Source of the DNA: Pleomorphomonas sp. T1.2MG-36
GTDB lineage: Bacteria; Pseudomonadota; Alphaproteobacteria; Rhizobiales; Pleomorphomonadaceae
Assembly (NCBI RefSeq): GCF_950100655.1
Contig: NZ_CATNLY010000053.1
Span: 1 to 64,000, forward strand
DNA: 64,000 bases
Reading direction: 5' to 3'
Each line of letters starts with the position of its first letter. Within the stretch, counting starts at the first letter, position 1. Shown piece after piece: positions 1 through 64,000 of the stretch. The position numbers and the translations under genes were made by a program. A model generated the notes under the pieces. It was not told the origin of the DNA. It did no database searches and saw only the letters and a list, made by a program, of their open reading frames with translations.

Positions 1-235
1 TGCTCATGATGAACCGGTCGCGGTCCGGATGGCGCGGCTCGTTGGGATCGTAGCGCATGACGCCGAAGTACAGCGTCGCCAGGATGTCGGCTGCCGAGAA
101 GTCGCCGCCGGGATGGCCGAGCCGGGCCTCGTGCACCATCGTGAAGGCGCTGCGGCGAATGCTCAGAGCCCGGGCGCGGACCATGTCGATCCTGTCGATA
201 TCAGATGAAATAGGCCACGACCCACCAGTAGACAT
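1..235 (-). CDS. Transketolase, N-terminal subunit (partial, runs off the left edge)
   Basis: Translating the minus strand from the ATG at 235 gives 78 residues that read as the start of a thiamine-diphosphate transketolase N-terminal section. The stretch RRSAFTMVHEARLGHPGGDF, followed by SAADILATLYFGVMRYDP and a RDRFIMS end, carries the HPGG signature of the family. The enzyme moves two-carbon ketol units in the pentose phosphate (and Calvin) pathways; split transketolases have the C-terminal half as a separate gene, expected beyond coordinate 1. Class I fructose-1,6-bisphosphatase lies 4.4 kb away, but other genes separate them, so a shared operon is not supported. Confidence 0.85.
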   Translation of the reverse strand, partial: MSTGGSWPISSDIDRIDMVRARALSIRRSAFTMVHEARLGHPGGDFSAADILATLYFGVMRYDPNEPRHPDRDRFIMS

Positions 236-793
236 GCAATGTCTCCAGCTGCATTGACGCACCGGAAATACAGGTCCGATTAATATTTCACGGTCCGAAG
301 TTATTATTGTTCGAGCGAGCCAAACCCAAGAACAAGCGTTTGGTTTCGATTTTTAGCGAATGTTATCGGATTCGAGGCGGGCGTCAATAGGATTTTACCG
401 CTTACATGGACATTCCTGCCATTTGGCCCTGCAGGCATTGACCAGTTACACGAATAAGTCGAGCGATTCCGCTTCCCGAGACGCTCGAGGCGCAGACAGC
501 TAACCCTCTGAAAGGAGAGAAAATAAAGAGATAGCAACCTGCACGCGCAAGTCATTTTGCACCATCGGTGCGATGAATCGCAAGAAATCGAAAATTACCG
601 ATTACGATATATCTCGATTGTGAGCTTTTATAATCGAGTCTTGCCAAGTTGGCGGATGCCCATCAAATGACCGGCCTGCATCGGCCGCGACGACGCCGCG
701 CCGGCCAGCTCCAAGTGAAATAGAGGAGCGATGTCCGCAATAAATGCCGACCCTCAGCAGCGCGGCCTCGCCAGCGGAGAGGATCTGCAGGAC
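236..793. other. Intergenic stretch without a supported gene
   Basis: About 560 bases lie between the transketolase start and the stop of the TPR gene. Base composition is more AT-rich than the neighbours, especially at 290-400 and 570-660. A minus-strand reading frame of 83 codons (304-555) has no recognisable protein character. The transketolase promoter is expected here, but I see no convincing -35/-10 pair. Confidence 0.5.
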
Positions 794-1402
794 TCAGATG
801 TCGCGGCCATGGCTGCCGGCCACGATGGCCTCGATGGCCTCGTCGAGGCCGTCGAAATGCGGATCGATCGCCTGAAGGCGGCGCAACACCTCAAGGGCCC
901 GCTCGTGCTGGCCGATGTCTTCGAGCAGTACGGCCAGATCCTTCATTGCCATGAAATGGCGCGGCTCGATGCGCAGCACGGTCTGGAAGTCGCCGAGCGC
1001 CGGCGACAGACGGCCAGCCAGAAGATGCAGGGTGCCGCGCCGATAGTAAGCTTCGGCGAGGGCCGGCTGCCGCACCGTCAGTTCGTCGAGAATATCGAGC
1101 GCGCCGGCGGCGTCACCGGCCGCCACCGCCTTCTGGGTCCACGACAGCATGAGATCGCAGGTGGCGCTGCCGCTCTCGGCCCAGCGGTTCCGGATGTCGG
1201 TCTCGATGCCGGCCGCCTCCTTGCGATCGCGGGCAGCGGCGAGGCGGGTGAACAGACCGTCCAGCTCGGCGGTCCTGTCGGCCGGAACGACCGAGGTCAG
1301 CCGTTCGCGCCCGCTGGCGGCGGGCGGCGGCAAACCGTCTTCGGCGAAAGCCGATCCGGCAGCGATCATGAACAGCAAAGCGAAGGGCACAAAAACACGC
1401 AT
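794..1402 (-). CDS. Exported tetratricopeptide-repeat protein
   Basis: The protein has 202 residues and begins with a clear signal peptide (MRVFVPFALLFMIAAGSAFA, cleavage after AFA), which is why the ATG at 1402 is preferred although the frame stays open upstream, through rpmJ in another frame. The C-terminal half holds about three TPR units (AYYRRGTLHLLAGRLSPALG and similar), with the typical A/G/Y/A spacing of protein-protein interaction repeats. It is probably periplasmic. No catalytic motif is visible, and the partner is unknown. It lies 77 bases downstream of rpmJ on the same strand. Confidence 0.8.
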   Translation of the reverse strand: MRVFVPFALLFMIAAGSAFAEDGLPPPAASGRERLTSVVPADRTAELDGLFTRLAAARDRKEAAGIETDIRNRWAESGSATCDLMLSWTQKAVAAGDAAGALDILDELTVRQPALAEAYYRRGTLHLLAGRLSPALGDFQTVLRIEPRHFMAMKDLAVLLEDIGQHERALEVLRRLQAIDPHFDGLDEAIEAIVAGSHGRDI

Positions 1403-1479
1403 ACCCGGGAAGGTACCTTCCCGGGCAGCGATCGTCGAGTGCATCCTGGCGCCGAGGCGGGCCAAGCGCCCGCCCTCAA

Positions 1480-1605
1480 TCAGCCCTGACGGGCCTTGTA
1501 GCGCGGATTCTTCTTGTTGATGATGTAGATACGGCCCTTGCGACGGACCATGCGATTGTTGCGGTCGCGGGTCATGAGGGCCCGGAGAGAGTTCTTGATC
1601 TTCAT
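1480..1605 (-). CDS. rpmJ: Ribosomal protein L36
   Basis: The 41-codon frame reads [17 protein letters not shown]..., continues with [15 protein letters not shown] and ends in KARQG. This is the longer, zinc-free (C-minus) L36 variant common in alphaproteobacteria: the Cys/His residues of the zinc-binding form are absent and the protein is 41 rather than 37-38 residues. It is a component of the large ribosomal subunit. As usual for this variant, the gene stands away from other ribosomal protein genes. Confidence 0.95.
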
Positions 1606-1839
1606 TTGGTCCATCCTTGCCGACATGCCGCCACGGCGTCAGCGTCAGAAGACGCGCCGCCGACGGGGCGATGCCCGACGTCATCAATCCCGATGCCAGG
1701 AGGGCAGAGCCCCCTTGCCCGAATTCGGGCGGACCATACGTATCGACCTCGCAGATGTCAATTGCGCCATGACCGACTTTTCGGGGGGAGACAGCTGTTT
1801 TTGCGAGGACGAAGATGGCGGCCGGCAGAGGCAATCCGG

Positions 1840-2271
1840 CTAACGGCTTTCCCTGTTCTGTTCGGCCACCTCCTCGAGGTCCTCAGCCTTGTCGGCCATG
1901 TCGTCCAGCGCCTCCGCCTTCTCGGCCAGGGCCTGGCTGACCTCGCGAATTTCGTCCTCGTCCAGCTTCTCGATGCCGACGAACTTGTTCTGCGCCTTCG
2001 ACGTCAGGATCAACTCGTCGATCTTCGCCTGCAGGGCCTTGCCGTCGCGGTTCTGGGAGTTCTGGAGAACGAACACCATCAGGAAGGTGACGATGGTGGT
2101 CGAGGTGTTGATGACGAGCTGCCAGGTTTCGGAAAAGCCGAAGAAAGGCCCGGAGATCGCCCAGACGACGACCATGCCCACGGCGAGGGCGAAGGTCGCC
2201 GGCCGGCCGGACAGTTCGGAGATGGCGGAGGCAAATTGCGAGAAAAGGCGCGACGCAGTGGAACCGCTCAT
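1840..2271 (-). CDS. Low-affinity iron permease family membrane protein
   Basis: The protein has 143 residues from the ATG at 2271; the frame is open further upstream but that part has no protein character. Two hydrophobic segments (about residues 23-43 and 53-70, with TFALAVGMVVVWAISGPFFG and TIVTFLMVFVLQNSQNRD) are followed by an acidic helical tail rich in E, D and K that looks coiled-coil. The QNSQNRD...LQ.K.DELI pattern is the signature of the small bacterial relatives of yeast Fet4 (PF04120). Iron transport has not been shown for most such short homologues, so the family name should be read as a label. Confidence 0.75.
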   Translation of the reverse strand: MSGSTASRLFSQFASAISELSGRPATFALAVGMVVVWAISGPFFGFSETWQLVINTSTTIVTFLMVFVLQNSQNRDGKALQAKIDELILTSKAQNKFVGIEKLDEDEIREVSQALAEKAEALDDMADKAEDLEEVAEQNRESR

Positions 2272-2519
2272 GGTCACCTCGTGTTGCGAACGTAGGACGC
2301 CCTCGTCGACGCGGGGATCGGACCCCGGCCCGTGCGGCGAGGAGCGACACGCACGCGGAGACAACCAAATCCCAAGGAGGCGGTTCCGCGCCGGCCCTAC
2401 GGTTTCGTCGTCCCCGCCCTTTTCTCGCCGCCATTCCGCTGTTATCGCATGGAGGACGGGAACCGACGTCCAGAACTCCAGTGCCGGCTCCCGACGTCGG
2501 ACGAAGAGGCTCGAACACC

Positions 2520-3449
2520 ATGCCCGGGCAGTTTGCCAGCCTTTCCCGCCTGCTTGACAGCGTTGGCCGCTTCATCCGGCTCGGCCGGGCGCCCGATGCC
2601 GCCACGGCGGCGCCGGCCTGCGACGGCTGCGATCTCGTCCGCGTCGCCAGCTACAATATTCACAAGGGCATCGGCAACGACGGCACCTACGATCCGGCCC
2701 GCACGATTTCGGTGATCGCCGAGATCGACGCCGACATCATCGCGCTGCAGGAATGCGACCGTCGCCTGGGCGACCGCAAAGGCCGGCTCAACCTTGCCAC
2801 GTTGGAGCGGGAAACCGGCCTCACCCTGGTGCCGCTGGCAGCCCGGCCGATGAGCCATGGCTGGCACGGCAATGCCCTGTTCTACCGGCGCGGCACCATC
2901 ATCAGGGCCGAGCGACTCCACCTGCCGCACGCCGAACCGCGCGGCGCCGTGCTGGCTGAGTTCGACATCGGCGGCCGACCGCTGCGCGTCGTTGCCGCCC
3001 ATCTCGGCCTGTTGAGCCGTACTCGGCGCCTGCAGATGGAGCGCCTGCGCTCGCACCTCGAAGCGCGCGAGGCGATGCCGACGCTCTTGTGCGGCGATTT
3101 CAACGAATGGCGGCCCGGCCGGGTCAACTCGCCGCTGGAACGGCTGTCGCCCCTGTTCCAGACGGCCAACGCCGTACCGAGCTTTCCCTCGCGCCGACCG
3201 GTCTTCCCGCTCGACCGCATCTTCGGCTGGCCCGACGGACTGGTCGCGGAATTCGGCGTGCATGACAGCCCGGTCGCCCGGCGTGCGTCGGACCACCTGC
3301 CGGTCAAGGCGGTGGTCGACCTGAAGTCGGCCGGCGGGCTGTTCGGCGACACCTCACTCCTGCCGCCGCGCCGCGAGCGCGACGCGGGCGGCGGCCAGGT
3401 CTTCGACGGCGAGTCCGACCGACTTGAAGACCGTTATCTCCGCCGCTGA
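2520..3449 (+). CDS. Endonuclease/exonuclease/phosphatase (EEP) family protein
   Basis: The 309-residue product shows the EEP metal-dependent phosphoesterase pattern: VASYNIHKGIG (metal-binding Asn), IIALQECDRR (catalytic Glu), a GDFNEW box (Asp and Asn) and a terminal ASDHLPV box (Asp-His). The family includes DNA repair nucleases, sphingomyelinases and phospholipid synthase-associated enzymes; the substrate here is not evident. There is no signal peptide. The ATG at 2520 follows an AGAGG element. The last 41 residues lie beyond the conserved DHLPV end and overlap the 3' end of the convergent ornithine cyclodeaminase-family gene by 96 bases. Confidence 0.85.
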   Translation: MPGQFASLSRLLDSVGRFIRLGRAPDAATAAPACDGCDLVRVASYNIHKGIGNDGTYDPARTISVIAEIDADIIALQECDRRLGDRKGRLNLATLERETGLTLVPLAARPMSHGWHGNALFYRRGTIIRAERLHLPHAEPRGAVLAEFDIGGRPLRVVAAHLGLLSRTRRLQMERLRSHLEAREAMPTLLCGDFNEWRPGRVNSPLERLSPLFQTANAVPSFPSRRPVFPLDRIFGWPDGLVAEFGVHDSPVARRASDHLPVKAVVDLKSAGGLFGDTSLLPPRRERDAGGGQVFDGESDRLEDRYLRR

Positions 3450-4292
3450 CCGCCGCCCTTCGACACGCCCCCCGCAAAGATCGTAGAGCGTGCCGGCAAT
3501 CTCCTTCAGCGCGCCCGATGCCATCGGCCCCTTGATGTCGCCCGATTCGATCGCCGCCGCCGGCCCGTCGACGAACACCCGGCCGCGCGCCACGGCGTCA
3601 TCGTCGGCCTCGCGCATGTCCGGGGTGAAGGAGCCGACGAGATCGAGGTGCTGGCCGGGGCGTAACCAGTCGCCTCGGATCAATGGCGACCGGGACAATG
3701 TGGCGCAGGAGATGACATCCGCCTCGCCGACGGCCGCTTCGAGATCGCCGCGCACGTCGGCCGCAATGCCCTTGTCCCGCAGGCGGCGCACCAGCCGCTC
3801 GGCCCTCGCCGGCGTCGGGTTCCAGACGAGCACGCGCTCGATGGACAACGCCGCGCGGTAGGCATCGGGCATCTCCGATCCGATGTGGCCTGCCCCGACC
3901 ACAAGAAGCGTGCGGGCATCGGGCCGCGCCAGATAGGACGCGGCGAGCGCCGAGGCGGCCGCCGTGCGCCGCCCCGTCAGCGTCGCGCCATCCATCAGCG
4001 CCATGTGGGCGCCGGTCGTTTCGTCGAACAGCAGATAGCTCGCCGTCACCGCCGCAAGACCGCGTTTGGCGTTGCCCGGCACGACGTTGACGATCTTGAC
4101 GCCGCCGTGGCTGCCGTCGCCCATCCAGGCCGGCATCACGAGCAGCGTGGCATCCGGCTCACCGGAGCGCGGCAGACCATGGGCGTGGCGCAGCGGCGCC
4201 GTCACGCCGGCCGCGAACATCTCGCGCAGCCCGGCGATCAGCGCCGAGTAGTCGAGGGCGGACGCGGTGGCATTGGCGTCGAGAACGAGCAT
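3354..4292 (-). CDS. Ornithine cyclodeaminase / mu-crystallin family protein
   Basis: The product has 312 residues from the ATG at 4292 (MLVLDAN...). Family features are the GGVKIVNVVPGNAKRG segment, the substrate-side LMDGATLTGRRTAAASALAA stretch, a Rossmann GAGHIG nucleotide-binding motif, and the C-terminal SAAEITVFKSVGLAVED signature. Members are NAD(P)-dependent: ornithine cyclodeaminase, delta-1-pyrroline-2-carboxylate reductase, or alanine dehydrogenase-like. The sequence does not decide between these. Convergent with the EEP gene and overlapping its 3' end. Confidence 0.85.
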   Translation of the reverse strand: MLVLDANATASALDYSALIAGLREMFAAGVTAPLRHAHGLPRSGEPDATLLVMPAWMGDGSHGGVKIVNVVPGNAKRGLAAVTASYLLFDETTGAHMALMDGATLTGRRTAAASALAASYLARPDARTLLVVGAGHIGSEMPDAYRAALSIERVLVWNPTPARAERLVRRLRDKGIAADVRGDLEAAVGEADVISCATLSRSPLIRGDWLRPGQHLDLVGSFTPDMREADDDAVARGRVFVDGPAAAIESGDIKGPMASGALKEIAGTLYDLCGGRVEGRRSAAEITVFKSVGLAVEDLAAARVALAARRQE

Positions 4293-4661
4293 GAAAGGCT
4301 CCCGGATGCGGAAAGCCGGAAGCATAACGCCCCGGCGTGCGATTGGAAGCCCGCTCTCGCGCCACGTCGCCTTCATATCGGCGCGTCAAGGACACCCATG
4401 TAGACGAGCCATCCATTTTCCGTATATGTGCCATGCAAATCCAGTTTTAACGTTAAACTCGCCAAACGAATAGTTTTTGAGCGCACCCACCGCGACTATC
4501 ATTGCCGACATAACCTTAGACAACTCACCGAACGAAATCGGAATATGCTTTGACAGGATGATTTTATTCGAGGCGAAAGCCAATAAAGACAGCTCGTTTT
4601 GTGCGCATTAGCCTCGCAAAGCGGCAAAGGCGATCATCCCCACCTCCTCTCGGGAGAGACC
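4293..4661. other. Divergent intergenic region, nothing else recognised
   Basis: This 369-base gap lies between the start of the ornithine cyclodeaminase-family gene and fbp. Its central part (about 4430-4610) is markedly AT-rich compared with the flanks. It must hold the two divergent promoters. A 65-codon minus-strand frame at 4386-4583 has no recognisable features. Confidence 0.4.
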
Positions 4662-5690
4662 ATGACCTATCGACGCATCACACTGCCGCTCTTTCTGGTG
4701 CAGGAGCAGCGGCGCCTCGGCGGCAGCGGCGTGTTCACCGCGCTGATGACCGACATCTGCACCACCTGCAAGACGATCTCCAACGAGGTGAACCGCGGCG
4801 CCATGGCCGGCACCATGGGCTATGCCGGTTCGCGCAACGTGCAGGGCGAGGAGCAGAAGGAGCTCGACGTTCTCGCCAACGACATCTTCCTCTACATGAC
4901 CGACCAGAGCGGCAACTGGGCCGGTGTCGCCTCCGAGGAACTGGAGGACGCCTATATCTCGCGCGGCTCCGATGGCCGCTATCTGCTGCTGTTCGATCCG
5001 CTCGACGGCTCGTCCAACATCGGCGTCAACGTGGCCGTCGGCAGCATCTTCTCGATCCTGCGCCTGCCCGAGGGCGCCGACCCCGCCGACGAGAACGTCT
5101 ACCTGCAGCCCGGCGTCAAACAGGTGGCCGCCGGCTATACCATCTATGGCTCGTCGACCATGATGGTGCTGACCTCCGGCCACGGCGTCAACGGCTTCAC
5201 GCTCGACCACAACATCGGCGTCTTCGTCCTTACCCACCCCGACATGCGCATTCCCGAGGACACCGGCGAATATGCCATCAACGCCTCGCGCGAGCGCCAC
5301 TGGCCGGCGCCGATTCGCCGCTATGTCCGCGAATGCATCGCCGGGCCGGAAGGGCCGCGCGGCAGGAGCTTCAACACCCGCTGGATCGCCTCGATGGTGG
5401 CCGAGGTGCATCGCATCCTGATGCGCGGCGGCGTGTTCATGTATCCGGTGGACAGCGACAACGCGCAGAGGGGCGGTCACCTGCGTCTTCTTTATGAAGC
5501 CAACCCGATGGCCTTCATCGTCGAGCAGGCCGGCGGCCGGGCGATCTCCGGAGACGAGCGCATCCTCGACATCGCGCCCGAGCGGCTGCACCAGCGCACC
5601 GGCGTCATCCTCGGTTCGAAGAACGAGGTGGAGCGCATCGGCCGCTATTACGCCGAAGCGGGCGGCAAGGAAGAGATATCCGCCGCCTGA
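4662..5690 (+). CDS. fbp: Fructose-1,6-bisphosphatase class I
   Basis: The 342-residue protein hydrolyses fructose-1,6-bisphosphate in gluconeogenesis (and the Calvin cycle where present). Visible signatures are KELDVLANDIFL, the metal-binding SEELED, and LLFDPLDGSSNIGVNVAVGS, followed by YTIYGSSTMMVLT, RYVRECI and the C-terminal LYEANPMAFIVEQAGG. Length matches the family. The ATG at 4662 follows a GGGAGAGA ribosome-binding site 5 bases upstream; an earlier in-frame ATG at 4599 would add residues unlike the family. Monocistronic as far as seen. Confidence 0.97.
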   Translation: MTYRRITLPLFLVQEQRRLGGSGVFTALMTDICTTCKTISNEVNRGAMAGTMGYAGSRNVQGEEQKELDVLANDIFLYMTDQSGNWAGVASEELEDAYISRGSDGRYLLLFDPLDGSSNIGVNVAVGSIFSILRLPEGADPADENVYLQPGVKQVAAGYTIYGSSTMMVLTSGHGVNGFTLDHNIGVFVLTHPDMRIPEDTGEYAINASRERHWPAPIRRYVRECIAGPEGPRGRSFNTRWIASMVAEVHRILMRGGVFMYPVDSDNAQRGGHLRLLYEANPMAFIVEQAGGRAISGDERILDIAPERLHQRTGVILGSKNEVERIGRYYAEAGGKEEISAA

Positions 5691-5702
5691 TGCCGTCCTG
5701 AG

Positions 5703-6875
5703 TCAAGCGCGAATGTCGCGGATGATCTCGGCGGCGGCCTGCCCAAGGTCGCGTGCCTTCATCCAGACAAGGCAGACCGGCAGGTCGAAGGCGGCGGGCA
5801 GCTCCACCGCGTCGACCCCGCCGATGACGCCATCGACCGACACCTTGGGCAGCACGCTGAGATAGCCGTGCTCGCGCACCAGGTTGATGATGACGGGGAT
5901 CGAGTCGATCTCGGTGAAGTTGGCCGGTGTCTGGTCGCTGCGTTCGCCGCCCGCCTCCAGGAGGTCCCGCACGGCGCGCCTGAGACCGGAGCGGGCGGTC
6001 GGCACCGCCACAGGTTCGCGGCGCAGCGCTTCCACCGGATCGGGCGAGCGAGTCCGGAAGCCCGCCGCCCCGACCACGGCGAGGCGCGAGCGGCCGATCT
6101 CGACGCTGTCGAAGTCGGGGCCGGATACCAGCATGTCGACCAGCGCGAAGTCGAGTCGCCCGGCCTTCAGCTCGGAGATCAGATCCTCGGCGGTCGAACT
6201 CTTCAGCATCAGGTGGCTGCGCCGACCCGGCTGCCGCCAAGCGGCGACGAGATCGGCCAGCATGTGGGCGATCTGGCTTTCATGGCCGAGCGGCACGATG
6301 GCGCCGAGCCGGAGCGTGGCGACCTGACGGCGAAAGTCGCGGGCCGACGTGCTGGTCAGCAGGGTCCAGCGGCCGAGAAGCTCGGAAGCGAGCGCGGCGA
6401 CCCGCTCTCCGGCCGGCGTCGGCCGGCAGCCGCCGGCATTCCGGTCAAGCAGCCGGGTTCCGAGCTTCTCCTCGAGGCGGGCGAGCTGGCGCGACAGCTG
6501 CGGCTGGCCGACGCCGATGCGCCGGGCCGCCGTGCGAATGCTGCCGGCGGCAAGCGCGTCGACGAAATGTTGCAGCGCCAGGAGCGACAACGGCCGGGCC
6601 GCCGCCCACTGCCGGCCGCTTTCCGCCTGATCGTCACCCCATATCGCCACGGCGAGGTCGGCGATCTGCGCCAGATCGCGCCCGATGCGGCGCGCCTCGA
6701 AGGTGAAGGTCAGGCTGGAGCCGGCGGCAAAGGCCAGATCGACGGCCAGGGCCGCTTCCACCCGGCGAAAGGCCGCCGCCACGCTGCCGGTCGGCCGGTC
6801 CAGCGTCCGCGCCGCGCCCCGGAGCGAGGCGGCGCGCAAAACGCTATCGCAAATGATGAGTGCTGCTGTATCCAT
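5703..6875 (-). CDS. LysR-type regulator with two N-terminal HTH regions
   Basis: At 390 residues this is about 90 longer than a usual LysR protein. Residues 1-65 look like a degenerate LysR winged helix (SLRGAARTLDRPTGSVAAAF with RRVEAAL), and residues 92-155 form a second, canonical one (GSIRTAARRIGVGQPQLSRQ, then LARLEEKLGTRLLDR). The remainder is the periplasmic-binding-protein-like effector domain. The gene is divergent from the lyase operon, and the 102-130 base gap holds a perfect palindrome, so it most likely controls that operon in response to the imported substrate or an intermediate. The effector is unknown. Confidence 0.85.
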   Translation of the reverse strand: MDTAALIICDSVLRAASLRGAARTLDRPTGSVAAAFRRVEAALAVDLAFAAGSSLTFTFEARRIGRDLAQIADLAVAIWGDDQAESGRQWAAARPLSLLALQHFVDALAAGSIRTAARRIGVGQPQLSRQLARLEEKLGTRLLDRNAGGCRPTPAGERVAALASELLGRWTLLTSTSARDFRRQVATLRLGAIVPLGHESQIAHMLADLVAAWRQPGRRSHLMLKSSTAEDLISELKAGRLDFALVDMLVSGPDFDSVEIGRSRLAVVGAAGFRTRSPDPVEALRREPVAVPTARSGLRRAVRDLLEAGGERSDQTPANFTEIDSIPVIINLVREHGYLSVLPKVSVDGVIGGVDAVELPAAFDLPVCLVWMKARDLGQAAAEIIRDIRA

Positions 6876-6927
6876 ATGAGGCAGATCCGCGGGATTTGAC
6901 CAACTCAGAGGCAGCGACAGACGCTAG

Positions 6928-6981
6928 GCATAGGCCGTTCAGATAAAGGGATATCCCTTCCCTCGCAACCTTGACCTATGC
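6928..6981. promoter_or_regulatory. Candidate LysR operator region
   Basis: A perfect 14-base palindrome, AAGGGATATCCCTT (6946-6959), is flanked by a widely spaced inverted repeat, GCATAGG (6928-6934) and CCTATGC (6975-6981). Placement between the divergent regulator and lyase genes is typical of LysR recognition and activation sites. The inner palindrome, not the outer arms, is the stronger candidate. Binding is inferred. Confidence 0.5.
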
Positions 6982-7004
6982 TGGCCGACGAAAAGGTGAC
7001 GAGA

Positions 7005-8615
7005 GTGTCAGAATTGTCCTCCCCCGATTTCGCAGACGAAACGTCGACGGGCCTCGCCGTCCTGGAAGCCGTGGCGGCGGGAATGGGCGCCGTCGTGCTC
7101 GATGGCAAGCCGCTGCATTTCACCGCCCTGAGGCGTCTGTCGGCCGGAACCGACGTCGTGGTGATCGACGAGGCGGCCCTGGCCGCCGCCGCCGCCGCCC
7201 GTGCGGCCTTCGAGGCGGCGCTTGCCTCCGGAGCGCTCGTCTACGGCGCCAACACTGGCGTCGGGGCCATGAAGGATTGGACGCCGTCGCCGCAGGACCT
7301 TGCCCGCTTCAACGCCGACCTCGTCATCGCCCATTCGTTCGGCATCGGCACGCCGCTGCCCATCCCGGTCACCCGTCTTGCCATGGCGATCCGCGCCAAC
7401 ACCATGCTCGCCGGTCACACCGGTTCGACGCCGGCCCTCGCCCGCCAGCTGGTCGCCTGGCTCAACGCCGGCCTGACGCCGGTGCTGCGGCCGGTCGGCT
7501 CCATGGGGACCGGCGACATCGGCCTGATGGGACAGGTGGGAGCCGCGTTGGCCGGCGAAGGCGAGGTCCTATTGGCCGGTGAGACGATGCCCGCGCGCGA
7601 AGCGATCGCCCGGGCCGGCCTTGGTTCCTTCGAGTGCGGCGTGAAGGACAGTCTGGCCGCCCTGAGCTCCAACGCCGCCGGCGTGGCACTTGCCGCCTCC
7701 GCCATCGGCCGCGCCGCCGGCACGCTGCGCACGCTGATGGCCACCGGCCTCACCGCCGCCTCGGCTGCCGGCTCCCTGCCGGCGCCGGCACTGGCCGCCA
7801 CCGTTCTCGGCACGCCGCGTCAGGCGGAGATCGGCCACTGGATCGACACCGCCCGCACGGAAGCGGCCATCCCGCCCGGCAATCGCGTCCACGATCCGCT
7901 CAGCCTGCGCATGATGCCGCAAGTGTTTGCCGCCGCCATCGACGCCGTCGAGGCCACCGGCCGCGCAGCTGTCGCCGACACCGCCAAGAACGACGACAAC
8001 CCCGTGGTCGTCGATGGCGCCGTCCTGTCGTCCGGCGGTTCGCTGCCGCTCGACCTGACGCTCGCCGTCGAGGGCACAACGCTGGCGCTAGCCCATCTGG
8101 CGCGCAACGCCATGAACCGCTGCATCCTGATCGCCAACGGCCGCCTGATCGGCTTGCCGGTCAATCTGGTGGCGCCCGGCACGACGAGGACCGGCTTCGG
8201 GCCGGTGCTGAAGCTCGCCGCCGAACTGTTCGCCCGCGTCCGCCATCTCGCCATACCGGTTTCGACGGAACCGGTCGTGGTGGCCGACGGTTTGGAGGAC
8301 GAGGCGACCTTCCTGCCGCTGGCCGTGGAGAACCTGTCGGGTGCGCTCGACGCGCTCGACATGCTGGCCGCGCTGGAAGCGTTGATCGCCGCCGCCGCCT
8401 TCGACGTGGCCGGCCTCCGGCCCGAGGGCCTCGCCGGCCGCGTCCATGCCACCGTTCGCCGCTTCGCAGCGCCGCACGACCGAGACCGCCCGCTGTCGCG
8501 CGAGATCGAGGCGATCGCCGCCGACCTCGCTTCCACGGCGCGGATCGCCGAGTTGGGGAAGGCGGCGCCACTGCCAGGATTCGACAATTTTTTTGCTATT
8601 TTCGACAGCGCCTGA
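7005..8615 (+). CDS. HAL/PAL-family lyase lacking the MIO triad; candidate ergothionase
   Basis: The fold family is recognisable from YGANTGVGAMKD, NTMLAGHTGS, PVGSMGTGDIGLMGQ, the DNPVV segment, TRTGFGPVLKLAAEL and the VSTEPVV...EDEATF region. Histidine and phenylalanine ammonia-lyases have Ala-Ser-Gly in GS(V)GASGDL, which cyclises to the MIO electrophile; here the site (codons at 7497-7517) reads GSMGTGD, with no Ala-Ser-Gly. A MIO-free relative, ergothionase, eliminates trimethylamine from ergothioneine (known from Treponema; recalled). The downstream betaine-type importer, urocanase homologue and DUF917 gene agree with that role. GTG 7005 is preferred because AAAAGG sits 8 bases upstream; ATG 6978 is in frame but has no ribosome-binding site. 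It heads the operon. Confidence 0.8.
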   Translation: MSELSSPDFADETSTGLAVLEAVAAGMGAVVLDGKPLHFTALRRLSAGTDVVVIDEAALAAAAAARAAFEAALASGALVYGANTGVGAMKDWTPSPQDLARFNADLVIAHSFGIGTPLPIPVTRLAMAIRANTMLAGHTGSTPALARQLVAWLNAGLTPVLRPVGSMGTGDIGLMGQVGAALAGEGEVLLAGETMPAREAIARAGLGSFECGVKDSLAALSSNAAGVALAASAIGRAAGTLRTLMATGLTAASAAGSLPAPALAATVLGTPRQAEIGHWIDTARTEAAIPPGNRVHDPLSLRMMPQVFAAAIDAVEATGRAAVADTAKNDDNPVVVDGAVLSSGGSLPLDLTLAVEGTTLALAHLARNAMNRCILIANGRLIGLPVNLVAPGTTRTGFGPVLKLAAELFARVRHLAIPVSTEPVVVADGLEDEATFLPLAVENLSGALDALDMLAALEALIAAAAFDVAGLRPEGLAGRVHATVRRFAAPHDRDRPLSREIEAIAADLASTARIAELGKAAPLPGFDNFFAIFDSA

Positions 8616-8693
8616 GAATGCCGTGCCTCTCAATGGCCGGTGAAGACTGAAAAAATAGAACGGGATTACCCGCTACCTGCCAGGAGAACAGTC

Positions 8694-9602
8694 ATGACCC
8701 AGTTGAAATACGCTACCGCCGTGCTTGCCCTTGGCCTTCTCGCCGGCACCGCCGACGCCAAGGTCGTGGTGTCCTCGAAGATCGACACCGAGGGCGGTGT
8801 CCTCGGCAACATCATCCTGCTCGCGCTTCAGAATTCCGGCATCGAGGTCGAGGACCGCATCCAGCTCGGCGGAACGCCGGTGGTGCGCCAGGCGATCACC
8901 GCCGGCGAGATCGACATCTATCCCGAGTACACCGGCAACGCCGCCTTCTTCTTCAACAAGGCCGACGATCCGCTGTGGAAGGATGCCGCCAAGGCCTACG
9001 AGGAAGCCAAGAAGCTCGACTACGACGCCAACAAGATCGTCTGGCTGACGCCGTCGCCGGCCAACAACACCTGGGCCATCGCCCTGCGCAAGGACGTGGC
9101 CGACAAGGCCGGCGTCAAGTCGCTCAGCGATTTCGGTGCCTGGGTCGCCAAGGGCGGCGAAGTGAAGCTGGCCGGCTCGGCCGAGTTCGTCAATTCGGCC
9201 TCCGCGTTGCCCTCGTTCCAGACCACCTACGGCTTCAAGCTGACGCCCGAGCAGCTGATCGTGCTGTCCGGCGGCGACACGGCGGCCACCATCAAGGCGG
9301 CGGCCGACCAGACCAACGGCGCCAATGCCGCCATGGTCTACGGCACGGACGGCGCCATCGCCCCCTCGGGCCTCCTAGTGCTCGACGACGACAAGGCGGT
9401 GCAGCCGGTCTACCAGCCGACCGCCATCGTCCGCGAAGAGGTGCTGAAGGCCAACCCGACGATCGCCGACACGCTGAAGCCGATCTTCGAAAGCCTCGAC
9501 CTTGTGACGCTGCAGGACCTCAACGCCCGCGTCCAGATCGGCGGCGAGCCGGCCAAGGCGGTTGCCGAGGACTATCTGAAGACCAAGGGCTTCCTCAAGT
9601 AA
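8694..9602 (+). CDS. OsmF/YehZ-type substrate-binding protein of ABC importer
   Basis: The 302-residue protein has a signal peptide ending in GTADA and then the OpuAC/OsmF pattern: SSKIDTEGGVLGNIILLAL, QLGGTPVVRQAITAGEIDIY and PEYTGNAAFFF. This closely follows E. coli OsmF (YehZ), a quaternary-ammonium binding protein. There is no lipobox, so it is a soluble periplasmic protein. ATG 8694 is preceded by CAGGAGA. It follows the lyase gene by 78 bases and its position suggests that it captures the lyase substrate, a betaine such as ergothioneine or its S-methyl derivative. The ligand is inferred from context only. Confidence 0.9.
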   Translation: MTQLKYATAVLALGLLAGTADAKVVVSSKIDTEGGVLGNIILLALQNSGIEVEDRIQLGGTPVVRQAITAGEIDIYPEYTGNAAFFFNKADDPLWKDAAKAYEEAKKLDYDANKIVWLTPSPANNTWAIALRKDVADKAGVKSLSDFGAWVAKGGEVKLAGSAEFVNSASALPSFQTTYGFKLTPEQLIVLSGGDTAATIKAAADQTNGANAAMVYGTDGAIAPSGLLVLDDDKAVQPVYQPTAIVREEVLKANPTIADTLKPIFESLDLVTLQDLNARVQIGGEPAKAVAEDYLKTKGFLK

Positions 9603-9611
9603 CAGCCTGAC

Positions 9612-9637
9612 GCGGAGGGGTTCTGCCCCTCCGCCTT
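9612..9637 (+). terminator. Intercistronic hairpin after the binding-protein gene
   Basis: GCGGAGGGG (9612-9620) and CCCCTCCGC (9626-9634) form a 9-bp stem with a 5-base loop, followed by CTTT. It lies between the binding protein and the first permease. Such hairpins often protect the binding-protein mRNA or partly terminate transcription so that it is made in excess; full termination is unlikely because the operon continues. Confidence 0.55.
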
Positions 9638-9656
9638 TCCCAGCCGAAGGATTGCC

Positions 9657-10841
9657 ATGACGACGCTTTCAGATGCCGGAACGGACGGAGCCGCCGCGCC
9701 GCGGGTCGACCGTCTCGGCGTCGTCATCGCCATCCTGGTGGCCGTGACGCTGGCACTGCCCTTTGCCACCTTCCGGGCGACCCGCATCGCCTCGGGAACC
9801 GGCCTCCGGCTGTTCGACGCGCTGCCGCCGATGGAGGCCGCCGCGGTCACCGCCGTTCTCGTCGCCGCGCTGGTCACGGCCGTGGCGAGCCGCAGCCCGG
9901 TGTTCCGCCTCGTCCTCGGCGCGCTGGCCATCGGCGCCCTCGCCCTCAGCGTCGGCGCCGCCGGCACGCACCTGACGCCGACCGACAACCCCTATGCCCG
10001 CATCGCGCCGGCCAGCGGCTTCTGGGTCGGGGTGTTCGCCACCGCCATGCTGGTCACCGACGCCATGGTGCGGCTGAAGCTCGGCCCAGTCGGCCGGCTG
10101 GTCGCGCTGGTCGCCACGGCGGCGCTGATCGTCGCCCTGCTCGCCTCCGGCGCCTGGAGCCACCTGTCGCTCATCGCCGAATACCGCAACCGCGCCGACG
10201 TGTTCTGGCGCGAGGCGATCAACCACGTGGTGCTCGCCGCCGGCTCGCTGGCCGCCGCCGTCGCCATCGGTCTGCCGCTCGGCGTCCTCGCCTATCAGGT
10301 CCGCGCCGTCCGCGACCCGATGATCAACGTCCTCAACATCATCCAGACCATTCCGTCGATGGCGCTGTTCGGCATCCTGATCGCCCCGCTCGGCTGGATC
10401 GCCGCCAACGTGCCGGGCGCGCATGCCATCGGCATTCGCGGCATCGGCACGGCGCCGGCCTTCCTGGCGCTGTTCCTCTATTCGCTGCTGCCGATGGTCG
10501 CCAACACCGTGGTCGGCCTGTCCGGGGTGTCGCGCGCCGTGGTCGACGCCGCGCGCGGCATGGGGCTCACCGACCGGCAGCGCCTCCTCCAGGTGGAAAT
10601 GCCGCTGGCGCTGCCGGTCGTTCTCACCGGCATCCGCATCGTCCTCGTCCAGAACATCGGCCTTGCCACGGTGGCGGCGCTGATCGGCGGCGGCGGCTTC
10701 GGCGTCTTCCTGTTCCAGGGGCTAGGCCAGACGGCCACCGACCTCATCCTGCTCGGCGCGCTGCCGCCGGTGGCGCTGGCTTTCGCCGCCGCCGTCGTGC
10801 TCGACGCCGTCATCGAGATTTCCGGCAAGGGTAAGGCATGA
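9657..10841 (+). CDS. YehY-type permease of quaternary-amine ABC importer
   Basis: The 394-residue membrane protein has about four extra hydrophobic segments in its N-terminal half and a BPD_transp_1 permease domain from roughly residue 180 on, with the ATPase-coupling EAA-like loop (VVDAARGMGLTDRQRLLQVE followed by PLALPVVLTG). The long N-terminal membrane extension matches E. coli YehY rather than OpuAB/ProW. It overlaps the ATPase gene by 4 bases (ATGA). Confidence 0.9.
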   Translation: MTTLSDAGTDGAAAPRVDRLGVVIAILVAVTLALPFATFRATRIASGTGLRLFDALPPMEAAAVTAVLVAALVTAVASRSPVFRLVLGALAIGALALSVGAAGTHLTPTDNPYARIAPASGFWVGVFATAMLVTDAMVRLKLGPVGRLVALVATAALIVALLASGAWSHLSLIAEYRNRADVFWREAINHVVLAAGSLAAAVAIGLPLGVLAYQVRAVRDPMINVLNIIQTIPSMALFGILIAPLGWIAANVPGAHAIGIRGIGTAPAFLALFLYSLLPMVANTVVGLSGVSRAVVDAARGMGLTDRQRLLQVEMPLALPVVLTGIRIVLVQNIGLATVAALIGGGGFGVFLFQGLGQTATDLILLGALPPVALAFAAAVVLDAVIEISGKGKA

Positions 10842-11776
10842 TCGAACTCAGCCATCTCACCAAGGTCTATGGCGACATCCCCGTCGTCAACGACGTCCAC
10901 ATGGAGATCGAGTCCGGCACGATCACCGTCATCGTCGGCACCTCCGGCTCGGGCAAGTCGACGCTCTTGCGCATGGTCAACCGGCTGATCGAGCCGACCG
11001 AGGGCCGCGTCTTCATCGAAGGCAACGACGTGTCGATGATGCCGGCGCACGAACTCCGGCGCTCGATCGGCTACGCCATCCAGAACCACGGCCTGTTTCC
11101 GCACTGGACCGTCGCCCGCAACATCGCCACCGTGCCGATGCTGCTCGGCTGGGACCGCAAGACGGTGGCCGCCCGCGTCGAGGAACTGATGGAGCTGTTC
11201 CAGCTCGATCACGCCCAGTTCGCCGGCCGCTATCCGCACGAACTGTCCGGCGGCCAGCAGCAGCGCGTCGGCGTCGCCCGCGCGCTGGCGGCCAAGCCCG
11301 CCCTCCTGCTGATGGACGAGCCGTTCGGGGCCCTCGATCCGATCATCCGCGCCAAGGCGCAGTCCGACCTCAAGGCCATCCAGCGGCGCACCGGCACCAC
11401 CATACTGCTGGTCACCCACGACATGGCCGAGGCGGTCCATCTCGGCGACCGCATCGCCGTCATGGACGGTGGCCGCCTCAAGCAATATGCGCCGGCCGCC
11501 GACATTCTGGCCCGACCGGCCGATGCCTTCGTCGACGACCTGATCGGCTCCCTCGACCGCCCCTTCCATTACCTGACGCTCGGCACGGTCGGTGCGGCGG
11601 TCGAACCCGGCGAGGCGGACGGTGCACCGCTTGCCGCCGATGCCAGCCTCTACGAGGGCCTCGGCGTGCTGCTCTGGTCCGGCCGCAAGACGGCGCCGGT
11701 GGTCGACGCCGCCGGAGCGCCGATCGGCCGCGTCAGTCTCGACAGCATTGCCGGCCGGGCGGCGCGGCCCAGATGA
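10838..11776 (+). CDS. ATP-binding protein of quaternary-amine ABC importer
   Basis: The 312-residue ATPase carries a Walker A (GTSGSGKST), Q-loop (AIQNHGLFP), signature LSGGQQQRVGVARAL, Walker B (ALLLMDEPFGALDP) and switch His (LVTHDMAEAV). The C-terminal 70 residues resemble a single shortened CBS-like unit, as in YehX/OpuCA-type ATPases. It energises the two permeases encoded on either side, with 4-base overlaps at both ends, so the subunits are translationally coupled. Confidence 0.93.
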   Translation: MIELSHLTKVYGDIPVVNDVHMEIESGTITVIVGTSGSGKSTLLRMVNRLIEPTEGRVFIEGNDVSMMPAHELRRSIGYAIQNHGLFPHWTVARNIATVPMLLGWDRKTVAARVEELMELFQLDHAQFAGRYPHELSGGQQQRVGVARALAAKPALLLMDEPFGALDPIIRAKAQSDLKAIQRRTGTTILLVTHDMAEAVHLGDRIAVMDGGRLKQYAPAADILARPADAFVDDLIGSLDRPFHYLTLGTVGAAVEPGEADGAPLAADASLYEGLGVLLWSGRKTAPVVDAAGAPIGRVSLDSIAGRAARPR

Positions 11777-12528
11777 TCCGCCCCGGCACCCTCCTGCGGC
11801 TGATCGTCTTCCTGACGCTCATCACCTTTCTCGCGGCGCCGGATCGCTTTGCCGGCCTGCTGGCGCCGCTGACCAACAACGGCGCACCGCCGATCTACAA
11901 TCAGGGCAGCCTGATCGACCTGACGTTGTCGCATCTGCTCACCGTCGCCGTGTCGACGCTGGCCGCCGCCGTGGTCGCCGTCGGGCTCGCCATCTTCGTG
12001 ACGAGGCCGGCCGGCGCCGAGTTCCTCGCCCTGTCGCGCGCCGTCGTCAACATCGGCCAGACCTTCCCGCCGGTGGCGGTGCTGGCGCTTTCGGTACCAG
12101 CCATGGGCTTCGGCGAGGCGCCGACCCGCATGGCGCTGTTCCTCTACGGCCTGCTGCCGATCTTCGAGAACACGCTGGTCGGCCTGTCGACGCTGCCGCC
12201 GGCCGTCGTCGAGGCCGCCTCGGCCATGGGCATGACGAACCGCCAGCGCCTTCTGAAGGTCGAGCTGCCGCTCGCCATGCCGCTGATCGTCGAGGGCATC
12301 CGGCTGTCGGCCGTCATCGGCCTGGCCACGGCGACCATCGGCTCGACGGTGGCCGCCAAGGGGCTCGGCGAGGTGATCGTCGCCGGCCTGTTGTCCAACA
12401 ATCTCGCCTTCATCGTCCAGGGCGGCGTCATCACCGGCGTCCTGGCCGTGCTGATTTCCGACGGCTTTCAGGCCGTGGCGCGCCAAGCGGCAAAGCGGCG
12501 CGGCGCCCGGCCGCAGACGGAGACCTGA
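11773..12528 (+). CDS. YehW-type permease of quaternary-amine ABC importer
   Basis: This 251-residue permease has six or so hydrophobic segments and the coupling loop VVEAASAMGMTNRQRLLKVE before PLAMPLIVEG. It pairs with the larger permease upstream to form the heterodimeric channel seen in OsmF (YehZYXW) systems. Its start overlaps the ATPase stop (ATGA), and its stop is 3 bases before the amidohydrolase start. Confidence 0.9.
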   Translation: MIRPGTLLRLIVFLTLITFLAAPDRFAGLLAPLTNNGAPPIYNQGSLIDLTLSHLLTVAVSTLAAAVVAVGLAIFVTRPAGAEFLALSRAVVNIGQTFPPVAVLALSVPAMGFGEAPTRMALFLYGLLPIFENTLVGLSTLPPAVVEAASAMGMTNRQRLLKVELPLAMPLIVEGIRLSAVIGLATATIGSTVAAKGLGEVIVAGLLSNNLAFIVQGGVITGVLAVLISDGFQAVARQAAKRRGARPQTET

Positions 12529-12531
12529 GCC

Positions 12532-13905
12532 ATGTCCGATTTCGACCTCGTCCTCGCCGGCACGCTGGTTCTGCCGGACGAGCTGGTGCCGCGCGGCTTC
12601 GTCGCCGTTTCGGGCGGCAAGGTGGCGATGATCGGCCGCGGCGTCGCCCCCTCGGCCCGCACCCGCCACGACCTCGGCGACGCTCTGATCCTGCCCGGCG
12701 CCATCGACGCCCAGGTGCATTCGCTCAGCCAGAAGGGCCAGGAGGACTTCGTCTGGTCGACGCGGGCGGCGGCAGCCGGCGGCGTCACCACCATCGTCGA
12801 CATGCCCTATGACGAGGGCGACGTGGTCAACTCCGCCGACGCGGTGAAGCGCAAGGTCGCCCATGCCGAGAGCCAAGCGCGCGTCGACTTCGCCCTGCAT
12901 GGCACCATCGACCCGGCCGAGGGAGCAAGCCGCATTGCCGAGATGATCGAGGCCGGCGTTGCCGCCTTCAAGTTCTCGACCTTCGGCACCCACCCGACGC
13001 GCTTTCCCCGCATCCCGCCGCAGATGCTCCACGACGCCTTCGCCGCCATCGCGCCTTACGGACTGGTGGCCGGCGTTCACAACGAGAACCACGAGGCGGT
13101 CGAGGCGCACATGGCCAAGGTGAAGGCGGCCGGCATCACCGACTGGCGCGCCCACGGCCTGTCCCGCCCGCCGATCACCGAAACGCTGGCCATGGCCGAG
13201 ATCTACGAGATCGGCGCCAGCACGGGCTGCGACGCCCACGTCGTCCACTGCTCGGTGGGGCGCGGCTACGAGCTGGCCGCCCGCTATCGCGCCGAAGGCC
13301 ACATGGCCACCGCCGAGGCCTGCATCCACTACCTGACGCTCGACGAGGAGCACGACGTCGCCCGGCTCGGCGGCAGGGCCAAGATCAACCCGCCGATCCG
13401 GCCGCGCGCCGAGGTGGAGACGCTGTGGCGCCACGTCGCCGCCGGCAACGTCTGGCTGGTGTCCACCGACCACGTCGCCTGGTCGGAGGAGCGCAAGACC
13501 GACCCGGACATGCTGAAGAACGCGTCCGGCGCCCCCGGCCTCGAAGCGATGATCCCGCTGTTCGTCAAGGGCGCGCTCGAACGTGGCGTGCCGCTGACCT
13601 GGGCGGCGAAGCTGATGGCCGAGAACCCGGCCCGCCATTTCCGCATCGACCACGTCAAGGGCGCGCTCGCCGTCGGCCGCGATGCCGACATCGTGGTGAT
13701 GACGCCCGAGCCCTACGTCTACGACGCCGCCGCGAGCGGCAACACGGTGGTCGGCTGGTCGCCCTACAACGGCATGCGCCTGCCCTGGCGCGTCGCCGCC
13801 ACCTACAATCGAGGCGATGAGGTCTATGCCGGCGGCAAGGTGCTGGCCGAGCCCGGCCGTGGCCGCTTCGTCCGCCCGCCAGTCACCCGGCCGATTTCGC
13901 CATGA
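12532..13905 (+). CDS. Hydantoinase/allantoinase-like amidohydrolase
   Basis: The 457-residue enzyme belongs to the cyclic-imide amidohydrolases (dihydropyrimidinase, hydantoinase, allantoinase, dihydroorotase). Visible metal ligands are His63, the carbamylated-Lys candidate Lys147 (AAFKFS), His183 (GVHNENH), His239 (DAHVVHC) and Asp313 (STDHVAWS). The usual His-x-His after PGxID is Gln61-Val-His63 here (PGAIDAQVHS), an unusual change. The neighbouring carbamoylase would hydrolyse the ring-opened product, so a hydantoin is the likely substrate, and hydantoin-5-propionate fits the cluster. Allantoin is an alternative but no other ureide genes are present. Stop overlaps the next start. Confidence 0.85.
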   Translation: MSDFDLVLAGTLVLPDELVPRGFVAVSGGKVAMIGRGVAPSARTRHDLGDALILPGAIDAQVHSLSQKGQEDFVWSTRAAAAGGVTTIVDMPYDEGDVVNSADAVKRKVAHAESQARVDFALHGTIDPAEGASRIAEMIEAGVAAFKFSTFGTHPTRFPRIPPQMLHDAFAAIAPYGLVAGVHNENHEAVEAHMAKVKAAGITDWRAHGLSRPPITETLAMAEIYEIGASTGCDAHVVHCSVGRGYELAARYRAEGHMATAEACIHYLTLDEEHDVARLGGRAKINPPIRPRAEVETLWRHVAAGNVWLVSTDHVAWSEERKTDPDMLKNASGAPGLEAMIPLFVKGALERGVPLTWAAKLMAENPARHFRIDHVKGALAVGRDADIVVMTPEPYVYDAAASGNTVVGWSPYNGMRLPWRVAATYNRGDEVYAGGKVLAEPGRGRFVRPPVTRPISP

Positions 13906-15155
13906 CCAACCGTCTCGCCCGCGCCGACCGCATCGCCGCCGACATCGACGCGCTGGCCGCGCTGACCGATCCCGATCGTCCCTGGACGCGCCGCGCCTTC
14001 ACGCCGCGCTTCCTCGACGGGCGAGCCTACATGGCCAAGGCAATGGCGGACGCCGGGCTCGACGTCCGCATCGACACCGCCGGCAACATGATCGGACGCC
14101 GGCCGGGGCGGGTTCCCGGCAAAGGCGTCCTCGCCGTCGGCTCGCATTCCGACACGGTGCCGGACGGCGGCCGGTTCGACGGCATTGCCGGCGTGGTGGC
14201 CGGCCTGGAGATCGCCCGCGCCCTCCGGGAGCGCGGCATCGAACTCGACCACGATTTCGAGGTGGTCGACTGCCTCGCCGAGGAGGTGTCGATCTTCGGC
14301 GTCTCCTGCGTCGGCTCGCGGGCCATCGCCGGCGTGCTGCCGGAAGACTGGCTCGTCCGCACCGCCGACAGCCTCACCCTCGCCGAAGGCATCCGGGGCG
14401 TCGGCGGCGATCCCGCCCGCCTTGCCGAGGCGAAGCGGTCCGACATCGCCGCCTTCCTCGAACTGCACATAGAGCAGGGGCCGGTGCTGGAAGCCGGACG
14501 GCTCGACGTCGGCATCGTCACGGCCATCGCCGGCATCACCCGCGTCGAGATCGCCGTTGCCGGCCGGGCCGACCACGCCGGCACCACGCCGATGACCACC
14601 CGCGCCGACGCGCTGGTCGCCGCCGCCGAACTGGTGATCGCCATCGAACGGCTGGCGCTCGAACGGTCGCTGGGCGAGGCCCACTTCGCCGCCACCGTCG
14701 GCGAATTCTCCATCCTGCCCGGCGCCGCCAACGTGGTGCCGTCGTCCGCCCGACTGCTGATCGACGCCCGCGCCGAACGGCGCGCCGACATGGAGGCCTT
14801 CCTCGCCGATCTCGCGGGCCTCGTCGCCGACATCGCCGGCCGTCGCGGCGTGGCGATCGCCGAGCCGCGCCGGGTGTCCGACAACTGGCCGACGCCATCC
14901 GACGCGGGGCTGCTGTCACTCATGGAAACCGCCGCCGACACAGCGGGCGCCACCCACCGGCGCATGGCCTCCGGCGCCGGCCACGACATGGCGTTCTTCG
15001 CGCGCATCGCGCCGGCCGCCATGCTGTTCGTCCCCTGCCGGGACGGCCGCAGCCATTCCCCCGACGAATGGGCGGAGGCCGAGGCCATCGCCCTCGGCAC
15101 CGACGTGCTGATCGAAACCATCCGGCGCCTCGATGCGCGCCAAGACACGGAGTGA
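13902..15155 (+). CDS. M20-family N-carbamoyl-amino-acid amidohydrolase
   Basis: The 417-residue protein follows the AmaB/allantoate amidohydrolase/beta-ureidopropionase pattern: GSHSDTVPDGGRFDGIAG (first metal ligands), DCLAEEVSIFG (Glu-Glu pair), FLELHIEQGPVLE, GRADHAGTTPM and MASGAGHDMAFF. Family members hydrolyse N-carbamoyl amino acids to the amino acid, CO2 and ammonia using two divalent metals. Coupled by a 4-base overlap to the hydantoinase-like gene, it most likely acts on that enzyme's product; in the proposed pathway this is N-carbamoyl-glutamate giving glutamate. Confidence 0.9.
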   Translation: MTNRLARADRIAADIDALAALTDPDRPWTRRAFTPRFLDGRAYMAKAMADAGLDVRIDTAGNMIGRRPGRVPGKGVLAVGSHSDTVPDGGRFDGIAGVVAGLEIARALRERGIELDHDFEVVDCLAEEVSIFGVSCVGSRAIAGVLPEDWLVRTADSLTLAEGIRGVGGDPARLAEAKRSDIAAFLELHIEQGPVLEAGRLDVGIVTAIAGITRVEIAVAGRADHAGTTPMTTRADALVAAAELVIAIERLALERSLGEAHFAATVGEFSILPGAANVVPSSARLLIDARAERRADMEAFLADLAGLVADIAGRRGVAIAEPRRVSDNWPTPSDAGLLSLMETAADTAGATHRRMASGAGHDMAFFARIAPAAMLFVPCRDGRSHSPDEWAEAEAIALGTDVLIETIRRLDARQDTE

Positions 15156-15159
15156 ACCC

Positions 15160-16257
15160 ATGGGCCGCATTCTCACCCTCCGCGACGTCGAGGCCGCCGT
15201 GCGCGGCGGCTCCGTCTACGCCGCCGGCGGCGGCGGCTGGGTCGACCATGGCCGCATGCTCGGCGGCGCCGCCGTGCGCATGGGCAAGCCGGAGCTGGTC
15301 TCGGTCGACGAACTCGCCCCCGAGGCGATCGTCGCTACGGCGGCGGCCATCGGCGCGCCGGCCGGCACCACGCCCTGGGAGATGCAGGGCGTCGACTACG
15401 TCAAGGCCGCCCAACTGCTGCAGGAGACGCTCGGCAAGAAGATCGCCGGCTTCATGGTCGGCCAGAACGGCCGCTCGTCGACGCTGAACGGCTGGCTGCC
15501 GGCGGTGACGCTCGGCGCCAAGGTGGTCGACGCGGTCGGCGACATCCGGGCGCATCCGACCGGCGACATGGGCTCCATCGGCCTTGCCGGTTCGCCCGCG
15601 CCGACCATCCAGACCGCCGTCGGCGGCAACCGCGCCGACAATCGCTACATCGAGCTGGTCGTGCGCGGCGCCACCGCCAAGGTATCGCCGATCCTGCGCA
15701 CCGCCTCCGACATGTCCGGCGGGTTCATCGCCTCCTGCCGCGCGCCCGTCACCGCCGCCTACGTCAAGGCCAACGCGGCGCTGGGCGGCATTTCCCTGGC
15801 GCTCGCCCTCGGCGAGGCCATCCTCGACGCCGAGGACAAGGGCGGCGCGGCGGTGATCGATGCCATCCTGAAGACCACCGGCGGCGCGCTGCTCTCCGAG
15901 GGCCGCATCACCAAAAAGGCGGTGGTCTACACCAAGGAAGCCTTCGACATCGGTACGGTGACGCTCGAAAGCGGCAAGCGGGCGACCACGCTGCACATCA
16001 TGAACGAGTACATGGCGGTCGACGATGCCGGCGGCCGGCGCATCGCCACCTTCCCCGACGTCATCACCACGCTCAATACCAACGGCGAGCCGCTGTCGGT
16101 CGGCCAGCTCGAAGAGGGAATGACCATCTTCGTGCTGCACGTGCCGAAGACGCTGATCCCCCTGGGGTCCTCGGTGCTCGATCCCACCGTCTATCCGCCG
16201 GTGGAAAAGGCGATGGGCATCGACATCGCCCGCTACGCGCTCGGCGCATCGGTCTGA
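15160..16257 (+). CDS. DUF917 protein, candidate S-methyl-thiohydantoin desulfurase
   Basis: The 365-residue product matches DUF917 by its glycine-rich start (VYAAGGGGWVDHGRM), the VSVDELAPEAIV and AAAIGAPAGTTPWE segments, and the central VVDAVGDIRAHPTGDMGSIG. DUF917 is now named after an S-methyl-thiohydantoin desulfurase (S-Me-THD) in Pfam, as I recall. In this operon it would remove the sulfur (or methanethiol) from the thiohydantoin made by the urocanase homologue. DUF917 domains also accompany hydantoinases in other settings, so the assignment depends on context. Start at ATG 15160, 4 bases after the carbamoylase stop, with a GGAG site. Confidence 0.75.
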   Translation: MGRILTLRDVEAAVRGGSVYAAGGGGWVDHGRMLGGAAVRMGKPELVSVDELAPEAIVATAAAIGAPAGTTPWEMQGVDYVKAAQLLQETLGKKIAGFMVGQNGRSSTLNGWLPAVTLGAKVVDAVGDIRAHPTGDMGSIGLAGSPAPTIQTAVGGNRADNRYIELVVRGATAKVSPILRTASDMSGGFIASCRAPVTAAYVKANAALGGISLALALGEAILDAEDKGGAAVIDAILKTTGGALLSEGRITKKAVVYTKEAFDIGTVTLESGKRATTLHIMNEYMAVDDAGGRRIATFPDVITTLNTNGEPLSVGQLEEGMTIFVLHVPKTLIPLGSSVLDPTVYPPVEKAMGIDIARYALGASV

Positions 16258-16271
16258 GGGGGGAGACGACC

Positions 16272-17915
16272 ATGGCCAATCCCCGCTTTCCCACCCCCGG
16301 CGGCACCACGCTCCGCGCCAAGGGCTGGCGGCAGGAAGCGCTGCTGCGCCTCCTCGAAAACGTGCTGTCGGTCGGCGAAGACCCCGACAACCTGATCGTC
16401 TACGCCTCGCTCGGTCGCGCCGCCCGCAACTGGGCCGCCCACGACAGGATCGTCGAGACGCTGAAGACCATGGACGAGGACCAGACGCTGCTGATCCAGT
16501 CCGGCAAGCCGGTCGGGCTTCTGAAGACGCACCCGCAAGCGCCGCTGGTCATCATGGCCAACTGCAACATCGTCGGCCAGTGGGCAAAGGCCGAGGTGTT
16601 CTACGACCTTCAGGAAAAGGGCCTGATCTGCTGGGGCGGCCTGACGGCCGGCGCCTGGCAGTATATCGGCAGCCAGGGCGTCATCCAGGGCACCTACGAA
16701 ATCTTCATGCGCATCGCCGAGAAGCGATTCGGCGGCACGCTCGCCGGCCGTTTCGTGCTGACCGCCGGCCTCGGCGGCATGGGCGGTTCGCAGCCGCTGG
16801 CCGGCCGCATGGCCGGCGCCGCCATCCTCTGCGTCGACGTCGATCCGGAGAGGGCCGAGAAGCGCAAGGCGATCGGCTATCTCGACGTGGTCGCCCCCGA
16901 TCTCGACGCGGCGCTCGACATGGTGCTGGCGGCCAAGGCGGAGGGCCGGGCGCTGTCGGTCGGCCTCGTCGCCAACGCCGCCGACGTCTATCCGGAGATC
17001 GTCCGGCGCGGCATCATCCCCGACGTCGTCACCGACCAGACCGCCGCCCACGACCTCGTCTACGGCTACGTGCCCAACACCCGCACGCTTGCCGAGGCGC
17101 GGGCCATGCGCAAGACCGACCCGGCCAGCCTGATGGCCGAGAGCCGCGCCGCCATCGCCGTCCACGTCTCCGCCATGCTGGATTTCCAGAAGGCCGGCGC
17201 CGAGGTGTTCGACAACGGCAACCTGATCCGCACCCATGCCCGCGACGGCGGGGTAGCGAACGCCTTCGACATCCCGATCTTCACCGAGGCCTATCTCCGG
17301 CCGCTGTTCTCCCGTGCCATCGGACCGTTCCGCTGGATGGCGCTCAGCGGCGACCCCGAGGACATCCGCAAGATCGATGACAAGGTGCTGGAGCTGTTCC
17401 CCGACGACCACATCGTCGGCAACTGGATTCGCCTCGCCCGCGAGAACGTGCCCTTCGAGGGCCTGCCGGCCCGCATCGCCTGGCTTGGCCACGGCGCCCG
17501 CACCGAACTGGCGCTCGCCGTCAACGCCATGGTGAGGGACGGCACGCTCAGGGGGCCGGTCGCCTTCTCGCGCGATCATCTCGATGCCGGCGCCATGGCC
17601 CACCCCAACATCATGACCGAGAAGATGAAGGACGGCTCCGACGCCATCGCCGACTGGCCGCTCATCGACGCCATGACGCTCTGTTCGTCGATGGCCGACC
17701 TCGTGGTCGTCCATTCGGGCGGCGGCGGCTATGCCGGCTTCATGACCTCGGCCGGCGTGACGCTGGTCGCCGACGGCACCGACGCCGCCGATCGCCGCCT
17801 CGACCTGTCGCTCACCAACGACACGTCGATCGGCGTCATCCGCTATGCCGACGCCGGCTATGCCGATGCGGCGGACGAAGCGGAGAGGAAGGCGGTCGGC
17901 TGGTTGGGGCTTTAG
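16272..17915 (+). CDS. Urocanase homologue, candidate thiourocanate hydratase
   Basis: The 547-residue protein aligns over its full length with urocanate hydratase: SLGRAARNW, IQSGKPVGLLKTH, TAGAWQYIGSQGVIQGTYE, RFVLTAGLGGMGGSQPLAGR (NAD-binding region), TDQTAAHDLVYGY, PLFSRAIGPFRWMALSGDPE. It differs at catalytic places: the GLPARICW motif reads GLPARIAW (Ala403 replaces the Cys known as Cys410 in Pseudomonas putida), and the conserved HHGGGVGMG reads HSGGGGYAG. True urocanases keep these, so a different substrate is likely. Thiourocanate or S-methyl-thiourocanate, the expected lyase product, is the best candidate. GGGGGGAGA precedes the ATG by 6 bases. It is the last gene of the operon. Confidence 0.82.
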   Translation: MANPRFPTPGGTTLRAKGWRQEALLRLLENVLSVGEDPDNLIVYASLGRAARNWAAHDRIVETLKTMDEDQTLLIQSGKPVGLLKTHPQAPLVIMANCNIVGQWAKAEVFYDLQEKGLICWGGLTAGAWQYIGSQGVIQGTYEIFMRIAEKRFGGTLAGRFVLTAGLGGMGGSQPLAGRMAGAAILCVDVDPERAEKRKAIGYLDVVAPDLDAALDMVLAAKAEGRALSVGLVANAADVYPEIVRRGIIPDVVTDQTAAHDLVYGYVPNTRTLAEARAMRKTDPASLMAESRAAIAVHVSAMLDFQKAGAEVFDNGNLIRTHARDGGVANAFDIPIFTEAYLRPLFSRAIGPFRWMALSGDPEDIRKIDDKVLELFPDDHIVGNWIRLARENVPFEGLPARIAWLGHGARTELALAVNAMVRDGTLRGPVAFSRDHLDAGAMAHPNIMTEKMKDGSDAIADWPLIDAMTLCSSMADLVVVHSGGGGYAGFMTSAGVTLVADGTDAADRRLDLSLTNDTSIGVIRYADAGYADAADEAERKAVGWLGL

Positions 17916-18010
17916 GCAGTTTGGCGGGGATCGTCTGAAGTTCTCGTCCGTCAGGCAGCTAGCACGGCTTTCGACAACCGGAGCGAGCTTGAGGTTCGTG
18001 GAGTGGAATT

Positions 18011-18751
18011 TCAGCGCCAGCCGCGGCCGCCGCGCTCGCGACTGTGGGCGACCGCCGCAAGAACGCGCTGGCGCGACAGGTCCAGGAGCCGGCGCATCGC
18101 CGCCTCCGCCCGCCCGCCGTCGCGCGCCAGGATGGCCGACAGCACCTCTTCGTAGGGTGCGAGATCGATCGGCGTGCCGCTGGCATCCTTCTGGGTCAGG
18201 CTGAAGGAGGCCTTGAGCGCTGTCTTCACCGCGCCGCCGATGGTGACGAACAGGCCGTTGTGCGTCGCCGCGATGATGGCGAGGTGGAACTCGCTCTCGG
18301 CGCCGGCGGCCAGCGGCGCCTGATCGAGCATCGACACCATGTCGGCGTAGCGCCGGCAGATGCGGTCGTGATCCTCGGCCGTGCCGGAGTGGGCGGCAAG
18401 GTAGCAGGCGCGCGGCTCGAAGCACTGGCGCACCTCGTAAAGATCCTCGATGATCCGTTCGTCGAACTGGGCGCTCAGCCGCCAGGACAGCACGTCGGGG
18501 TCGAGGAGATTCCAGTCGGCGAACGGCAGCACCCGCGTGCCGAGCTTGGGCGCCACCTCGATCAGCCGTTTTGCCGCGAGGTTCTTCACCGCCTCGCGCA
18601 CCGTCGAGCGGCTGACACCGTATTCCTGGCAGAGTTCGGCTTCGATCGGCAAGGAGTCTCCGGGACCGAACTCGCCTGAGACGATCCGCGTGCCGATGAT
18701 TCGCGCGACCTGGGCACTCATGGTGCCGATGGTGGAGTCTCTCTCGAACAT
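18011..18751 (-). CDS. GntR-family regulator, FadR/FCD subfamily
   Basis: The 246-residue protein has a GntR winged helix near residues 10-75 (SGEFGPGDSLPIEAELCQEY, GVSRSTVREAVKNLAAKRLI) and an all-helical FCD ligand-binding domain with the expected His/Asp metal-site pattern (ESEFHLAIIAATHN). The frame is open upstream to 19027, but the homologous start is the ATG at 18751. It is divergent from the arabinoside ABC operon, whose promoter has an inverted repeat at +1, so it is most likely that operon's repressor. It is convergent with the urocanase homologue, 95 bases apart. Confidence 0.9.
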   Translation of the reverse strand: MFERDSTIGTMSAQVARIIGTRIVSGEFGPGDSLPIEAELCQEYGVSRSTVREAVKNLAAKRLIEVAPKLGTRVLPFADWNLLDPDVLSWRLSAQFDERIIEDLYEVRQCFEPRACYLAAHSGTAEDHDRICRRYADMVSMLDQAPLAAGAESEFHLAIIAATHNGLFVTIGGAVKTALKASFSLTQKDASGTPIDLAPYEEVLSAILARDGGRAEAAMRRLLDLSRQRVLAAVAHSRERGGRGWR

Positions 18752-19020
18752 ACTTCTCTTTCCCGGAGCATCCGCCACGGAGGCCGAAGCGGCCCGATCG
18801 AAGCGCGTCTGCTCAGCCACACCAATTCGAGCGTCCATCCGCCCGGCCCGGCACCGGACCTCGGGGCGGACACCCGGCCGTCCGGCGAGCTGGCCGCCCG
18901 TTCGGAAAGCGTGTCCGGTCGAGGCCCCGGCGGGAAAACGGCACCAGAGGAGTCCCGCTCTTCCACTGGAAGCGCGCTCTACCTGTACCTTTTTCTCACC
19001 AAAAATGTCCAACGCGAGGA

Positions 19021-19067
19021 TTGACAAGGCCCCCTCTCGCCGTACAATCTTATCATCATACCATAAG
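19021..19067 (+). promoter_or_regulatory. Near-consensus sigma-70 promoter with operator-like repeat
   Basis: TTGACA (19021-19026) is separated by 16 bases from TACAAT (19043-19048), an almost perfect housekeeping promoter. An inverted repeat, CTTAT-N9-ATAAG (19049-19067), starts directly after the -10 box, where a bound GntR protein would block transcription. This drives the ABC importer genes that follow. Confidence 0.7.
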
Positions 19068-19092
19068 AAGAAAACTGGTTTTCTGGAGGAGA

Positions 19093-20181
19093 ATGCAGGT
19101 GAGCAGCATCGAACTGGATTCGGTGTCCAAGCGGTTCGGCTCCGTCGAGGTCATCTCGGAGCTGTCGCTGACCATCCACTCCGGCGAGTTCATCGCCTTT
19201 CTCGGGCCGTCGGGCTGCGGCAAATCGACGCTTCTGCGCATGATCGCCGGGCTGGAATCGGTCGACGGCGGCGAAATCCGCATCGGCGGGGAAAGAGTGG
19301 ATCACCTTCCCCCGGGGGCGCGCGGCGTCGCCATGGTGTTCCAGCACTACGCACTCTACCCGCACATGACCGTGTTCGATAACTTGGCATTTGGTCTCAG
19401 GAACATCGGCACGCCCGAGAACGAGATCGCCCGCCGCATCGAGGAAGCGGCCCGCATCCTGGAAATCGGCCATCTCCTCAAGCGCAAGCCGGGCCAGTTG
19501 TCCGGCGGCCAGCGCCAGCGCGTCGCCATCGGCCGCGCCCTCGTCAAGGATCCGAAGGCCTATCTCTTCGACGAACCGCTTTCCAACCTCGATGCCGCGC
19601 TGCGCGTCCGCACCCGCGTCGAGCTGGCCCGCCTGCACCAGCAGACGCGCGCCACCACCATCTTCGTCACCCACGATCAGGTCGAGGCGATGACGCTGGC
19701 GAGCCGCATCGTGGTGATGAACGCCCGCAAGGTCGAGCAGGTCGGCACGCCGATGGACATCTACGGTCGTCCGGCCACCGAGTTCGTCGCCCGCTTCGTC
19801 GGCTCGCCGGCCATGAACTTCCTGCCCGTGAGCATCAGCGAGCGCGGCGGCCTCGCATCCGCCGCGCTCGGCGACGGATCGATCGTCGACACCGACGTTC
19901 CCGTCAACACCCTCCCGGCTGGCGGCGCGCTGCGCGTCGGCATCCGCGCCGAGGCGATCCACGTCCGGCCGGACGGCGCGATTCCCGGCAAGGTGGAGGT
20001 GGTCGAGCGCCTCGGCGATCGCACCCATCTGCACATCCGCCTGACGGACGGCAACACGCTGGTCGCCGAGGACAAGGGCATCAGCCAGGTCCAGCCCGGC
20101 GATACCGTTCGCCTCGCGGTCGAAGGCGCCACCGCGCACCTCTTCGACGACGCGGGCCTTGCCTATCACGCACGCCAGTGA
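19093..20181 (+). CDS. Sugar ABC importer ATP-binding protein (UgpC/MalK type)
   Basis: The 362-residue ATPase shows Walker A (GPSGCGKST), LSGGQRQRVAIGRALVKDPK, Walker B (YLFDEPLSNLDA), the switch His (VTHDQVEAMTL) and a C-terminal TOBE regulatory domain typical of carbohydrate importers. A GGAGGA site at 19085-19090 lies only 2 bases from the ATG but 8 bases from an in-frame GTG at 19099, so translation may begin at the GTG. First gene of the operon with two permeases, a binding protein and an arabinofuranosidase. Confidence 0.95.
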   Translation: MQVSSIELDSVSKRFGSVEVISELSLTIHSGEFIAFLGPSGCGKSTLLRMIAGLESVDGGEIRIGGERVDHLPPGARGVAMVFQHYALYPHMTVFDNLAFGLRNIGTPENEIARRIEEAARILEIGHLLKRKPGQLSGGQRQRVAIGRALVKDPKAYLFDEPLSNLDAALRVRTRVELARLHQQTRATTIFVTHDQVEAMTLASRIVVMNARKVEQVGTPMDIYGRPATEFVARFVGSPAMNFLPVSISERGGLASAALGDGSIVDTDVPVNTLPAGGALRVGIRAEAIHVRPDGAIPGKVEVVERLGDRTHLHIRLTDGNTLVAEDKGISQVQPGDTVRLAVEGATAHLFDDAGLAYHARQ

Positions 20182-20192
20182 CGGAGGCTGAT

Positions 20193-21122
20193 ATGACGGA
20201 CGTCACGCTATCGCCTAGCAAGGCGGTCGCGGCGGTCAAGCGCCCGACGGGCGCCTCGATCGGCCCGCGCTGGAGCAACGCGCTGTTCGTGGCACCTTAC
20301 ATGGTGTTCTACGTCGTGCTGCTGGTCTATCCGCTGTTCAAGGGCATCTGGATGTCGATGCTCGAGTCCGACATGTTCGACGACACGTCGAAATTCGCCG
20401 GACTGGCCAACTATCATCGCCTGTTCAACGACAAGATCTTCATCGGCACCGTCTGGAACACCGTTCTGTTCGTGCTGATGACCGTTCCGGTGTTCGTGGC
20501 GATCGGTCTTCTCCTGGCGCTCGCCCTCAACCGGAGCGACCGCACCTCGGCGAGCCTGCGCGCCATCTTCTTCGGCACCTCGGTGCTGTCGGTCACCATC
20601 GTCACCATCATCTGGAAGATGATGTACATGCCCGGCAACGGCGCCATCGCCAGCATCATGAAGCTGTTCGGTCTGGAGCCGGTCGCCTTCATCACCACGG
20701 CGTCGCTGGCGCTACCGGCCATCGCCGTCACCACCATCTGGTGGATCATCGGCCTGCCGATGATGCTGTTCCTCGCCGCGTTGCAACAGATCCCCGGCGA
20801 ACTCTACGAGGCCGCCGCCCTCGACAACGCCAGCCGTTGGCGCTCGTTCTGGTCGATCACCCTGCCCTCGATCCGGCGTACCATGCTGGTCGTGGTCATC
20901 TACGAGATCGTCGCCCAGTTCCAGCTGTTCGGTCAGGCCCAGTTGCTGACCCAGGGCGGTCCCAACAACGCATCGCGCCCGATCGTTCTGTTCATCTACG
21001 AGCAGGGCTTCCGCTCATGGAACCTCGGCTACGCCGCCGCCGCCTCGGAAATCCTGTTCCTGATCATGGCGGTCGCAGCGCTCGCCCAGTTCTTCGCATC
21101 TCGCAAGCGCGTGGAGGAATAA
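20193..21122 (+). CDS. Sugar ABC importer permease (MalF/UgpA type)
   Basis: This 309-residue protein has about six membrane segments and the coupling loop ELYEAAALDNASRWRSFWSI before TLPSIRRTM. The GGAGG ribosome-binding site directly follows the ATPase stop, supporting the start at 20193. It forms the channel together with the next gene product. Confidence 0.93.
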   Translation: MTDVTLSPSKAVAAVKRPTGASIGPRWSNALFVAPYMVFYVVLLVYPLFKGIWMSMLESDMFDDTSKFAGLANYHRLFNDKIFIGTVWNTVLFVLMTVPVFVAIGLLLALALNRSDRTSASLRAIFFGTSVLSVTIVTIIWKMMYMPGNGAIASIMKLFGLEPVAFITTASLALPAIAVTTIWWIIGLPMMLFLAALQQIPGELYEAAALDNASRWRSFWSITLPSIRRTMLVVVIYEIVAQFQLFGQAQLLTQGGPNNASRPIVLFIYEQGFRSWNLGYAAAASEILFLIMAVAALAQFFASRKRVEE

Positions 21123-21125
21123 GCC

Positions 21126-21971
21126 ATGGCTGCCAGTGAACACATCGTCGGCCGCGGCATCGGCAACAAGCTGATCCTTCTGTCCGTCGTCCTCGTCGCC
21201 GTCATCTGGATGCTTCCGATCGCCTGGACGCTTCTTCTGTCGTTCAAGCCGAACTCGGAACTGATGATCTCGACGGCGTCGGCCTTCCACCCGCCCTACA
21301 CGCTCAAGAACTACTCCGACATCTTCCAGTCGTCGGGTGTGTTCCGCTGGCTGTGGAACAGCGCCGTGGTGTCGGTCGGCGTCACCGCCGGCATTCTGAT
21401 CCTGTCCTCGCTCGCCGGCTACGGCTTCGCCCGGGCCGAGTTCAAGGGCCGCGACATCCTGTTCGTGCTGGTGCTGCTCGGCCTCGCCGTGCCGGAGCAG
21501 GCGGTGATCATCGCCCGTCACCAGATGTTCTCCGACCTGAAGATGCACAACACCTATCCGGCGATCATCCTGCCGGGCCTGTCGAGCGCCTTCGGCGTCT
21601 TCCTGATGACCCAGTACTTCAAGGCGATCCCCAAGGATATCGACGAAGCGGCGATGCTCGACAACGCCTCGCGCTTCAAGATCTTCTGGAAGGTGCTGCT
21701 GCCGCTGACCATCCCGGCCCAGGCGACGCTCGGCATCTTCTCCTTCCTCGGTGCCTGGAACGACTACCTCTGGCCGCTGATCTCGGCGACCAAGCCGGAG
21801 ATGTTCACCATCACCGTCGGCATGGCCTCGACCCAGACCAACTTCGCCCAGTCGGAAGGCCTCGGCTTCCTGATGGCGCAAGCGATCTTCGCGGGCCTGC
21901 CGGTGTTCATCGTCTACCTGTTCTTCCAGAAATACATCGTCCGGGCCGTCGCCGGCGCGGCGATCAACTGA
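21126..21971 (+). CDS. Sugar ABC importer permease (MalG/UgpE type)
   Basis: This 281-residue permease has six predicted membrane segments and the coupling loop DIDEAAMLDNASRFKIFWKV before LLPLTIPAQ. The ending (QKYIVRAVAGAAIN) is the conserved MalG-type C-terminus that contacts the ATPase. It starts 3 bases after the partner permease stop. Confidence 0.93.
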   Translation: MAASEHIVGRGIGNKLILLSVVLVAVIWMLPIAWTLLLSFKPNSELMISTASAFHPPYTLKNYSDIFQSSGVFRWLWNSAVVSVGVTAGILILSSLAGYGFARAEFKGRDILFVLVLLGLAVPEQAVIIARHQMFSDLKMHNTYPAIILPGLSSAFGVFLMTQYFKAIPKDIDEAAMLDNASRFKIFWKVLLPLTIPAQATLGIFSFLGAWNDYLWPLISATKPEMFTITVGMASTQTNFAQSEGLGFLMAQAIFAGLPVFIVYLFFQKYIVRAVAGAAIN

Positions 21972-22066
21972 CCCCCGGAGGAGGGGTTCAGCGACGCGGA
22001 ATCCAGCGCATATCCGGCCGAGCGCGAGGGTTTTTCAAAGAGATCGGCCGTATTGGAGGAGGTCCA

Positions 22067-23386
22067 ATGAGAAAGCTGACTACTGCCCTGCTGGCAGGTC
22101 TGGTCCTTACGGCCGGCGCCAGCGCCGCCCTGGCGGCCGACAAGACCGAAATCTCTGTCGCCCGCTTCTTCGGCGCCTGCGAAGCCGACTACGGTACCGT
22201 CACCGACGTGACCAAGGCCAACGGCGAGTGCGGCATCATCACCGCGCTGATCAACAAGTTCAACGCCGAGAGCAAGACCACCGTCGTCAAGCCGGAAATC
22301 GTCGAGTGGCCTGGCTACGACCAGCTGACCGCCCGCATCCGTTCGGGCGAGCCGCCGGTCATCTCGGTCATGCATGAAGCCGTCATCTCCGACTATTCGT
22401 CGCGCGGCCTGCTCGAGCCCCTCGACGAGGACTTCGCCAAGGCCGGCGTCGACGTCAACGACATGACCGACGCCGCCCGCCAGGGTGTCACCAAGGACGG
22501 CAAGATCTACGCCATGCCGTTCGACACCCACACCTGGCTGTGGCACATCAACATGAACCTCTTCAAGCAGGCCGGTCTCGTCGACGAGGCGGGCAAGCCG
22601 ATCCTGCCGAAGAGCACCGACGAGCTGATGAAGCAGGCCGAGCAGTTCAAGGAAAAGACCGGCAAGCCTTACTTCGTCTGGACGCTCGCCAACGAGACGG
22701 CCTTCTACACCCGCACCTTCGACACGCTGCTCTACCAGCAGAATGCCGACTTCTTCGCCGACCCGAACAAGGTCAACTTCTCCTCGCCCGAGGCGAAGAA
22801 CGGCCTGCAGCTCTTGACCGACCTCTATTCGAAGGGTCTGACCACCAAGAACCAGGACTACGCGGCCTCGGTCTCCAGCTTCGCGGCGGGTGATGCCGGC
22901 GTGTTCATCTGCGGTACCTGGCTGATCGACACCTACGACCAGGAAGCCAAGAAGGACGGCGCGCTGGCCAACGGCTATGCCGTGACCGCCTTCCCGCAGA
23001 TCTACCCCGGCAGCCCGCGCGTTTGGGCCGACGGTCATAGCTGGGTGCTTCTGAAGCAGGATCTGTCCGAAGCGCAGCGCGCCTCGGCGATCGAGTTCAT
23101 GAAGTTCCTCTGGGACAACAACTACGAGTGGTCGCGCACCGGTCACCTGCCGATCCGCAAGTCGATCATCGACGGCGACCAGTTCAAGGGTCTGCCGCAT
23201 CGCGGCGACATCGCCTCGCTCGCCGTCAACGGCACCGCGCTGCCGTCCGCCGTCAAGCGTCAGTTCTCGATCCAGGACATCGAGGGCGAGGAAGTCGGTT
23301 CGGCCATCCGCGGCGACAAGTCCGTCGAGCAGGCCCTGACCGACGCCGAGACCCGCATCAACGAGCTGCTCGCCAACGCGAAGTAA
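22067..23386 (+). CDS. Sugar ABC importer substrate-binding protein
   Basis: The 439-residue protein begins with a signal peptide (LLAGLVLTAGASAALA, then ADKTE) and has the layout of family 1 extracellular solute-binding proteins (WPGYDQLTARIRSGEPPVIS, AMPFDTHTWLWHINM, FKEKTGKPYFVW). A strong GGAGGAGG site precedes ATG 22067. The linked arabinofuranosidase suggests L-arabinose-containing oligosaccharides as ligands. It is followed by a strong hairpin before the hydrolase gene. Confidence 0.92.
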   Translation: MRKLTTALLAGLVLTAGASAALAADKTEISVARFFGACEADYGTVTDVTKANGECGIITALINKFNAESKTTVVKPEIVEWPGYDQLTARIRSGEPPVISVMHEAVISDYSSRGLLEPLDEDFAKAGVDVNDMTDAARQGVTKDGKIYAMPFDTHTWLWHINMNLFKQAGLVDEAGKPILPKSTDELMKQAEQFKEKTGKPYFVWTLANETAFYTRTFDTLLYQQNADFFADPNKVNFSSPEAKNGLQLLTDLYSKGLTTKNQDYAASVSSFAAGDAGVFICGTWLIDTYDQEAKKDGALANGYAVTAFPQIYPGSPRVWADGHSWVLLKQDLSEAQRASAIEFMKFLWDNNYEWSRTGHLPIRKSIIDGDQFKGLPHRGDIASLAVNGTALPSAVKRQFSIQDIEGEEVGSAIRGDKSVEQALTDAETRINELLANAK

Positions 23387-23397
23387 GCCGACACCAC

Positions 23398-23427
23398 CTG
23401 CCCGGCCGGATCACTCCGGCCGGGCAG
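23398..23427 (+). terminator. Strong intercistronic hairpin
   Basis: CTGCCCGGCCGGA (23398-23410) pairs perfectly with TCCGGCCGGGCAG (23415-23427) around a TCAC loop. No T-run follows, so it is more likely an mRNA-stabilising or partial-termination element after the binding-protein gene than a full terminator. A similar hairpin sits after the binding protein of the other ABC operon at 9612. Confidence 0.6.
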
Positions 23428-23570
23428 ACACCGCCTTGGTCGCCCGGCCGAACCTCCCACCGGTCGAACAGACGACACGCGCCGTCCGAACCCCGACCGG
23501 GAGATCGCGAACTCTCCCGCCTTCGGACCGCGCCATTCCGAGATCATCCAAACCCGAAAGCTGAAAGCCC

Positions 23571-25085
23571 ATGACGTCCGCTCGTCTCATCGTCGACGCC
23601 GATTTTGCCATCTCCGATCTCGACCGCCGCGTGTTCGGCACCTTCGTCGAGCACATGGGTCGCTGCGTCTACACCGGCATCTTCGAGCCGGGCCACCCCA
23701 CCGCCGACGAGAACGGCTTCCGTCAGGACGTTGCCGAACTCACCAAGGAACTCGGCGTCACCATCGTCCGCTATCCCGGCGGCAACTTCCTCTCCGGCTA
23801 CAACTGGGAGGACGGCGTCGGCCCGAAGGAACAGCGCCCGACCCGCCTCGACCTCGCCTGGTTCTCCACCGAGACCAACGCCTTCGGCACCAACGAGTTC
23901 ATCGACTGGGCCCGCCAGGTCGGCGTCGAGCCGATGTTCGGCGTCAACCTCGGCACGCGCGGCATCGACGATGCCCGCCGCTTCATCGAGTATTGCAACC
24001 ATCCCGGCGGCACCGAGCTTTCCGAGCTGCGCAAGAGCCACGGCTACGAGAAGCCGCACGACATCAAGTTCTGGTGCCTCGGCAACGAGATGGACGGCCC
24101 CTGGCAGATCGGCGCCAAGACGGCGGCCGAATACGGCCGCGCCGCCCACGAGACGGCCAAGGTGATGCGCTGGGTCGACCCGTCGATCGAGCTGGCCGCC
24201 TGCGGCTCGTCGAACCGCGACATGGCCACCTACGCCCGCTGGGAATACGAGGTGCTCGACCACTGCTTCGACCACGTCGACTTCATCTCGCTGCACACCT
24301 ACTTCATGAATCCCCACGACTCGACCGAGGAGTTCCTCGGCAACATCGAGCTGCTGGACTATTTCATCAAGGAAGTGGTGGCGATCGCCGACGCCGTGGC
24401 GGCCACCCGCCGCTCGCAGAAGCGCATCATGCTGTCGCTCGACGAGTGGAACGTCTGGTACAAGGCGCGCGGCCATGACGACCTGCGCAAGCCCGGCTGG
24501 CCGGAGCATCCGCCGCTGATCGAGGAAGTCTACAACACCGAAGACGCCCTGCTGATCGGTGGCGCGCTGATCACGCTGCTCAACAACTCCGACCGCGTGA
24601 AGTGCGCCTGCCTTGCCCAGCTGGTCAACATCATCGGCCCGATCATGACCGAGCAGGGGGGCCCGGCCTGGCGGCAGACGATCTTCCACCCGTTCGCGCT
24701 GACGGCAAAGTACGCCAAGGGCCGCGTGCTGCGCACGCTCGCCACCTCCGGCAGCTTCGCCGGCAAGACGGCCGAGGAGATGCCCTACCTGATCTCCGCC
24801 GTCACCGAGGACGAGAGCACCGGCGAAGTGGTTATCTTCGCGCTCAACCGCAACCTCGCCGAGCCGATGGACCTCAAGGTCGAGCTGCGCGGCTTCGGCG
24901 GCACGCGCGAAGTGGTCGAGGCGCTGCAGGTCTCTCACCCCAACATGAAGGCGGTGAACACCAAGGACGCTCCGAACACCGTGGCCCCGGCGCCGATCAA
25001 GTCGGTCAGCATCGACAAGGACACGCTGACCGCCAAGCTGGTGCCCGGCAGCTGGAACGTCATCGTCACCAAGCCGAAGGCCTGA
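23571..25085 (+). CDS. Alpha-L-arabinofuranosidase, GH51
   Basis: The 504-residue protein is a retaining glycoside hydrolase 51 enzyme. The start DFAISDLDRRVFGTFVEHMG, RYPGGNFLSGYNWEDGVGP, the acid/base Glu173 in WCLGNEMDGPW and the nucleophile Glu292 in SLDEWNVWY are visible, with a C-terminal beta domain. There is no signal peptide, so it acts in the cytoplasm on short arabinosides brought in by the importer encoded just upstream. Length is normal. The 184-base gap to the binding-protein gene contains only the hairpin. Confidence 0.96.
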   Translation: MTSARLIVDADFAISDLDRRVFGTFVEHMGRCVYTGIFEPGHPTADENGFRQDVAELTKELGVTIVRYPGGNFLSGYNWEDGVGPKEQRPTRLDLAWFSTETNAFGTNEFIDWARQVGVEPMFGVNLGTRGIDDARRFIEYCNHPGGTELSELRKSHGYEKPHDIKFWCLGNEMDGPWQIGAKTAAEYGRAAHETAKVMRWVDPSIELAACGSSNRDMATYARWEYEVLDHCFDHVDFISLHTYFMNPHDSTEEFLGNIELLDYFIKEVVAIADAVAATRRSQKRIMLSLDEWNVWYKARGHDDLRKPGWPEHPPLIEEVYNTEDALLIGGALITLLNNSDRVKCACLAQLVNIIGPIMTEQGGPAWRQTIFHPFALTAKYAKGRVLRTLATSGSFAGKTAEEMPYLISAVTEDESTGEVVIFALNRNLAEPMDLKVELRGFGGTREVVEALQVSHPNMKAVNTKDAPNTVAPAPIKSVSIDKDTLTAKLVPGSWNVIVTKPKA

Positions 25086-25197
25086 CCCAGCCATTGAGAC
25101 GGGTGTGTGGCGGCCTCTTCCCGGGTCCGCCGCACCTTTCCGGCCCGGTCGTCCGCCCCGCATTCCTCCACCCGGCGGCCACCGAGCCACCCCGCAT

Positions 25198-25236
25198 GAA
25201 CGCCGCGACGCCCCCCGTCGCGGCGTTCGTTGCTTT
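25198..25236 (+). terminator. Rho-independent-like terminator
   Basis: GAACGCCGCGACG (25198-25210) and CGTCGCGGCGTTC (25216-25228) form a 13-bp stem with a CCCCC loop, followed by GTTGCTTT. It closes the arabinoside operon 113 bases after the stop of the arabinofuranosidase gene. Confidence 0.7.
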
Positions 25237-25383
25237 CCGGGTCCGGAGCGCCGTCATACCGCTTCCGTCAGGTTTCGCCCTTCCGGGCGGAAGCTGACGG
25301 AAACGGAAGCGCCCGACCGGGCGCCGGCCGGTCAGGCCGAAACCCGTTTGAGCTGGATGAGTCCAGATCAAACGGAACGGGCA

Positions 25384-26274
25384 TCAGTCGAGGAAATGGA
25401 AGACGACGTAGTGATCGATCGGCTCGATCACCACAGTGATATTCTTGGACTTCTCCTTGTCGCGGAAGCCGATGATCGTCTTGCCCAGCGTGGTCTTGGG
25501 CTCGCCGATCTGTTCCCACTTCCTGACGGCCTGAACCCAGGCCCTGAGGTCGCGCACCGTCGACACAGGAAGCGCGTTGTCATCCATTCCCAGCATCGAG
25601 CGCGCCCGGCTGTTGGCAAGCAGGATGACGGCATCTTCGAGGGTTTTCTCCTCGCCGATGGTCTTGGCGGCGGCAACCATGCCGATGGCCGACCTGTCGA
25701 AGGCGGCTTGCAGGATCTCAAGCTTGTCGTCGAGCGGCTCCGAATAGAGCAGCAGAAACTTGGAGGCCTGCTTCTCGTCCGAGACCAGCGGCAGCACGAT
25801 GCGTTCCCAGCGGACGTGGCGAGCAGAGAAATCGGTGCGGAACTGCAGGTAGCGCGGCCGCATGTCGGCGGCAGCGGCATTGTAGTGATGGCGGAAGGAC
25901 AGGCTCATGTTGCCGGGAATGGACGACAGGAGGGCGCCCCGGAACACCTTGCCGTACTCCAGGACCGAGCGCGGGCCTTGATGGACGTAGATGAAGTCGT
26001 CGTCCTGCTGCAGGAGCAGCATGGCGTCGTCGAGGTGGGCTTCTTCCTCGAAACCGTAAAGGTCTTTGAGCAGTGGCGGCGCACCGGCAGTCCGGCTCGC
26101 CTTGATCCAGTTCTCGAGCCGGCTGCGCAGGAACAGCGACCGGCAGATGCCGAACACCCCTGTTCCTTCCCAGACCTGGATTTCCGAGCCGCCCAGCCGC
26201 GTCAGATCCAGCCGGGCCGCATGCACGGCCGAGCTTTCCGGCGTCTGGCGGCGATAGAGTTCCGTGTTCCGCAT
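25384..26274 (-). CDS. PAS-like sensory protein of unknown role
   Basis: The 296-residue soluble protein has no membrane segment, kinase, cyclase or DNA-binding domain. Residues about 45-180 (WIKASRTAGAPPLLKDLYGF, DDFIYVHQGPRSVLEYGKVF, VRWERIVLPLVS, KFLLLYSEPLDDK) resemble the alphaproteobacterial PAS_5 type, and residues 185-240 (FDRSAIGMVAAAK, ILLANSRARSMLGMDD) look like a second PAS start. It lies near a chemoreceptor gene and a BLUF-like gene and may be a sensory adaptor, but nothing in the sequence fixes the signal. Family assignment is tentative. Confidence 0.6.
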   Translation of the reverse strand: MRNTELYRRQTPESSAVHAARLDLTRLGGSEIQVWEGTGVFGICRSLFLRSRLENWIKASRTAGAPPLLKDLYGFEEEAHLDDAMLLLQQDDDFIYVHQGPRSVLEYGKVFRGALLSSIPGNMSLSFRHHYNAAAADMRPRYLQFRTDFSARHVRWERIVLPLVSDEKQASKFLLLYSEPLDDKLEILQAAFDRSAIGMVAAAKTIGEEKTLEDAVILLANSRARSMLGMDDNALPVSTVRDLRAWVQAVRKWEQIGEPKTTLGKTIIGFRDKEKSKNITVVIEPIDHYVVFHFLD

Positions 26275-26857
26275 TTCTAGCTCCTGAAATATAGATATCG
26301 TCGTGAACTTAAATTTTCATGAACCAGAGATTGCATAGACGCCATCAATAACCATCAGAAAATCGGCATGTCCACGGGCCGTTTTCAAAACAAAGGACGG
26401 CTGACGAGATACGAGCGCAAAGTAATCCGCAGGTCTTTCCTCAACCATCCCGCGCAAAACCCGTAGCGAGTAATCGGGCGGAGGGACGACGAAGCGCCGC
26501 TGTTCATCAGTCCTCACCGCATGACGATCGATGGGAGAAAGGCGCGCCTTTTTGACCTTCCCACACGGCGCAGCCTGTCCCCGGCTTATCTTCCGGGATT
26601 CGCTGGAACCGGCGGCGAAAACACCGCGAGGCGGCCAGGTATTTACCATTGAGAACAATTAAAGCGGCGGCGTCATCTGCGATGCCTAGTCAATTCATAC
26701 AATAGACCTGCGATTTACATCATCAGGGATTCCATCTGAACAGATCTATCGATCACGTTGACTTGGCGATTTCTACCACCACCGGTTCTCATTTACTCGA
26801 TGTTCTCAATTTTGACTTACAACAGGCGGCAATGGAAATCCTTCTCAGGACACAGAC
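26275..26857. other. AT-richer intergenic stretch, no supported gene
   Basis: These 583 bases separate the divergent PAS-like and chemoreceptor genes. GC content is well below the neighbours, notably at 26650-26830. A minus-strand frame of 113 codons (26317-26658) has a protein-like C-terminal part but no family resemblance, so it is left as unproven. The chemoreceptor promoter should lie near 26700-26850. Confidence 0.4.
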
Positions 26858-28543
26858 ATGCAGACCATACGCGGCCGCCTGATCGCCATCGTCGGCGTTC
26901 TCTGTCTCAGCTTCATCCTGCTCGCCGTCTACTCGGTGGTTCAGTTCCGTTCCACCCTCTACACCGATACCGACCACCGCCTGCAGAACATGGTCGACAG
27001 CGCCTACAGCATCTTCGACGGTTATCAGGAGCGGGTCGCCAAGGGCGAGCTGTCCGAAGAGGACGCCAAGGCCCAGGCGCTCGCGGCCATCAAGTCGATG
27101 CGCTACGACGGCACCGGCTATTTCTGGGTCCACGATCTTCACCCAACCATGATCATGCACCCCACGGTGCCCAAGCTGAACGGCCAGGACCTCACCGACT
27201 ACAGGGGCAACGACGGCATCGCCATCTTCGTCGGCATGAACGAGGCCATCAAGGCGGCGGGCGGCGAAGAAGCCGCCTACAGCTACCAGTGGTCCAAGCC
27301 CGGAGAGGACGCCGCCAAGCTGTTCCCGAAGCGCTCCTTCGTCAAGCTGTTCAAGCCCTGGGGCTATGTGATCGGCACCGGCCTCTACGTCGACGACCTC
27401 GACGCCAGAACCTTCCGCCTGACGGCCATTCTCGCCGGCATCTGCGTCGTCCTTCTGGTGGTGGCGGCCGTCCTCGCCATCCTCATCATGCGCTCCATCC
27501 TGTCGCCGCTGGCCAAAGCCGTCGGCGAGTTGCGCACCCTGGCGACCGGCAACACCGACGTTTACCTCGATCAATCCGGCGGACTGAAGGAAATCGCCGC
27601 CATGCGGCACGCCGTCGCCTATTTCCGCGACGCCATCATCGAACGCAAGAAGCTGAGCGACGAGCAGGAGCAGGAGAACCGCAAGCAACGCGACCGCCAG
27701 GAGCGCGTCGACACGCTGGTCGACACCTTCCGGGGCGAGATCACCGGATCCCTCGGCACGGTGGTCAGCACTGCCGGCGCCATGACCAACACGGCGAACG
27801 CCCTCAACGGCATCGCCGATGCGACGTCGAGCCAGGCCACCGGCGCGGCATCGGCCTCGGAGGAAGCGGCCGCCGCCGTCGACGCCGTCGCCTCGGCCAC
27901 CGAGGAACTGTCGGCCTCGGTGCGCGAGATCTCCCGCCAGGTGTCGCAGACCAAGGACATCGTCCACAGCGCCACCGACGCCGCCACCTCCACCAGCCAA
28001 AAGATCGACGGGCTGGTCAGCTCGGTCGAGCGCATCGGTACGGTGGTTCAGCTGATCTCCGACATCGCCGGCCAGACCAACCTCCTGGCGCTCAACGCCG
28101 CCATCGAGGCGGCGCGGGCCGGCGAGGCCGGCAGAGGCTTCGCCGTGGTCGCTTCGGAAGTGAAATCGCTCGCCTCCCAGACCGCCCATGCGACGGACGA
28201 GATCTCCGAGCAGATCTCCAACGTCCAATCGTCGACCGCCGAGGCCGTCGAGGCGATCCGCCAGATCACGGAGATCATGACCGACATCGACCACAGCACC
28301 ACGGTCATCGTCACGGCCGTGGAGCAGCAGGGCCTCGCCACCCAGGAAATCTCCCACAACATCACCGAAACGGCCAACGGCGCCAAGGACGTGGTGCGGG
28401 CGATGACCGAAGTGTCCGGCCGCGTCGGCGAAACCCTCCGCTGCGCCACCGACGTTCTCGACGCCTCGAAACTGGTCACCGACCGCTCGGGCGACCTGCG
28501 CAAGACGGTGGAGCGGTTCCTGAGGGATGTCGCGGCGGCGTGA
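26858..28543 (+). CDS. Methyl-accepting chemotaxis protein with single Cache domain
   Basis: The 561-residue receptor has an N-terminal membrane anchor (residues 8-30), a periplasmic sCache_2 domain (about 35-185, with [22 protein letters not shown] and [14 protein letters not shown]), a second membrane segment (190-215), a HAMP linker and a long signalling coil. The hairpin tip reads [20 protein letters not shown] and continues [13 protein letters not shown], the kinase-contact signature. sCache_2 domains usually bind small organic acids; the ligand here is not evident. No che genes adjoin it. Confidence 0.95.
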
Positions 28544-28856
28544 GGGCTAAAGTCTCATAAATGAGGGGCTGTCATTCCTCGGGAGGCAGCCCGCTCTGTG
28601 CTCACGGTTGTCCAATCGCCTGCGGGCTCCGTGGAAATCGACCAAGCTTCGGCAATCAGCCGTAAGTGTAGCAGCACTACATTATTTCCATCCTGAGGCA
28701 CCCATCAGCAGTTTTCACAGGCAACTTAAGCACCGTTTACCAAAAAAAGGAGACAGTCCTCTCGATTCAGCAACACGATCGTTTCGTTAATTATTGTGAC
28801 GCCAAACACCATCTAAATTTTAAAGCGACCAGAGAAATATACTGGAGCTTTATAGC
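28544..28856. other. Intergenic stretch, nothing recognised
   Basis: About 310 bases between the chemoreceptor and the BLUF-like gene, becoming AT-rich toward the latter (28790-28850). It presumably holds the BLUF-like gene's promoter. No terminator with a clear stem and T-run was found. Confidence 0.4.
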
Positions 28857-29426
28857 ATGCTATCTCGCCTCGTATTGTACGGCCGTACCAATATGAAAGT
28901 CGGCGAGTCCGCCGGAGCGATCAAAAGCATTCTAGCGGCTGCAAGTGACTACAGCCCTGCCTCCGGACTGACCGGTGGCCTCGTCTTCAACGAAAAATAC
29001 ATGATGGAGGCTGTAGAGGGCGCTCGAGATCAGGTCTCGAAAAGGATACACTCGCTTTTTGAAGATAAACGGTTTGAAGAGATAACAGTTATTGCATTGA
29101 GCGCAATTGATAAACGTATTTTCGAAGGCTGGGCTGTCGGGTACGCAGGACGGACGATCGATGCCGAGCGGCTTTACCTAAAATACTGCCCAACGGTAGA
29201 TATCAACCCGGCAAACATGTCCGCAGTTGGGGTTCTCGACTTCATCAGAGACTTCTGCGCTCTCGACACACTATACGTACAGCGCACTGGCCTTGCTGAA
29301 CAGCGAATGTCTATTCCGCAGGCACCACAGCAACGGCCATCTTCTCCCAGGCAGGACTCCGGGATTGAGACCATCAAGATCGGGACCAATAGGCCGCTTT
29401 CTAACAAGCCAGCTGGGAACGCGTGA
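28857..29426 (+). CDS. BLUF-like domain protein with altered flavin-site residues
   Basis: Residues 1-100 follow the blue-light BLUF fold: RLVLYGRTN with the conserved Tyr8, GLTGGLVFNEKYMMEAVEG, and a RIFEGW motif (Trp92). Compared with AppA, the flavin-contacting Gln63 position is Glu51 here, Asn45 is Ser33, and Met106 is Val94, while Tyr21 and Trp104 are kept. This may impair flavin binding or the photocycle. Residues 100-189 form a low-complexity, Pro/Gln/Ser-rich tail with no effector domain. Base composition is lower in GC than the neighbours, suggesting recent acquisition. A GGAG element lies about 10 bases before the ATG. Confidence 0.75.
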   Translation: MLSRLVLYGRTNMKVGESAGAIKSILAAASDYSPASGLTGGLVFNEKYMMEAVEGARDQVSKRIHSLFEDKRFEEITVIALSAIDKRIFEGWAVGYAGRTIDAERLYLKYCPTVDINPANMSAVGVLDFIRDFCALDTLYVQRTGLAEQRMSIPQAPQQRPSSPRQDSGIETIKIGTNRPLSNKPAGNA

Positions 29427-29560
29427 AGGCGCCACAAAGCGATATGCAAATAAGGTGTATCACCTTGGGCTCATCAACCAACGCGCCGTACAATGACATC
29501 GGCCACCCGTGACGGTCATCATGGCCGAACGGACTGCAATGAGCTGAGCTATTGTTTTTT

Positions 29561-29636
29561 TGGCACTCCCAACCGGAATCGAACCGGTGTTTTCGCCGTG
29601 AGAGGGCGACGTCCTGGACCGCTAGACGATGGGAGC
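29561..29636 (-). tRNA. tRNA-Glu (CTC anticodon)
   Basis: The minus strand folds as a standard tRNA: the acceptor 5' strand GCTCCCA (29636-29630) pairs with TGGGAGT (29571-29565), the anticodon loop is CCCTCTCAC with CTC, the T loop contains GGTTCGATTCC, and CCA is encoded at 29563-29561. A 14-base T-rich patch is not on the transcribed side, so the terminator is not obvious. Confidence 0.95.
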
Positions 29637-29896
29637 GCGGTACGCTCTGAAAGCGTGGGGCGGATATAGCGAAGCCCCTTGGAGAGCGCAAGGGGGAATT
29701 TCATTTTCCGGCTCGGCTTTTACGGAGCCCTGGGGGCAGCCGCGCGCCATTGGCGGAAAGCCGCCCTCGCACCCGGGTGGGGCCATGTCGCCTGTCCGTC
29801 TCCTACCCCGCGGGGACCCCTCTCCGATCCCGCCGTCGCGACCCGTCCGTCCCTACGCTCTGGACATCGGCGTCCCGGGCGGTCATAACTGTCGCC
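29637..29896. other. Gap between tRNA-Glu and the riboswitch, nothing else recognised
   Basis: These 260 bases hold the divergent tRNA and riboswitch-operon promoters. Several short overlapping frames are present but none has coding character. Confidence 0.35.
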
Positions 29897-29996
29897 GTTC
29901 CGAGGGGTGTCCTCCATCCGGGAGGGCTGAGATGATCCGCAAGGCGGATCGAACCCTTCGAACCTGATCCGGGTCATACCGGCGAAGGGACGGAAC
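29897..29996 (+). promoter_or_regulatory. TPP (THI-box) riboswitch
   Basis: The outer P1 helix pairs GTTCCG (29897-29902) with CGGAAC (29991-29996). Conserved THI-box elements are present in order: GAGGGGTG, then CTGAGAT (29927-29933), then ACCCTTCGAACCTGATC, GGGTCATACCGGCGAAGGGA. Thiamine diphosphate binding would repress the thiXY-like genes downstream. A hairpin, GCCGCG/CGCGGC (30009-30025), follows and may be the expression platform. Confidence 0.95.
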
Positions 29997-30086
29997 CTCA
30001 TGGCCTAAGCCGCGTCGCACGCGGCACATCCAGCCATGTCTCCCCCAACGCCGCTGGCCTATTCGCCCGTCCGGGCGCGGTGTGCG

Positions 30087-30872
30087 ATGGGGATGAAGAT
30101 GCAGCCGAAGACGATGCTTGCCGCCGGTCGCGGCGTCGCCATCCAGGCGCTGGTGTCGTTCGGCGCCGTGCTGGTCTTGTGGCAGGTGGCGGCGACGGGC
30201 CTCGCCCTCCCCGCCTTCCTCCTGCCCTCGCCGGGCGACGTGGTCGCCGCCTATGGCGCCTATGGCTCGCGCCTTCTGACGGAAGCCGGCATCACGCTGA
30301 TCGAAACCCTGCTCGGCCTTGCCGCCGGCATCGCCTTCGGCCTTCTGGCCGGGCTCGCCGTTTCCGCTTCACCGCTCGCCAACCGGCTGCTGTCGCCGCT
30401 CCTGGTCGTCAGCCAGGCGTTGCCGGTGTTCGCGCTGGCGCCACTCCTGGTGCTGTGGTTCGGCTTCGGCCTCGCCTCCAAGGTGGTGATGACGACGTTG
30501 GTGATCTTCTTCCCCGTCGCCTCGTCCTTCGCCGATGGCCTTCGCCGCACGCCGCCGCACTTCCTTGACCTCGCCCGCCTCAACGGCGCCGGCGCCTTCC
30601 GCACGCTGCGGCTGATCCGCGTGCCGGCCGCCCTGCCGGCGCTGGTCACCGGCATCCGCGTCGCCGCCGTCTACGCGCCGATCGGCGCGGTGATCGGCGA
30701 ATGGGTTGGCGCCTCGCGCGGCCTCGGCCTGCTGATGGTGCAGGCCAATGCCCGCATGCAGACGCCGCTCCTGTTCGCCGCCCTCGGCGTGCTCGCCGCC
30801 GCCACGCTGCTTCTGAAGATCGCCGTCGACCGGCTGACGCTTCGCCTCATCCCCTGGATCGAAAAAGACTGA
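30087..30872 (+). CDS. thiX: Thiamine-precursor ABC importer permease (ThiX type)
   Basis: This roughly 261-residue permease has six membrane segments and a coupling loop (PPHFLDLARLNGAGAFRTLR) of the SsuC/TauC/ThiX class. The TPP riboswitch just upstream and the ThiY-like gene just downstream point to import of a pyrimidine precursor of thiamine. The start is uncertain: in-frame ATGs lie at 30036, 30087, 30093 and 30099; the GGGGA at 30089-30093 would best serve the one at 30099. No ATPase gene accompanies it. Confidence 0.85.
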   Translation: MGMKMQPKTMLAAGRGVAIQALVSFGAVLVLWQVAATGLALPAFLLPSPGDVVAAYGAYGSRLLTEAGITLIETLLGLAAGIAFGLLAGLAVSASPLANRLLSPLLVVSQALPVFALAPLLVLWFGFGLASKVVMTTLVIFFPVASSFADGLRRTPPHFLDLARLNGAGAFRTLRLIRVPAALPALVTGIRVAAVYAPIGAVIGEWVGASRGLGLLMVQANARMQTPLLFAALGVLAAATLLLKIAVDRLTLRLIPWIEKD

Positions 30873-30890
30873 CCTTCGAAAGGACCCGTC

Positions 30891-31826
30891 ATGCGCCTTC
30901 TTCCCGCCCTCGCCGCCGCCCTGATGTTCGCCGCCACCCCGGCGTCGGCCGCCGAAAAGCTGTCGGTGATGCTCGAATGGTTCGTCAATCCCGATCATGC
31001 GCCGTTGGTGATCGCCAAGGAAAAGGGCATGTTCTCCGCCCACGGCCTCGATGTCGACCTCGTCGCGCCGGCCGACCCGTCGTCACCGCCGCGCCTCGTC
31101 GCCGCCGGTCAGGCCGACGTGGCGCTGCACTACCAACCGAGCCTCGACCTCGACGTCGATGCCGGCCTGCCGCTGGTGCGCTTCGGCACGCTGATCGAGA
31201 CGCCGCTCAACACGCTGATCGTCCTGAAGGACGGCCCGGTGAAGTCGCTGGCCGATCTCAAGGGCCGCAAGATCGGCTATTCGGTGTCCGGCTTCGAGGA
31301 TGCCATGCTCGGCCAGTTCCTGAAGACCGCCGGTCTCGGCGTCGGCGACGTCGAGCTGATCAATGTCAACTTCGCGCTGTCGGCATCGCTGCTCGCCGGC
31401 CAGGTCGACGCAGTGGTCGGCGGTTATCGCAACTTCGAGCTCAACCAGATGAAGATCGAAGGGCACGAGGGCCTCGCCTTCTATCCGGAAGAGAACGGCA
31501 TGCCGGCTTACGACGAGCTGATCTACGTGACGCGCAAGGATCTCGTCGGCGACAAGCGGCTGCCGGAGTTCCTCGCCGCCGTCGAGGAGGCGACCATCTA
31601 CCTCACCAACCACCCGGACGACGCCTGGGCGATGTTCATCAAGGCCTACCCCGACCTCGATGACGAGCTCAACCGCCGCGCCTGGGCCGACACGCTGCCG
31701 CGCTTTGCCAAGCGCCCCGCCGCGCTCGACGCCGGCCGCTATGCCCGCTTTTCGCAGTTCATGAAGGACGCCGGTCTGATCAAGACGGTGAAGCCGGTCG
31801 AGGACTACGCGGTGGAACTGCGCTGA
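30891..31826 (+). CDS. thiY: ThiY/NMT1-type binding protein for pyrimidine thiamine precursor
   Basis: The 311-residue protein has a signal peptide (ALMFAATPASA) and the NMT1/THI5-like fold: LEWFVNPDHAPLVIAKEKGM, SPPRLVAAGQADVALHYQPS, LKGRKIGYSVSGFED and a GYRNFELNQM segment. ThiY binds formyl-aminopyrimidine (FAMP) for salvage into thiamine. An AAGGA site precedes ATG 30891, and it is cotranscribed with the permease under the TPP riboswitch. Exact ligand among pyrimidine precursors is inferred. Confidence 0.9.
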   Translation: MRLLPALAAALMFAATPASAAEKLSVMLEWFVNPDHAPLVIAKEKGMFSAHGLDVDLVAPADPSSPPRLVAAGQADVALHYQPSLDLDVDAGLPLVRFGTLIETPLNTLIVLKDGPVKSLADLKGRKIGYSVSGFEDAMLGQFLKTAGLGVGDVELINVNFALSASLLAGQVDAVVGGYRNFELNQMKIEGHEGLAFYPEENGMPAYDELIYVTRKDLVGDKRLPEFLAAVEEATIYLTNHPDDAWAMFIKAYPDLDDELNRRAWADTLPRFAKRPAALDAGRYARFSQFMKDAGLIKTVKPVEDYAVELR

Positions 31827-31850
31827 CCGTCTGCGCGCCGAAAACAGAAC

Positions 31851-31879
31851 CGCCCGGAAGCAGTCTCGGCTTTCGGGCG
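31851..31879. terminator. Bidirectional hairpin between convergent genes
   Basis: CGCCCGGAAGC (31851-31861) pairs with GCTTTCGGGCG (31869-31879), with one G-T pair, around a 7-base loop. It lies between the thiY stop and the stop of the convergent peroxiredoxin-like gene. No strong T-run is present on either side. Confidence 0.45.
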
Positions 31880-31913
31880 CCTGTTCGACTGGACATGAGA
31901 GAAAGGCGCGGCT

Positions 31914-32522
31914 TCAGCCCTTGCAGACGGCGAGCTTGACCGGCTCCACGCAACCGCAATCTTCGCCGCGGCAGGCATCCTCATCGGCGCCGCCCGGTGG
32001 TTCGGAGGCGGTTTCGATGGCGAAGCGAATGCCGGCGATCACGTCGTCGATGCGCGGCTGGGCCACCGGCACCGTCTGGACGAAGCCGGCATAGAGGCGG
32101 CCGTCGGGCTTGATGAAGAACATGCCGGGCTCGACGAACCAGTTCGGCTCCTCGATGCCGTCATAGGACTTGCCCCGGCCCTCGCTGAGATAAAGGCCCC
32201 AGTCGCGCGCCTGATCGATGGTCAGGCCCCAGCAGACCGTCAGCTCGTCGAGGTGCCAGTCGCGCACCGTCCTCTCGGCACGCTCGCGGTCGTCGGCGGA
32301 GACGGCCAGCACGCGGACGCCGAGCTTGCGGAACTCGTCGTAGCGCGCCTCGTAGGCCTGGAGCTGCGTTTTGCAGAAACCGCAGTGCAGGCCACGATAG
32401 AACAGGACCAGCGTGAAATGCTGAGGCTTCTGGTCGCACAGCCGCCAGCACGGACCGCCGACGGTCTTCACCCTGAGCGGGGGAACCGGCTGGTTCGGAA
32501 TGAGGCGGGCGGGCATGGACAT
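31914..32522 (-). CDS. Peroxiredoxin-like AhpC/TSA family protein
   Basis: The 202-residue thioredoxin-fold protein carries LVLFYRGLHCGFCKTQLQAY, a CxxC redox pair at the peroxiredoxin active-site position, and a VLAVSADDRERAERTV stretch typical of the AhpC/TSA family. The C-terminus ends in a Cys-rich tail (DACRGEDCGCVEPVKLAVC) that may add redox or metal-binding sites. There is no signal peptide. The substrate is probably a peroxide or a thiol disulfide, not defined by the sequence. ATGs at 32522 and 32516 are both possible. Confidence 0.85.
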   Translation of the reverse strand: MSMPARLIPNQPVPPLRVKTVGGPCWRLCDQKPQHFTLVLFYRGLHCGFCKTQLQAYEARYDEFRKLGVRVLAVSADDRERAERTVRDWHLDELTVCWGLTIDQARDWGLYLSEGRGKSYDGIEEPNWFVEPGMFFIKPDGRLYAGFVQTVPVAQPRIDDVIAGIRFAIETASEPPGGADEDACRGEDCGCVEPVKLAVCKG

Positions 32523-32773
32523 CGGAACGCGGCACTCGCAGGGCTCGTCGCAAGACTATACGACAGGAATGGCGGAGATCGCCACTCTTCTTGACACCCC
32601 TAATCTGCTTATTGTGCGTTCACAGGTTAAGAAGTCCACCATCACGATTCGCGGAGGTAGCCGAAAGTCTCGTAGATAGAGGGGCTTCTCGTGCTCCTTA
32701 GACCCATTTTGAGGAACAAAGCGCCTCGGAATGGGCAATCGGGCCGCCTCGGCGGCCCGGCGCGCCGCTCCGA

Positions 32774-34108
32774 TCAGCCGGCGAGGCCGGGAATTTCCAG
32801 GCCCAGCGCGCCGGCCACCAGCACGGCGTTGAGCGACAGCACCAGCACGGTGGCGGCGATCGCCAGGGCGTCGGTCAGCCGGCCATTGGCATAGGAGCCC
32901 ATGATGTCGGCCCGGCGGGTGAGCAGCACCAGCGCGATCATCGGCACCGGCAGCGACAGCGACAGCACCACCTGGCTGATGACCAGCGCGTCGGTGGCAT
33001 TGACGCCGGCGGCGACCACGGCGAAGGCCGGCACCATGGTGACGAGGCGGCGGACGAACACCGGGATCTCCATGCGGACGAAGCCCTGCATGATCATCTG
33101 GCCGGCCATGGTGCCCACCACCGACGAGGAGATGCCGGAGGCGATCAGCGACACCAGGAACACGCCAGCCGCGGCGGCGCCGAGCAGCGGGGTCAGGGTG
33201 TGATAGGCGGTCTCGATCTCGGCGACGTCGCTGTGGCCGGCGTGGAAGGCCGAGGCGGCCATCATGACCATGGCGATGTTGACGAGGCCGGCGACGGCCA
33301 GCGCCGCCACCACTTCGATGTTGGAGAACTTCAGAACCTTGCGGCGCTCGCCCTCGTTGCGCACCGGGACGCGGTGCTGGGTGAGGCCGGAGTGCAGATA
33401 GACGGCGTGCGGCATGACGGTGGCGCCGATGATGCCGACCGCAAGGGTCAGCGCGCCGGCATCCGGCAGAACCGGGGTGACGGCACCGGCGGCGGCGGCC
33501 GACCAGTCGATCGGGGCGATCAGCATCTCGATCAGGTAGCTGACGCCGATGACGCCGACGAGCCCGCCGATGATCAGCTCCATCGGCCGGAAACCGCCGC
33601 GATCGAACATCAGAAGCGCGTAGGTGACGAGCGCGGTGATCACCATGCCGGTAAAGAGCGAGGTGCCGAACAGCAGCGACAGGCCGATGGCACCGCCCAG
33701 GAACTCGGCGAGGTCGGTGGCCATGGCGGCGATCTCGGAGACGATCCACATGAAGATCACCACCGGGAAAGGAAACCGGTCGCGGCTCATTTCGGCGAGG
33801 TTGCGACCGGTGACGATGCCGAGCTTGGCCGACAGCGCCTGGAACAGCATGGCGACCATGTTGGCCATCACCACCACCCAGATCAGCGCGTAGCCGTAGC
33901 CGGCGCCGGCCCCGATGTTGGTGGCGTAGTTGCCGGGGTCCATGTAGGCGATGGAGGCGATCACCGCAGGACCCATGAAGGCCAGCATGGCCCGTGGTCC
34001 CTTCAGCCGTCCCGCCAGCGCTTCGGAGATCGCCAGCGACGTGCGGCTGGTCATTCCGGAGGGGGTAACGCTGACGGCGGACTGGGAGAGAGCGGACATG
34101 GGGGGCAC
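32774..34108 (-). CDS. mntH: Nramp manganese/divalent metal transporter
   Basis: The 444-residue protein has eleven or so membrane segments and the two unwound-helix metal motifs, MDPGN and VMPHAVYLHS, of proton-coupled Mn(II) importers. A GTG at 34108 has an AGGA element 8 bases upstream; the ATG at 34099 lacks one. It is divergent from a MntR-type regulator gene, and a short palindrome near the start fits Mn-dependent repression. Confidence 0.96.
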   Translation of the reverse strand: MPPMSALSQSAVSVTPSGMTSRTSLAISEALAGRLKGPRAMLAFMGPAVIASIAYMDPGNYATNIGAGAGYGYALIWVVVMANMVAMLFQALSAKLGIVTGRNLAEMSRDRFPFPVVIFMWIVSEIAAMATDLAEFLGGAIGLSLLFGTSLFTGMVITALVTYALLMFDRGGFRPMELIIGGLVGVIGVSYLIEMLIAPIDWSAAAAGAVTPVLPDAGALTLAVGIIGATVMPHAVYLHSGLTQHRVPVRNEGERRKVLKFSNIEVVAALAVAGLVNIAMVMMAASAFHAGHSDVAEIETAYHTLTPLLGAAAAGVFLVSLIASGISSSVVGTMAGQMIMQGFVRMEIPVFVRRLVTMVPAFAVVAAGVNATDALVISQVVLSLSLPVPMIALVLLTRRADIMGSYANGRLTDALAIAATVLVLSLNAVLVAGALGLEIPGLAG

Positions 34109-34133
34109 CCGAAGTTTCCTATGCTTGGAAATA

Positions 34134-34145
34134 TAGCATCGGCTA
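34134..34145. promoter_or_regulatory. Candidate MntR operator
   Basis: TAGC (34134-34137) and GCTA (34142-34145) flank ATCG to make the imperfect palindrome TAGCATCGGCTA, 25 bases upstream of mntH in an otherwise AT-rich promoter region. Its site in the mntH-mntR divergent gap suggests a manganese-repressor box. Confidence 0.5.
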
Positions 34146-34336
34146 CATTTCTGTCAAGCCAGATGCGACTGACTTGCAATAAAATCTGATGCCCCGCTTT
34201 CGGTTCCGCTGGGGATTTGCCCCTGATTGTCGATTGCAAATCGTAGCCGGGGCTGCATAGTGTGCCGCGACATTGAAGCGTCGCGGCGGCAAAGCTCGCG
34301 GACGGCTCAGGAAACAGGACCCGCGAAGGACAGGAC

Positions 34337-34786
34337 ATGTCGAGGGATGATCTTCCTCCCGGCCCCGAAACCGCCTCGGAGATGACCGACGCCGACCGCT
34401 TCACCAACGCTCGCGCCATCCGCTCGACGGCTCTGTTCGAGGACTACACCGAACTGATCGCCGACCTCATCGAGGAATTCGGCGAGGCTCGCATCACCGA
34501 CATCGCCCGCCGGCTCGGCGTCACCCACCCCACCGCCAACAAGGCGGTGCTCCGCCTGAAGCGCGAGGGCCTGGTGATTTCCCGGCCCTATCGCGGCGTG
34601 TTCCTCACCGAAGCCGGCGCCGCCATGGCGCGCGAGGTCAAGGCCCGCCATCGCCTGGTGGTCCGACTGCTGATCGCCGTCGGCGTGCCGCCGGAAGCGG
34701 CCGAAATGGACGCCGAGGGCATCGAGCACTACGTCTCCGAGACGACCCTCAAGGCTTTCGAGGCCTACCTCGACGGCCGCGATTGA
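34337..34786 (+). CDS. mntR: MntR, DtxR-family manganese-dependent repressor
   Basis: The 149-residue protein has a winged helix at about 35-75 (FGEARITDIARRLGVTHPTA, NKAVLRLKREGLV) and a helical metal-binding and dimer domain with MEAEG-like MDAEGIEHYVSE, the DtxR/MntR signature containing Glu and His ligands. It lacks the SH3-like C-terminal domain of DtxR, as MntR does. Divergent from mntH, which it presumably represses when Mn(II) is plentiful. Confidence 0.93.
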   Translation: MSRDDLPPGPETASEMTDADRFTNARAIRSTALFEDYTELIADLIEEFGEARITDIARRLGVTHPTANKAVLRLKREGLVISRPYRGVFLTEAGAAMAREVKARHRLVVRLLIAVGVPPEAAEMDAEGIEHYVSETTLKAFEAYLDGRD

Positions 34787-34964
34787 ATTGGCATTGACAA
34801 CCATTCCGCGAAGCTCTACTTCGGCGCCGGTTCCTGGCACCGGCCGCCCGCATGCCCTTGAGCATTGGTGAAGCCAGCTTTCTTGTCTCTATCGGTTTTT
34901 CGCACTCCGACGTGCGGCAACGCGGGCCCCTCATCTGTTTGCCGGAGTGAACCGGGGGCAAGTC

Positions 34965-36353
34965 ATGTCCGAACAAGACCAAGCGCATAATCCCTATCTT
35001 CACGGGTCGCTGGCGCGCGTGTTCCTGCGCACAGCCGCACCCATCGTGCTGTTCATGGCCGTGAGCGGCCTCTACACCGTGGTCGACGCACTGCTGCTCG
35101 GCCGCCTCGCCGGACCGAAGGCGCTCACCGCCGTGACGCTGATGTTCCCGGTGATGATGCTGATCGTCGCCTTGCAGAGCATGGTGTCGTCCGGCATGGC
35201 GTCCATCATCGCCCGCGAGATCGGCGCCGGCGACATCCGCGCCGCCGAGGGCACGCTCAACGCCGCCAACCTTCTGGCCCTCGTCGTCTGCGGCGTGCTG
35301 ATCCTGGCGCTGTTCTTCGTCGGCGGGCCGCTGACGCACGCCCTGTCGGAAGGCGACCCCGAGATCGCCCGCATGGGCTTCGAGTTCACCGCCATCATGG
35401 TGGTATTCTCGCCGTTCAGCTTCTTCCTGTCGATTCAGGGCGACGCATTGCGGTCGGAGGGCAAGGTCGGCACCATGGCCGCCGTCGCCATCGCCGTGAC
35501 GCTGCTCAACATCGTCTTCAACTACATCCTGATCGGCCCGTTCGGCCTCGGCGTCGCCGGCTCGGCCGCCGGCACGGTGCTGGCTCAGGTGGTGGCGATC
35601 GCCGCCGTGCTGTTCCTGCGCCTCAGCGGGCGCACGCGGCTGCCGCTCTACGCCCACGGCACCGGCTCGTTTCTCGCCAACTGGAAGGAGATGCTGGCCC
35701 TCGGCGCGCCGCCGTCGCTCGGCCTCCTCGGCATCAGCCTGTCGAGCGGCATGATCATCGCCGACATCCAGCTCTGGCCGACCGCCGATCCGACGGCCAC
35801 GGTCGCCGCCTACGGCGTGTTCACTCGCGTGTTGACCTTCGCCTTCCTGCCGCTGCTCGGCATCACGATGGCCTGCCAGTCGATCGCCGGCAACAACTTC
35901 GGCGCCGGCCAGCACGACCGGGTCAGGGCGACGCTGAAGATCGCCTTCTCCGTCGCGATCGTCTACGCCGCCGTCTTCGAGAGCATGTTCGTGTTTCTCG
36001 CCCGGCCGCTCGGCGCGCTGTTCGTCGATGACCCGCGGGTCATCGACGAGGTGGCGCGCATCATGCCGATCACCACCGCCACCTACGCATTCTCGGCGCC
36101 GTTGATGGTGCTCGGCGGCTACTATCAGGCGCTCGGCATGGCCGGCAGCGCGGCGATCCTCAACCTCGTCCGCACCTATGTCATCGGCCTGCCGCTGCTC
36201 GCGCTGCTACCGGTGGTGGCCGGCGAGTTCGGCATCTGGATCGCCTATCCGGTCGGCGACGTGGTGATGTGGGGCGTGGTGGCCGCCCTGCTGGTCTGGA
36301 ACGCCCGCCGCCACCACCTCGCCTGGGGCATCTTCCACCGCGAGCCGGCGTGA
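34965..36353 (+). CDS. MATE-family multidrug/toxin extruder
   Basis: The 462-residue protein has about twelve membrane segments with the internal repeat typical of MATE proteins (ASIIAREIGAGDIRAAEGTL in the first half, SIAGNNFGAGQHDRVRATLK in the second). It is a cation-coupled antiporter; the substrate is not evident. ATG 34965 follows GGGGGCAAG. It ends just before a strong terminator. Confidence 0.93.
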   Translation: MSEQDQAHNPYLHGSLARVFLRTAAPIVLFMAVSGLYTVVDALLLGRLAGPKALTAVTLMFPVMMLIVALQSMVSSGMASIIAREIGAGDIRAAEGTLNAANLLALVVCGVLILALFFVGGPLTHALSEGDPEIARMGFEFTAIMVVFSPFSFFLSIQGDALRSEGKVGTMAAVAIAVTLLNIVFNYILIGPFGLGVAGSAAGTVLAQVVAIAAVLFLRLSGRTRLPLYAHGTGSFLANWKEMLALGAPPSLGLLGISLSSGMIIADIQLWPTADPTATVAAYGVFTRVLTFAFLPLLGITMACQSIAGNNFGAGQHDRVRATLKIAFSVAIVYAAVFESMFVFLARPLGALFVDDPRVIDEVARIMPITTATYAFSAPLMVLGGYYQALGMAGSAAILNLVRTYVIGLPLLALLPVVAGEFGIWIAYPVGDVVMWGVVAALLVWNARRHHLAWGIFHREPA

Positions 36354-36374
36354 TCACGATACACGAAAAAGAAA

Positions 36375-36409
36375 GGGCCGCCGCGTTCACCGCGACGGCC
36401 CTTTTTTTT
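36375..36409. terminator. Rho-independent terminator
   Basis: GGGCCGCCGCG (36375-36385) pairs with CGCGACGGCCC (36391-36401), with one internal mismatch, and is followed by eight T residues. On the plus strand it ends the MATE gene; the minus-strand side, reading from pntB, ends with an A/T-rich tail and could act in both directions. Confidence 0.88.
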
Positions 36410-36425
36410 CACCTTGTCATGAGCC

Positions 36426-37820
36426 TCATTCGAGGTTCTTGACGATGGTCTCCACCATCTTCTTGGCGTCGGCGAACAGCATCATGGTGTTGTCGCGGAA
36501 GAACAGCTCGTTCTCGACGCCGGCATAGCCCGAGCCCATGCCGCGCTTGACGAACAGCACCGTGCCGGCCTTCTCGACGTCGAGGATCGGCATGCCGTAG
36601 ATCGGCGAGGTCTTGTCCGTCTTGGCGGCGGGGTTGGTCACGTCGTTGGCGCCGATGACGAAGGCGACGTCGGCCTGCGCGAACTCGGAGTTGATGTCCT
36701 CGAGCTCGAACACCTCGTCATAGGGCACCGACGCCTCGGCGAGCAGCACGTTCATGTGGCCGGGCATGCGACCGGCCACCGGGTGGATGGCGTACTTCAC
36801 CTCGACGCCCTCCGCCTTCAGCTTGTCGGCCATCTCGCGCAGCGCGTGCTGGGCCTGGGCCACCGCCATGCCGTAGCCCGGCACGATGATCACCTTGGAG
36901 GCGTTCTTCATGATGAAGGCAGCGTCCTCGGCCGAACCCTGCTTGACCGGCCGCTGTTCAACCTCGCCACTGGCCGCCGCCGTCTCGCCGCCGAAGCCGC
37001 CGAGAATGACGGAGACGAACGAGCGGTTCATGCCCTTGCACATGATGTAGCTGAGGATGGCGCCCGACGAGCCGACCAGCGCGCCGGTGACGATCAGCGC
37101 CGTGTTGCCCAGCGTGAAGCCGATGCCGGCCGCCGCCCAGCCCGAGTAGCTGTTGAGCATGGAGACCACGACGGGCATGTCGGCGCCGCCGATCGGGATG
37201 ATCATGAGGCCGCCGAAGGCCAGCGACACCAGCACGATCAGCCAGAACACGAAGTGGCTTTCCGTGTTGACCAGCACCACCACCAGCACCACCAGCAGCG
37301 CCGCCAGCGCCGCGTTGACGATGTGGCGGAAGGGCAGGATGATGGGCTTGCCGCTCATCCGGCCGTCGAGCTTCAGGAAGGCGATCACCGAGCCGGTGAA
37401 GGTGATGGCGCCGATGGCGACGCCGAGGCTCATCTCGACCAGCGCCTGCCCGTGGATCGAACCGGGCAGACCGATGCCGAAGGCCTCCGGCGCATAGAGC
37501 GCCGCTGCGGCCACCAGCACGGCGGCGAGGCCGACCAGCGAGTGGAAGGCGGCGACCAGTTGCGGCATGGCCGTCATGGCGATCTTGCGCGCGATGTAGG
37601 CGCCGGCGCCGCCACCGATGGCGAGGCCGACGACGATCAGCGCATAGGCGCCGAAGGACGGCTTGATCGAGGCGAGCGTCGTGCCGATGGCGATCGCCAT
37701 GCCGAGCATGCCGAGAAGGTTGCCGCGCCGGGCCGTCACCGGGCTGGAGAGCCCCCTGAGCGCCAGGATGAACAGCGCTCCGGAGATCAGGTAGAGGACG
37801 GCGGATATATTGGCTGTCAT
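36426..37820 (-). CDS. pntB: NAD(P) transhydrogenase subunit beta
   Basis: The 464-residue protein has about nine membrane segments and the NADP(H)-binding domain III at the C-terminus (VIIVPGYGMAVAQAQHALRE, HPVAGRMPGHMNVLLAEASV, DVAFVIGANDVTNPAAKTDK). With PntAA and PntAB it uses the proton gradient to reduce NADP+ with NADH. ATG 37820 gives the usual MTANISAVLY start. Confidence 0.97.
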   Translation of the reverse strand: MTANISAVLYLISGALFILALRGLSSPVTARRGNLLGMLGMAIAIGTTLASIKPSFGAYALIVVGLAIGGGAGAYIARKIAMTAMPQLVAAFHSLVGLAAVLVAAAALYAPEAFGIGLPGSIHGQALVEMSLGVAIGAITFTGSVIAFLKLDGRMSGKPIILPFRHIVNAALAALLVVLVVVLVNTESHFVFWLIVLVSLAFGGLMIIPIGGADMPVVVSMLNSYSGWAAAGIGFTLGNTALIVTGALVGSSGAILSYIMCKGMNRSFVSVILGGFGGETAAASGEVEQRPVKQGSAEDAAFIMKNASKVIIVPGYGMAVAQAQHALREMADKLKAEGVEVKYAIHPVAGRMPGHMNVLLAEASVPYDEVFELEDINSEFAQADVAFVIGANDVTNPAAKTDKTSPIYGMPILDVEKAGTVLFVKRGMGSGYAGVENELFFRDNTMMLFADAKKMVETIVKNLE

Positions 37821-37830
37821 GTCCGTGTCC

Positions 37831-38310
37831 TCAGTGCTTTTTCTTGTACATGGCGAGCATGCGACTGGTGACCAGGAAGCCACCGAAGATATTCACCGAT
37901 GCCAGGATGACGGCGACGAAGCCGAAGCCGCGCGACACGCCGGTGCCCGGCGCCAGGAACTCGACGCCGACGGCGAGCAGCGCGCCGACGATGATCACCG
38001 AGGAGATGGCGTTGGTCACCGCCATCAGCGGCGTGTGCAGTGCCGGCGTCACCGACCAGACCACGTAGTAGCCGACGAAGATCGCCAGCACGAAGATGGA
38101 CAGGCGGAAGACGAAGGGGTCGATCACCCCGCCCGACAGGGCATGAGCGGCGGCGGCCGCCACGTCGGCGGTGGTGCCCGCCTGACCGGAGGCGACGGCA
38201 TCGGCGGCGGCGTTGGCAGCGGCTTCGGCGGCGCGGGCGGCGTCGGCCGCCGCGCGCGCGGCGATCCGCGCCTGTTCAAGGGCCTGTTCGGCCGTGAGCA
38301 TAGAGGACAT
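37831..38310 (-). CDS. pntAB: NAD(P) transhydrogenase subunit alpha part 2
   Basis: The 159-residue protein carries the four membrane segments of the PntA C-terminal part ([54 protein letters not shown]). An Ala-rich helical N-terminal region of about 60 residues is longer than usual for this subunit. It lies between pntAA and pntB with short gaps. Confidence 0.95.
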
Positions 38311-38326
38311 CGGACGGGTCTCCGCG

Positions 38327-39460
38327 TCAGTTCAGAAAGGCGGGATGGATGACGGCGCCCTCGCGCGTCAGCGCGGTCGCCTTGACGAGTTCGTCGTCCC
38401 AGTTGACGGCCAGAACCTTGTCCTTCTTGTCGATCAGCGTCTCGACGAAGGCGAAGAGGTTCTTGGCGTAGAGCTGGGAGGCGGTGGCGGCGATGCGGCC
38501 GGGCACGTTCTTGTGGCCGACGATGCGGATGCCCTCCGGCGTCGTCACCACCTCGCCGAGACGCGCGCCTTCGACGTTGCCGCCACGCTCGACGGCGAGG
38601 TCGACCAGCACCGAGCCCGGCTTCATCGACTTCACCATGTCCGCCGAAACGAGGCGCGGCGCCGGCCGGCCCGGGATCAGCGCCGTGGTGATGACGATGT
38701 CCTGCTTCTTGATGTGCTCGGCGACCAGCGCTGCCTGCTTGGCCTGGTATTCGGCCGACATCGGCTTGGCGTAGCCCGCCGCCGTCTCGGCCTGCTTGAA
38801 TTCCTCGTCCTCGACGGCGACGAACTTGGCGCCCAGGCTTTCAACCTGCTCCTTGGCGGCGGGGCGCACGTCGGTCGCCGTCACCACGGCGCCGAGACGC
38901 CGGGCGGTGGCGATGGCCTGAAGACCGGCAACGCCGGCGCCCATCACGAAGACGCGCGCCGCCGGCACCGTGCCGGCCGCCGTCATCATCATCGGAAAGG
39001 CGCGGCCATACTCGGAGGCGGCATCGATCACCGCCTGATAGCCGGCGAGGTTGGCCTGGCTCGAGAGAACGTCCATCACCTGCGCTCGGGTGATGCGCGG
39101 CATGAACTCCATGGCGAAGGCGGTGACGCCGGTGTCGGCCATGGCCTTGATGGCGGCATCGTCGCCATAGGGATCCATCATGGCGATGGCGAGCGCGCCC
39201 TTCTTGAGCTGGGACAGCACATCCGGCGACGGACGTCGCACGGTCAGAACCACGTCGGCATCGCGTACGGTGTCCGCGGCGGTCTCGGTCATCACGGCGC
39301 CGACCATCGTGTAGTCGAAGTCCAGGATAAGCGACCGCAGGCCCGCTCCGGCCTCCACGAACACGGTGGCACCAAGGCCGATAAAGCGCTTGGCCGTCTC
39401 GGGCGTGATGGCAACGCGTCCCTCCTCGGGATCGGGTTCTTTCAACACCGCAATCTTCAT
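38327..39460 (-). CDS. pntAA: NAD(P) transhydrogenase subunit alpha part 1
   Basis: The 377-residue soluble domain I binds NAD(H). The [20 protein letters not shown] start, [40 protein letters not shown] (Rossmann GAGVAG) and [20 protein letters not shown] match the family. It is the first gene of the pntAA-pntAB-pntB operon; the alpha subunit is split in two, as in many alphaproteobacteria. Confidence 0.97.
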
Positions 39461-39686
39461 TGAGCTTCTCCAGGGTGTCTTTCGGGCGCCGGCATCGAGA
39501 GGGCTATCCGAAAGGAGCCCCCGTTCCCCACCGCCCCTCCCCGGACGACGGGCCGAGGCCGACCGGACCTCCGGAAAAACTCCTAGAGCCTTTTGCTTGC
39601 GTAATGCAACGTAACGTTCGGCCTGTGCAAAACCGGACCGGGCCGCACTTGCACGTCATTTCCCGATAAGTAGTTGACCCAAAAGG

Positions 39687-39714
39687 AAAAACCCGTCGGC
39701 GAACCGACGGGTTT
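39687..39714. terminator. Rho-independent terminator (bidirectional)
   Basis: AAAACCCGTCGG (39688-39699) and CCGACGGGTTTT (39703-39714) form a perfect 12-bp stem around a short loop. On the minus strand it ends in TTTTT and would terminate the M3 peptidase gene, whose stop is about 45 bases away. Confidence 0.85.
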
Positions 39715-39757
39715 TCTGCGTTTCCGCGCAAATACTTATGAACGATGGGCGATGCGC

Positions 39758-41611
39758 TCAGCCCTGCCGGGCGATACTGGCGTCGAGCACTTCCAGCTCG
39801 CCGATCATCCGCTCGATCACCGAAAGCCCCATCTGCCAGAAGGCGGGATCGGAGGCATCGAGACCGAAGGGCTTGAGAAGCTCCGTGTGGTGCTTGGTGC
39901 CGCCGGCCTCCAGCATGGCGAAGTACTTGTCCTGGAACCCGGCCTCGGCCGTTTCGAACACGGCGTAGAGCGAGTTCACCAGGCAATCGCCGAAGGCGTA
40001 GGCGTAGACGTAGAACGGCGAGTGGATGAAATGCGGGATGTAGGCCCAGAAGGTCTCGTAGCCCGGACCGACGGTGATGGCCGGACCGAGGCTTTCGCCC
40101 TGCACGGAGAGCCAGGCCTCGTTGATGCGGTCGGCCGTCAGCTCGCCCTCGCGGCGGGCGGCGTGCACCTTGCGCTCGAACGAATAGAAGGCGATCTGCC
40201 GCACCACCGTGTTGAGCATGTCCTCGACCTTGGAGGCGAGCAGTGTCCGCTTTTCCGCCGGCGTCGCCGCATTGCGAAGCAGCGACTGGAAGGTCAGCAT
40301 CTCGCCGAACACCGAGGCCGTCTCGGCCAGCGTCAGCGGTGTCGGCGCCATCAGCGCGCCCTGCCGGCCGGCCAGCACCTGATGCACGCCGTGGCCGAGT
40401 TCGTGGGCCAGCGTCATCACGTCGCGCGTGCGCCCGAGATAGTTGAGCAGCACGTAAGGATGCGCCGACGGCACGGTCGGATGGGCGAAGGCGCCCGGTG
40501 ACTTGCCCGGCCGCACCGGCGCGTCGATCCAACGCTCGTCGAAGAAGCGACGGGCGATGTCGGCCATCTTCGGCGAAAAGCGACCGTAGGCGTCGAGCAC
40601 CGTGGCCTTGGCCTCGCCCCACGACACCTGCCGCGTGACCGCGCCGGGCAGCGGCGCGTTGCGATCCCAGTAAGGCATGGTCTCGCCGCCCATCCAGCGC
40701 GCCTTGAGCTGGTAGTAGCGATGGCTGAGGCGCGGATAGGCCGCCCGCACCGCCTCGACCAGCGCATCGACCACCTCGCGCTCGACGCGGTTGGCAAGAT
40801 GACGCGAGTCGGCGATGTCCTTGAAGCCGCGCCAACGGTCGGAAATCTCCTTGTCCTTGGCGAGCGTGTTGGTGATGCGGGCGAAGATGCCGATGTTGTC
40901 GCTGAACACGTTGCCGAGCGCCTCGGCCGCCGCCTTGCGCTTGGCCGGGTCCGTCTCCTGCAGCAGGTGCAGGGTCGGCTCGATCGCCAGGTCCTCGCCG
41001 TCGACGGGGAAGCGCAGGCCGGCGATGGTCTCGTCGAACAGGCGGTTCCAGGCCGAATAGGCGGTGATCGACTTCTCGTGGAACAGCTCCTCCACCCGGT
41101 CCTCGAGCTGATAGGGCTTGTCGAGGCGAATGTCGGTGAGCCAGGGCCGGTAGTGGGCGAGCGCCGGATCGGCGAAGCCGGCCTCGATCAGGCCGTCGTC
41201 GATCCGGTTGATTTCCAGTTCGAAGAACAGCAGGCCGGAGGAGATGGCGGTGATCTTCTCCTGGACGTCGCCGTAGAACTTCATGCGCTGGGGATCGGTG
41301 GTGTCGCCCGAATAAAGAAGACCGGCATAGGACATCACCCGGCCCAGAAGATCCTGCAGCTTCTCGTAGTCGGCGATCAGCGCGGCGAAGACGGCGGCGC
41401 CGTCCGGCGCCTTGAGGATCGCCTCCAGCCGCCCCTTGGCCCGACCGGCGAGATCCCTGGCGGCATCGGCCGCCGCCTCGATGTCGCGCTCGATGGCCGG
41501 ATCGTCGGGCGAGGCGTAAAGCGCCGACAGATCCCACTCCGGCAGTGCCTCGGCTACGGCGCCGGCATCGGCAGGATGGAAGACGGGACGGGGCAGACGG
41601 AAACGGCTCAT
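39758..41611 (-). CDS. pepF: M3-family oligoendopeptidase F
   Basis: The 617-residue zinc peptidase has the HELGHG motif (near residue 402) and a downstream Glu in LAETASVFGEM, the gluzincin arrangement of thimet/oligoendopeptidase F. It degrades peptides of moderate length in the cytoplasm. The frame is open to 41653, but the ATG at 41611 (MSRFRLPRPVFH) gives the normal start. Confidence 0.93.
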   Translation of the reverse strand: MSRFRLPRPVFHPADAGAVAEALPEWDLSALYASPDDPAIERDIEAAADAARDLAGRAKGRLEAILKAPDGAAVFAALIADYEKLQDLLGRVMSYAGLLYSGDTTDPQRMKFYGDVQEKITAISSGLLFFELEINRIDDGLIEAGFADPALAHYRPWLTDIRLDKPYQLEDRVEELFHEKSITAYSAWNRLFDETIAGLRFPVDGEDLAIEPTLHLLQETDPAKRKAAAEALGNVFSDNIGIFARITNTLAKDKEISDRWRGFKDIADSRHLANRVEREVVDALVEAVRAAYPRLSHRYYQLKARWMGGETMPYWDRNAPLPGAVTRQVSWGEAKATVLDAYGRFSPKMADIARRFFDERWIDAPVRPGKSPGAFAHPTVPSAHPYVLLNYLGRTRDVMTLAHELGHGVHQVLAGRQGALMAPTPLTLAETASVFGEMLTFQSLLRNAATPAEKRTLLASKVEDMLNTVVRQIAFYSFERKVHAARREGELTADRINEAWLSVQGESLGPAITVGPGYETFWAYIPHFIHSPFYVYAYAFGDCLVNSLYAVFETAEAGFQDKYFAMLEAGGTKHHTELLKPFGLDASDPAFWQMGLSVIERMIGELEVLDASIARQG

Positions 41612-41793
41612 CGAACGACAACTCCAAAAGCGGCGCAGGGCACCCATGCGCAAGACTACGTGTTCGGGCCGCCAAGGATCAACGGAAATGTCGGCGAAAA
41701 TGGGGGATGGGGCGCCTTGGCCTAACCTTCTCTTAACCCTTGGACCGGCACAGTGCCCCGAATTGGCACAGACGCGGAAGGACGGACTAACCC

Positions 41794-43341
41794 ATGGCCG
41801 CTCGCATCCTGATCGTCGACGACGATCCGATTCAGCGCCGCCTCCTCGAGGAGGCCGTCAAGCGCTTCGGTCACGAGGCGGTCACCGCCGACGGCGGCGA
41901 GGCCGGTCTTGCCATGCTGGCCGCCGCACGCGGCGATTTCCATCTGATGATTCTCGACCTCGTCATGCCCGACCTCGACGGCATGGCGGTGCTCGAACGC
42001 CTGGCCAAGGCCGGCGAAACCATTCCGGTGATCGTCCAGACCTCGCGCGGCTCCATCGACACGGTGGTCGGCGCCATGCGGGCCGGCGCCTTCGACTTCA
42101 TCGTCAAGCCGGTCAACCACGAGCGCCTCGCCGTCTCGATCCAGAACGCGTTGAAGGTCACGGCGCTAGAAGGCGAGATTCGCCGCGCCCGCCGGCCGGC
42201 AACCTCCGGCCTCGGCTTCCGCGACATCATCACCAAGAGCCCGGAGATGGCCCGCGTCCTGCGCCTCGGCGAACGCGCCGCCACCTCGGGCATTCCCATC
42301 CTGATCGAGGGGGAGAGCGGCGTCGGCAAGGAACTGGTCGCCCGCGCCATCCAGAATGCGTCCGATCGCCGAACCAAGCCCTTCGTCACCGTCAACTGCG
42401 GCGCCATTCCGGAAAACCTCGTCCAGAGCACGCTGTTCGGCCACGAGAAGGGGGCATTCACCGGCGCCATCGACCGTCACACCGGCAAGTTCCAGGAAGC
42501 GCACACCGGCACGCTGTTCCTCGACGAGGTCGGCGAACTGCCACTCGACATCCAGGTCCAGCTGCTGCGCGCCATCCAGGAAGGCGAGATCGAGCCGGTC
42601 GGCGCCCGCCGGTCGCAGAAGGTGGATTTCCGCCTGATCTCCGCCACCAACCGGCGCCTTCTCGACATGGTCAAGGAAGGTCGGTTCCGCGAGGACCTCT
42701 ACTACCGCCTCAACGTCTACCCCATCTTCGTGCCGCCGCTGCGCGACCGTCGCGAGGACATACCGCTGCTGGTCGATCACTTCGTGTCGCGTTTCGCCGC
42801 CGAGGAGGGCAAGCGTCGCATCACCGGCATCCGGCCCGACGCCGTCGCCATGCTCAGCGCCTTCAACTGGCCGGGCAACATCCGCCAGTTGGAAAACGCC
42901 GTCTTCCGGGCGGTCATCCTCGGCGACGGCGGCGAACTGACCGTCGACGAATTCCCGCAGATCGCCGCGCAGACCGGCCACGTCTCGGCCCTTCGCCGGG
43001 TCGAGGGAACCGACGCGCCGCTGACCGACCCCTTGGTCATCGAGACGGCCCCGCAAACGGTGGCGGCCGAGGACGGCCTCATCGGCGTCGCCGTCCACTC
43101 TGGCCCCGGTAACGACCCTGCCCCCTTCGGCTTCCTGCGCTCGCTGGCCGACGATGGCCACGTGCGCCAGCTCGTCGCCATCGAGGAGGAGATGATCCGC
43201 CTCGCCATCGACCATTACGGCGGCCGCATGGCCGAAGTGGCGCGTCGCCTCGGCATCGGCCGCTCGACGCTCTACCGCAAACTCAAGGAATATGGCCTCG
43301 CCGACGGCGAGGACGATGACACGGGTGTGGCCGCCGAGTAA
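41794..43341 (+). CDS. NtrC-family sigma-54-dependent response regulator
   Basis: The 515-residue protein has a receiver domain with phospho-acceptor Asp55 (LMILDLVMPD) and Lys in FIVKPV, an AAA+ domain with Walker A (GESGVGKE), the sigma-54-contact loop GAFTGA, Walker B (LFLDEVGELP), the arginine finger region (FREDLYYRLNVYP), and a C-terminal Fis-type helix-turn-helix (MAEVARRLGIGRSTLYRKLK). No partner histidine kinase gene adjoins it. The target genes are unknown. Confidence 0.95.
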   Translation: MAARILIVDDDPIQRRLLEEAVKRFGHEAVTADGGEAGLAMLAAARGDFHLMILDLVMPDLDGMAVLERLAKAGETIPVIVQTSRGSIDTVVGAMRAGAFDFIVKPVNHERLAVSIQNALKVTALEGEIRRARRPATSGLGFRDIITKSPEMARVLRLGERAATSGIPILIEGESGVGKELVARAIQNASDRRTKPFVTVNCGAIPENLVQSTLFGHEKGAFTGAIDRHTGKFQEAHTGTLFLDEVGELPLDIQVQLLRAIQEGEIEPVGARRSQKVDFRLISATNRRLLDMVKEGRFREDLYYRLNVYPIFVPPLRDRREDIPLLVDHFVSRFAAEEGKRRITGIRPDAVAMLSAFNWPGNIRQLENAVFRAVILGDGGELTVDEFPQIAAQTGHVSALRRVEGTDAPLTDPLVIETAPQTVAAEDGLIGVAVHSGPGNDPAPFGFLRSLADDGHVRQLVAIEEEMIRLAIDHYGGRMAEVARRLGIGRSTLYRKLKEYGLADGEDDDTGVAAE

Positions 43342-43450
43342 CAAGAAGCCCGTAATCGACCTTTGGCGGTGTGTCGGCCTTGTCGATGGATCGCCGAACC
43401 GCCAAACAGACTTCTATGACAATTCTTGTCTGGCCGTACGCCCCACAGGA

Positions 43451-45292
43451 ATGGACGTGGTGAACGTTATGATCTCCTCGCTGTCCCGGTTTCTCCTCTC
43501 CACCGCCGTGATCGGCCTCACCGCCCTGCCGGCGCTCGCCGAGACCGGCTTCGACCCGTTGGGCGCCAAGGCGACCGCCACGCCGGAGGCCGTCGAAAGC
43601 AAGGCCCTGCCGCCGGCCACCGACGCCGCCACGCCGCCCCCGGGCGCCGCGGCTCCGGCCGCCCCCGTTGCGGCTTCGCCCGCGGTGGAGCCCGCAGCGC
43701 CGACGACGGAAGCCGTCACGCCCGCAGCGACGCCGGCCGTCGAGCCGGCACCCGCCGTCGTCGCCACCGTCCCGGGCATGCCCGTCGATCAGGCGATCGT
43801 CGCCGAGATCGCCAAGGTCGTCGCCTCGGCGACCGGCGATGCCCGCCGCCGCGCCGACGCCGTTGCCAAGGTCTACGCGGCGCGCGGCAACCAGCCGCTG
43901 TGGGTCGTGGGCGATCATTATTCGGACAAGGCCAAGGCGACGATCGCCCGCCTCGCCGACGCCGTGGAAGACGGCCTCAACCCGCTCGACTACGCGCTGC
44001 CCGACACCGACCTTTCGGCCGCCACCACCGAGCTCGTCGCCAACGCCGACCTTCGCGTCTCCATGGCGGTGGCGACCTTCGCCGAGCAGGCCTCCGGCGG
44101 CCGCGTCGCGCCGCTGGCCATCTCCAAGGACATCACCCGCACGCCCGAGCGCATTCCCGCCGACAAGGCGCTCGCCACCGTCGCCAATGCAGCCGATCCC
44201 GTTGCGGCGCTCGAAGGGTTCAACCCGCCGACCGACGGCTTCAAGCGCCTCAAGGCCATGCTGGCCGAGGTGCGCGCCGCCAAGAGCAAGGCCGACGCGG
44301 CACCCGAACCCGTGGCAATCGCCAAGTCGCTGAAGCCCGGCATGAGCGACGAGGGCGTGCCCGGCCTGCGCAAGCGGCTCGGCCTCGACGCCCCCGCCGA
44401 AGGCATCGAGCCGGCCCTTTATGACGAGGCGCTGGTCGCCGCCGTCGAGGCCTTCCAGAAGGAGAACGGCCTCTCCGCCGACGGCGTGGTCGGTGCGCGC
44501 ACGATCGCCGTTCTCAACGGCGCCCATCGCGACGTCGAGGGCGAGATCATCGCCAACATGGAAATGTGGCGCTGGATGCCGCGCGACCTCAGCCAGGACT
44601 ACGTCTTCGTCAACATCCCCGAGTTCAAGGTGCGCGTGATCCGCCATGGACAGCAGGTGCATGAGGCTCGGGTGGTGGTCGGCAAGGTCGCCAACCAGAC
44701 GCCGGTGTTCACCGGCGAAATGCAGTATCTGGTGGTCAATCCCTACTGGCACATTCCCGAGTCGATCAAGGTCAAGGAGATGCTGCCGCAGATCCAGGCC
44801 GACCCGGCCGGCTACTTTGCCCGCCACGGCTACGAGGTGACCTGGGACGGCCAGCTCATCGACCCGACCCGCATCATCTGGGACGAGAACGCGGTGAAGG
44901 CGGTCGGCATCCGGCAGGTGCCGGGCGAGGCCAACGCGCTCGGCAACATCAAGTTCATGTTCCCGAACAAACACGCCGTCTACCTGCACGACACGCCGCT
45001 CAGGAGCCTGTTCGGCCGTGACGTCCGCGCCTTCAGCCACGGCTGCGTGCGCGTCGACGATCCCATGGCCTTCGCCGACGCCGTGCTGCAGGGCGATCCG
45101 CAGTGGACGGTACCCAAGCTGCAGGCGATGTTCGGCGGCGACGAACGGCGGGTGGACATCGCCACCCACCTCAAGGTGCATCTGGCCTACTTCACCGCCT
45201 TCGTGGACGAGGGCGGAAAGCTGCAGCTCCGCGACGACATCTACGGCCACGTCCAGGCCATCAAGAAGGCGTTGGGCATGTCGCAGGTCTGA
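43451..45292 (+). CDS. L,D-transpeptidase (YcbB type)
   Basis: The 613-residue protein has a signal peptide (RFLLSTAVIGLTALPALA), an Ala/Pro-rich linker, a peptidoglycan-binding-like domain (PGMSDEGVPGLRKRLG and ENGLSADGVVGART) and an YkuD catalytic domain with the HxxxxxxSHGCVR active-site signature (AFSHGCVRVDDP, catalytic Cys). It makes 3-3 peptidoglycan crosslinks or attaches lipoproteins in the periplasm. ATG 43451 follows CAGGA. Confidence 0.92.
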   Translation: MDVVNVMISSLSRFLLSTAVIGLTALPALAETGFDPLGAKATATPEAVESKALPPATDAATPPPGAAAPAAPVAASPAVEPAAPTTEAVTPAATPAVEPAPAVVATVPGMPVDQAIVAEIAKVVASATGDARRRADAVAKVYAARGNQPLWVVGDHYSDKAKATIARLADAVEDGLNPLDYALPDTDLSAATTELVANADLRVSMAVATFAEQASGGRVAPLAISKDITRTPERIPADKALATVANAADPVAALEGFNPPTDGFKRLKAMLAEVRAAKSKADAAPEPVAIAKSLKPGMSDEGVPGLRKRLGLDAPAEGIEPALYDEALVAAVEAFQKENGLSADGVVGARTIAVLNGAHRDVEGEIIANMEMWRWMPRDLSQDYVFVNIPEFKVRVIRHGQQVHEARVVVGKVANQTPVFTGEMQYLVVNPYWHIPESIKVKEMLPQIQADPAGYFARHGYEVTWDGQLIDPTRIIWDENAVKAVGIRQVPGEANALGNIKFMFPNKHAVYLHDTPLRSLFGRDVRAFSHGCVRVDDPMAFADAVLQGDPQWTVPKLQAMFGGDERRVDIATHLKVHLAYFTAFVDEGGKLQLRDDIYGHVQAIKKALGMSQV

Positions 45293-45599
45293 CCGTCCAG
45301 ACCCGGTCAATCAGTCCAAAAAACCCGCTTTGCCTTTGGCGGAGCAGGTCTTTTGGCATTTCCACCATGCCATAAACTACCCACTTGGCCTTTTAACCGG
45401 TGGCGGCTATTGTACGGCCCGTGAAATCCAGGGGATTTTTCCGACCATCGAGGCCAAAGCAAGCCAAGATCGGCTTACGGTAAACCGTTGCTTAATTCTC
45501 TCCGCCAATAATCCCAGCCGGCTGGAGACGAGAGCAAGCGGATAGAGACGCGTGAAAACCCGGACAGTGAACACATCATCAGGGAGAGGAATCGCTTCG
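45293..45599. other. Intergenic stretch, nothing recognised
   Basis: About 307 bases between the two cell-wall genes; lower in GC than the flanks, with no clear terminator or RNA. It probably contains the promoter of the DUF882 gene. Confidence 0.4.
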
Positions 45600-47339
45600 A
45601 TGAAAGCAGTCAAGGCTTTCGGCGCAAAGGCGGGCTTCTCCTCTTCCCGTTTCGCCCTCGCCGCCGGCCGCGCGACGCTCGGCACCTTCGTGGCGTCCGC
45701 CGCGGCGCTGGCGATCTTCGCCTCCGCGGCCCGGGCGGCCGACAGCCGCACCCTCGACCTCTACAACGTCCACACCAAGGAACGGCTGACCATCGTCTTC
45801 AAGAAGGATGGCCGCTTCGTTCCCTCCGCCCTCAATGAGCTCAATCGCTTCCTTCGCGACTGGCGGCGCAACGAGGCGACGCGGATGGACCCGCGCCTGT
45901 TCGACACGGTGTGGGAGCTCTACCGGAAGTCCGGCTCGCGCCAGCCGATCCAGGTGGTTTGCGGCTATCGCTCGCTTGCCACCAACAACATGTTGCGGTC
46001 CCGTTCCTCGGCCGTCGCCAAGCATAGCCAGCACTCGCTCGGCAAGGCGATGGACATGAACATTCCCGACGTGTCCGTCGACAAGCTGCGCATGATCGCC
46101 GTGCAGATGCAGAACGGCGGCGTCGGCTGGTATCCGTCGGCCAACAGCCCCTTCGTTCACATCGACGTCGGTTCGGTGCGCGCTTGGCCGCGTCTCAATC
46201 GCACGCAGCTCGTCGGCCTGTTCCCCGACGGCAAGACGGCTCATATTCCGGCTGACGGCAAGCCGCTGCCCGGCTATCAGCAGGCGCTTGCCGAGTTGCA
46301 GCGCGAGAAGGGCACGAGCCCGAATATCGCCATGGCTTCGGCCGACTCCCCGTCCTCCAAGTCCGGCAAGGGCGGCGGCCTGCTCGCCATGCTGTTCTCC
46401 AACGACGAGGAAGATACCTCCGAGGAAATCGGCGCCGCCGGTGGCGAGGAAGCGCCAGCCGTGGCCGCCAGACCGGCGCCCGCTGCTCCCAAGGCCGTCC
46501 CGCCGGCCATCACACCGCCGCCGGTCGCAAGCCAGCCTGTGGCCGCACCGACGGCTCCGGTGCTGACCGCCGCCTTCACTCCGCCGGCCGCGCCCGAACG
46601 CCGGGTAACCAGCCTCGCCGAGGCGACGCTGCCGGCCGGCCTCGAACCCGCCGCCGCGCCCACGCTCAGCGGCGCCGACCGGCTGGCCATGGACAATGTC
46701 CCCCTGCCGCAGGCCAAACCGTCGGAGATCGCCGAGGCCACCACCGAGGTGGCGATGCTCGACGCGCCGATGATGCTGCCTCCGCAAAAGCCGCCGGCGC
46801 CCGTCGAGGCGCCGCTGCCGCCGGCTGCCAACCGCCAGGACGCCATCGCCGCCCAGCTGGCTTTGGCCGAAGTCGCCCAGGACCAGGAACCGTCCGCATC
46901 CGCCCTCTCCTTCGCGCCGCCGGCCGCGGAGCCTCCGCTGCCGACCGCCAACGCCGCGCGCCAGCCGCAGCAGATGGCCGCCCTGGTGCCGACCCCGCGC
47001 AAGCCGGCCGCTCCGGCGCCGGTGCCCGAACTCGCCCGTCCGGCGATCGACGGCAGCAAGAGCGACATGTTCGGCAATGTCGAGCTGCCGGAAGTCGCCT
47101 CCGAGGACGGACCGTCGCTTCTCGATGGCGGTCAGTCGGTCTATTGGGGCCGCTTCCGGACGCTGACCCACCCCGACCAGTTGCACATCGCCACACTGTT
47201 CGAGGCGCCGGTCCAGGTCGTGAAAGCCAGCTTCTCCACCAGTCCCTATGGCACGCTGGTCTCGACCCGCTTCGCCGGCCCGGTGGCGGCGCCGACCGAG
47301 GTGATCGACTTCACGCCGCGCCAGTTGGCCATGCGCTGA
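45600..47339 (+). CDS. DUF882 (MepK/YcbK-like) murein peptidase with long Pro/Ala tail
   Basis: The 579-residue protein begins with a long hydrophobic secretion signal (FVASAAALAIFASAARA). The DUF882/peptidase M15A domain lies within residues 50-190, with the zinc ligands of HSLGKAMDM (His, Asp) and FVHIDVG (His), the DD-endopeptidase pattern of YcbK/MepK. The remaining 350 residues are a Pro/Ala-rich segment with a folded C-terminal part (SVYWGRFRTLTHPDQLHIAT) of unknown role. AGGGAGAGGA precedes the ATG. It sits just after a L,D-transpeptidase gene, so both act on the sacculus; the 3-3 crosslink is the plausible MepK-type target. Confidence 0.88.
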   Translation: MKAVKAFGAKAGFSSSRFALAAGRATLGTFVASAAALAIFASAARAADSRTLDLYNVHTKERLTIVFKKDGRFVPSALNELNRFLRDWRRNEATRMDPRLFDTVWELYRKSGSRQPIQVVCGYRSLATNNMLRSRSSAVAKHSQHSLGKAMDMNIPDVSVDKLRMIAVQMQNGGVGWYPSANSPFVHIDVGSVRAWPRLNRTQLVGLFPDGKTAHIPADGKPLPGYQQALAELQREKGTSPNIAMASADSPSSKSGKGGGLLAMLFSNDEEDTSEEIGAAGGEEAPAVAARPAPAAPKAVPPAITPPPVASQPVAAPTAPVLTAAFTPPAAPERRVTSLAEATLPAGLEPAAAPTLSGADRLAMDNVPLPQAKPSEIAEATTEVAMLDAPMMLPPQKPPAPVEAPLPPAANRQDAIAAQLALAEVAQDQEPSASALSFAPPAAEPPLPTANAARQPQQMAALVPTPRKPAAPAPVPELARPAIDGSKSDMFGNVELPEVASEDGPSLLDGGQSVYWGRFRTLTHPDQLHIATLFEAPVQVVKASFSTSPYGTLVSTRFAGPVAAPTEVIDFTPRQLAMR

Positions 47340-47359
47340 TATCGCGCCACTTCATACGC

Positions 47360-47390
47360 AAAACGCCGGCCCCGTGGCCGGCGTTTTCGT
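47360..47390. terminator. Rho-independent-like terminator
   Basis: AAAACGCCGGCC (47360-47371) and GGCCGGCGTTTT (47376-47387) pair around CCGT/T and run into TTTTCGTTT. It ends the DUF882 gene and lies between that stop and the stop of the convergent phosphatase gene. Confidence 0.85.
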
Positions 47391-47429
47391 TTGATGTCCA
47401 GGCATGAGCGGCAATCTCGCGGCCGGCCC

Positions 47430-48221
47430 TCACTGAATGACGGTCGCCTCGCCCTCGAACACCCGCAACACGGTAAGGCGGCCGGTGGCGAAGGCCCCCG
47501 TGTCGATGCCGATGCGCCCCGGCGCGAAGACGGGCTCGTTGGCAGGCGTGTGCCCGTGCACCACGGTGAGCCCCAGACCGTGCGGCTGGCTGACGAAGGG
47601 CTCGCGGATCCACATGAAATCGTCCTCATCCTGCTCGTCGAGCGGCACGCCGGGGCGAACGCCGGCGTGAACGAACAGGACGTCGCCGAAGCGCACCGAC
47701 ACCGGCAGTTGTCTCAGAAAGGCGACATGAGCCTCCGGCACCGTCACCTGAAGGATGTCGCGAAGACCGGCGGCACCGCCGCGATGCCGAGCGAGCCGCG
47801 TCAGGTCGACGCCATAGGCTTCAAGCGTTTGCTCGCCACCGAACTCCAGCCATCCCATGTTTTCATGAGGATCGTCGATGAAGGAGAGGAAGGTCTCGTC
47901 GTGATTGCCGCAGATCGACATGCGCTCGAAACCGTCCGGCGGAGCGGAGATCAGGTGATCGAGCACGTCGGCCGACCTTGGTCCGCGATCAACGAGGTCG
48001 CCCAGGCATAAAATGATGCGCCGCTTGGCCGAGATGCGGGCGGCGTCCTCGACGATCCGCCGTTCGGCCGCCCTCAGTTCCTCAAAGCAACCGTGTACGT
48101 CGCCGATCGCATAGACGGCGGTATCCTTCGGATCGATCTCGATGCGCCCGCGACTGCCGACCACCGGGACCGGAGCGGATTTGCCGCCAAAACCGAAAAA
48201 CGACCGAACCCCTGTGAGCAA
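47430..48221 (-). CDS. PPP-family metallophosphatase
   Basis: The 263-residue protein carries the three metal-site motifs GDVHG, GDLVDRG and GNHD of the PPP superfamily (Ser/Thr phosphatase or diadenosine tetraphosphatase types), with VVHGHTP near the end. Which phosphoester it cleaves is not evident. It is soluble and lacks a signal peptide. Confidence 0.9.
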   Translation of the reverse strand: MLTGVRSFFGFGGKSAPVPVVGSRGRIEIDPKDTAVYAIGDVHGCFEELRAAERRIVEDAARISAKRRIILCLGDLVDRGPRSADVLDHLISAPPDGFERMSICGNHDETFLSFIDDPHENMGWLEFGGEQTLEAYGVDLTRLARHRGGAAGLRDILQVTVPEAHVAFLRQLPVSVRFGDVLFVHAGVRPGVPLDEQDEDDFMWIREPFVSQPHGLGLTVVHGHTPANEPVFAPGRIGIDTGAFATGRLTVLRVFEGEATVIQ

Positions 48222-48508
48222 AGAAAAAGCTCCAAATCGAGACCACTGTCCGACTGGCCGACGCCGACGGACAGTTGGCGGCCGCAGCCGCGAGCACCTC
48301 TTGTTTTTAAGTAGTTATCCGGTCTACCCTGCAAAAGGTCCAGCGGTTTTTGCCGGTGGCCGGCGAATTTTCCCGAGACGGTTAAGGCTGTCCGAGGTAG
48401 AGAGACAGGGAGAATGGCAGCCGCGCCGCTCTGGGTCTACGCCGGGCCACCGCCCAAAAGACCTGGGGCACCTGCCGTAGCCTGAACCCGCGATTGGGGA
48501 ATCTGGTG
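48222..48508. other. Intergenic gap, nothing recognised
   Basis: A 287-base gap between divergent genes with no clear promoter motif or structured RNA that I could identify. Confidence 0.35.
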
Positions 48509-49177
48509 ATGATGTCGCTGAAGCTGTCGGCACCCTTGATCGGCCTGTTCTCGGGCGGACTGCTCTGCCTCGGCCTCTACGGAATGAGCATCGAAGCCTC
48601 GCCCTTCCTCAGCACGGCCGGCAACTCGGTCGACCGGTTGCGGTCGGTGGCAGCCGATCCGGACGTGCCTTTCCTGTCCAGCAAGCGCGCCCTTACCGTC
48701 TTCGAGTTCGACTGCCGCACCCTGGCTTTCGGCCTGACCACCCCCCCGATCGCCCCTGAGGATCGTACGCGCCTCAACGAGGCCTGCTACGAGCGCGCCC
48801 GCTCGCTCGTGGAGACGGCGCCGGGCAACGCCCGCCTGTGGCTGACCCTTGCCCAGTTCGCGGCCACCCTGCCCGACAAGCGCGACATCGCCTTTCAGGC
48901 TCTCGAGCGCAGCCGCGCCTACGGTCCCTGGCAGTATGCCCTGGCCATCGAGCGGACGAGGCTGATCGCCACGTTGCCGGATGCGCCACCGGCCGTCATG
49001 GCCGTCGCCGACGGCGATACCCAAACGCTGTCCGCCAGCTATCGGGGGCGCGAAGCCCTCGCGCAGATCTACATCACGGAGCCAGGCCGCCGCGATGTGA
49101 TCACGGCGGCCATCGAGAAACGCGCACCCGACGAGCAGAGGCATTTCGTGGGCCGCATCCAGCGCAACATGCGATGA
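48509..49177 (+). CDS. Membrane-anchored protein of unknown function
   Basis: The 222-residue protein has one N-terminal hydrophobic segment (IGLFSGGLLCLGLYGMSI) that may be a signal anchor. The remaining part is helical and TPR-like in composition (LVETAPGNARLWLTLAQFAA, ALERSRAYGPWQYALAIERT), without recognisable catalytic motif. The ATG at 48509 has GGGA 8 bases upstream; GTG 48506 and TTG 48494 are in frame. I cannot assign a function. Confidence 0.65.
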   Translation: MMSLKLSAPLIGLFSGGLLCLGLYGMSIEASPFLSTAGNSVDRLRSVAADPDVPFLSSKRALTVFEFDCRTLAFGLTTPPIAPEDRTRLNEACYERARSLVETAPGNARLWLTLAQFAATLPDKRDIAFQALERSRAYGPWQYALAIERTRLIATLPDAPPAVMAVADGDTQTLSASYRGREALAQIYITEPGRRDVITAAIEKRAPDEQRHFVGRIQRNMR

Positions 49178-49210
49178 CGGGAAGCGGCGACCTATTTCAG
49201 GGAAAACGCC

Positions 49211-49951
49211 CTATCGCACCGTCCGCCTGACATCGGCCAGCACACGCGGCAACACCGAGCCGACCTGGGAACGGGTCATGCCGGGGCGGATGCGCCGGTC
49301 GTAGAGCATCGACACCACAGCCCGATCGAAGGGCATGAACCGATCGTGACGTGAACGGTCGTTGAACACCGACGCGTAGAGCGCCGCGTTGTCGTTCATC
49401 GGGCCGAGCCCTTGCAGGATTTCTTCCACCATGCAGCGGCGGAACAGGCTGTCGCCCTCGTCGGACACGATCACCGCCGTGGACCGGACGATGCCGAGCG
49501 AGCCCGGATAGACCCGCACGAGGCACTGCCCCGGCGCGGCGCCGTGCGTCGAGCCGAGCACGTCGCTCCGGACGGTGTCGACGTAATCGGCGCGGTCGAC
49601 GACATAGACGGTGAAGTTGGGGTTCTCGCCAGGGCGCGCCATGCGAATGTCGAGGCCGCGCACGAGGCGGGGGAGACGGGTCACGAAACCGGCGATCTCG
49701 CGCTGCCGGTCCTTGTCGGAGAGATTAATGACGCGAAGGCGCACGGCACCGTCGAACTTCTTGACGGCACTGCCGGCAGTCGCGCTGCCGTACTCGACGC
49801 CGAACACCGTTTTCTGAAAGCCGTCCAGCAGTTCGTCGTCGGAGAACCCGACAATGCTTTCGGCGCGGACCGGGGTGGACAGAAGGTCACCGGCCGTGGC
49901 CAGTGCGACCGCAAACAGCAAACACCCGAAAATCGTCCTGAAAGCTGCCAT
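49211..49951 (-). CDS. DUF2927 exported protein
   Basis: The 246-residue product has a signal peptide (FGCLLFAVALATAGDLLSTP, cleavage near VRA). The following EIAGFVTRLPRLVRGLDIRM and RCMVEEILQGLGPMNDN stretches match the DUF2927 family, Rhizobiales proteins with a Zn-peptidase-like surface and no known role. ATG 49951 is preferred because it starts the signal peptide; the frame is open to 50023. It is convergent with the preceding gene. Confidence 0.8.
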   Translation of the reverse strand: MAAFRTIFGCLLFAVALATAGDLLSTPVRAESIVGFSDDELLDGFQKTVFGVEYGSATAGSAVKKFDGAVRLRVINLSDKDRQREIAGFVTRLPRLVRGLDIRMARPGENPNFTVYVVDRADYVDTVRSDVLGSTHGAAPGQCLVRVYPGSLGIVRSTAVIVSDEGDSLFRRCMVEEILQGLGPMNDNAALYASVFNDRSRHDRFMPFDRAVVSMLYDRRIRPGMTRSQVGSVLPRVLADVRRTVR

Positions 49952-50287
49952 GACCACCTCGCCGCAGGGGATGGAACGCCTCGAGCCCATGGAAAGAATT
50001 AACCGGTCTTTACCTCTGGTCAATGCGGTCTATCACGGTCACGTGATGCAATTGTGATCATTGACAGCCAACGAATAGGCGCATTGCCGAGCAATGTGGC
50101 ACTTCACGCCGACGCCCCGCGGGCAGCTTGGCAACGATGCCCCTTTCGTGCAAAACGAAAGGCGAACAGCCGGCGCCGCGCGCCGATTCGCCAGGATGAT
50201 CCGATCCCCCGACGTGGCCTGAAGGCGTGTGTCGGACAGTGCTGTCGAAGCCGAGCAACCAGGGCCGCCGGAGACGATCGGACCACC
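49952..50287. other. Intergenic gap upstream of ruvB
   Basis: These 336 bases between the DUF2927 gene and ruvB contain no ruvA or ruvC sequence and no recognisable gene. The promoters of both divergent genes are expected here. Confidence 0.5.
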
Positions 50288-51334
50288 ATGAGCGATGAAA
50301 GCCGTCTCGTCTCGGGCGACAAGCGCCCCGAGGATTTCGAGCAGTCGATCCGACCGAGCGCGCTTTCGGAATTTGTCGGCCAGGCGTCGGCGCGCGCCAA
50401 TCTTCAGGTGTTCATCAACGCCGCCAAGACGCGCAAGGAAGCGCTCGATCACGTGTTGTTCGTCGGCCCGCCCGGCCTCGGCAAGACAACGCTGGCCCAG
50501 ATCGTTTCCCGCGAGCTCGGCGTCAACTTCCGCGCCACCTCCGGCCCGGTGATCGCCAAGGCCGGCGATCTCGCCGCCCTCCTCACCAATCTTGAGGAGC
50601 GCGACGTCCTGTTCATCGACGAGATCCATCGCATGAGCCCGGCGGTGGAGGAAATCCTCTACCCGGCCATGGAGGACTATCAGCTCGATCTGATCATTGG
50701 CGAGGGCCCCGCCGCCCGCTCGGTCAAGATCGATCTCGCCAAGTTCACGCTGGTCGGCGCCACCACCCGCCTCGGCCTCCTGACGACGCCGCTGCGCGAC
50801 CGCTTCGGCATTCCCATCCGTCTCGAGTTCTACACCACCGAGGAACTGGAGCTGATCGTCCGGCGCGGTGCCCGCATTTTCGGCATCGGCATCTCTGACG
50901 ACGGCGCCACCGAGATCGCCAAACGGTCGCGCGGCACGCCGCGCATCGCCGGCCGCCTGCTGCGCCGCGTCCGCGACTTCGCCATCGTCGACGATGCCGA
51001 GACGATCACCGCCGAGATCGCCGACCGGGCGCTGACGCGACTCGACGTCGACCCCATCGGTCTCGACGCGCTCGATCTCCGCTATCTCAACACCATCGCC
51101 TTGAGCTTCAACGGCGGCCCAGTCGGCATCGAGACCATCGCCGCCGCCATCGCCGAGCCGCGCGACGCCATCGAAGACATCGTCGAGCCCTATCTCATCC
51201 AGAAGGGCTTCGTCCAACGCACGCCGCGCGGTCGTCTCCTGACGCCGCACGCCTTCCGCCACCTCGGCTTCGCCGTGCCGAAGACCGCCGAGGAGGCCCA
51301 GTTCACGCTGTTTTCCAGTGGAGAGGAGGAGTGA
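50288..51334 (+). CDS. ruvB: Holliday junction branch-migration ATPase RuvB
   Basis: The 348-residue AAA+ helicase shows Walker A (GPPGLGKT), Walker B (LFIDEIH), the [16 protein letters not shown] sensor/arginine-finger region and the C-terminal winged helix ([15 protein letters not shown]). With RuvA it drives branch migration in recombinational repair. The start at ATG 50288 is chosen because [10 protein letters not shown] is the normal beginning. ruvA and ruvC are not next to it; the next gene begins one base after the stop. Confidence 0.97.
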
Positions 51335-51335
51335 G

Positions 51336-51857
51336 ATGAGCCAAGCCCTCGTCATCATCGACGTGCAAGCCAATCTCTTCGACGAGCCGCGCGCCTATCG
51401 CATCGACGACGTAGCCGCCCTTCTCGACCGCAAGGCGGCCGAGGCGCGGGCAGCCGGTGCTCCGGTGATCTTCATCCAGCATGAAGAGGCGGGATGCGAA
51501 TGGGAACGCGGCACGCCCGGCTGGGAGTTCCACCCCTCCCTTTCCCCTAGGCACGGCGACACCGTGGTTGCCAAGTCCTTCTGCGACGGCTTCCGCGATA
51601 CCGAATTTGCCGCCACGCTCGATCGGCTGGGCGTCGATGGCATCGTGGTCGGCGGCTACGCCTCGGACTTCTGCGTCGACACCACCGTCCGCGCCGCCGC
51701 CTCGCGCGGCATTCCCACGACAGTCATTGCCGACGGCCACACGACCTCGGACCGGCCGCACCTTCCGGCGGCCGACGTGGTGCGCCATCACACCTGGGTC
51801 TGGTCGCGATTCGACGCGCCGGTCACCGTCGCCGCCGCCAAGGACATAGCCTTTTGA
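51336..51857 (+). CDS. Cysteine hydrolase, isochorismatase family
   Basis: The 173-residue protein has the family triad: Asp (VIIDVQANLFDEP), Lys (VAKSFCDGF) and Cys (GYASDFCVDTTVRAA). The family cleaves amides or ring systems such as nicotinamide or carbamoyl derivatives; the substrate is unknown. Translation starts one base after ruvB and overlaps ybgC. Confidence 0.88.
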   Translation: MSQALVIIDVQANLFDEPRAYRIDDVAALLDRKAAEARAAGAPVIFIQHEEAGCEWERGTPGWEFHPSLSPRHGDTVVAKSFCDGFRDTEFAATLDRLGVDGIVVGGYASDFCVDTTVRAAASRGIPTTVIADGHTTSDRPHLPAADVVRHHTWVWSRFDAPVTVAAAKDIAF

Positions 51858-52264
51858 CCGTCCATCGCCTCGCCATCCGCGTCTATTTCGAGGATACTGA
51901 CGCCGGCGGCATTCTCTACCACGGCAGCCACATGCGCTTTTTCGAGCGCGGACGGACCGAGTTCCTGCGCGACCTCGGCATCAGCCAGAGCGCCACGGCC
52001 GACCGGACCGACCCCGACGCGCTGCTGTTCGTCGTCCGCAAGTTTTCCATCGAGTATCGCAAGCCGGGCCTTCTCGACGATCTTCTGACCGTGGAAACGG
52101 AAATCGCCAGCATTTCCGGCCCGCGCTTCACCGTGTCCCAGCGGCTTCTGCGCGAGAACGACCTCATCGCTTCGGCCGAAGTCGAGGTGGTGGCCATCGC
52201 CGGCAACGGCCGGCCGCGCCGCCTTCCGCCCGCCATGGCGACGCTGATCGAAGGTGCGCGCTGA
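51854..52264 (+). CDS. ybgC: YbgC acyl-CoA thioesterase of the Tol-Pal operon
   Basis: The 136-residue hotdog-fold enzyme has the YFEDTDAGGILYHGSHMRFF motif of the 4-hydroxybenzoyl-CoA thioesterase/YbgC family. It starts with a TTG codon whose bases overlap the preceding stop (TTGA), indicating translational coupling. In many Proteobacteria it precedes tolQ; it is proposed to act on acyl-CoA or acyl carrier protein in phospholipid metabolism. Confidence 0.93.
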   Translation: MTVHRLAIRVYFEDTDAGGILYHGSHMRFFERGRTEFLRDLGISQSATADRTDPDALLFVVRKFSIEYRKPGLLDDLLTVETEIASISGPRFTVSQRLLRENDLIASAEVEVVAIAGNGRPRRLPPAMATLIEGAR

Positions 52265-52525
52265 AACAGGGCGTTTCGGTAAACCTTCCTTAACCATACC
52301 ATAGGATGACAGGAACGGGACCCCGGCGCCGTCGGCGGCGGAACCCGTCCCGGCGGCAGAGAGGCGAAATGCCCCAGTTTTCCTGACCGTCAAGTCCCGT
52401 TTTCGCCAAATTTCGGCGGCATGTGGAAGTCCTGGCATTGACGCATGCCGCCACAGCCCGCCCCGGCCGACGCGACCTGACGCCAAGAGATTGCCGCTTC
52501 ATCCTGAGGACAACGGAAGATACCC

Positions 52526-53239
52526 ATGAATCCGGTCGAACTGACCCAGAACGCGCTCGCAGCACCTGCCGTCGAGGTGTCCGTCTGGGCATTGTTCTGG
52601 CAGGCGAGTTTCGTCGTTAAGGCGGTGATGCTCGGCCTTCTGGTGGCATCGGTATGGTGCTGGGCGATCATCGTCGACAAGATCGTCGCCTACAATCGCG
52701 CCCGCCGCTCGATGGACCGCTTCGAGAAGGTGTTCTGGTCCGGACAGTCTCTCGAGGAACTCTATCGCTCGTTGACCTCCCGTTCCAACGAGGGTCTCGC
52801 TGCCATCTTCGTCGCCGCCATGCGCGAGTGGAAACGCAGCCACGAAGCAGGACGCGTCTCCTTCCAGGGCATCACCGACCGTATTGGCAAGGTGATCGAC
52901 GTCACCATTTCCCGAGAGATGGAGCGCCTGGAGGCGCGTCTCATCTTTCTCGCCACCGTCGGTTCGGCCGGGCCGTTCATCGGCCTGTTCGGCACCGTCT
53001 GGGGCATCATGAGCTCGTTCCAGGCGATCGCCTCGTCCAAGAACACCAGTCTGGTGGTGGTGGCGCCAGCCATCTCGGAGGCGCTGCTCGCCACCGCCAT
53101 GGGCCTTGCCGCCGCCATTCCGGCGGTGCTCGCCTACAACAAACTCTCCGCCGATGCCGCCAAGCTCGGCTCGCGCATGGATGGCTTCGCCGACGAGTTC
53201 GCCGCCATCCTGTCGCGCCAGATCGACGACAGGAGCTGA
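52526..53239 (+). CDS. tolQ: TolQ, inner-membrane proton channel subunit
   Basis: The 237-residue ExbB/TolQ-type protein has three membrane segments ([58 protein letters not shown]) with the conserved polar residues of the proton path. It forms the Tol motor with TolR and TolA, needed for outer-membrane constriction at division. A 260-base gap separates it from ybgC, so it may have its own promoter. Confidence 0.97.
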
Positions 53240-53242
53240 GCG

Positions 53243-53716
53243 ATGGGCATGGGCGTCCCAGGGGGCGGATCCGCAGGAGGCAGTCGCCGCCGCAGGCGTC
53301 GTCATGCCAGCGGCGTCATGAGCGAAATCAACGTGACGCCGATGGTCGACGTCATGCTGGTTCTGCTCATCATCTTCATGGTGGCCGCGCCCCTGATGAC
53401 CGTCGGCGTGCCGATCGATCTTCCCGAAACGGCCGCCAAGCCGATGGAGGGGCAGACCGACCCGATCAACATTTCGGTCGACGCCGCTGGCAAGGTGTTC
53501 ATCCAGGACACCGAAATCACCATCGAGGAACTGGTGCCCAAGCTGATGGCCGTCGCCAAGAACGGCGTCGAGGAGCGTATCTACGTGCGCGGCGACAAAG
53601 CCACCGACTACGGGGCGGTGATGCGCGTCATGGCGCGCATTTCGGCGGCCGGCTTCAAGAAGATCGGTCTCATCACGCAAGAGGAAACGGGGACGGCTGC
53701 GACGCCGTCCAACTGA
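53243..53716 (+). CDS. tolR: TolR, ExbD/TolR family
   Basis: The 157-residue protein has one membrane helix ([20 protein letters not shown]) with the essential Asp and a periplasmic ExbD/TolR domain. A basic Gly-rich N-terminus ([12 protein letters not shown]) lies in the cytoplasm. It starts 3 bases after tolQ. Confidence 0.97.
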
Positions 53717-53719
53717 TAC

Positions 53720-54763
53720 ATGCGCATAGGTCTTACGACATCCGTCATCGGTCACGTCCTGCTTTTCGCCTGGGGATTTGCATCCTTTTCCGGCGCGAAG
53801 CCGTTCGACGCCGCGCCGGTGGACGCCCTGCCGGTCGACCTCGTGCCGATCTCGGACGTGTCGCAGATCGCCGAAGGCACCAAGACCGCGCCGAAATCGA
53901 ACAACGCCTCGCAGGCCAAGGTGAAGACGCCGACGCCGCGCCCCGACTCTCAACGGGTCGGCGCTGCCAAGAACGACCAGTCGACGCCCATCACCGAGAA
54001 GGCGACCGATACCGCCGCCGCCAAGTCGGCCGAGGCGCCGCCGCCGCCACCGCCCAAGGCCGCGCCGCCCAAGCCCGCCGAAACGCCGCCCCCGGCCGAG
54101 AAGCCGGAGGAGACGAAGACGGCGGCGCTGGAGGAGACTCCCAAGGCCGACACGGGCGAGATCGCCGAGAAAATCAAGGAAGCCGACAAGCCGGCGCCCG
54201 TTCCGCCGAAGCTGCCGCCGGTGAAGCCCAAGCCGCCGGCCCCCACGCCGGCCGAGGACGCCGCCGACGCACCCGACAAGACGCCTGCCAAGCCCGTCAA
54301 GGAAAAGCCCAAGCAGACGCAGAAGGACTCCAAGAGCGAGGACTTCGACCCCAACGAGATGGCGGCGCTGCTCAACAAGGTGGATCCGTCGGGCGGCGGC
54401 GGGCGCGAGTCCGACAAGGAAGCCTCGCTGGGCTCGGAGAACCGCACCGGTCCGGTGGCCGAGATGAGCCAGAGCGAACTCGACGCGCTGACCGCCGCCG
54501 TGACCGCCTGCTTCAATCCGCCGGTCGGAGCCGAAGGCGTCGACCAAATGGTCGTGCCGCTACGCGTGACCTTCACCATCGACGGCGACCTCGCCGGGCC
54601 GCCCGAGATCAAGGCCATTCCCTCCGGTCCCGGCGGCCAAGCGGTCGCCGAAGCCGCCGTGCGCGCCGTCCAGCGCTGCGCGCCCTATCCGTTCCTGCCG
54701 AAGGACAAGTTCGACAACTGGCAGGTCGTGAACATGAACTTCACCCCGCCGTCGTCCTATTGA
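53720..54763 (+). CDS. tolA: TolA, periplasm-spanning bridge protein
   Basis: The 347-residue protein has an N-terminal membrane segment ([17 protein letters not shown]), a long Pro/Lys/Glu/Ala-rich middle (residues about 40-240) that spans the periplasm, and a C-terminal TonB/TolA-like domain ([20 protein letters not shown]). It links the TolQR motor to TolB and Pal. Codon 1 follows tolR by 3 bases. Confidence 0.93.
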
Positions 54764-54849
54764 CGCGGCGCGACACGCAAGTCGAGCCGGACGGCCCCGC
54801 ATCGTTCGATCGGAGCACGTCCGGAACATCCGTCTGGGAGCACCTCAGG

Positions 54850-56166
54850 ATGCGAAAACTGGTCCGCACTCTCTTCGCCGCGTTGGCGGCCTTCGCCGCG
54901 GTCGTCGCGGCGGCGCCATCCAACGCTGAAATCACCATCAACATCAACGGCGGCAACGTTCAGCCGCTGCCGATCGCCATCCCGAATTTCGTGGGCAGTG
55001 GCGACACGGCCAGCATCGGCCAGCAGATGGCCGGCGTCATCGCCGCCGACCTGCAGCGCTCCGGCCTGTTCCAGGTGCTGAACCAGGCATCCTTCGTCGA
55101 CCGCATCACCGATCCGAACGCGGTGCCGAACTTCCAGAACTGGCGGGTGATCAACGCCCAGGCCCTCGTCTCGGGCGGCATCGTCCGCGCCGCCGACGGC
55201 CGCCTGCAGGCCGACTTCCGCCTGTGGGACGTGTTCGGCGGCACCCAGCTCGCCGGCCAGCAGTATTTCACCACGCCGGAGAACTGGCGCCGCATCGCCC
55301 ACATCATCGCCGACGCCATCTACGAGCGTCTGACCGGCGAGAAGGGCTATTTCGACACCCGCATCGTCTTCGTCGACGAAAGCGGCCCCAAGGGCAACCG
55401 CGTCAAGCGCCTCGCCCTGATGGATCAGGACGGCGCCAACGTCCGCTTCCTCACCAACGGCAAGGACTTGGTGCTGACGCCGCGCTTCTCGCCGACCTCC
55501 CAGCAGGTCACCTACATGTCCTTCGGGGCCAGCGAGCCGCGCGTCTATCTGCTCAACATCGAGAGCGGCCAGCGCACTCTGGTCGGCAACTTCCCGAACA
55601 TGACCTTCTCGCCGCGCTTCTCGCCCGACGGCAGCTCGGTGGTCATGAGCCTTGAGCAGGACGGCAACGCCAACATCTATGCCATGCCGATCGGCGGCGC
55701 GCCGGCCCGGCTGACCAACACGGCGGCCATCGACACCTCGCCCTCCTACTCGCCCGACGGCTCGCGCATCGTCTTCGAGAGCGACCGTGGCGGCAACCAG
55801 CAGCTCTACGTGATGAGCGCTGGCGGTGGCGGGGCCACCCGCATCTCCTTCGGCAGCGGCCGCTACAGCACGCCGGTGTGGAGCCCGCGCGGCGACCTGA
55901 TCGCCTTCACCCGCCAGTCGGGCGGCGGCTTCGCCATCGGCGTCATGAAGCCGGACGGCTCGGGCGAGCGCATCCTCACCGAGGGCTTCCACAACGAAGG
56001 CCCGACCTGGGCGCCCAACGGCCGCGTCATCATGTTCTTCCGTGACTCGGGCGGTCCGAACGGCGGTCCGCAGCTCTGGTCGGTCGATCTCACCGGCCGC
56101 AACGAGCAGAAGGTCCCGACGCCGAACTTCGCCTCCGACCCAGCATGGTCGCCGTTGCTCAAGTGA
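54850..56166 (+). CDS. tolB: TolB, periplasmic beta-propeller of Tol-Pal
   Basis: The 438-residue protein has a signal peptide ([19 protein letters not shown]), an N-terminal alpha/beta domain ([20 protein letters not shown]) and a six-bladed propeller of repeated SPDG blades ([20 protein letters not shown] and similar). The propeller binds Pal. ATG 54850 follows CTCAGGA; the frame upstream is an unrelated open stretch. Confidence 0.97.
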
Positions 56167-56174
56167 CAACTAAG

Positions 56175-56205
56175 GCGCGCCGGACGCTTCGTCCGGCGCG
56201 CGTTT
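56175..56205 (+). terminator. Hairpin after tolB
   Basis: GCGCGCCGGAC (56175-56185) pairs with GTCCGGCGCGC (56191-56201) and a G-C pair closes a CTT loop; GTTT follows. It lies 8 bases after the tolB stop and may be an attenuator before pal. Confidence 0.65.
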
Positions 56206-56335
56206 ACCATCAAAAGGCCGGTATCCCGAGATTTAGTGCTTCGTTAACCATGTCTTTGAACGTGGGCTTAACCAAAGCCGTTTACCAAGACTCTCGAAAC
56301 ATCCGGTCAGCACGTATCCGAGGATTACCGGTATC

Positions 56336-56842
56336 ATGACGACAGCCACCAGACTTTTTAACCGCCGTGGAGCGCTTGCTCTCGGCCTTGCCCTTCTCGC
56401 CGCAGCCTGCGCCAAAAGCCCGAGCGAACTCGACGGCCAGCTCGCAGGAGGCGCCGGTGGCGCCGGTGCCGCGACGCCGGGCAGCGCCCAGGATTTCGTG
56501 GTCAACGTCGGCGACCGCGTGTTCTTCGACACCGACTCGACCTCGCTCAACGCCGAGGCCCAGACCGTTCTCGGCCGTCAGGCCCAGTGGCTGGCGCTCT
56601 ACCCGCGCTACACGGTGACCGTGGAAGGCCATGCCGACGAGCGCGGCACGCGCGAATACAACCTCGCCCTCGGCGCCCGCCGCGCCAAGGCCGCCCAGGA
56701 CTTCCTCGCCGCCCGCGGCGTCGCCAGCACCCGCATCCGCACCATCTCCTACGGCAAGGAACGCCCGGTCGCCCTCTGCGATCAGGACAGCTGCTGGGCG
56801 CAGAACCGCCGCGCCGTCACCGTGCTGAACACTGGCGGCTGA
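56336..56842 (+). CDS. pal: Pal, peptidoglycan-associated lipoprotein
   Basis: The 168-residue protein carries a lipobox (LLAAACAKSP, cleavage before Cys) and an OmpA-like domain with VEGHADERGTREYNLALGAR and the peptidoglycan-binding Asp/Arg pair. It anchors the outer membrane to peptidoglycan and binds TolB. A 169-base gap with a hairpin separates it from tolB. Confidence 0.97.
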   Translation: MTTATRLFNRRGALALGLALLAAACAKSPSELDGQLAGGAGGAGAATPGSAQDFVVNVGDRVFFDTDSTSLNAEAQTVLGRQAQWLALYPRYTVTVEGHADERGTREYNLALGARRAKAAQDFLAARGVASTRIRTISYGKERPVALCDQDSCWAQNRRAVTVLNTGG

Positions 56843-56877
56843 TCTCCGCCCTCTGCCGCCACACCCCAGGCACGATC

Positions 56878-56910
56878 GTCCCGGAATCCCGAAAGGGAGT
56901 CCGGGATTTT
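56878..56910 (+). terminator. Rho-independent-like terminator after pal
   Basis: TCCCGGA (56879-56885) pairs with TCCGGGA (56900-56906), with an inner CCC-GAAA-GGG stem, and ATTTTC follows. It lies about 40 bases after the pal stop. Confidence 0.7.
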
Positions 56911-57124
56911 CGTGTTGCGGCCGCATTGCCGCCGAAGTCCGGCGCTTAAGTGCCGGTGGAGGGACCGAAGCGGCCGCCAAGCTGCCCGCAAGTCCGTCCG
57001 CCGCCGTCGTCGGGGTTGCGTCGGCAGCGGCATCATGGTCCTGTCTTCGATGAAGGCGCCCTCCGGCCGGCGGATCACCGGCCGCACGGAGGGCCCGCCA
57101 GAAATGCCTGGGATAACCGCGCTG

Positions 57125-58261
57125 ATGACCAGCCGTCTCTTTCGTCCGCCGAGCCGTCTCCGTTCCGCCACGCTGGCCGCCGCCGCGCTTGGCCTCGCCC
57201 TGCTTGCCGCCGCTCCCGCTTCGGCGGGCCTGTTCGGTTCCGATCCTACTCCGCCCGCCAGCATTCCCGGTCAGCAGGACGCCGCGCAGCAGGCCGTCCG
57301 TCTGGACAACATGGAACAGCAGATGCGCCAGCTGAACGGCCGCATCGACGAGCTGACCCACCAGATCGAACAGTTGCAGAACCTCCTGAAGCGTTCCCAG
57401 GAGGACACCGAGTTCCGCTTCCAGCAACTTGAGGGCGGCAAGGGCCAGAAGCGCTCCGACGTCGCTCCGCCGGCCGCCGCCCCAGCCGTCAATCCGACCG
57501 CCAGCGCTGGCGCGCCGATGGATTCGGTCGGCGATGGCGAGACCCTGCAGGCGGGTTTTGCCATCGACGCCCCCGGCACGGTCGCCGCCACCCCGCCGCC
57601 GGTGGACGCCACGCTCGGTGCGCCTCCCGCTCCGCTCGGCACGCTTCCCGGTGCCATGGCCGATGGCGCCGCGCCGTCGGCCAGCGCCGTCGGCGGCCCG
57701 CTCGACCTCTCAGCGATCGCCCGCGGCGACTTTACCCCCAACAACACGGCGATCGACACCTCCGGTGGCCTGGCCGCCGCTGCCAGCCAGAACCTTGCAA
57801 CAGGAGGCGCGCTCGCCGCGCCGCCGACCTCGGCGGCCCCGCCGCAGCAAATGGCCGCTGTGGCGCCGACCACCGTCGACCCCGGCGCCGACTACGACAG
57901 CGCCTATTCCTCCATCGTCAGAGGCGACTACGCGGCGGCGGAAACCGGCTTCAAGAAGTTCCTCACCGACTTCCCGGGCGATCCGCGTGCGGCCGACGCC
58001 CAGTATTGGCTCGGCGAGAGCTACTACTCGCGCCACCAGTATCGCGACGCCGCGACGTCCTATCTCGCCACCTATAAGAGCCATCCGACCAGCCAGAAGG
58101 CGCCCGACAGCCTGTTCAAGCTGGGCCTGTCGCTCGAAGGTCTCGGCGAGACCAGCGCCGCCTGCGCCACCTATGGCGAACTGACCAAGAAATTCCCCAA
58201 GGCGCAGTCCGGCCTTGTCTCGCGCGTCACCACGCAGAAGCAGAAGCTCGGCTGCAACTGA
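57125..58261 (+). CDS. ybgF: YbgF (CpoB), Tol-Pal system periplasmic protein
   Basis: The 378-residue protein has a signal peptide (LAAAALGLALLAAAPASA), an N-terminal coiled coil (AVRLDNMEQQMRQLNGRIDE, LTHQIEQLQNLL), a Pro/Ala-rich linker and C-terminal TPR units (AEAYNSAYSSIVRGDY-like YDSAYSSIVRGDYAAAETGF, YRDAATSYLATYKSHP). CpoB links Tol-Pal to PBP1B in E. coli. An in-frame ATG at 57104 with GGAGGG 10 bases upstream is an alternative start. Its stop overlaps closely with tilS. Confidence 0.92.
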   Translation: MTSRLFRPPSRLRSATLAAAALGLALLAAAPASAGLFGSDPTPPASIPGQQDAAQQAVRLDNMEQQMRQLNGRIDELTHQIEQLQNLLKRSQEDTEFRFQQLEGGKGQKRSDVAPPAAAPAVNPTASAGAPMDSVGDGETLQAGFAIDAPGTVAATPPPVDATLGAPPAPLGTLPGAMADGAAPSASAVGGPLDLSAIARGDFTPNNTAIDTSGGLAAAASQNLATGGALAAPPTSAAPPQQMAAVAPTTVDPGADYDSAYSSIVRGDYAAAETGFKKFLTDFPGDPRAADAQYWLGESYYSRHQYRDAATSYLATYKSHPTSQKAPDSLFKLGLSLEGLGETSAACATYGELTKKFPKAQSGLVSRVTTQKQKLGCN

Positions 58262-58262
58262 C

Positions 58263-59570
58263 ATGATCGGCAGTTCCGCTTCGCCCGACACTCTGACGGC
58301 GGCGGCGCGAGCCCGGCTGTTTTCCCCTTTCGCCGGCCTTTGCCGCGTCGGCATCGCCGTCTCCGGAGGCCCGGATTCGACGGCCCTGCTCGTTCTCTTC
58401 GACCGCTGGAAGCACGAGAGCCCGGCCGCTCCCACACTTTGCGTGCTGACCGTCGACCATGGTCTCAGGCCGGAAGCCGCCCGCGAGGCCGACGCCGTGC
58501 TGGAGCTCGCCGCCCGCCTCGGCCATCCCTCGGAAAAGCTCGTCTGGCGCCACGACGGGCCGCCCCCCACCAACGACATTCAGGCCGAAGCCCGCACCGC
58601 CCGCTACCGCCTCCTCGTCGAGGCGGCCCGCCGGAACAAGCTCGACGCCGTGCTTCTCGCCCACACCCGCGACGATCAGGCCGAAACGCTGCTGATGCAT
58701 CTGGCGCGCGGCTCGGGCGTCGCCGGCCTCGCCGGCATGCCGGCCGAGCGATCGATCGAAGGCGTCCGGTTCCTGCGTCCGCTCCTCGACGTCGCCAAGG
58801 CCGATCTCGTCGCCGTGCTGGACGAGGCCGGCATTCCCTACGTCACCGACCCTTCCAACGCCTCGGACCGCTCCACCCGCGTCCGCTTTCGCAAGACGCT
58901 GCCGACCCTCGCCGACCTCGGCCTCACCGCCGAGCGCCTGGCCGGCACCGCCCGGCGCATGGCCCGCGCGGAGGCGGCGCTGCAATCGGCGACCGACGAC
59001 CTGGCCCTGAAATCGGCCGCGAGCCACGGCGGCGTCTGGTCGGTGGATGCGGCCGCCCTGGCCGCCGCGCCCGACGAGATCGGCCTTCGCCTCATCGTGC
59101 GACTGATCCGCGCCATCCGCCCGTCGGACTATCCGCCGCGCGCCGACGCCCCCGAGGGCTGGCACGCCGCCTTCCGGGCCGGCACCGCCCCGCGCCGCGC
59201 CACCATGGCCGGCGTGGTGCTGCACCTTCGGCCGGATCGCCTCTGGCTTTACGCCGAGGCCGGTCGCGCCGGCTTCCCAGAACTGGTCGTCGACGCCGAC
59301 GGCGATCATGTCTGGGACAATAGATTCTTGGTCACCATTGCCGGCGCCGAAGGCCGCCCCCTGGTCATCGCCTCGCGCGGCCCCGGCGCCCGCAGCGGCG
59401 ACATGCCGGCCGCAGCAGCCGCCAGCCTGCCGACCGTTCGCGCCGCCGAGGGCGACGAGCTGCCGGCCCGATTGACCGTCATGACCCGGCCGATCGGCAG
59501 GCAATCGCCCGCCGCAAGCGAGGATTGCCGGTCCGTGGCTTGGCAAGGCAGCACCGACAACCTATCTTAA
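58263..59570 (+). CDS. tilS: tRNA(Ile)-lysidine synthetase
   Basis: The 435-residue protein has the PP-loop ATP pyrophosphatase motif [10 protein letters not shown], followed by [11 protein letters not shown] and [20 protein letters not shown] of TilS. It modifies C34 of the minor isoleucine tRNA to lysidine so that AUA is read correctly, an essential function. The start ATG 58263 lies one base after the ybgF stop. Confidence 0.96.
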
Positions 59571-59652
59571 CCCGACATGGGCTAGGGTGATGAGGGCCGG
59601 ACCCTGTCTCCCGGCCCCTTCCGCATCGCGCGATGCGCCTCAAAGGTCGACG

Positions 59653-61575
59653 ATGAACGCAAATTTCCGCAATTTCGCACTCTGGGTCATCATCCTGTTG
59701 CTGCTGGTGGCACTCTTCCAGTTGTTCCAGGGCTCGGACACGCGCCAACCCGGCAATGACGTGGCCTTCTCGGAGTTCCTCAAGAACGTCGACCAGGGCT
59801 CCGTGCGCGACGTGACCATCGTCAACCAGACGATCACCGGTCACTTGCAGAACGGCGCGACCTTCCAGACTTACGCGCCCTATAACGCCGACTATATCGG
59901 CGAACTGACCAAGGCCGGGGTCACCATCGTCGCCCGTCCGCCCACCGAGAGCATCTCGCTGATCGGCACGCTGCTCAACTGGCTGCCGATGCTGATCCTG
60001 CTCGGCCTCTGGATCTTCTTCATGCGGCAGATGCAGGGCGGCGCCGGCGGCAAGGCCATGGGCTTCGGCAAGTCGAAGGCCAAGCTTCTGACCGAAGCGC
60101 ACGGCCGCGTCACCTTCGACGACGTCGCGGGCATCGACGAGGCTAAGGAAGACCTGCTGGAGGTCGTCGAATTCCTGCGCGACCCGCAGAAGTTCCAGCG
60201 CCTCGGCGGCCGCATTCCGCGCGGCGTGCTGCTGGTCGGCCCTCCGGGTACCGGCAAGACGCTGACCGCCCGCGCCGTCGCCGGCGAGGCCAACGTGCCC
60301 TTCTTCACCATTTCCGGCTCGGACTTCGTTGAAATGTTCGTCGGCGTCGGTGCTTCGCGTGTCCGCGACATGTTCGAGCAGGCCAAGAAGAATGCGCCCT
60401 GCATCATCTTCATCGACGAGATCGACGCGGTCGGCCGCCATCGCGGCGCCGGCCTCGGCGGCGGCAACGACGAGCGCGAGCAGACGCTGAACCAGTTGCT
60501 GGTCGAGATGGACGGCTTCGAGCAGAACGAAGGCGTCATCATCATCGCCGCCACCAACCGTCCCGACGTGCTCGACCCGGCCCTGCTGCGTCCCGGCCGT
60601 TTCGACCGCCAGATCACCGTGCCGAACCCGGACGTCAACGGCCGCGAGAAGATCCTGAAGGTGCATGTGCGCAAGGTGCCGATGGCCCCTGACGTCGACC
60701 TGAAGGTGCTCGCCCGCGGTACGCCCGGCTTCTCGGGCGCCGACCTGATGAACCTCGTCAACGAGGCTGCGTTGCTGGCCGCCCGCCGCAACAAGCGCAT
60801 CGTCACCATGGGCGAGTTCGAGGATGCCAAAGACAAGGTGATGATGGGCGCCGAGCGCAAGTCATTGGCCATGACCCCGGAAGAAAAGCGCAACACAGCC
60901 TATCACGAGGCCGGCCACGCCATCATCGCGCTCATCCTCGACAAGACCATCGATCCGATCCACAAGGCAACCATCATTCCGCGCGGCCGTTCGCTCGGCA
61001 TGGTGATGACCCTGCCCGAGAGCGACCGTTACAACTGGACCTACGAGAAGGCGGTGGCCCGCCTGACCATGCTGTTCGGCGGCCGCGAAGCGGAAATCCA
61101 GACCTTTGGCCCGGAGAAGGTCACCACCGGCGCTGCCGGCGACATCCAGATGGCCACCAGCCTCGCCCGCTCGATGGTGATGGAGTGGGGCATGAGCGAG
61201 AAGCTCGGCCGCGTCCGCTACCGCCCCAACGAGCAGGAAGTCTTCCTCGGTCACTCGGTCAGCCAGTCGACCAACATGGCCGACGAGACCGCCAAGCTGA
61301 TCGACGAGGAAGTCCGCCGCTATATCGAGGAAGGCGAGCAGAACGCCCGTCGCATCATCAGCGAGAACCACGACAAGTTCGTCGCCATCGCCGAGGCGCT
61401 TCTGGAGTTCGAGACGCTGACCGGAGAGGAACTGCGCGGCATCATGAACGGCCGCTCGCCGGTGCGTGACGCCTTCGACGACACAACGCCGCCGCGCGGC
61501 TCGGCAGTGCCGACCACCAAGCCGCGTCCCAAGGGCGAAGAGCCGGACGGCGCCACGCCGCAGCCGACCGCCTGA
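59653..61575 (+). CDS. ftsH: ATP-dependent zinc metalloprotease FtsH
   Basis: The 640-residue protein has two N-terminal membrane segments ([36 protein letters not shown]), an AAA domain with Walker A (GPPGTGKT), Walker B ([11 protein letters not shown]) and the second region of homology ([20 protein letters not shown]), and the zinc site HEAGH of M41 peptidases. It degrades membrane proteins and regulatory factors. ATG 59653 follows AAAGGTCG. Confidence 0.98.
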
Positions 61576-61605
61576 ACGGCAACCAACGAACGAACAAGCG
61601 AAACA

Positions 61606-61640
61606 AAGGCGCGGGACATTGTGTTCAGCGCCTTCTTCTT
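61606..61640 (+). terminator. Possible terminator after ftsH
   Basis: AAGGCGC (61606-61612) pairs with GCGCCTT (61628-61634), followed by CTTCTTT, with a 15-base loop. It is 30 bases past the ftsH stop. Stem is short, so assignment is tentative. Confidence 0.45.
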
Positions 61641-61744
61641 TGCCCGCCGTCAAACAAGAACGACCGCCCAAGCTGGCCAGGGACATGGGTTGGATGGATT
61701 ACCTTTTCTTTTGCCGGAACAAACCGGACAAACAGTGAACTATT

Positions 61745-61980
61745 CAACACCTTGCTGGAGATGCATTGGAGGGCTGATATGCTGATCGGCTAAAGACCCG
61801 CGGACCGCCCCCCGGCGCCGACGCCAAGCAGCACACCGGCAGTCTCAACATCGTCGATCTGGCGAGCCCCGACGGAGCCGAGTTTTTCGCCTATCGTGAG
61901 TCCCTCTGCGGGGAGGCGCCTATGCCGAGGTAATGATCAGGCGATGGGAGAACTTGCTCGATCGGTCCATGTGGGATTAT
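61745..61980 (+). pseudogene. Decayed YciI-family gene
   Basis: Pieces of a YciI-like sequence are readable in two frames. In the first, LEG (stop) YADRLKTRGPPPGAD... leads to HTGSLNIVDLASPDGAEFFA and AYRES, interrupted by TGA at 61775-61777 and ended by TAA at 61931. After a frame change near 61910, a second frame continues with GGAYAEVMIRRWENLLDRSM and WDY, the normal family ending. The start of the gene is not recognisable. YciI proteins are small ferredoxin-fold enzymes or domains; no function is likely here. Confidence 0.6.
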
Positions 61981-62579
61981 CGGGTATACAGCGATAACCC
62001 GATGTTCCTCTTGATTGCCCACTCGGGCGCTCGTCGCAGAGTTCGCCGACATATCTCGCCCTTTTGCTGCCATGCATAGGAGCCGGACCGTTGTTTACTA
62101 CTCCATGCGCATGCCGGGGGTAGGAGAATGGGCCGGGTTCGCCGCGGTTCTGCAAAAGCCATCCTCTGTAAGGAGATGGAGAAGACTGTCGCGGACGATC
62201 CGGCGATCGCCTCATCGACAACCGCACATAAAGAAATCCATCGGCGGGAAGCGGCCGGCAACACCAAACCGAGCCCCAATATGGTCACTCGAGCTACCCA
62301 CAGAGTGTTAAGCCGTCGCAGTCTTACAGAGTGACTATCGCAGAACAGGCGCCGAAACCGACGGTCACCTCTGGTTCCGCGTGGAACAGGAGACGACAGA
62401 ATGATTTTTGCCGCGCACCGACGATCTATGGCTGTAGTTGCTATAAGGGATGGCTTGACTTGGACGAGCAAGTTGAAGACCGTATAAATTTACACGCTCT
62501 AAGTGAGTTTGCTCGTGACGAGTGGAACCAGCTTGGATATTCACTGGTCACCGATTTCCAGAGTTAGAGTGGGGCACTG
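61981..62579. other. Low-complexity intergenic stretch, possibly decayed
   Basis: About 600 bases follow the YciI remnant. Several open frames up to about 160 codons exist on both strands, but none has protein-like composition or family resemblance. The base composition is mixed and less GC-rich than the rest of the window, suggesting an accessory or decaying region. Confidence 0.4.
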
Positions 62580-63026
62580 ATGCATATGAGATATTTCGCG
62601 CTGGCCTTAGCAGGCTGTTTCCTTGCATCTTGTCAAACTGGTCCAGTGCTTATCCCGTTCAAGGCAGGCACTCTGCGAGCGGAGAGATTGCGTGATATTG
62701 ACGCTTGTAAGATCGCCTCGTTTAAGGAAATACCGCAGACCATCGCCACGCAAATAAATCCTGGCTATTCAAGCGCCCCTACAATCCATTGTAGTAATAT
62801 CGGAGGCGTCGCGACATGCAACACATTCGGGGGAATTAATATTCCACCATCCTCATACAACTATGACGTCAATGAAGGGCTGCGAGATCGTTACATAGAA
62901 AGATGTTTGCAGGGTAAAGGCTACTCTTTCATCGAAAGACCAATCTGTCCCGCAGATCATAAGTTCAAGGATATCCCTGTTACAACGCCTGACTCGGTCA
63001 AATGTGTCGTTAGGGTGGATGGCTAG
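62580..63026 (+). CDS. Small lipoprotein of unknown function
   Basis: The 148-residue protein has a type II signal peptide (YFALALAGCFLASC, cleavage before the Cys of ASCQTG). The mature part contains six Cys residues and a Gly-rich patch (CSNIGGVATCNTFGGINIPP), suggesting disulfides. The coding region is clearly less GC-rich than neighbouring genes, pointing to recent acquisition. The start may be ATG 62580 or 62586. I do not recognise the family. Confidence 0.7.
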   Translation: MHMRYFALALAGCFLASCQTGPVLIPFKAGTLRAERLRDIDACKIASFKEIPQTIATQINPGYSSAPTIHCSNIGGVATCNTFGGINIPPSSYNYDVNEGLRDRYIERCLQGKGYSFIERPICPADHKFKDIPVTTPDSVKCVVRVDG

Positions 63027-63144
63027 ATATTGGGTTGAAGGCGCCGGACTGCATTGTTCCATCGCGTTCTTAAATGCGCTTTCCAAAGCAAACGGTCGCC
63101 GAACCGGCGACCGCTCAAGCTGTCCGACAGCCGAGTCGTCAGCG

Positions 63145-63996
63145 TCAGCCCTGAGCCTGAACCTCTGACAACCGCAGAGCATCACGGGCCGGACCGTATC
63201 CGGGCTTCAACACCAATGCCCGGTTGATCGAGTCGCGGCCGCGCTGCACCTCGCCGGTGCGGATCTGGGCGATGCCGAGGTTGGTCCAGAACTCGGCCGA
63301 CTGCTTGTTGCGGTTGACGGCAGCGGCGAAGTCCTGCATCGCATCCTTGTCCTTGCCGACCTGAAGCCGGCTGAGACCGCGCGCATTGTAAGGCTCGGGG
63401 GAGTTGGCATCGAGCGCGATGGCCGCATCGAGATCGGCGATGGCGCGAATGTGGTTGCCACGGCTCTGGTAGATCATCGCCCTGTAGTAATAACCCTTGG
63501 CGTCGGACGTGTTCAGCGTAACCGCCTGATCGAAATCGGCCATGGCGAAATCGAGCTGGCCGGACTGGCGATAGAGAATACCGCGGCCGAGGTAGGCCGG
63601 CTGGTAGCCGGCATTGAGCGCAATCGCCTGATTGTAGTCGGCAAGTGCCGCCTGTGGTTGATTAAGCTGCTCGCGGTAGATCAGGGCGCGATTGTTGTAC
63701 GCTTGGTAATAGCCCGGGTTGAGCTGGATAGCGGTGGTGAAGTCGGCGAGCGCCGCCTGGAACTGGCCGGCCTGGCCGTAAGCCGAGCCGCGCACGTTGT
63801 AGTTCACCGCGTTTTGCGGATCACGCTGGATGGCTGCGGAGAGCGACGCGAGATTGGCCGTCGAACCGGCATTGGGGTCGACCACCCACGTTTGCTCACG
63901 CGTCGGGCCGGTCGACGTGCAGGCGGAAACCAGAAGGCCGAGGGCGAGAGCGCCCGCGAAACCGCGAAGAGCCGAAGACGTCGCAATGAACCGCAT
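63145..63996 (-). CDS. TPR-repeat lipoprotein (NlpI-like), near right edge
   Basis: The 283-residue protein has a lipobox (ALALGLLVSACTSTGP) and about six tandem TPR units (YYQAYNNRALIYREQLNQPQ, YQPAYLGRGILYRQSGQLDF, KGYYYRAMIYQSRGNHIRAI, and so on). It is probably an outer-membrane-anchored periplasmic scaffold, in the manner of NlpI. ATG 63996 is preferred over TTG 63999, which would add one residue. The promoter lies beyond coordinate 64000. Confidence 0.9.
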   Translation of the reverse strand: MRFIATSSALRGFAGALALGLLVSACTSTGPTREQTWVVDPNAGSTANLASLSAAIQRDPQNAVNYNVRGSAYGQAGQFQAALADFTTAIQLNPGYYQAYNNRALIYREQLNQPQAALADYNQAIALNAGYQPAYLGRGILYRQSGQLDFAMADFDQAVTLNTSDAKGYYYRAMIYQSRGNHIRAIADLDAAIALDANSPEPYNARGLSRLQVGKDKDAMQDFAAAVNRNKQSAEFWTNLGIAQIRTGEVQRGRDSINRALVLKPGYGPARDALRLSEVQAQG

Positions 63997-64000
63997 CAAT

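Follow-up and report, generated by a model that had tools for sequence, protein, structure and literature searches.

The antioxidant ergothioneine is broken down by way of thiourocanate and thiohydantoin-5-propionate, with release of H2S, and then of N-carbamoyl-glutamate and glutamate. The closest described system is the Ert pathway, represented by the curated models NF058529, NF058530, NF058538 and NF058540; a related S-methyl-ergothioneine pathway is represented by NF058531 and NF058532. The ergothionase of Treponema denticola (PDB 6s7j) has a HAL fold with a one-residue deletion in the MIO motif. For uptake, the EgtU importer of Firmicutes possesses an aromatic cage for quaternary amines, and F293 and an invariant G244 mark its binding protein (PMC9732360). 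The locus described here passes all four curated cut-offs of the Ert pathway and is expected to carry out the same reactions; it differs in a lyase that forms its own clade and has no curated ergothionase model, and in its linkage to an OsmF-type importer, a tandem-HTH LysR regulator and a conserved DNA site. This group of bacteria is thereby credited with a full route from ergothioneine to glutamate, together with an importer and a regulator for it.

Within the window, i.e. the whole 64,000-nucleotide stretch of Pleomorphomonas sp. T1.2MG-36 that was analysed, the locus starts with a gene for a LysR-type regulator of 390 aa on the reverse strand (5703..6875), with a degenerate second N-terminal HTH in addition to HTH_1 and LysR_substrate domains. 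On the forward strand follow the conserved site CATANNNYGTNCNNNNNNWGGGATAT (6929..6954), a candidate operator of the operon found by intergenic comparison, and the genes for a MIO-free HAL-family lyase, the predicted ergothionase (6978..8615; PF00221), an OsmF-type substrate-binding protein (8640..9602; NF049931, 501 bits, cut-off 400), ABC permease 1 (9657..10841), an ABC ATPase (10838..11776) and ABC permease 2 (11773..12528), these three by family match. Downstream on the same strand are the hydantoin-5-propionate amidohydrolase ErtD (12532..13905; NF058538, 785.4 bits, cut-off 600), the N-carbamoyl-glutamate amidohydrolase ErtE (13902..15155; NF058540, 587.8 bits, cut-off 520), a thiohydantoin desulfurase (15133..16257; NF058529, 582.7 bits, cut-off 440) and a thiourocanate hydratase (16272..17915; NF058530, 1015.9 bits, cut-off 930).

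The first-pass annotation had described a divergent LysR gene and eight packed genes; the LysR gene stands, and the count is corrected to nine co-directional genes (6978-17915). The several 4-base overlaps it mentioned are three (10838-10841, 11773-11776 and 13902-13905). Its OsmF-type four-part importer agrees with the NF049931 match, the two permeases and the ATPase, and its hydantoinase-like enzyme, M20 carbamoylase, DUF917 protein and urocanase homologue were all matched by family domains, DUF917 now being named S-Me-THD in Pfam. Some of the gene starts may need revision. For the lyase, GTG at 7005, preceded by AAGGTGA, is a more likely start than 6978, and its start region is also present in two relatives of the same genus by intergenic comparison; the binding protein likely starts at ATG 8694 instead of 8640, and the desulfurase may start at ATG 15160 instead of 15133.

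We read the operon enzymes as a member of the known ergothioneine catabolic pathway in its plain form, with a probability of roughly 0.86. The reactions are predicted for this organism from gene content, family membership, clades, motifs, synteny and relics. The importer would bring in ergothioneine, from which the lyase would remove trimethylamine to give thiourocanate; the urocanase homologue would hydrate this to thiohydantoin-5-propionate, the DUF917 enzyme would exchange sulfur for oxygen with release of H2S, ErtD would open the hydantoin ring to N-carbamoyl-glutamate, and ErtE would convert the latter to glutamate. One enzyme for each step from ergothioneine to glutamate had been proposed from the sequence, and models, residues and clades support this for all five steps. 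Families were assigned by the curated cut-offs of NCBIfam release 20.0. Those of the plain ergothioneine models are passed by four of the five enzymes (hydratase, desulfurase, ErtD and ErtE); ErtE scores higher still with the generic hydrolase model NF009531 (650.0, cut-off 486, versus 587.8). The fifth enzyme, the lyase, met no ergothionase model in NCBIfam, and neither did the Treponema ergothionase itself; the lyase step goes unnamed because no curated NCBIfam model covers it. The genome yielded no EgtD in a search whose model matched one of 14 controls, below cut-off, and the substrate would therefore come from outside.

The lyase is a predicted ergothionase by its residues. It had been called MIO-free, rightly so, since the alignment places GSMGT-GD, without the ASG, where the HutH counterpart has GSVGASGD. 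Its best sequence match in the PDB is the Treponema ergothionase 6s7j (E 7.7e-44, compared with 1.1e-35 for Pseudomonas HutH), at about 26% identity. Eight residues (Y53, K63, D64, S194, D308, H344, K383 and E411 in 6s7j chain numbering) are common to 6s7j and 11 MIO-free operon lyases, one of them partial and the G099 lyase left out. Y53, K63, D308, K383 and E411 are thus held in common with the described enzyme; K63, D64, S194, D308, H344 and K383 differ from the MIO-type HutH of the same genome. In the lyase tree, from which the Burkholderia ergothionase is absent, HutH-like sequences are split from those with the one-residue MIO deletion, 6s7j included, at 99/96, while 6s7j sits on a long branch outside the operon clade. 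Structure comparison, tried as a discriminator between ergothionase and HutH, ended in a tie and was of no use.

Other HAL-family lyases with an altered MIO motif were also seen. One in the same genome (L064, C1:494576-496072) and one at L020 have the motif replaced by GSVGYLSHMAHI, which by alignment is a second, different loss of the MIO; the former lies near HutF, a HutU-like gene and ABC transporter genes. A third lyase clade with a one-residue MIO deletion (L060, L061 and L062) has K383 and lacks K63 and D308, with no adjoining ert genes within the stretches examined.

Among PDB sequences the hydratase matches 7ned, which we take to be a thiourocanate hydratase, with 798 bits, compared with 618 for the best HutU and 588 for 8q9u, presumably an S-methyl thiourocanate enzyme. 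In a tree of 17 sequences, a split with 100/100 support and 41 fixed differences sets the 14 hydratases (13 operon loci and 7ned) apart from three HutU, although the program warned of long branches meeting between the 7ned and HutU rows. The phylogenetic check proposed for the urocanase homologue thus places it, with that long-branch warning, with 7ned and not with HutU.

The ligand of the importer is the weakest link of the scheme, because the EgtU markers are absent and the cage is the same with or without the enzymes. The pocket motifs of the binding protein keep K and I, N-T-W and the three tyrosines of a quaternary-amine cage, and the cage residues are the same in all copies aligned, seven from operons and six standing alone. 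They make a betaine-type ligand likely and histidine, which would have spoken for another function, unlikely. The protein shares its superfamily and the aromatic cage with EgtU (PMC9732360). It differs from EgtU at the positions of F293 and G244, where motif spacing places Y and D, and at that of R379, as well as in its separate four-gene OsmF layout. The pocket was also considered as a sign of ergothioneine specificity and was set aside, the cage being unchanged in copies without enzymes.

We infer that the OsmF-type transporter probably brings in ergothioneine. Alternatively, the operon could have co-opted a general importer of betaines (osmoprotectants), a reading to which we give slightly less than even odds and which would concern the importer and leave the enzymes unaffected. 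The transporter may indeed accept a wider range of betaines, since it persists in relatives that lack the enzymes: it stands alone at the same locus in nine genomes of the genus, its cage residues do not change between operon and stand-alone copies, and its family model is named glycine betaine OsmF. Against co-option, in several families the transporter genes are flanked on both sides by other operon genes, and a locus with no lyase near (G699) has an SBP_bac_3 importer there instead.

Other substrates for the enzymes were weighed. Ergothionase also accepts ergothioneine sulfonate, so the oxidised compound, or another histidine betaine, could be the true substrate with ergothioneine secondary. 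A reference title in PMC13405746 cites an ergothioneine sulfonate pathway for Agrobacterium. Nevertheless, the desulfurase and the thiourocanate hydratase both score above cut-off, as would be expected for the thione and not for the sulfonate, and a sulfonate or other betaine as the main substrate is quite improbable. The first-pass annotation had admitted S-methyl-ergothioneine in its heading as well. The S-methyl route employs the same enzyme superfamilies, its hydratase and desulfurase are homologous to those of the operon, and both of its models do match here, but with scores below cut-off (NF058531 on the hydratase, 740.6, cut-off 880; NF058532 on the DUF917 enzyme, 289.2, cut-off 450), whereas both non-methyl models pass. 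That half of the heading is left without support because the S-methyl models fail, and degradation of the S-methyl compound is very unlikely. A search of 398 genomes of the phylum with NF058531 at E 1e-240 gave no match, and with the controls silent too it is uninformative on absence.

That the operon is a variant of histidine utilisation is barely credible: the HAL and urocanase homology and a hydratase above the broad HutU cut-off (TIGR01228, 697.8, cut-off 375) would fit it, but the MIO motif is lost, the lyase falls far below the HutH cut-off (TIGR01225, 196.2 versus 539.15), the hydratase clade is separate from HutU, and HutH and HutU exist separately in the same genome. The separate HutH is of MIO type (L063; 719.5 bits on NF006871, cut-off 524), and the HutU (L005, L064) includes a HutU-like protein that joins the HutU clade and reaches 683.3 bits on NF058530, below its cut-off; with both present, the operon is not the hut operon of this genome. 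The earlier expectation that it would be misread as histidine utilisation is therefore only partly right, in that the hydratase passes the HutU cut-off; it also passes its own thiourocanate model, and the lyase fails that of HutH.

Thiourocanate hydratase above cut-off occurs in five of 385 genomes sampled from the class and in six of 398 sampled from the phylum, the genome of the window included in each. The regions compared were those of the class and phylum hydratase matches, two relatives from the genus and two lyase matches (G018 and G024), giving 14 loci with thiourocanate hydratase, the window included. The full order with OsmF transporter and divergent LysR is found at six other loci (G004, G012, G018, G024, G099 and G321): lyase, substrate-binding protein, permease, ATPase, permease, ErtD, ErtE, DUF917 enzyme and hydratase. 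With its divergent LysR, the order from lyase to hydratase is found in a second genus of the same family, in a second family of the order and in two further groups within the class, and because of this recurrence the gene arrangement is evidently more than chance. Four loci (G530, G665, G041 and G715, the last with LysR) have the five enzymes with the OsmF transporter not adjoining, and G074 has only lyase, desulfurase and hydratase within the stretch examined.

The site CATANNNYGTNCNNNNNNWGGGATAT occurs ungapped in the LysR-lyase intergenic regions of seven loci, a presence that holds by construction because the pattern was derived from these seven. It is found exactly once per whole genome in each of the seven source genomes and not at all in 13 others searched; the reversed control gave zero in all 20. 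Loci that were not used for the pattern have it as well. A copy with one mismatch precedes the lyase in G530 and G041, precedes LysR in G699 and lies in the LysR-lyase gap of G099; in G665 the copy preceding the lyase has two mismatches. In G074 the only candidates have three or four mismatches, and none was found near the genes of G145. Altogether, 12 of 14 loci have the site with at most two mismatches, including all nine with an adjacent LysR. For three of the four one-mismatch loci, shuffles with two mismatches allowed gave an expectation of 0.01 per locus; for the fourth, with three allowed, it was 0.10.

The N-terminal segment of the LysR protein repeats its HTH, as comparison of profiles of the two segments from seven LysR proteins indicates (probability 98.1, E 1e-13). 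Taken alone, the segment of the window protein matches PF00126 weakly (18.2 bits, cut-off 26.6); in three relatives Pfam with the threshold set to 1 gives two HTH_1 stretches each, and in one of these also with 1e-6. LysR proteins that adjoin ert operons in other families have kept the degenerate N-terminal HTH. The two-HTH LysR probably controls the operon from the 26-bp site in the divergent intergenic region; we infer this pairing, and with it a double-HTH regulator that would read a two-part site. The conserved site offers a DNA handle for seeking ergothioneine regulons. The pathway is already known, and the operon, its regulator and the site were unnamed in the literature searched by titles and abstract openings, with few subscription papers covered; as far as this search reached, the site, the double-HTH regulator and the retained importer are new, all three on computational grounds.

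In the genus, a lyase of at least 947 bits and a hydratase above cut-off occur together in three of 14 genomes (G000, G004 and G012); the other 11 have lyase matches at HutH level only and no hydratase above cut-off. An importer confined to genomes with the enzymes is ruled out, since the binding protein is present in 12 of the 14 and the hydratase in three. In the nine genomes that have the binding protein without the operon, nothing but the four transporter genes lies between the same neighbours; LysR and lyase are missing on one side and the four other enzymes on the other, and tblastn with LysR and lyase at E 1e-3 found nothing at these nine loci. The two remaining genomes, G006 and G007, lack the binding protein.

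Relics of the lyase gene remain at these loci. In G011 an intergenic match to window 6910-7092 (E 6e-9), which covers promoter and lyase start, is followed by one to the lyase end (8456-8680, E 4e-17, extending into the leader of the binding protein), and the stop of permease 2 directly meets the downstream neighbour. In 100 shuffles each, the score of the LysR-lyase relic was not reached in G011, G003, G009, G010 and G002, and narrowly not in G001 (32.6 bits, marginal beside the 31.1 of the highest-scoring shuffle), and it was reached by 2, 4 and 3 shuffles in G005, G013 and G008, respectively. The relic in G005, G013, G008 and G002 consists of only the last ~15 lyase codons, a C-terminal motif that recurs in lyases of other families. 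Lyase relics are thus clear in four genomes and weaker in five.

In an unrooted tree of the flanks the operon-bearing genomes are scattered: G012 pairs with G010 at 99.5/97, and G004 and G012 belong to a group with 100/100 support that excludes G000. G004 and G011 each lack one flank piece, and their placements are unsupported. The scatter therefore calls for about five or six losses by our count, or else for three gains at an identical pair of sites, and the relics favour loss over gain; local recombination at the locus is possible. An ancestral transporter-only state with later insertion of the enzymes is disfavoured by the lyase relics, although shuffles reach the relic score in G005, G008 and G013 and the margin in G001 is narrow. 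In eight of the nine transporter-only genomes (G008 left out), the four transporter genes have dN/dS of 0.08-0.38 against the window copies and no stops. The enzymes for degradation have probably disappeared repeatedly, with purifying selection maintaining the importer.

A combined reading would be that on several occasions deletions to either side of a kept importer removed ergothioneine catabolism from lineages of Pleomorphomonas, which passed from eating ergothioneine to importing it only, and that the double-HTH LysR (ErtR) recognises a bipartite 26-bp site that has been conserved among families of the Alphaproteobacteria; as a whole this is tentative and rather doubtful. If true, the OsmF-type importers of this group would be ergothioneine importers and the site would mark ergothioneine regulons. 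Reduction to the importer alone, as it occurs in nature, raises testable questions on the cargo of the importer and on whether ergothioneine still enters bacteria that neither make it nor feed on it.

Two further loci have unusual gene content. In G145 (L050, 6561-11605) a lyase with intact MIO adjoins a desulfurase and a thiourocanate hydratase, both above cut-off, and ErtD and ErtE are absent within the stretch examined; another MIO lyase with a urocanase homologue lies elsewhere in that genome (L122). The L050 genes may degrade 2-thiohistidine, the amine instead of the betaine, to the same intermediates. The G699 locus (L055, 2194-10811), where the SBP_bac_3 importer takes the place of OsmF, comprises desulfurase, hydratase, ErtD and LysR with no lyase nearby, the only lyase match in the genome being 28% identical, and this organism may take up thiourocanate directly.
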